Shown: positions 1 to 19,615 of the stretch, one piece after another
Numbering within the stretch: the first letter of the stretch is position 1
Layout: each line of letters opens with the position of its first letter
From: Arenicella sp.
GTDB taxonomy: Bacteria > Pseudomonadota > Gammaproteobacteria > Arenicellales > Arenicellaceae
DNA length: 19,615 nucleotides
Direction: 5' to 3'
Assembly (NCBI GenBank): GCA_023299895.1
Contig: JALZWI010000003.1
Coordinates: 1 to 19,615, forward strand
Program-made: the position numbers and the translations under genes
The notes under the pieces: model-generated
What the model was told of the DNA's origin: nothing
The model's database searches: none
Seen by the model: only the letters and a program-made list of their open reading frames with translations

Positions 1-866
1 GTATTTTTCATCAACATGGCAACGGTCATTGGCCCTACACCGCCCGGTACAGGCGTGATAGCACCAGCGACTTCTTTGACGTCATCAAAATTGACGTCGC
101 CGACAAGGCGGTAGCCACGTGAGTGCTCTAGGTCGTCGACGCGATTAATGCCCACATCAATAACTGTGGCACCCGGTTTAACCATGCCGTGGGTAACGAA
201 CTCTGGGACACCGATAGCAGCAATTAAGATATCCGCTTGACGTGTGAAATTAGCCAAATGGTCAGTGCCACTATGACAGCAAGTAACAGTACAATTGGCT
301 TTTGCCCCTTTTTGCACCAAAATACTCATCAACGGTTTGCCGACAATATTGCTTCGGCCAATAATGACGGCATGCTTGCCAGACATCTCGATGCCACTGC
401 GGGTGATGAGTTCAGGAATACCAGACGGTGTGCAAGGCGCTAGGCAATCTATGCCGATGCTTAATTTTCCAACGTTTTCTGGGTGAAAACCATCTACATC
501 ATTCTGCGGATCAATGCGTTCGATAACGCGCTCTTCGTTCATATGGCGCGGTAGTGGTAGTTGCACTAATATGCCGTGCACTGAGACATCTTGGTTGAGT
601 TTGTCGATCTCATCTAATAAATCTTGTTCTGATATATCACTTTCTAGTTCGACCTTAATCGATTTAATGCCGGTCTCTTCACAAGCCCTGACTTTACTGC
701 CAACATAAGCTTTGGATGCTGGGTTGCTGCCAACTAATATCACAGCCAAACAGGGGTGCACGTCTCGTTTTTTAAGTTGACTAACTTCAATCGCGACTTC
801 TGAACGAATCTCCGCGGCGATGGCTTTGCCATCAATAATTTTTGCGGTTTTATCTTTTTTACTCAT
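1..866 (-). CDS. folD: FolD, methylenetetrahydrofolate dehydrogenase/cyclohydrolase (3' end off window)
   Basis: Bifunctional cytosolic enzyme that oxidises 5,10-methylene-THF with NADP+ and then hydrolyses methenyl-THF to 10-formyl-THF, feeding purine and formyl-Met synthesis. Translating the minus strand from ATG 866-864 gives 288 uninterrupted codons before the window edge. Recognised motifs are YVGSK with the catalytic Lys followed by ACEETG, VQLPLP, DVDGFHP, the Rossmann stretch GRSNIVGKP, and PGGVGPMTVAML near the C terminus. Compared with E. coli FolD (288 aa) only about the last 10-15 residues should be missing. The start lies 7 nt after the tatC stop, with no clear Shine-Dalgarno, so translation may depend on tatC and the gene is probably the distal member of the his-tat string. 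Identification is firm; the missing end is due to the window border, not decay. Confidence 0.95.
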   Translation of the reverse strand, partial: MSKKDKTAKIIDGKAIAAEIRSEVAIEVSQLKKRDVHPCLAVILVGSNPASKAYVGSKVRACEETGIKSIKVELESDISEQDLLDEIDKLNQDVSVHGILVQLPLPRHMNEERVIERIDPQNDVDGFHPENVGKLSIGIDCLAPCTPSGIPELITRSGIEMSGKHAVIIGRSNIVGKPLMSILVQKGAKANCTVTCCHSGTDHLANFTRQADILIAAIGVPEFVTHGMVKPGATVIDVGINRVDDLEHSRGYRLVGDVNFDDVKEVAGAITPVPGGVGPMTVAMLMKN

Positions 867-873
867 TTTTTAC

Positions 874-1683
874 TTAATCAAGGTCTTCTGAAGTTTCTTT
901 ATTAAGATCATTTTGCTCCATTTTGCGCGCAAAAAATAGGCCTAATTCAAACAATAAGTAAACGGGTATGGCTAAAAATAGTTGCGAAAAAATATCGGGT
1001 GGTGTCATCAACATACCCACAACAAAAGCACCTAACAAAATATAGGGGCGTTGTTTGGCCATGTTATCAGTCGATACAATGCCCATTCGTGCTAATAACA
1101 CTGTTGCGATGGGTACTTCAAAGGCAAAGCCAAAAGCAAAAAATAATTTCAACGCAAAACTCATATAGGAGCTGATGTCGGTCATTACCGCAACGCCTTC
1201 AGGTGCCATGCCAACAAAAAAGGCAAAAATTATTGGGAACACCACATAATAAGCAAACATGATGCCGCAATAAAACAACACGGTACTGGACACGATCAAT
1301 GGTAATACTAGTCGCTTTTCGGTGCTGTAGAGCCCAGGCGCGACAAAGGCCCAAATTTGATATAGAACCATTGGAATTGCCACCGCAAAAGCCACCGCAA
1401 ATGCAAACTTGAACGGAATAAAAAATGGCCCGTGTGGTTCGGTTGAGATCATTGTGCCGCCTTGTGGCAGACTGGTAAGGAGTGGCTTGGCGAACCATTC
1501 ATATAATTCAGACGCGAATGGCACTAAACAAAAGAACACCACTAGGATTGTGCCGGCAGCCCACAGTAAACGGTTTCGCAGCTCGACTAAATGCGAAATA
1601 AAACTCTCACCATGCTGTTGGGCGGTTGGTTCTTGTTGGTCGTTTAGGGCCGTTTCAGCACTAATGGTTTTCTCATCGCTCAT
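874..1683 (-). CDS. tatC: Sec-independent protein translocase subunit TatC
   Basis: Six-helix inner-membrane core of the twin-arginine translocase, which with TatB forms the receptor for RR signal peptides and exports folded proteins. The 269-aa product has the hallmark N-terminal signal-binding segment FISHLVELRNRLL (residues 28-40, with the conserved Glu34) and YQIWAFVAPGLYSTEKR (residues 108-124, with conserved Glu122), followed by further hydrophobic helices. It is slightly longer than E. coli TatC (258 aa) because about 25 polar, Gln-rich residues precede the first conserved block. The start at 1683 is preceded by a tandem repeat in which the same ATGAGC context recurs. I chose this ATG because it is the only repeat copy in frame with TatC; each upstream copy runs into a TGA. 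Its ATG overlaps the TGA of a six-codon mini-ORF (ATGA), so expression is probably translationally coupled. Confidence 0.96.
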   Translation of the reverse strand: MSDEKTISAETALNDQQEPTAQQHGESFISHLVELRNRLLWAAGTILVVFFCLVPFASELYEWFAKPLLTSLPQGGTMISTEPHGPFFIPFKFAFAVAFAVAIPMVLYQIWAFVAPGLYSTEKRLVLPLIVSSTVLFYCGIMFAYYVVFPIIFAFFVGMAPEGVAVMTDISSYMSFALKLFFAFGFAFEVPIATVLLARMGIVSTDNMAKQRPYILLGAFVVGMLMTPPDIFSQLFLAIPVYLLFELGLFFARKMEQNDLNKETSEDLD

Positions 1684-1778
1684 GCTGTTTTATTGCTCAT
1701 GCTGTTTTATTGCTCATGGCTGCTTTATTGCTCATGGCTGCTTTATTGCTCATGGCTGCTTTTTTGCTCATGGCTGTT
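1678..1778 (-). repeat. Tandem 17-18 bp repeat at the tatB-tatC junction carrying repeated ATGA stop/start overlaps
   Basis: On the plus strand the units are 1678-1694 and 1695-1711 (17 bp each), 1712-1729, 1730-1747 and 1748-1765 (18 bp each), plus a partial copy at 1766-1778 inside the tatB end. On the coding strand the 18-bp unit reads AATAAAGCAGCCATGAGC; the 17-bp form reads AATAAAACAGCATGAGC. Every unit contains ATGA, a stop in one frame overlapping a start in another. The likely ancestral state is a single CCATGAGC overlap joining tatB directly to tatC, multiplied by slippage. Loss of one C in the two tatC-proximal units shifts frame twice, leaving a 24-codon ORF, then a six-codon ORF (ATG 1700-1698, TGA 1682-1680), then tatC, each joined by ATGA. 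Confidence 0.95.
1697..1771 (-). CDS. 24-codon mini-ORF between tatB and tatC (possible relay ORF)
   Basis: Reading from the ATG that overlaps the tatB stop (1771-1769), the tandem repeat encodes MSKKAA, then MSNKAA twice, then MSNKTA, and stops at TGA 1699-1697. That TGA overlaps the ATG of a second, six-codon ORF. All four in-frame ATGs lead to the same stop. The peptide is low-complexity repeat translation and I do not propose a function for it. Its plausible role is to keep ribosomes terminating and re-initiating between tatB and tatC. No strong Shine-Dalgarno precedes any of the starts. Seen directly: the reading frame. Inferred: that it is translated. Confidence 0.3.
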   Translation of the reverse strand: MSKKAAMSNKAAMSNKAAMSNKTA

Positions 1779-2319
1779 GCTCAGTTTTTTTACTGACTGC
1801 TTTCTTAGTTGCCTTTTTAGAGACTTTTTTGGCTGCTTTTTTAGTTGTCTTCTTGCTTACCTTTTTCTTTGTTTTTTTGTTTGCTGTTTTATTTGCCGCT
1901 ACTTTCTTTTTGTTGGCTTTTTTCTTAGTGATTTTTTTGCTAGCGTCTTTCTCAGACGTTACTTGCTTAACACTGGCCGTAGCGCTGGCTATCGGCAGCA
2001 TTTCACCTTCTGGACCTATTACGTCTTCTGATCCGTCAGGATTTTCAATTTTAGTCTCATGCGAGTCGGCCAGGTCTCGGCCTAATTGTTTCATATCATT
2101 TTTAAAGTTGCTGACTTCTCTTTTCGCTTCTTTGAGCCCTTCAAATGGGTCGCCGCCGAGTTCATTACGCATTTCACTACGAATACGAAACATTCCTTGA
2201 CGCGCTTTGCGCACAAAAAAAGCAGCTTGTTTAGCAACTTCAGGCAAGCGCTCTGGACCAAGCACTAGCAGTAGCACAACTGCGATTACCAGCAGTTCCC
2301 AAAAACCAATATCAAACAC
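1768..2319 (-). CDS. tatB: Twin-arginine translocase subunit TatB with lysine-repeat tail
   Basis: Single-span membrane protein that partners TatC in twin-arginine signal recognition. The start is GTG (2319-2317) and gives the classic MFDIGFWELLVIAVVLLLVLGPERLP, where residues 6-20 form the membrane helix and GPERLP the hinge. An amphipathic, charged helix follows (about 25-85). Length is 183 aa, within the usual TatB range. The C terminus is unusual: residues 124-178 contain 27 lysines in 55 positions, largely in a four-residue KK-x-x rhythm, with almost no acidic residues. The antisense strand of this stretch is correspondingly T-rich and produces a spurious Phe/Leu-rich ORF. The TGA stop overlaps an ATG (ATGA) that begins the junction repeat. 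tatA lies 28 nt upstream. Confidence 0.95.
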   Translation of the reverse strand: MFDIGFWELLVIAVVLLLVLGPERLPEVAKQAAFFVRKARQGMFRIRSEMRNELGGDPFEGLKEAKREVSNFKNDMKQLGRDLADSHETKIENPDGSEDVIGPEGEMLPIASATASVKQVTSEKDASKKITKKKANKKKVAANKTANKKTKKKVSKKTTKKAAKKVSKKATKKAVSKKTEQQP

Positions 2320-2347
2320 GATTGCGTTTTAAATGTCTGAGTAAACG

Positions 2348-2566
2348 TTAACTTTTTTGATCGCTTGATGATTCAGCCGGCTCAACATCTTCTTCTGCAA
2401 CTTCTTCGCCTTCTTTTTCTGTATCTTCAGTAATCGCTTTTTTAAAGCCTTTAACAGCACCACCTAAATCACCACCAATACCGCGTAGCTTTTTGGTGCC
2501 AAAAATTAATGCCACTATCACTAAAACAATTAATAACTGCCAAATTGAAATGCCGCCTAAGCCCAT
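2348..2566 (-). CDS. tatA: Twin-arginine translocase subunit TatA
   Basis: Small pore-forming Tat subunit that oligomerises around the TatBC receptor to pass folded proteins across the inner membrane. The 72-aa product has an N-terminal membrane helix ([18 protein letters not shown], about residues 6-23), the signature FGTKKLR hinge, the amphipathic [15 protein letters not shown] helix, and an acidic, unstructured tail, all typical of TatA. A good Shine-Dalgarno (GAGGAT) lies about 7 nt before the ATG, unlike most neighbours, which fits TatA being made in excess over TatB and TatC. It sits between hisE (42 nt) and tatB (28 nt) in the same direction. Confidence 0.96.
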
Positions 2567-2608
2567 GTTTTTATCCTCAATTGTGTATTCGTTTAATTTA
2601 AAAAATAG

Positions 2609-2932
2609 TTATGGCTTGCGCGAAGCCTTTTCTTCTAACCCTGATGTGCCCATACGTCGAGCAAGTTCATCTGTCACCATTGCGGGGTCAAGTACTTGCT
2701 GCGCTAGCAACACCAATGTGTGAAACCATAAATCTGCGATTTCATAAATAATTTTTTCAGGATCGCCATCTTTTGCTGCCATCACTGTTTCAGTCGCTTC
2801 TTCACCAATCTTTTTTAAGATAGTGTCTAAGCCTTTTTTTGCAAGAGATGCAACATACGACGAATCTCCACCCACATCAAGTCTCTTGACTAATGTCTCA
2901 TGCAATTGCGTTAACACATCTTGATTACTCAT
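2609..2932 (-). CDS. hisE: Phosphoribosyl-ATP pyrophosphatase HisE
   Basis: Second step of histidine biosynthesis: hydrolyses PR-ATP to PR-AMP and pyrophosphate in the cytosol. The 107-aa product matches the stand-alone HisE family. An all-alpha MazG-like fold is indicated by the metal-binding acidic residues in [17 protein letters not shown] (Glu44, Glu45, Glu48) and [14 protein letters not shown] (Glu64, Asp67). It is not fused to HisI as in enterobacteria; hisI lies 10 nt upstream as a separate gene, so the two consecutive steps are co-transcribed. Start is ATG at 2932. Confidence 0.96.
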
Positions 2933-2942
2933 ATCTTAGCGC

Positions 2943-3332
2943 CTATTTAGAAGTATATATTTCAAACGGGTCTTTTATGACTGACTCAACAGTTTGCCAT
3001 TGTCCATCATTATACACTCGATAAAAGCAACTTTGGCGCCCGGTATGACACGCGATACCGCCTTTTTGTTCAACCGTTAGCAATATGACATCTGCATCGC
3101 AATCGAGTCGAACCTCTTTTACTATCTGCTGGTGACCAGACTCTTCGCCTTTACGCCATAGCTTTTTTCGTGAACGTGACCAGTAGACAGCGCGTTTTGT
3201 CTCTACTGTTTCTTGCAAAGCGTGCGCATTCATCCAGGCCACCATCAAGGTTTTACCTGTTTCGGCATCTTGGGCAATAGCGGGTACTAGACCTGCGTCA
3301 TTCCACTTAATTTGTTGTAGCCAGTCAGTCAT
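2943..3332 (-). CDS. hisI: Phosphoribosyl-AMP cyclohydrolase HisI
   Basis: Third step of histidine biosynthesis: a zinc and magnesium enzyme opening the purine ring of PR-AMP to give ProFAR. From ATG 3332 it is 129 aa. The conserved blocks are [32 protein letters not shown], and the metal sites LDCDAD (Asp77, Cys78, Asp79, Asp81) and [14 protein letters not shown] (Cys95, Cys102). I prefer the ATG at 3332 over a TTG two codons upstream at 3338. HisI families usually begin close to the conserved WL.. segment, and neither start has a strong ribosome binding site. It is separated by about 17 nt from hisF. Confidence 0.95.
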
Positions 3333-3349
3333 CGTCAATATATACGGTT

Positions 3350-4132
3350 TTAAATTCGCACCTCAAGCCCCGCAGCTTGCATCGCTTGCTTGGCTTCTAA
3401 CACTGTGTATTCGCCAAAATGAAAAATGCTCGCCGCCAATACGGCATCTGCACCCCCTATTTGCACACCTTCGACCAAGTGCTGCAAGTTACCTACACCA
3501 CCAGACGCAATCACCGGAATAGCCACTGCCTCAGAGACGGCTTGGGTTAACTTCAAATCATACCCCGCTTTGGTGCCATCGCCGTCCATGCTGGTCAATA
3601 AAATCTCACCAGCTCCGTAGTCGGCCATTTTTTTAGCCCAGACTATGGCATCGATACCGGTTTCTTTACGGCCGCCGTGGGTGAATATTTCCCAGCGATC
3701 GGCATCATCATCGCGATCAAAGAACGACGTCTGTTTGGCATCAATCGCCACAACAATGCATTGCGAACCAAAGTGTCCGGATGCTTCTTTAATAAAGTCT
3801 GGGTTAAACACGGCAGTACTATTGATTGAGACTTTATCAGCACCTGCATTCAATAAAGTGCGAATATCTTTTAGCTCGCGAATACCACCACCCACCGTTA
3901 ATGGAATAAACACTTCGCTTGCGACTTGTTCAACCACATGAATAATCGTATCTCGATTATCAGACGTCGCGGTAATATCTAAAAAGGTGATTTCGTCTGC
4001 GCCTTGTTCGTTATATCTTTTAGCCACTTCAACTGGGTCGCCCGCATCGCGGATATCGACAAAGTTGACGCCTTTGACAACGCGGCCGTTATCAACATCA
4101 AGGCAAGGAATAATTCGTTTAGCTAAAGGCAT
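3350..4132 (-). CDS. hisF: Imidazole glycerol phosphate synthase subunit HisF
   Basis: Cyclase subunit of IGP synthase. It uses ammonia delivered by HisH to convert PRFAR to imidazole glycerol phosphate and AICAR, linking histidine and purine synthesis. The 260-aa (beta/alpha)8 barrel has both catalytic aspartates in context: [15 protein letters not shown] (Asp12) and VVAIDAKQ (Asp131). It also has the phosphate-binding TVGGGIRE and [12 protein letters not shown] loops. Start ATG 4132 gives [12 protein letters not shown], a standard N terminus. Its partner hisH is two genes upstream, with hisA between them, the common order hisB-hisH-hisA-hisF. Confidence 0.97.
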
Positions 4133-4148
4133 TATATATGTGCTAGTT

Positions 4149-4895
4149 CTATGATTTTGCTACTTCGTGCTCATCAAGATACGCCTGGCCTTTAGCAAAG
4201 TCCAAGGTACCTTCATAAATAGCTCGACCAGTAATCACGCCATTGACACCTGAGTCTTCAATTTTTTGTAACGCAATCAAGTCATCCATATTCGTCACAC
4301 CGCCACTAGCGATGACTGGAATACGAATGGCCTCTGCCAATTTTTTGGTGGCGTCAATATTCACCCCTTGCATCATGCCATCACGGGCAATATCAGTATA
4401 AATAATAGCGTGTACGCCATCTTCTTCAAAGTGCTGAGCCAGGTCAATCACATTATGTTTTGATAATTTTGCCCATCCATCAATCGCGACTTTGCCGTCT
4501 TTGGCATCTAGACCAACAATGATGTGGCCCGAGTACTGCGTCGCAATTTCACTGACGAACTCTGGCTCATTAACCGCTCTAGTACCGATAATAACGTATT
4601 GAACACCGGCATTTAGATAGGCTTCAATCGTTTTTTCATCACGAATGCCACCACCTATTTGAATTGGCACGCTCGGGTGACGTTCGGCTATTTCATGAAT
4701 CACGTCGGCATTGGCTGGCTTGCCTGCAAATGCGCCATCAAGGTCGACCAAGTGAATTCGCTTAGCGCCAAGCGCTACCCATTTATCCGCCATCTCGACA
4801 GGGCTGTCACTGAAAATGGTTGAGTCTTCCATCAGGCCCTGACGTAGACGAACACATTTACCTTCTTTAATATCAATCGCTGGAATTAATAACAT
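4149..4895 (-). CDS. hisA: ProFAR isomerase HisA
   Basis: Fourth step of histidine biosynthesis: Amadori rearrangement of ProFAR to PRFAR in the cytosol. The 248-aa barrel is a paralogue of HisF. Visible landmarks are [16 protein letters not shown] with catalytic Asp8, [17 protein letters not shown], the second acid in [10 protein letters not shown] (Asp130), YTDIARDGM, and the C-terminal phosphate loop VIASGGV. Length matches the family. It lies 16 nt upstream of hisF and 41 nt downstream of hisH. Confidence 0.97.
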
Positions 4896-4936
4896 GCTAC
4901 TTTCTCTAAATACTCTTATTTAAGGTTTACTGATAT

Positions 4937-5593
4937 CTAAGCAGCGCCATTCCACTGCGTAAAATTCTTCAGCAATTGTAAGCCATCACGATGACTTTTT
5001 TCTGGGTGAAACTGCACTGCGAAAAGGTTTTTTGCACCAACAGCGGCAATAAACTGGTGTCCATAATCTGCCACACCATAGACCATGCCCAAATTGGCAT
5101 CTTCTGAAGCATTGGCGCAATAACTGTGCACAAAATAAAAATAGGCATCGTCGTCTATCGACTGCCACAGGGGGTGTTCTTGTGTTTGCCCGACTTGGTT
5201 CCAGCCCATTTGCGGAATTTTTAATCGTTCATCATTTGTATCCCGGTCTTGATGAAAATGCTTGAAGTGTCTCACTGAACCGTCAAACAAGCCGAGACCA
5301 GGCATGCCGCCATCTTCTTCGCAGTGGTCAAAAAGAGCCTGCATGCCAACACAAATACCAAGCAAAGGTTTTTCTTGTATTGCTTGAGTGATGACTGTTT
5401 CAAGTTCACGCTCTCGTAGAACTTTAAACCAAGTGCCAATCGCGCCTTGGCCCGGCATGACAATTCTATCAGCATTGTTAATAACGCGACTATCGCTAGT
5501 CGCAATCACGTTTGCATCGGGTGCAACCGTCTTTATCGCCTGCTCTACTGAACGGAGATTACCAATACCTAGATCGATGATGGCTATTTGCAT
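4937..5593 (-). CDS. hisH: Imidazole glycerol phosphate synthase subunit HisH
   Basis: Class I glutamine amidotransferase subunit of IGP synthase, which releases ammonia from glutamine and channels it to HisF. The 218-aa product carries the full triad: nucleophile Cys81 in LLGICVGMQAL, and His196/Glu198 in VQFHPEKS. The N-terminal IIDLGIGNLRSV and the oxyanion-strand MPGQGAIG are as expected for HisH. Start is ATG 5593; the stop leaves 41 nt to hisA. It is preceded by hisB with a 20-nt gap. Confidence 0.97.
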   Translation of the reverse strand: MQIAIIDLGIGNLRSVEQAIKTVAPDANVIATSDSRVINNADRIVMPGQGAIGTWFKVLRERELETVITQAIQEKPLLGICVGMQALFDHCEEDGGMPGLGLFDGSVRHFKHFHQDRDTNDERLKIPQMGWNQVGQTQEHPLWQSIDDDAYFYFVHSYCANASEDANLGMVYGVADYGHQFIAAVGAKNLFAVQFHPEKSHRDGLQLLKNFTQWNGAA

Positions 5594-5613
5594 GACGCTA
5601 CAAAGTTTAAAGT

Positions 5614-6207
5614 TTATAAACTGCCTTTAGTTGATGGAATGACGCCTGCGCTGCGCTCATCGTGCTCAAGCGCCATACGTAGGGCACGGCCAAAAGCTTT
5701 AAAAATAGTTTCGGCGATGTGATGAGCATTTTTACCGCGGATATTATCAATGTGCAGTGTCAGGCGCGCATGATTGACGAAACCATGAAAAAACTCATCA
5801 AATAAATCGACATCAAACCCACCAATTCGTGCACGTCTATAATCAACGCTGTGCATTACGGTTGGGCGGCCAGAAAAATCAATGACTACTCGACTTAAAG
5901 CCTCATCTAATGGCACATAAGCATGGCCGTAACGACGAATACCTTTTTTATCACCCAAAGCTTCGGCAAAAGCCTGCCCTAAGGTAATGCCAATATCTTC
6001 AGTCGTGTGATGGTCATCAATATGTAGATCGCCTTTGCAGCTGATGTCCATATCGATTAAGCCATGACGGCCGATTTGATCCATCATGTGCTCCAAAAAA
6101 GGCACACCGGTATCAAAATTACACGACCCTGAGCCATCAAGGTTTATCTTGACGGATATTTCGGTCTCGCTGGTATTGCGGACTACTTCTGCTGTTCTTT
6201 GGATCAC
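5614..6207 (-). CDS. hisB: Imidazoleglycerol-phosphate dehydratase HisB (monofunctional)
   Basis: Manganese enzyme that dehydrates imidazole glycerol phosphate to imidazole acetol-phosphate. At 197 aa this is only the dehydratase; the histidinol-phosphatase domain of enterobacterial HisB is absent, so a separate phosphatase is needed elsewhere. Duplicated metal-binding motifs are visible: [13 protein letters not shown] (Glu39, His40), [10 protein letters not shown] (His65-67, Glu70) and [17 protein letters not shown]. The start is GTG at 6207-6205, the only reasonable initiator before the conserved [14 protein letters not shown] segment. It is the first gene of the his-tat-folD string, and a TTGACA-type promoter lies just upstream. 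Confidence 0.96.
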
Positions 6208-6216
6208 TTTGCTTAA

Positions 6217-6246
6217 AATCTATGTTTAGTGCGATTTGATTGTCAA
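6217..6246 (-). promoter_or_regulatory. Candidate sigma-70 promoter of the hisB-led operon
   Basis: On the minus strand a perfect TTGACA (6246-6241) is followed after 18 nt by TAGATT (6222-6217; 4 of 6 to TATAAT). Transcription would begin around 6210, only a few nucleotides before the GTG of hisB at 6207, implying a leaderless or nearly leaderless message. No His-rich leader peptide or attenuator was found upstream. The hexamers are seen directly; activity and start site are inferred. Confidence 0.45.
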
Positions 6247-6329
6247 TTTTAGCAAAATTAGGCTCAAGGTTATATAGAAACTAGCATGCATATTGCAGTT
6301 GTCTTATTATCAAACAGTCTTATATAAAT

Positions 6330-6575
6330 ATGGCTATTATGAAAAATTTACCTGTCATTGGCACTATGCCTAAAAAGTATCGTAGCTTTATTCGTGAAAA
6401 AGCGATCAGTTACGCACGCACCCGAATTATTGTCGCTGGTGGCGACCCAGCCAAATTCAACTCAGATGATTTAGAAGTGGTGGTTCGCGAAGAAGAAGAT
6501 AAGATTAAAAGCAATATCAAACAAAAAGGCATTCTTGTGGTGCTGGCCTTATTAGGCCTTAACCTATTCGGTTAA
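6330..6575 (+). CDS. Small protein with C-terminal hydrophobic segment, function unknown
   Basis: I do not recognise this 81-aa protein. It has a basic N-terminal half (PKKYRSFIREKAISYARTR), a short GGDPAKFNSDDLEVVV segment, a charged helix REEEDKIKSNIKQKG, and a terminal hydrophobic stretch (about residues 67-80, GILVVLALLGLNLF) that could act as a tail anchor. Most of the protein would then sit in the cytoplasm. The start could be ATG 6330 or ATG 6339; neither has a Shine-Dalgarno. A second small membrane-protein gene follows 17 nt later in the same direction, so the two probably form a transcription unit divergent from hisB. It could be an accessory of a membrane complex, but nothing in the sequence tells which. 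Confidence 0.7.
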   Translation: MAIMKNLPVIGTMPKKYRSFIREKAISYARTRIIVAGGDPAKFNSDDLEVVVREEEDKIKSNIKQKGILVVLALLGLNLFG

Positions 6576-6592
6576 GCACTTAGCTACTAATC

Positions 6593-6985
6593 ATGTTTAA
6601 ACAAGTTTTCAGGCTCACCTTTGTTACTTTTATTTGGAAACAATATAAAAGAGTCATTGTCTCTAGTGCTTTATTATTCGCCTACCTTTGGTTTGTCGGT
6701 TTTGCCCACTCTGAATATTTAAACTTTGCTACTCAAGAAAAAATACAAAACGTCGGCAAGAGCTTTTTCATTAAATGGGTTGCGCTAATTTTAGGTGTGG
6801 CGGCTTATTTGTTATTTCATTATCTCACGCCAAGTCGCAAAAACCTGAAAAAAGATAAAACCAAAGAAGCGATAAAAGTTATGCCTTTGGCGGATGGTGA
6901 ACCAGATCCTTTTGATGAAATACGCACCAAGGAAAAACTAAGGAGTCGCGCCGAAATTCTTATCGACGGGCATAAATCGAAATAG
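6593..6985 (+). CDS. Two-span membrane protein with charged C-terminal tail, function unknown
   Basis: This 130-aa protein has two predicted membrane helices (about residues 21-38, VIVSSALLFAYLWFVGFA, and 61-78, KWVALILGVAAYLLFHYL). A 22-residue, probably periplasmic loop joins them, and a basic then mixed-charge C-terminal tail follows (SRKNLKKDKTK, later DPFDEIRTKEKLRSRAEILIDGHKSK). Basic residues flank both helices on the same side (KQYKR and SRKNLKK), predicting both termini in the cytoplasm. I cannot assign a family. It lies 17 nt after the 81-aa gene and ends 144 nt before the convergent gluQ. Real-gene status is supported by the coherent membrane topology and the absence of any competing ORF of note. 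Confidence 0.75.
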   Translation: MFKQVFRLTFVTFIWKQYKRVIVSSALLFAYLWFVGFAHSEYLNFATQEKIQNVGKSFFIKWVALILGVAAYLLFHYLTPSRKNLKKDKTKEAIKVMPLADGEPDPFDEIRTKEKLRSRAEILIDGHKSK

Positions 6986-7129
6986 CCGTTAAGTCTGGAA
7001 AGACCATTTTTTGCAAAAAGGTCGATACCGCACGACATAGTCAAAATAAAAAAGGCTGTTTTCCAATAAGTCGGTCGAAATCAATCAGGCATGGGTGATG
7101 TGACTAACCGAACAATACTGAAATAGTTC
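6986..7129. other. Convergent intergenic spacer between the small membrane genes and gluQ; no clear gene
   Basis: Both flanking genes end here. On the plus strand a short stem GTCT-GGAA-AGAC followed by CATTTTTT (about 6995-7015) could be a weak intrinsic terminator, overlapping a small palindrome TTTTTGCAAAAA. The stem is only 4 bp, so this is tentative. Nothing else was recognised. Confidence 0.25.
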
Positions 7130-8056
7130 TTATGGTGTGTGTGGTTTAAGCTCTGCCACCCAACTATTTAAGCTAACTTGCGCCAGCAGTTGTTCTGCAG
7201 AAATCGAAGGGATTTGATCGATCAAACCAACGCTGTTTGCCAAGTAAGCCACCAATTGGTTCTGATCACGGCCTTCAGCTTGCCATTCAGCAATCGATTT
7301 AGCACCGTCCCGTTTGGCCAAACGCTCGCCTTGTGCATCCAACATTAATGGTACATGCCAGTAGTGCGGTGCAGAAAAATCTGGCTGCAATTGCTGCATT
7401 AAATAGAGTTGTCGGGCTGTGCTTTCTAATAAATCAGCTCCACGTATTACATCCGTTACACCTTGCTCCATATCGTCAACCACAATCGCTAACTGATATG
7501 CAAACAAACCGTCTGCTCGCTTGATCACGAAGTCACCGCATTGCTGTGATAGGTTTTCTTGCTGCGCTGCCAAACAACCATCAGTAAATCCAATCACCGA
7601 ACCGGCAACCCTAACTCGCGCTGCTGGCTGTTTTTGCTGATGTTTGAGTGCTTGCTCTGCCTGACTAAAATCGCCACAAGTGCCTGGGTACACCATCGAA
7701 TGACTGTGTGGCGCACTGACTGCTTGTTGGATGTCTTTGCGTGAACAAAAACAGGGGTAAACTAATCCTTGATCGTTCAATTGCTCAAAAGCGTCTTGAT
7801 AAACACTTGTTCGCTGAGACTGATACAACACCCGACCATCCCAGTCTAGGCCCAACCATTCTAGGTCACGCAATATTTGATCAGCACTGCCATCAACAGT
7901 CCTAGGTTTATCCAAATCATCCATGCGCAAATAAAACTGACCATCTTGCAAACGACTGTGCAACCAAGCTAATAAAGCAGTGCGTAGATTGCCCATATGC
8001 AGAGGCCCGGTCGGGCTTGGGGCGTATCGGCCTATCGTTTTATCTAATAAAGACAT
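7130..8056 (-). CDS. gluQ: Glutamyl-Q tRNA(Asp) synthetase
   Basis: Truncated glutamyl-tRNA synthetase paralogue that activates glutamate without tRNA and attaches it to queuosine-34 of tRNA-Asp. From ATG 8056 it is 308 aa: catalytic domain only, lacking an anticodon-binding domain, as in the GluQRS family. Seen are GRYAPSPTGPLHMGNLRTA (HIGH-like motif), RMDDLDKPR, the zinc ligands CFC (Cys102, Cys104), Tyr123 and Cys127 in YPGTC, and a KMSKS-equivalent LAKRDGAKS. An in-frame GTG 18 codons upstream (8110) extends the ORF, but the added residues precede the conserved start and are unlikely to be translated. Family genes often neighbour dksA, which is not here. It is divergent from the hydrolase gene that follows. 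Confidence 0.93.
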   Translation of the reverse strand: MSLLDKTIGRYAPSPTGPLHMGNLRTALLAWLHSRLQDGQFYLRMDDLDKPRTVDGSADQILRDLEWLGLDWDGRVLYQSQRTSVYQDAFEQLNDQGLVYPCFCSRKDIQQAVSAPHSHSMVYPGTCGDFSQAEQALKHQQKQPAARVRVAGSVIGFTDGCLAAQQENLSQQCGDFVIKRADGLFAYQLAIVVDDMEQGVTDVIRGADLLESTARQLYLMQQLQPDFSAPHYWHVPLMLDAQGERLAKRDGAKSIAEWQAEGRDQNQLVAYLANSVGLIDQIPSISAEQLLAQVSLNSWVAELKPHTP

Positions 8057-8111
8057 AGTACAAAGAATAACAGAAAGTCTAAATTCGTCTCTTCTAATAT
8101 AGAATTTCACT

Positions 8112-8123
8112 GAGTAAATACTC
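8112..8123. promoter_or_regulatory. Short inverted repeat in the gluQ / hydrolase divergent region
   Basis: GAGTA-AA-TACTC is a perfect 5-bp dyad lying 12 nt before the ATG of the hydrolase gene, directly beside a TATTAT box (8125-8130). It could be an operator, but dyads this short arise by chance in AT-rich DNA. Confidence 0.15.
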
Positions 8124-8135
8124 TATTATCCAATT

Positions 8136-9077
8136 ATGAAAGAATACATCCCAGGCAGCGAGATATTCACTATCGATGCGCTCTACCATCAACCAGAGCT
8201 AGTTTCGATTCATCTACTACGCTCCCATGATCGAATTGCAGTTATTGATACGGGCACCACTCATTCTGTTACACAGATTCAAACTGCACTCAGCGAATTA
8301 GGCTTGAATTTTAGTCACGTTGATTATGTCATCCTCACGCATATTCATTTAGATCATGCTGGTGGCGCGAGCGCTTTGATGGCATCGTGTGAAAATGCGA
8401 AACTGATCGTACACCCGAAAGGCGCCAAGCATATGGTGAATCCGCAAAAACTCATTGATGGAACAATTGCAGTTTATGGTAAAGAAGTTTTTGCAAAACT
8501 GTATGGCGAAATTTTACCGATTGATGCAGGGCGAATAATCGAGCCTATTGACGGTGAGACCCTTGATTTTTCTGGTCGAGCATTAACCTTTATCGATACG
8601 CCAGGTCATGCAAACCACCACCACTGCATTATTGATGCGCAGACCAACAGTGTTTTCACCGGCGATACATTAGGCGTTGCTTATCGCGCTCTAAGGAGTA
8701 ACGACAAAGCCTTTATCGCGCCGACTACGACACCCGTGCAATTTGACCCAACAGCATTACATGCATCGATTGATAAAGTAATGAGTTATCAACCAGAGTG
8801 GTTATACCTAACGCATTACAGTGCCGTTAAACCTTCGGCGCAAAATATTGCCGGCTTGCATGAACAGATAGATGATTTTGTAATGATGACTCAACAATGC
8901 TCAGAACAAGCTAATTTTGAAGAGTTATTAACAGAGCAAGTGACAAATTATTTAGTACAACGCTGTCTCAATGAATTACCGTCGATTGAAGAAAAAGTAG
9001 CGCGCAGTTGGTTAAAAATGGATGCAAAACTGAATGCCCAAGGCTTGGCATTTTGGTGGCAGTATCGGCGTACTTAA
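8136..9077 (+). CDS. Metallo-beta-lactamase-fold hydrolase (glyoxalase II-like)
   Basis: Dinuclear metal hydrolase of 313 aa. The metal-binding set is complete: HIHLDH (His69, His71, Asp73, His74), TPGHA (His158), FTGDT (Asp177) and a C-terminal YLTHY (His227). The region after about residue 235 is a helical extension (FVMMTQQCSEQ to WWQYRRT) not needed for the core fold and typical of a COG0491 subgroup of stand-alone hydrolases. No signal peptide is seen, so it should be cytosolic. The substrate cannot be told from the sequence; thioester, lactone or phosphodiester hydrolysis are all possible. A run of three histidines follows the TPGHAN motif. The gene is single, convergent with gcvR (9-nt gap) and divergent from gluQ. 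Confidence 0.88.
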   Translation: MKEYIPGSEIFTIDALYHQPELVSIHLLRSHDRIAVIDTGTTHSVTQIQTALSELGLNFSHVDYVILTHIHLDHAGGASALMASCENAKLIVHPKGAKHMVNPQKLIDGTIAVYGKEVFAKLYGEILPIDAGRIIEPIDGETLDFSGRALTFIDTPGHANHHHCIIDAQTNSVFTGDTLGVAYRALRSNDKAFIAPTTTPVQFDPTALHASIDKVMSYQPEWLYLTHYSAVKPSAQNIAGLHEQIDDFVMMTQQCSEQANFEELLTEQVTNYLVQRCLNELPSIEEKVARSWLKMDAKLNAQGLAFWWQYRRT

Positions 9078-9086
9078 ACTCAGCAA

Positions 9087-9611
9087 TCAGTCACTAGGAA
9101 TAATACTGACCATTAAGTCATCAGAAACACTTTCCAGTGATTTTTCAAGCTGATCTGACGAGCACGACTCTGGCAAGGTCACTCTTAAATGCGCGCGGAA
9201 CAATTCATAACCTGCCATAGAAGCACTTTCACATTCCGTTGTCATTTGCTCTACATTCACTTGTGAAGACGTCAGCGCAGACGCTATTTCTTCAACAATC
9301 CCTGGTCGATCATTTGCCTCAACAACAATATCCAGTGATTCAACCAGAGTATTTATTTGTTTCGAAACTTCTGCATCTTGTGGCGTTATTCGAATACCTT
9401 GATCGCCTAATTTTGTGAACTGATTAAGCAGTTCGTCTTTTGAATTTGCCGGAACAGAGATATGCACAATGCCTGCAAACTGCCCACACAGACGTGACAA
9501 ACTACTTTCAAGCCAGTTACCTTTTTGCGCAAGTACGGCATCAGACAATGCTTTAACAATACCAGGCCGATCGGCGGCATAAACGGTGATAATCAATTGT
9601 TCATTTTTCAT
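9087..9611 (-). CDS. gcvR: Tandem ACT-domain regulator, GcvR-like
   Basis: The 174-aa product consists of two ACT domains. The first begins LIITVYAADRPGIVKALSDAV (about residues 4-80) and the second DIVVEANDRPGIVEEIASAL (about 95-170). In enterobacteria GcvR binds GcvA and represses the glycine cleavage operon unless glycine is present. No DNA-binding domain is present, consistent with action through a partner. The ATG at 9611 is preferred: it is preceded by AAGAAG and starts just before the first ACT strand, whereas an in-frame GTG at 9629 adds only MLRRKN. It is last in the xth-ampG-selO string, 22 nt after selO. Assignment to GcvR rather than another ACT-repeat protein is by architecture and motif resemblance, hence moderate certainty about function. 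Confidence 0.85.
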   Translation of the reverse strand: MKNEQLIITVYAADRPGIVKALSDAVLAQKGNWLESSLSRLCGQFAGIVHISVPANSKDELLNQFTKLGDQGIRITPQDAEVSKQINTLVESLDIVVEANDRPGIVEEIASALTSSQVNVEQMTTECESASMAGYELFRAHLRVTLPESCSSDQLEKSLESVSDDLMVSIIPSD

Positions 9612-9633
9612 ATTTTTTCTTCTTAGCACCTAC

Positions 9634-11202
9634 TTAGCTACTACACGAAAGCATTGAGCAACCCACTTTGGTACGCGCCCAATCAGGTCTTTTCTCAGCG
9701 TAGTGCTCTTTATCAGCTTGTTCGTCATAAGGCTTCCTGAATAATTCTAACAGCTCATTCACCATCGAGTCATCACCCCCTTCTGCTTTATCAATGGCTT
9801 GTTGGGCTAGATAATTCCTGAACACGTATTTCGGGTTGACTGAATTCATTGCAGTTTGGCGAGCGGAAAAATTTCTGCTTTCTTTTCTCAGGCGTTCATT
9901 ATATTCCGCTAACCAGTTCTGCATCGCTTCTAAATAACCTTCACCACGTTGTTCTGGTGCGTAATAGGCGGACTCTAGATCACCTAGTGAAACATGTTCT
10001 TTAGACCCAAGAAGACGATAAAAAATCGTCATATCCGTCTCTACTAAAGCGAGTAAATCTTCTAGTTGTTCAAATAAGTTTTCATCGCCTGCACGGTATT
10101 TTTCAAAGCCCAACTTGCTCGTCATCATCGCGCGCCATTGCGTTTGATAATTGTTCTGAAACTCACTCAAAATATTTTCTAGCGCATCGGTTTTTTCAAT
10201 CAATGGGTAGATTGCATTGGCTAATTGGAACAGATTCCAAAGGGCAATATTCGATTGTTGGCCATAACGATAACGCGCATTTTGTGCGTCGGTAGTATTG
10301 GGTGTCCAGTTTGGATCAAAGTTATCCAACCAGCCATAGGGGCCGTAATCAATGGTTAAGCCAAGAATAGACATATTATCGGTATTCATCACGCCATGCA
10401 CAAAACCAACTCGCATCCAGTCGACAATCATCGTTGCGGTTAAGTCACAGACTTGTTGAAACCATGCTAAGTAAATTTCTTTACTGCCTTGTGAATGAGA
10501 AGTTAATAACGCTGAGAAGTGATGCTTGATTGTAAAGTCAGCTAACTGACGTAATTCATCAAACTCTTTGCGTGACGAAAAAATCTGAAAACTACCAAAG
10601 CGGATAAAGCTCGGCGCGACCCGGCAAACAACTGAACCTGGTTCATAAGCAGGGTTGCCGTCGTAGAGTATATCGCGCATCACTTGCTCGCCCGTATTAA
10701 CCAAACTCAATGCTCTGGTGGTTGGCACACCTAAATGAAACATCGCTTCGCTGCATAAATATTCTCGAATCGATGAACGTAATACGGCCAAACCATCGGC
10801 AGTGCGAGAATACGGTGTTTCACCAGCGCCTTTTAATTGTAGCGCCCAATGCTCACCTTTGGCATTAACCACCTCACCTAAGTTAATCGCTCGGCCATCA
10901 CCTAACTGCCCGGCCCAATTACCGAACTGGTGTCCGCCGTAGCACATTGCATAAGGCTGCATGCCATCGAGCGTATTGTTGCCTGCAAAGGCTTGTAAGA
11001 ATTTCTCGCTTTGACAGTCGTCTTTGCTGAGATCTAACAACTCAGAAACTTCACTAGCATAAGACACTAGTGACGGTGCTTTAACCGGTGTTGGATTAAC
11101 AAAGGAGTAACACGCTTTATGGACTTGCCGACGTTTGCTGCCCGTTTGCGAATCAGCAGGTAATTCGTTGACGAAACGGTTGTCGAATTTTAGAGAGTTC
11201 AT
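9634..11202 (-). CDS. selO: Protein adenylyltransferase SelO (YdiU/UPF0061)
   Basis: Pseudokinase-fold enzyme that transfers AMP from ATP to Ser, Thr or Tyr of target proteins; in E. coli it is linked to redox stress. The 522-aa product keeps the conserved blocks LQLKGAGETPYSRTADG (Lys124), LRSSIREYLCSEAMFHLGVPTTRALS, GFVHGVMNTDNMSILG (Asn273, Asn276) and the metal site TIDYGPYGWLD (Asp285). The C terminus ends GCSMLSCSS, with Cys515 and Cys520; a C-terminal cysteine occupies the place of selenocysteine in animal SelO. It is longer than E. coli SelO (478 aa). The start ATG overlaps the stop of the upstream transporter as ATGA, so the two are probably translationally coupled. Confidence 0.95.
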   Translation of the reverse strand: MNSLKFDNRFVNELPADSQTGSKRRQVHKACYSFVNPTPVKAPSLVSYASEVSELLDLSKDDCQSEKFLQAFAGNNTLDGMQPYAMCYGGHQFGNWAGQLGDGRAINLGEVVNAKGEHWALQLKGAGETPYSRTADGLAVLRSSIREYLCSEAMFHLGVPTTRALSLVNTGEQVMRDILYDGNPAYEPGSVVCRVAPSFIRFGSFQIFSSRKEFDELRQLADFTIKHHFSALLTSHSQGSKEIYLAWFQQVCDLTATMIVDWMRVGFVHGVMNTDNMSILGLTIDYGPYGWLDNFDPNWTPNTTDAQNARYRYGQQSNIALWNLFQLANAIYPLIEKTDALENILSEFQNNYQTQWRAMMTSKLGFEKYRAGDENLFEQLEDLLALVETDMTIFYRLLGSKEHVSLGDLESAYYAPEQRGEGYLEAMQNWLAEYNERLRKESRNFSARQTAMNSVNPKYVFRNYLAQQAIDKAEGGDDSMVNELLELFRKPYDEQADKEHYAEKRPDWARTKVGCSMLSCSS

Positions 11203-12701
11203 TGACCCACCTTAAGCTTATCTCGAAGAAAATAAATTAGAACGATAACAGGCAAGCCCAATATGCTAGCAAACAAAAAGAAGTTTGAATAACCGATACT
11301 CTCCACCAAAGTGCCAGAATAACCGCCGATAAGCTTTGGATACAATGTCATTAGAGAACTGAAAATCGCATATTGAGTCGCAGTAAATGAAACATTCGTG
11401 AGACTAGACAGCCAAGCAATAAACGCGGCTACAGCGATACCTTGGCTCAAATTATCCGCCACAATGACGATACTCAAATAACTAATATTTGGTTCTACGC
11501 CGGCCAACCACATAAACAATAGATTGGTAACCGCGACAAGAATAGCGCCCAGCATTAAAATCCGCATCACGCCATATTTCAATGCCAAAATACCGCCCAA
11601 GAAACTTCCGGTGATGGTCATAACAACCCCAAACACTTTAGTCACACTGGCAATCTGTGCTTTGCTGTAGCCCATGTCCTGATAAAAAACATTCGTGATC
11701 ACACCCATAACGATGTCAGAAACACGATAGAACCCTACTAACAACAGTATCCAAACACCGAGTTTTGAATAGCGCTTAAAAAAATCAAGGATGGGTGCTT
11801 GATAACCTTCATAGACCATTTCAGCATTCACCAAACCTAACCTCAAGGCGGTTCTTGCTACCAAAAAAGCGGCCATTATAGCCAATATAAATATCAAAGC
11901 GTTAAACAAAAACACAAATAAAGTCTGCGTATAACCAGAACTTACCGAAGGTGTCGACGGAGAAAGTAGGAAGACTAAAATCAGTGCTAATAAAGATGCC
12001 AAAAACACCAAGAAGAATTTTGAATAATCAGATATTGCATACGGATAATCATTCTTCCCTGCTCTATCTGGTTCAGCAATTAATAATGTTGTAATAACGC
12101 CAACTGACATACATCCGGCCATACAAATATAAGCATTACGCCAAGCATCATAACTATAAACGTCAGCAGTACTACCAAACCATTGCGCTAAAAATAAAGC
12201 GCCTGCGCCAGCAACAATCATCGCAGTGCGATAACCCGCTATATATGTTGATGACAGCATTGCTTGCAATCGTGGATCGGCCGACTCAATCCTGAACGCA
12301 TCAATAACAACATCTTGTGTGGCCGACGAGAAGCCTAGCGTTACAGCAGCAAATGCCATTACCAATAAACCATCTTGCGGATTGCTCAGTGCCATCCAAA
12401 CGATCGACGCAATAACCGCAAGCTGTGATACCAATAGCCACCCACGACGTCGGCCTAACATTGCACTTAAAATGGGTATTGGTAACTTATCTACTAACGG
12501 TGCCCACACGAATTTAAAAGAATACCCTAAGGCCGCCCAACTAAAAAATGTCACTGAGGACTTATCAACACCGGCTTCACGTAACCACAAGGACAAACTC
12601 GAAAAAATCAATAGAATCGGTATCCCTGCCGAAAAGCCAAGAAACAACATGATCCAGACGGATCGTTCTTGCCACCAAATTATTTTTTCAGCTTCAGCCA
12701 T
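11199..12701 (-). CDS. ampG: AmpG-like muropeptide permease (MFS)
   Basis: Inner-membrane major-facilitator transporter of the AmpG type, which imports GlcNAc-1,6-anhydroMurNAc peptides for cell-wall recycling. The 500-aa product begins with the characteristic FLGFSAGIPILLIFSSLSLWLREAGV and continues SWAALGYSFKFVWAPLVDKLPIP, followed by GRRRGWL, as in AmpG. About 12-14 hydrophobic helices can be traced, with an acidic/basic central loop. Length is close to E. coli AmpG (491 aa). The ATG overlaps the xth TAA by one base (TAATG), and its TGA overlaps the selO ATG, so it sits in the middle of a coupled operon. The exact substrate is inferred from family resemblance. Confidence 0.9.
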   Translation of the reverse strand: MAEAEKIIWWQERSVWIMLFLGFSAGIPILLIFSSLSLWLREAGVDKSSVTFFSWAALGYSFKFVWAPLVDKLPIPILSAMLGRRRGWLLVSQLAVIASIVWMALSNPQDGLLVMAFAAVTLGFSSATQDVVIDAFRIESADPRLQAMLSSTYIAGYRTAMIVAGAGALFLAQWFGSTADVYSYDAWRNAYICMAGCMSVGVITTLLIAEPDRAGKNDYPYAISDYSKFFLVFLASLLALILVFLLSPSTPSVSSGYTQTLFVFLFNALIFILAIMAAFLVARTALRLGLVNAEMVYEGYQAPILDFFKRYSKLGVWILLLVGFYRVSDIVMGVITNVFYQDMGYSKAQIASVTKVFGVVMTITGSFLGGILALKYGVMRILMLGAILVAVTNLLFMWLAGVEPNISYLSIVIVADNLSQGIAVAAFIAWLSSLTNVSFTATQYAIFSSLMTLYPKLIGGYSGTLVESIGYSNFFLFASILGLPVIVLIYFLRDKLKVGQ

Positions 12702-13516
12702 TAAATATCGTACTCAATAATCAATGGAGCATGATCAGAAAACCGTTCTTCTCTATAAATTGACTCTGACCCCACTTTTATTTTATCGGCTAGGTTTTTG
12801 GTAATGACTTGGTAATCGATACGCCAACCGGTGTTGTTTGCCCAAGCTTGACCACGATTCGACCACCAGGTGTATTCGTGCTCAACTGTATTAACTAATC
12901 GAAAGGCATCGGCATAGCCTGCATCACCACGTACAGTCTCGGACGTTTCTGATTCCGTTTCACCAAACAACCAATCCATCCACTGACGCTCTTCAGGCAA
13001 GAAGCCCGAGTTTTTTTTGTTGCCGCTGGCGTTTTTAATATCGGTTTTTTTATGGGCGATATTCCAATCACCGCAGATAATCACTTGCCGACCCGCGCTT
13101 TCTAATTCAGCGAGCTTGTCTTCAAAGCGCGTCATCATGTCGATTTTAAAGGCTTGGCGCTCTTCTTTGCTTGAGCCCGATGGCATATAAAGAGAAGCCA
13201 CGCTTAAATTACCAAAGTCTGCTTGAATGTAACGGCCTTCTGAATCGACATCTTCAAAACCTTTACCTAAGCCAATATGGACTTGATCTGGTTTTGCTTT
13301 GCAGTAAATACCCACACCGCTGTAGCCTTTTTTTTCAGCTGCATGAAAAAACGTATGGTAGCCCTCAGGGTGATACGGCAAACCTTCAATTTGATCGGGT
13401 TGTGCTTTTAGCTCTTGCAAGCAAATAACGTCGGCATCTACTTTAGGAAGCCACTCATACAAACCTTTACGAGCTGCCGCACGGATACCATTTAAGTTTA
13501 GTGAGATTACTTTCAT
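12701..13516 (-). CDS. xthA: Exodeoxyribonuclease III / AP endonuclease (Xth family, at the crc locus)
   Basis: EEP-superfamily nuclease of 271 aa that should cut at abasic sites and degrade 3' ends in base excision repair. Catalytic positions are present: Asn7 (LNLNG), Glu35 (CLQELKAQ), Tyr110, Asp150/Asn152 (ICGDWNIAH), and Asp261/His262 (RFSDHAPL). The gene is head-to-head with pyrE, the same setting as crc of Pseudomonas. The protein also resembles Crc closely in length and in the WRIDYQV and DHAPLIIEYD segments. Crc has lost the catalytic residues (it reads QDTR and GSLYVAH), whereas this copy keeps them. I therefore call it an active nuclease rather than a catabolite-repression regulator. 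It leads the xth-ampG-selO-gcvR string. Confidence 0.93.
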   Translation of the reverse strand: MKVISLNLNGIRAAARKGLYEWLPKVDADVICLQELKAQPDQIEGLPYHPEGYHTFFHAAEKKGYSGVGIYCKAKPDQVHIGLGKGFEDVDSEGRYIQADFGNLSVASLYMPSGSSKEERQAFKIDMMTRFEDKLAELESAGRQVIICGDWNIAHKKTDIKNASGNKKNSGFLPEERQWMDWLFGETESETSETVRGDAGYADAFRLVNTVEHEYTWWSNRGQAWANNTGWRIDYQVITKNLADKIKVGSESIYREERFSDHAPLIIEYDI

Positions 13517-13582
13517 TTATTTTTTATGGCTAAATTTGTCTCGACAGGTATCATACTAGAATAAATACTTAGAGTGATTACT
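13517..13582. promoter_or_regulatory. Divergent xth / pyrE promoter region
   Basis: This 66-nt spacer must hold both promoters. On the plus strand TAGAAT (13557-13562; 5 of 6 to TATAAT) is a candidate -10 for pyrE; no good -35 is seen at ideal spacing. A short dyad TGTC-TC-GACA (13537-13546) lies near the centre. GAGTGA, just before ATG 13583, is a plausible pyrE ribosome binding site. No pyrimidine-type attenuator with a leader and U-run is visible. Confidence 0.35.
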
Positions 13583-14242
13583 ATGCTGCCATATCAAGAA
13601 CAATTTATTGAGTTCGCGATCAAAACTAATGTGTTACGTTTTGGTGAATTCACCCTGAAATCGGGTCGGCTTAGCCCTTATTTTTTCAATACAGGGCTAT
13701 TTAATACCGGCGCCACCATGCTTCAATTTAGTCGTTATTTTGCAGCGAGTATTGAAAATTCTGACGTCTCATTTGATCTCTTATTTGGGCCCGCTTATAA
13801 AGGCATTACTCTATCTTGCGCAACCGCAATGGCCTTGGCTGAAAACTCAGGCAAAGAAATACCTTTCGCATTTAATCGCAAAGAAAAGAAAGACCACGGC
13901 GAAGGCGGCAGCATGGTTGGTGCTGACTTAATTGGTGATATTGCCATTATTGATGATGTGATTACCGCTGGCACAGCGATTCGAGAATCTTTTGAAATTA
14001 TTGACGCTGCTGGTGCTAAGCCGTGTGCGGTATTCTTGGCGCTGGATCGCCAAGAACTCGGACAAAAAGATGGACAACCAACCGAAACCTCCGCGATTCA
14101 GCAGGTCGAATCTGAATTTGGTATTCCCGTTGTCGCCATTGCGACCTTTAGTAATTTAATTGATTATCTCAAAAAACAAGAAGATCAAGCAGGGCAGCTT
14201 GAGAAAATGCAAAGCTATCGTGAACAATACGGAATTGTTTAA
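13583..14242 (+). CDS. pyrE: Orotate phosphoribosyltransferase
   Basis: Fifth step of de novo pyrimidine synthesis: joins orotate to PRPP, giving OMP. From ATG 13583 it is 219 aa. It begins MLPYQEQFIEFAIKTNVLRFGEFTLKSGRLSPYFFN in two adjoining conserved blocks typical of gammaproteobacterial PyrE (I cite them as the FGEFTLKSGR and SPYFFNTGLFNTG motifs). The substrate region FGPAYKGI, the flexible-loop FNRKEKKDHGEGG and the PRPP-binding IAIIDDVITAGTA are intact. A GTG three codons upstream (13574) is in frame, but the ATG fits the E. coli N terminus (MKPYQRQFIEFA) and has GAGTGA before it. cca follows after 30 nt in the same direction. Confidence 0.96.
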   Translation: MLPYQEQFIEFAIKTNVLRFGEFTLKSGRLSPYFFNTGLFNTGATMLQFSRYFAASIENSDVSFDLLFGPAYKGITLSCATAMALAENSGKEIPFAFNRKEKKDHGEGGSMVGADLIGDIAIIDDVITAGTAIRESFEIIDAAGAKPCAVFLALDRQELGQKDGQPTETSAIQQVESEFGIPVVAIATFSNLIDYLKKQEDQAGQLEKMQSYREQYGIV

Positions 14243-14272
14243 GTACCTAACCATCTATTTTTAGAGTAACTC

Positions 14273-15517
14273 GTGAACGAAAAAACTCAAATTTACCTAG
14301 TTGGTGGCGCTGTGCGAGACAAAGCACTGGATTTAGATGTGGTCGATAAAGACTGGGTTGTAGTCGGGTCTTCACCTCAAGAAATGGTTGATCTAGGCTA
14401 TGTGCCTGTCGGTAAAGACTTTCCAGTATTTATACAAAGAGACAGTGGCGAAGAATACGCTCTTGCTCGTACCGAGCGAAAAACCGCCAAAGGCTATCAA
14501 GGCTTTGCGTTTAACGCCTCTCCAGAGATCACACTAGAACAAGATTTAGAACGCCGTGATTTGACTATTAACGCGATGGCCGAAGACAGTGAGGGCAACT
14601 TAATCGATCCATACAACGGCATGCAAGACTTGCAAGATAAAGTTTTACGTCACGTTTGCGATGCCTTTATTGAAGACCCTGTTCGAGTATTAAGAGTCGC
14701 CCGCTTTGCTGCTCGTTTTAACTTTAGTATTGCGCCTGAAACACAAGATCTCATGCAGACAATGGTGGCCAACGGCGAAGTTGATGCGCTCGTTGCTGAA
14801 CGTGTTTGGGCAGAAATGAGTAAAGCGCTCATTACTGACAGCCCACAAGTATTCTTTCAAGTACTGCGTGACTGTGGTGCATTAGCCAAAATATTGCCAG
14901 AAATTGATAATTTATATGGTATTCCACAAACCGCTAAATATCACCCTGAAATCGACACTGGCATTCATACACTGATGGTTATAGAGCAAGCAGCCAAGTT
15001 AACTGAAGACCCTATGGTGCGATTCTCCGCCTTAGTTCATGATCTGGGCAAAGCATTAACGCCTAAAGACGAACTGCCCTCACACAAAAAACATGAATTT
15101 CGTGGTCTGCCACTAATCAAAGAGCTGTGTCAGCGCTTACGAGTACCCAAAAGCTATCAAGCTTTAGCGCTTGCCTCCTCTGAGTATCATCAATTGATGC
15201 ATAAAATGTATGAGCTAAGGCCTGAGACAGTATTAAAAATGATCGAAAAAACCCGAAGCATCAACGATGATGAACGCGCCAAGCAAATTGCCCTATGTTG
15301 TAGAGCTGATGCCCGTGGACGTACTGGCTTTGAAGATACAGCCTACACCCAAGCCGATTTGTTTTTAGAGTATCAGCAAGTCGCTAAAAACGTTGACAGT
15401 CAATCTATTGCAGCCAATTTGAGTGATGGCACAAAAATTCAAACAGCGATTCGTCAAGCTAGAGTCACTGCTCTGATACACCATAAATCAACCTTAAATA
15501 AAGATGAGCATGAGTAA
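14273..15517 (+). CDS. cca: Multifunctional CCA protein (tRNA nucleotidyltransferase with HD domain)
   Basis: Adds or repairs the 3'-CCA of tRNA; the enterobacterial type also has phosphodiesterase and phosphatase activity through an HD domain. The 414-aa product shows YLVGGAVRD, the catalytic carboxylates in VDKDWVVVG (Asp25, Asp27), the nucleotide-selecting ERRDLTINAMA, and VRVLRVARFAARF. The C-terminal half has the HD motif (IHTLMVIEQAAKL and FSALVHDLGKAL, His256-Asp257). Length is like E. coli Cca (412 aa). The start is GTG 14273, preceded by TTAGAGT about 8 nt upstream. It lies 30 nt after pyrE and ends 9 nt from a convergent gene. Confidence 0.96.
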   Translation: MNEKTQIYLVGGAVRDKALDLDVVDKDWVVVGSSPQEMVDLGYVPVGKDFPVFIQRDSGEEYALARTERKTAKGYQGFAFNASPEITLEQDLERRDLTINAMAEDSEGNLIDPYNGMQDLQDKVLRHVCDAFIEDPVRVLRVARFAARFNFSIAPETQDLMQTMVANGEVDALVAERVWAEMSKALITDSPQVFFQVLRDCGALAKILPEIDNLYGIPQTAKYHPEIDTGIHTLMVIEQAAKLTEDPMVRFSALVHDLGKALTPKDELPSHKKHEFRGLPLIKELCQRLRVPKSYQALALASSEYHQLMHKMYELRPETVLKMIEKTRSINDDERAKQIALCCRADARGRTGFEDTAYTQADLFLEYQQVAKNVDSQSIAANLSDGTKIQTAIRQARVTALIHHKSTLNKDEHE

Positions 15518-15526
15518 ACAGTGATA

Positions 15527-15979
15527 CTAAAATACTTTCAGGTTTTTGAAAGTGGGTATTTGGTTAGAAAGGTAAGCTCGATCCAAATCCTCAAGCCCAC
15601 TGCGCCATTGTGTAGACTTATCTTGTAATTTAACTTTTTCCAGGCTCTGTGCTAACTCGCGATTTTTAAAACTAAGCTCATGCACTAAATTTTCTAAGTG
15701 TTCAATGTTTTCATTTTTTGACTCCATTACACTTTCATAATTTTCGAACGTTGGTGTCTCAGTCATTGCCACAGAAAATGTCAGCTTTAGCTGATGGTAA
15801 CGGTAATACCAGTCGTTAATTTTTTCCGTTAGCTCTTGGTTTTTTTTAGCTGCTGCCCTTCTTCTAATCTCTTGAGTAGCACACTGAATTTCCAGTCGCT
15901 CATATTTCTCAACTAACTCAGCATGTAATTGTCCACAAACTTTTGATCCAAAAGAAAGTTTTAACTTTTTTAAAAACAT
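15527..15979 (-). CDS. Coiled-coil protein of unknown function
   Basis: I do not recognise this 150-aa protein. It starts with a basic stretch (MFLKKLKLSFGSKVCG), then shows long charged helices with heptad-like hydrophobic spacing (about residues 17-65 and 78-120, e.g. ENIEHLENLVHELSFKNRELAQSLEK). It ends with a less charged tail, LSNQIPTFKNLKVF. There is no signal peptide or membrane segment, so it is probably a cytosolic coiled coil, perhaps dimeric. The start ATG (15979) is preceded at 5 nt by a run of eight G on the coding strand, which could itself pair with the 16S tail as a Shine-Dalgarno. It is convergent with cca and lies upstream of nothing else in its direction, so it is probably monocistronic. 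Confidence 0.7.
   Translation of the reverse strand: MFLKKLKLSFGSKVCGQLHAELVEKYERLEIQCATQEIRRRAAAKKNQELTEKINDWYYRYHQLKLTFSVAMTETPTFENYESVMESKNENIEHLENLVHELSFKNRELAQSLEKVKLQDKSTQWRSGLEDLDRAYLSNQIPTFKNLKVF
15530..15553 (-). terminator. Possible intrinsic terminator embedded in the end of the coiled-coil gene
   Basis: On the minus strand a perfect 7-bp stem ACTTTCA / TGAAAGT with a 6-nt loop (15553-15534) is followed at once by ATTTTAG, whose TAG is the stop codon at the gene end. The stem is AT-rich and the U-run short, so strength would be modest. The gene is convergent with cca nine bases away, so some termination signal is expected here. Confidence 0.35.
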
Positions 15980-16277
15980 ACGCGCCCCCCCCGGTTGCGT
16001 TAATCCTTTATAAAATGTCTTGCATTAAGACAAATAAACTATAACAACTATATCATTACACAACAATATATGAAATATTTAATTAGACTCTATGTCCATT
16101 TTAAGATCAATACTTAACGACTACCTTAGCACCCAAAGCTTACTAACAATGCATGTGAAGACTCTAAACATCACTTGCTGAGCGAGCGTCCATTAGTAAA
16201 GCAAGAGTTGTTACACAAAGTCACCAAGCCTGTTTAACCAACACTAAGTTCAAGTCACTTTTTTAGTCACGTTCAAC
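15980..16277. other. Non-coding spacer between pilU and the coiled-coil gene, with homopolymer G tract and candidate promoter
   Basis: About 300 nt with no convincing ORF. Features on the minus strand, leading into the coiled-coil gene, are a TATAAA box (16012-16007) and the run of eight G (15992-15985) just before the ATG. There is also an inverted repeat with 6-bp arms, TGTCTT-GCATT-AAGACA (16016-16032), next to the -10 box, placed as an operator would be. The remainder (16040-16277) is AT-rich and holds no structure I can name apart from a direct repeat of AGTCAC around a T6 run (about 16250-16271). Confidence 0.4.
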
Positions 16278-17432
16278 TTAAAACATACTTCCAGCACTCT
16301 GATCGTCTTCTAACTCGTCTTCTTCAACTGGCTCTTCTTGCAGTTCAAGTTTGCTGGTTAACGACTCCTCAACTTTTTTATCGCCTTTAATCATTAGGCG
16401 TAAGTTATTCGCTGAATCGGCATTTTTGAGCGCCTCTTCTTCCGAAATTTCACCATCATTAAACAGCTTATAGAGAGCAGCATCAAAGGTCTGCATGCCA
16501 TAGCTTTCGGAGCCAGCCATAGCGGCTTTTATTTCATCGACTTTGCCTGCCTTAATCATGTCTTTTACGCGTGGCGAACCAATTAATATCTCAATAGCGG
16601 CTGTGCGTCCACCAGAAACTGTTGGTACTAACCGTTGTGAGATAATACCTTGCATATTTAAAGACAAATCAAGGTAGAGTTGTTTATGGCGATCTTCAGG
16701 AAAGAAATTAATGATTCGATCTAACGCCTGATCCGCATTATTTGCATGTAAAGTAGACAAACATAAGTGGCCAGTCTCAGCAAATGCGAGCGCATGCTCC
16801 ATGGTTTCGCGATTACGAATTTCACCGATCAAAATTACGTCTGGTGCTTGCCTCAAAGTGTTTTCCAATGCATCTTCATAACAATCTGTATCAACCCCAA
16901 CTTCACGCTGATTAACGATACTTTGCTTATGTGGATGAATAAATTCTATTGGGTCTTCAATGGTAATAATGTGGCCCGCATGGTTTTGATTTCGATAATC
17001 AATCAAAGCCGCCAATGAGGTAGATTTACCAGACCCTGTGCCGCCAACAAAAATCACCAAACCGCGCTTTAACATAATCAGTTTGGTTAAATTTTCAGGC
17101 AAACCTAGTTTTCTATAATCCGGTAACTCAGTCTTAATAACTCGTATAACCAAAGCGACTTCATTGCGCTGACGAAAGATATTGACTCGAAAGCGACCAA
17201 CATCAGGTCGATCGATGGCTAGGTTCATTTCTGGTTTCTCATCGAATGATTTCGCTTGTTCAACATTCATGATTGACTGCGCAATACTTGCGACGTCATT
17301 GCCGTCGAGGATTTGCTTGCCAATCTTATATAACGTGCCCTGCACCTTCATAGAAGGTTGTACTCCGGCAGATAAATAGAGGTCGGAACCGTCTTTTTCG
17401 ACGATCAATTTTAAGAGAGGCTCTAATAACAT
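16278..17432 (-). CDS. pilU: Type IV pilus retraction ATPase PilU
   Basis: Cytoplasmic hexameric ATPase of the GspE/PilT superfamily that works with PilT in pilus retraction and twitching. The 384-aa product has Walker A GGTGSGKST (130-138), Asp box IITIEDPIEFIH (155-166), Walker B VILIGEIR (199-206, Glu204) and His box TGHLCLSTLHA (220-230). PilU rather than PilT is indicated by the N-terminal SDLYLSAGVQPSMKVQG, by LKRGLVIFVGGTG, and by the closing FDAALYKLFNDGEISEEEALKNADSANNLRLMIK, which parallel P. aeruginosa PilU (382 aa). The last about 30 residues are strongly acidic (LQEEPVEEDELEDD). No pilT is adjacent, unlike the usual pilT-pilU pair. Start is ATG 17432, with ACGAG about 10 nt upstream. 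Confidence 0.93.
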   Translation of the reverse strand: MLLEPLLKLIVEKDGSDLYLSAGVQPSMKVQGTLYKIGKQILDGNDVASIAQSIMNVEQAKSFDEKPEMNLAIDRPDVGRFRVNIFRQRNEVALVIRVIKTELPDYRKLGLPENLTKLIMLKRGLVIFVGGTGSGKSTSLAALIDYRNQNHAGHIITIEDPIEFIHPHKQSIVNQREVGVDTDCYEDALENTLRQAPDVILIGEIRNRETMEHALAFAETGHLCLSTLHANNADQALDRIINFFPEDRHKQLYLDLSLNMQGIISQRLVPTVSGGRTAAIEILIGSPRVKDMIKAGKVDEIKAAMAGSESYGMQTFDAALYKLFNDGEISEEEALKNADSANNLRLMIKGDKKVEESLTSKLELQEEPVEEDELEDDQSAGSMF

Positions 17433-17611
17433 TTAATAACTCGTTTTTTTGGAAATCCAGATGAAAAAATATAGTAACGTATTAAGCTTTAACTCACGAT
17501 ATTATTGCTAAAACCTTTACAGTAATTAACGCCTCTTTCTTTGTGTAACTTTAACACTTCACTGTGCCTACTGCCGATATTGAAATCATGAAAAGCACTT
17601 TGAATTATATG

Positions 17612-17638
17612 ATTAATTAAACTTAGTGTTTAATTAAT
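17612..17638. repeat. Perfect 11-bp inverted repeat at the 3' end of the large membrane gene
   Basis: ATTAATTAAAC (17612-17622), a 5-nt loop TTAGT, then GTTTAATTAAT (17628-17638). The arm near 17630 contains the stop codon of the 628-aa gene. The stem is perfect but has a single G-C pair and no U-run on either side, so it is a poor classical terminator. It may stabilise the 3' end of the mRNA or be a protein-binding site between this gene and pilU. Confidence 0.6.
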
Positions 17639-19516
17639 ACGATATATTGTTATACCTTTTGAAGACCATAATTCACTGAACATCTGGGGTCTTTGTTCTA
17701 TAAAATCAAATAACGCAGGCGGATAATAATACGCTATATTTTCTAATTCAAATTCCGACCAATGACCAGACAACCTACCTAGCTCACTCTTTATTTGAGA
17801 TCGTTGATTAATTAGTAGAAGAAAACCACGATATGAACTAAATGTTGTTTCATCATATTGATTAAAACTAAAATCATTGTATTTATAATCACGGAAAAAC
17901 TTTCTGCGAGGACTATCGTGCTTGGTCATCGCCTCGATCAAATAGCCCGAGATTACGTCCGTTACAATAGTGTTTTTTTCTATCGAATTCAAAAAATCAG
18001 TCACGTCTGAATAATATAAATAACTGGTTTGTATTGGTGTTTTAGTTAAATGGGGGAAACGGCTAAAGTGTATCTTTAACCAAGTGTTTTCAACTGGCAG
18101 CAATAATGTGACCAGTAAAACTACCACAGACAATGGAAATACCTTATGTATCGTTAATCCCGATTTTAACTTGTTAACATAGAGTATAAATAAATCTGCA
18201 GCTACGAAATGAATTGGAATAAGGTAGCACAATCGCCAAAGCACATCCGTCTCTTCAAAACGCAGGAAGAAATCAACAAAAAATGGGTTCAGGATGGTAA
18301 GCATTGGGCTTAACATGCCCGCCATCAAAAATGTATTATTTATATATCTCCGTAAATTCAGAAAAAATAATGCATATACCAAACACCCCCATAACGTTAT
18401 CACCTCAATGAATTGTTTTTTAAGGTTAAGAGTTGTGATATCAGGAATCAGACCCCAGCCTGATGCAAACTCCCACAATCGCCAATGAACATTAGGGTTA
18501 CGCTCAAGGTTAAGATGCGCGTAACTATAAGTCGCACCTAAACCTATCAACATAACTACCAAAGCAAAACACCAAATTTTTAGATTAATCAGTGCAACAC
18601 AATGGTATTTAAACCGTATAAGCATGGTCATCACATAGACTAAAAATATAGCCAACGACATAATCAAAATAAATAACGCTTCTTGCCTATGATTGCTCGC
18701 GCTAACAACTATTATAATTATAAATAAAGCGCCAAACTTTATTAACCGCGCAATGCTTTGATCTCTAATAAAGTCAAGCAATAGTGCAATAGCCGCTAGG
18801 TAAAGACAAAGACCTATCATTACCGGACCTAGCGAGTAATAGCGTATGAATGCAAATACATTTACGCCAAAATGGAGAGCTAAAAATAGACAAGTTAAAA
18901 TCGAAACCAACCAGGCTTTACGATGTTGGTGGAAAACACTGCAGGCAAAACTGTAGACGCTAATAAGTAGCAAGCAGACAGAAAGGGCCGCCACTGACTC
19001 AATAACCGCACCGCTGGATATCGATGTAAATGAAGCAACCATTGCAACAAAGTAATACCAAAGATAACTTTGCAGAGGCAGTCCGATTGTTTGCAATGCT
19101 TGATTGGGTGACGCAGTGTGAAGATCATCGCTAATCAGTTGGAAACGCTCCATATGGGTATATAAATCGCCCGGCAGATCACTGGCAGCGCCGAATAACG
19201 CATGGTAAATAAAAATGGTTCCAACCAAGCCAAACACACAGCAAGAGTCGATCACTCGAATTGACAAAAACATTCCTTTTCTAACAAGAATTATAAGGTA
19301 AACCGAACTCAACAAAGCAATTGACAACATCAAAAACATCAATGCCGATTCAATGATTTGAAAAATACAACAAACCCAAAAGACCAAAAAGAAAATGACG
19401 TAAGAAAGAGCGACGCTATTTAAAAGTAAGTTTTTATCCAACTTAAGAATTTTCGCTAAAGCGAACCCTGGCAACAGCAGACAGTTCAATGAAACTAGAA
19501 GAAACGGTATATCCAT
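17630..19516 (-). CDS. Large polytopic membrane protein, GT-C glycosyltransferase-like
   Basis: A 628-aa inner-membrane protein with roughly a dozen hydrophobic helices over residues 1-470 and a C-terminal soluble domain (about 475-628, ending GITIYRIN). The first large loop after about residue 108 contains ASDLPGDLYTHMERF (Asp113, Asp117, His121, Arg124). An acidic motif in the first long periplasmic loop is the hallmark of GT-C enzymes that use polyprenyl-phosphate sugars. Other polar loop motifs are SNHRQE (about 274-279) and FFLRFEETDVLWRL. I infer a role in surface glycan or protein glycosylation, but no family is certain; a polymerase or flippase-like function is possible. The gene is visibly more AT-rich than its neighbours, suggesting a surface-polysaccharide island or transfer. 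It lies about 200 nt upstream of pilU in the same direction. Confidence 0.75.
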   Translation of the reverse strand: MDIPFLLVSLNCLLLPGFALAKILKLDKNLLLNSVALSYVIFFLVFWVCCIFQIIESALMFLMLSIALLSSVYLIILVRKGMFLSIRVIDSCCVFGLVGTIFIYHALFGAASDLPGDLYTHMERFQLISDDLHTASPNQALQTIGLPLQSYLWYYFVAMVASFTSISSGAVIESVAALSVCLLLISVYSFACSVFHQHRKAWLVSILTCLFLALHFGVNVFAFIRYYSLGPVMIGLCLYLAAIALLLDFIRDQSIARLIKFGALFIIIIVVSASNHRQEALFILIMSLAIFLVYVMTMLIRFKYHCVALINLKIWCFALVVMLIGLGATYSYAHLNLERNPNVHWRLWEFASGWGLIPDITTLNLKKQFIEVITLWGCLVYALFFLNLRRYINNTFLMAGMLSPMLTILNPFFVDFFLRFEETDVLWRLCYLIPIHFVAADLFILYVNKLKSGLTIHKVFPLSVVVLLVTLLLPVENTWLKIHFSRFPHLTKTPIQTSYLYYSDVTDFLNSIEKNTIVTDVISGYLIEAMTKHDSPRRKFFRDYKYNDFSFNQYDETTFSSYRGFLLLINQRSQIKSELGRLSGHWSEFELENIAYYYPPALFDFIEQRPQMFSELWSSKGITIYRIN

Positions 19517-19526
19517 TTATCATTAA

Positions 19527-19614
19527 CTAGGTTATGTAATTAAACAAATAATCCCTTAACCTGCTCAAAACTAAACTCGTATCGTTGAAAACAAAAGTGG
19601 CAATCAACAAATAT
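19527..19614 (-). other. Possible 3' end of another minus-strand gene running off the right edge
   Basis: Two minus-strand frames are open from the window edge. One ends at TAG 19529-19527 (its tail reads FNDTSLVLSRLRDYLFNYIT), 10 nt before the 628-aa gene. The other ends at TAA 19542-19540 (tail ending YEFSFEQVKGLFV). Either could be the C terminus of an upstream gene, but with under 30 codons visible I cannot choose or name it. Confidence 0.25.
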
Positions 19615-19615
19615 A

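Follow-up and report, generated by a model that had tools for sequence, protein, structure and literature searches.

How can a tandem repeat occupy the junction of two genes in a protein-export operon, right up to the start codon of the second, and what does it do to the translational link between them? The question is raised by a 19,615-nucleotide stretch of DNA from an uncultured Arenicella sp. (contig JALZWI010000003.1), referred to at its full length as the window. Its minus strand carries a gene series that we take to be hisB-hisH-hisA-hisF-hisI-hisE-tatA-tatB-tatC-folD; the his and folD names are our assumption, judged from the translations. The identity of the tat genes was checked by Pfam, and the two that concern us here are:

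Positions 1768 to 2319, minus strand: tatB, 183 amino acids with a GTG start, its TGA (1770-1768) lying inside the first ATGA of the junction (Pfam TatA_B_E, E 2.4e-08).
Positions 874 to 1683, minus strand: tatC, 269 amino acids beginning MSDEK from the ATG at 1683-1681 (Pfam TatC, E 3.6e-68).

Elsewhere in the window, positions 9634-11202 encode a SelO-type protein adenylyltransferase (PF02696) with the C-terminal residues CSS; the gene shares 4 nt with the MFS gene upstream of it, which in turn shares 1 nt with the next. Three ORFs of 81, 130 and 150 amino acids, in 6330-6985 and 15527-15979, have no Pfam match.

The gap between tatB and tatC (minus strand, 1771-1684) is made up of five tandem units of 18, 18, 18, 17 and 17 bp, each opening with ATGAGC. 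Read directly from the sequence and confirmed by script, which reassembled the junction stretch exactly from them, these are:

Positions 1754 to 1771, minus strand: repeat unit 1, 18 bp, ATGAGCAAAAAAGCAGCC.
Positions 1736 to 1753, minus strand: repeat unit 2, 18 bp, ATGAGCAATAAAGCAGCC.
Positions 1718 to 1735, minus strand: repeat unit 3, 18 bp, ATGAGCAATAAAGCAGCC.
Positions 1701 to 1717, minus strand: repeat unit 4, 17 bp, ATGAGCAATAAAACAGC.
Positions 1684 to 1700, minus strand: repeat unit 5, 17 bp, ATGAGCAATAAAACAGC.

TRF reports the array at 1678-1776 with a period of 18, 5.6 copies, 96% matches and a score of 163. A preliminary description of this DNA had noted the loss of one C from each of the two tatC-proximal units; this is indeed the case, and the 17-bp units carry a G to A change besides (AAAGCAGCC vs AAAACAGC). 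With a tandem score of 50, against a maximum of 16 among 300 dinucleotide shuffles, the repeat lies far beyond chance. At up to three mismatches its unit has five matches in the window, all five of them at this junction (0.25 expected), and in 18 genomes of the genus it has 6 scattered matches vs 4 for a control pattern. These counts rule out a dispersed mobile repeat within the 19.6-kb window and the genomes of the relatives. Rfam returned no family at gathering score in positions 800-2700, giving no support for a known structured RNA there, and a plasmid collection held no match for positions 1600-1860 of the window.

What the array does to the reading frames can be followed base by base. 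Two putative mini-ORFs, found in the sequence and by script trace, lie between the genes:

Positions 1697 to 1771, minus strand: putative mini-ORF 1, 24 codons, MSKKAAMSNKAAMSNKAAMSNKTA, starting in the ATGA of tatB and ending in the ATGA of mini-ORF 2.
Positions 1680 to 1700, minus strand: putative mini-ORF 2, 6 codons, MSNKTA, its TGA lying inside the ATGA of tatC.

The TGA of tatB (1770-1768) overlaps the ATG of mini-ORF 1 (1771-1769), whose own TGA (1699-1697) overlaps the ATG of mini-ORF 2 (1700-1698), whose TGA (1682-1680) in turn overlaps the ATG of tatC (1683-1681). From tatB to tatC the entire path runs through stop/start overlaps of the 4- or 1-nt kind that characterizes coupled gene pairs. 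The five ATGA units, the three handovers and every coordinate given in the preliminary description thus proved exact by sequence, ORF list, TRF and script trace. The path itself is present in the DNA; its use by ribosomes we infer with some caution, because the evidence from Shine-Dalgarno sequences, from a predicted stem at the tatC start and from coupling in E. coli is mixed.

A relay of this kind arises without selection, because ATGA is repeated at these particular spacings. A step of 17 bp (2 mod 3) places the TGA of the next ATGA in the frame of the preceding ATG, and a step of 18 bp (0 mod 3) places the next ATG in frame. When every array of one to five units, each 17 or 18 bp long, was enumerated, tatC could be reached from TatB in 62 out of 62, with the native start in 31 and with an MSNKAA-type extension in the other 31; as had been predicted, units of 18 bp throughout gave an in-frame extension of TatC, in all five such arrays. 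None of 301 further arrangements with a 19-bp unit, and none of 1302 further arrangements with a 16- or 19-bp unit, retained tatC on the path. In the actual array, native TatC stays on the coupled path after the loss of any single unit (5/5), so that a one-unit change does not switch the downstream protein or its frame in the manner of a phase-variable locus. Among the subsets of the five units, 25 of 32 lead to native TatC, 7 (those made of 18-bp units only) to the extended form, and none loses it. The array is therefore buffered against slippage; it is probably not a copy-number switch, and the earlier suggestion that copy number might switch the TatC N terminus is not supported. Units of random sequence, followed from their first ATG, sorted by period: at 2 mod 3 the native start was reached at any of 1-4 copies (84-88%), at 0 mod 3 an extension resulted (80-85%), and at 1 mod 3 the native start was reached with even copy numbers (72-79%) and seldom with odd ones (1-2%). 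The unit of the window fails at a period of 1 mod 3, in our reading because its third frame holds a TAA.

The same junction was then compared across relatives. TatC was found in 163 of them, from which 92 junctions were taken (17 from the genus, 15 from further loci and 60 fetched), making 93 with the window; tatB was located in 91 of the 93, and the tatC starts are our choice among in-frame starts, some of which may be wrong. A tandem repeat covers the tatC start codon in two junctions, that of the window (score 50) and that of G014 (score 31), a member of the genus of 18 genomes in which TatC was found in 17; the next-best scores, 17 and 16, fall inside tatB. The array of G014 consists of three 17-bp copies of ATGAGYACTAACGACTA, a different unit from that of the window, and at up to one mismatch all three matches in that genome lie at tatC. 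Copies 1 and 2 each encode MSTND with a stop overlapping the next ATG, and copy 3 forms the start of TatC (MSTNDYVEK). This chain stops short of TatB because it opens with an ATG 44 nt beyond the tatB stop. Two other relatives, G017 (L042) and G087 (L104), have an unbroken relay via one mini-ORF and no repeat. A short repeat of another kind, ACCTGGATA in 2.4 copies, stands immediately before the tatC start in L093 (G091).

Direct overlap of TatB and TatC by 4 or 1 nt occurs in 8 of the 91 junctions with tatB located, the window included. Within the genus it is found once in 17 (L041, 4 nt, GTGA), and tatC starts within 10 nt of the tatB end in two more (L045 at -8; L042 at +7, with the start chosen by homology). 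In the other 14 of 17, G014 among them, tatC begins 24-125 nt past the tatB stop. Direct overlap is thus not conserved, which weakens the earlier view that relatives often join the two genes directly, and TatC is evidently often made without it, given gaps of at least 24 nt in so many members of the genus.

Nor is the topology of the relay in itself exceptional. The tatB stop of the window is now 84 nt from tatC, and shuffles of this gap still connected TatB to TatC in 10.5% of cases. Across the 65 junctions with a gap of 1-150 nt, on which the shuffle null was computed, mini-ORFs overlapping the tatC start numbered 6 against 4.5 expected. A continuous relay was counted in 5 against 3.6 expected, a figure that takes in L084 and L092, which overlap directly and were entered with a later start, and L042, where the relay survives every shuffle of the 7-nt gap. 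Once an ATGA-rich repeat exists, the relay is not rarer than chance.

Where the repeat may have come from is hinted at by the end of tatB, which adjoins it:

Positions 1797 to 1896, minus strand: imperfect 12/36-bp repeats encoding the Lys/Ala-rich tail of TatB (TRF).

These repeats and the array units have a 13-mer and a 12-mer in common (AAAAAAGCAGCCA, AATAAAACAGCA), and when the codons of the tail were shuffled 2000 times, 29 shuffles yielded a shared 13-mer or longer. The TatB of the window and its closest relatives, P0122 and P0123, all have QP as their last residues, which is consistent with an ancestral CC-ATGA junction, without proving one. A Lys-rich tail of variable length is present in 12 of the 13 TatB sequences compared, the window included, and absent from P0155, on the G014 side. 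A frameshift in tatB was considered as the cause of the layout and rejected: adding or removing one base of the A7 run gives a premature stop or a TatB longer by 8 residues, and joins tatB to neither the mini-ORFs nor TatC. A search with the TatB of the window found no second sequence of the species among 5.8 billion database proteins, the next match being 78% identical. The closest relative of its TatC among the matches listed, P0001, is 90% identical and also starts with MSDEK; over P0001 to P0012 the identity of TatC spans 81-90%. No MSNKAA-like or repeated N-terminal extension occurred among 120 listed of 7999 TatC matches, and none in the 2 matches to a 90-residue piece of TatC.

Signals for initiation at the junction itself say little. 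None of its six ATGs has a Shine-Dalgarno sequence (best -1.9 kcal/mol), which is uninformative here, since 5 of 8 other window starts scored (folD, tatB, hisF, hisH and hisB) are without one too. Folding places the tatC start codon in a stem:

Positions 1656 to 1687, minus strand: predicted hairpin with the tatC start codon in its stem (-4..+2 with +23..+28), -7.8 kcal/mol.

The hairpin is unexceptional, as eight other starts in the window fold at -2.5 to -12.0, and the whole tatB-tatC junction folds with a z of -1.9.

If the layout follows from arithmetic, it should not be confined to tatBC. Of 369 gammaproteobacterial genomes, 11 contain four ATGA at 17-bp spacing, and a control with the pattern reversed gave no hit among the matches listed. 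In one of the 11, G367 (L121/L614), three extra 17-bp ATGA units, with mini-ORFs MTRFTP, MTRSSP and MTRSTP, lie between genes for a DUF2066 protein (PF09839) and a CDP-alcohol phosphatidyltransferase (PF01066), both Pfam-supported. The sole other genome of its family examined, G256 (L615), joins these two genes by one direct ATGA, a 367-codon frame ending SYKP being followed there by MMRWLP. This difference suggests a direction of change, presumably from a simple overlap to an array. The arrays of the other ten genomes did not join two ORFs in this test.

Viral sequences provide further cases. In IMG/VR, 75 stretches match the pattern of ATGA at 17-bp spacing. On the minus strand of L148, from 7337 in reverse-complement coordinates, four identical MRTSTI mini-ORFs link ORFs of 139 and 105 residues, neither with a Pfam or PHROG match, and in L175 four copies of MKEKFL precede a 75-residue ORF; most other viral arrays are not at the start or stop of an ORF of at least 60 residues. 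Arrays joining two such ORFs numbered, among the matches listed, 2 of 233 for periods of 2 mod 3 vs 0 of 124 for 1 mod 3 (the scans for periods 16 and 14 being lower bounds, again among the matches listed), so few cases that no period class is seen to be favoured at viral junctions. A richer example is terL, the gene for a phage terminase large subunit, identified by PHROG match. In 7 of 31 relatives a series of ATGA units, each of 7 or 8 bp, runs up to and includes the terL start codon. The arrays in IMG/VR contigs L626, L627, L628, L629, L651, L653 and L654 have 6, 6, 6, 13, 6, 12 and 12 units, respectively, and the TerL proteins of the first three contigs are identical. Followed from the first ATG, six of the seven arrays lead on to TerL, the exception being the 13-copy 7-bp array of L629. 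L629 and L653 are identical over 250 nt upstream and over the first 288 nt of terL, and differ in having 13 vs 12 copies. As the two contigs stand, a start-codon array here differs in copy number, whether by nature or through assembly; the case concerns a phage, not the bacterium of the window. By frame arithmetic the difference would toggle coupling from the first ATG. One could envision, more broadly, that ATGA start-codon minisatellites form a general class of self-coupling variable loci in bacteria and phages, in which the period mod 3 would set the behaviour (relay at 2, extension at 0, an even-copy parity switch at 1) and copy number would determine how much downstream protein is made, in the present case the TatC:TatB ratio; in this breadth the idea is a long shot.

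How do these findings relate to systems already described? According to PMC12548453 (2025, citing Supply et al. 1997), MIRUs insert at start codons so that the ORF of the unit is coupled at -4 spacing, with likely minimal impact on the coupled gene. Their copy number is variable, and effects on operon translation were proposed (PMC2734929); it differs between isolates at 12 of 41 sites (PMC12548453/PMC2734929). For one mycobacterial repeat region, the mRNA level of the following gene was linked to the length of the region (PMC2734929), so that such repeats need not be silent. The mini-ORFs of the window share the -4 stop/start overlap with MIRUs. They differ in that MIRUs are 40-100 bp long (PMC2734929) and the window units 17-18 bp, and in that MIRUs are dispersed and apparently mobile, whereas the matches to the unit within the 19.6 kb of the window all lie at this junction; a 17-bp period, moreover, shifts the frame at each such step, which gives mini-ORFs of 6 and 24 codons. 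MIRUs are a described precedent of the same principle, and the earlier statement that no example was known has to be narrowed: it stands for the short-unit ATGA kind, for which the titles and abstract openings of the open-licence literature yielded nothing, either on short tandem ATGA arrays or on repeat-mediated tatB-tatC coupling. The array departs from MIRUs in having a short unit of local origin, a change of frame with every 17-bp step, a place between tatB and tatC of a gammaproteobacterium, and several handovers in series.

Ordinary termination-reinitiation pairs with ATGA/TGATG overlaps, which are enriched among subunits of heteromeric complexes (PMC6728339, PMC10666635), have the same 4-nt overlap as the window; unlike them, the window has three overlaps in series, two of which serve only mini-ORFs made by the repeat. 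Leader uORFs and synthetic bicistronic designs resemble it in that a short ORF feeds ribosomes to a gene (PMC12548453, PMC10367133, PMC5995908), and the window differs in having a chain that is natural, serial, repeat-derived and fed by an upstream gene. The axe-txe minigene and the double mini-ORF of Bacillus subtilis ycbK are alike in that one or two mini-ORFs upstream alter the translation of a gene (PMC8708949); these lie 5-15 nt before the gene, and no tandem repeat is named for them, whereas the window presents an unbroken series of overlaps.

Taken together, the observations probably describe a tolerated, self-coupling minisatellite at an ATGA TatB/TatC junction, a buffered passenger more than a regulator. 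The array, its place and its neighbours are plain to see; growth by slippage or tandem duplication is what we infer from them, and it would have taken place locally, where an ATGA junction adjoins the Lys/Ala repeats at the end of tatB. A ribosome ending TatB would re-initiate at the ATG at 1771, read 24 codons and stop, re-initiate at 1700 for 6 codons, stop again, and then re-initiate at the tatC ATG at 1683. In E. coli, re-initiation fell by 80-90% in two gene pairs, and was lost altogether in a third, when the overlap was extended to a gap of +38 nt (PMC10666635). One would thus expect a plain gap of 84 nt to break the coupling of tatC; the consecutive -4 overlaps span those 84 nt and could restore it. 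Re-initiation reportedly required no more of an upstream ORF than its final 15 nt (PMC10666635), and constructs of phage GA showed AUGA coupling without a Shine-Dalgarno sequence (PMC9955659). On the other side, removal of the Shine-Dalgarno sequence in E. coli cut re-initiation by 60-90% in three of five gene pairs and abolished it in one (PMC6728339), and three handovers without such a sequence may therefore pass few ribosomes. The level of TatC would perhaps be somewhat lowered, each extra handover costing ribosomes. The repeat would be tolerated because it is self-coupling, in that gain or loss of a unit leaves TatC made.

The main rival to this reading holds that tatC is initiated independently at 1683 from an A-rich leader, the mini-ORFs being incidental and hardly translated and the repeat a neutral filler. 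Non-overlap is the usual state in the genus, several other genes of the window start without a Shine-Dalgarno sequence, and the overlap of mini-ORFs with tatC is near chance, all of which speak for independent initiation. We nevertheless consider it rather unlikely, since the expansions in G014 and in G367 relative to G256, at or before a start codon, keep the overlap path intact, and a stem, though one no stronger than at other starts, is predicted to enclose the tatC start codon.

The preliminary description had favoured a contingency locus, in which slippage would tune the TatB:TatC ratio or switch the TatC N terminus. Slippage is to be expected of tandem repeats that adjoin a repetitive tatB tail, the extended TatC does result when both 17-bp units are lost and an 18-bp unit is kept, and both the phage pair with 13 vs 12 copies and the mycobacterial region whose length went with expression (PMC2734929) offer parallels. 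The native outcome of all five single-unit losses argues against it, as do the TatB search, with no variant of the species in the protein database, and the lack of repeated or MSNKAA-like extensions among the listed TatC matches; such a locus is very unlikely here. Still more doubtful is that the layout was fabricated by an assembly or sequencing error, with fewer true units or a frameshift in tatB. A run of 7 A just before the tatB stop and the single sequence of the species found by the TatB search would fit such an error; the units, however, form an ordered series of three variants and not five identical copies, TatB has the same QP end as its two closest relatives, and a separate genome, G014, has the same kind of array.

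The proposed self-coupling minisatellite bears on more than one operon. Phages and a second, unrelated pair of genes show the same layout, so that this class of junction may be escaping both gene callers and repeat surveys. Natural chains of two to twelve re-initiation steps offer material for estimating efficiency per handover. For the protein-export operon of Arenicella, the array would mean that a tandem repeat can grow between its genes and yet spare the next one, the repeated ATGA bringing its own stop/start overlap.
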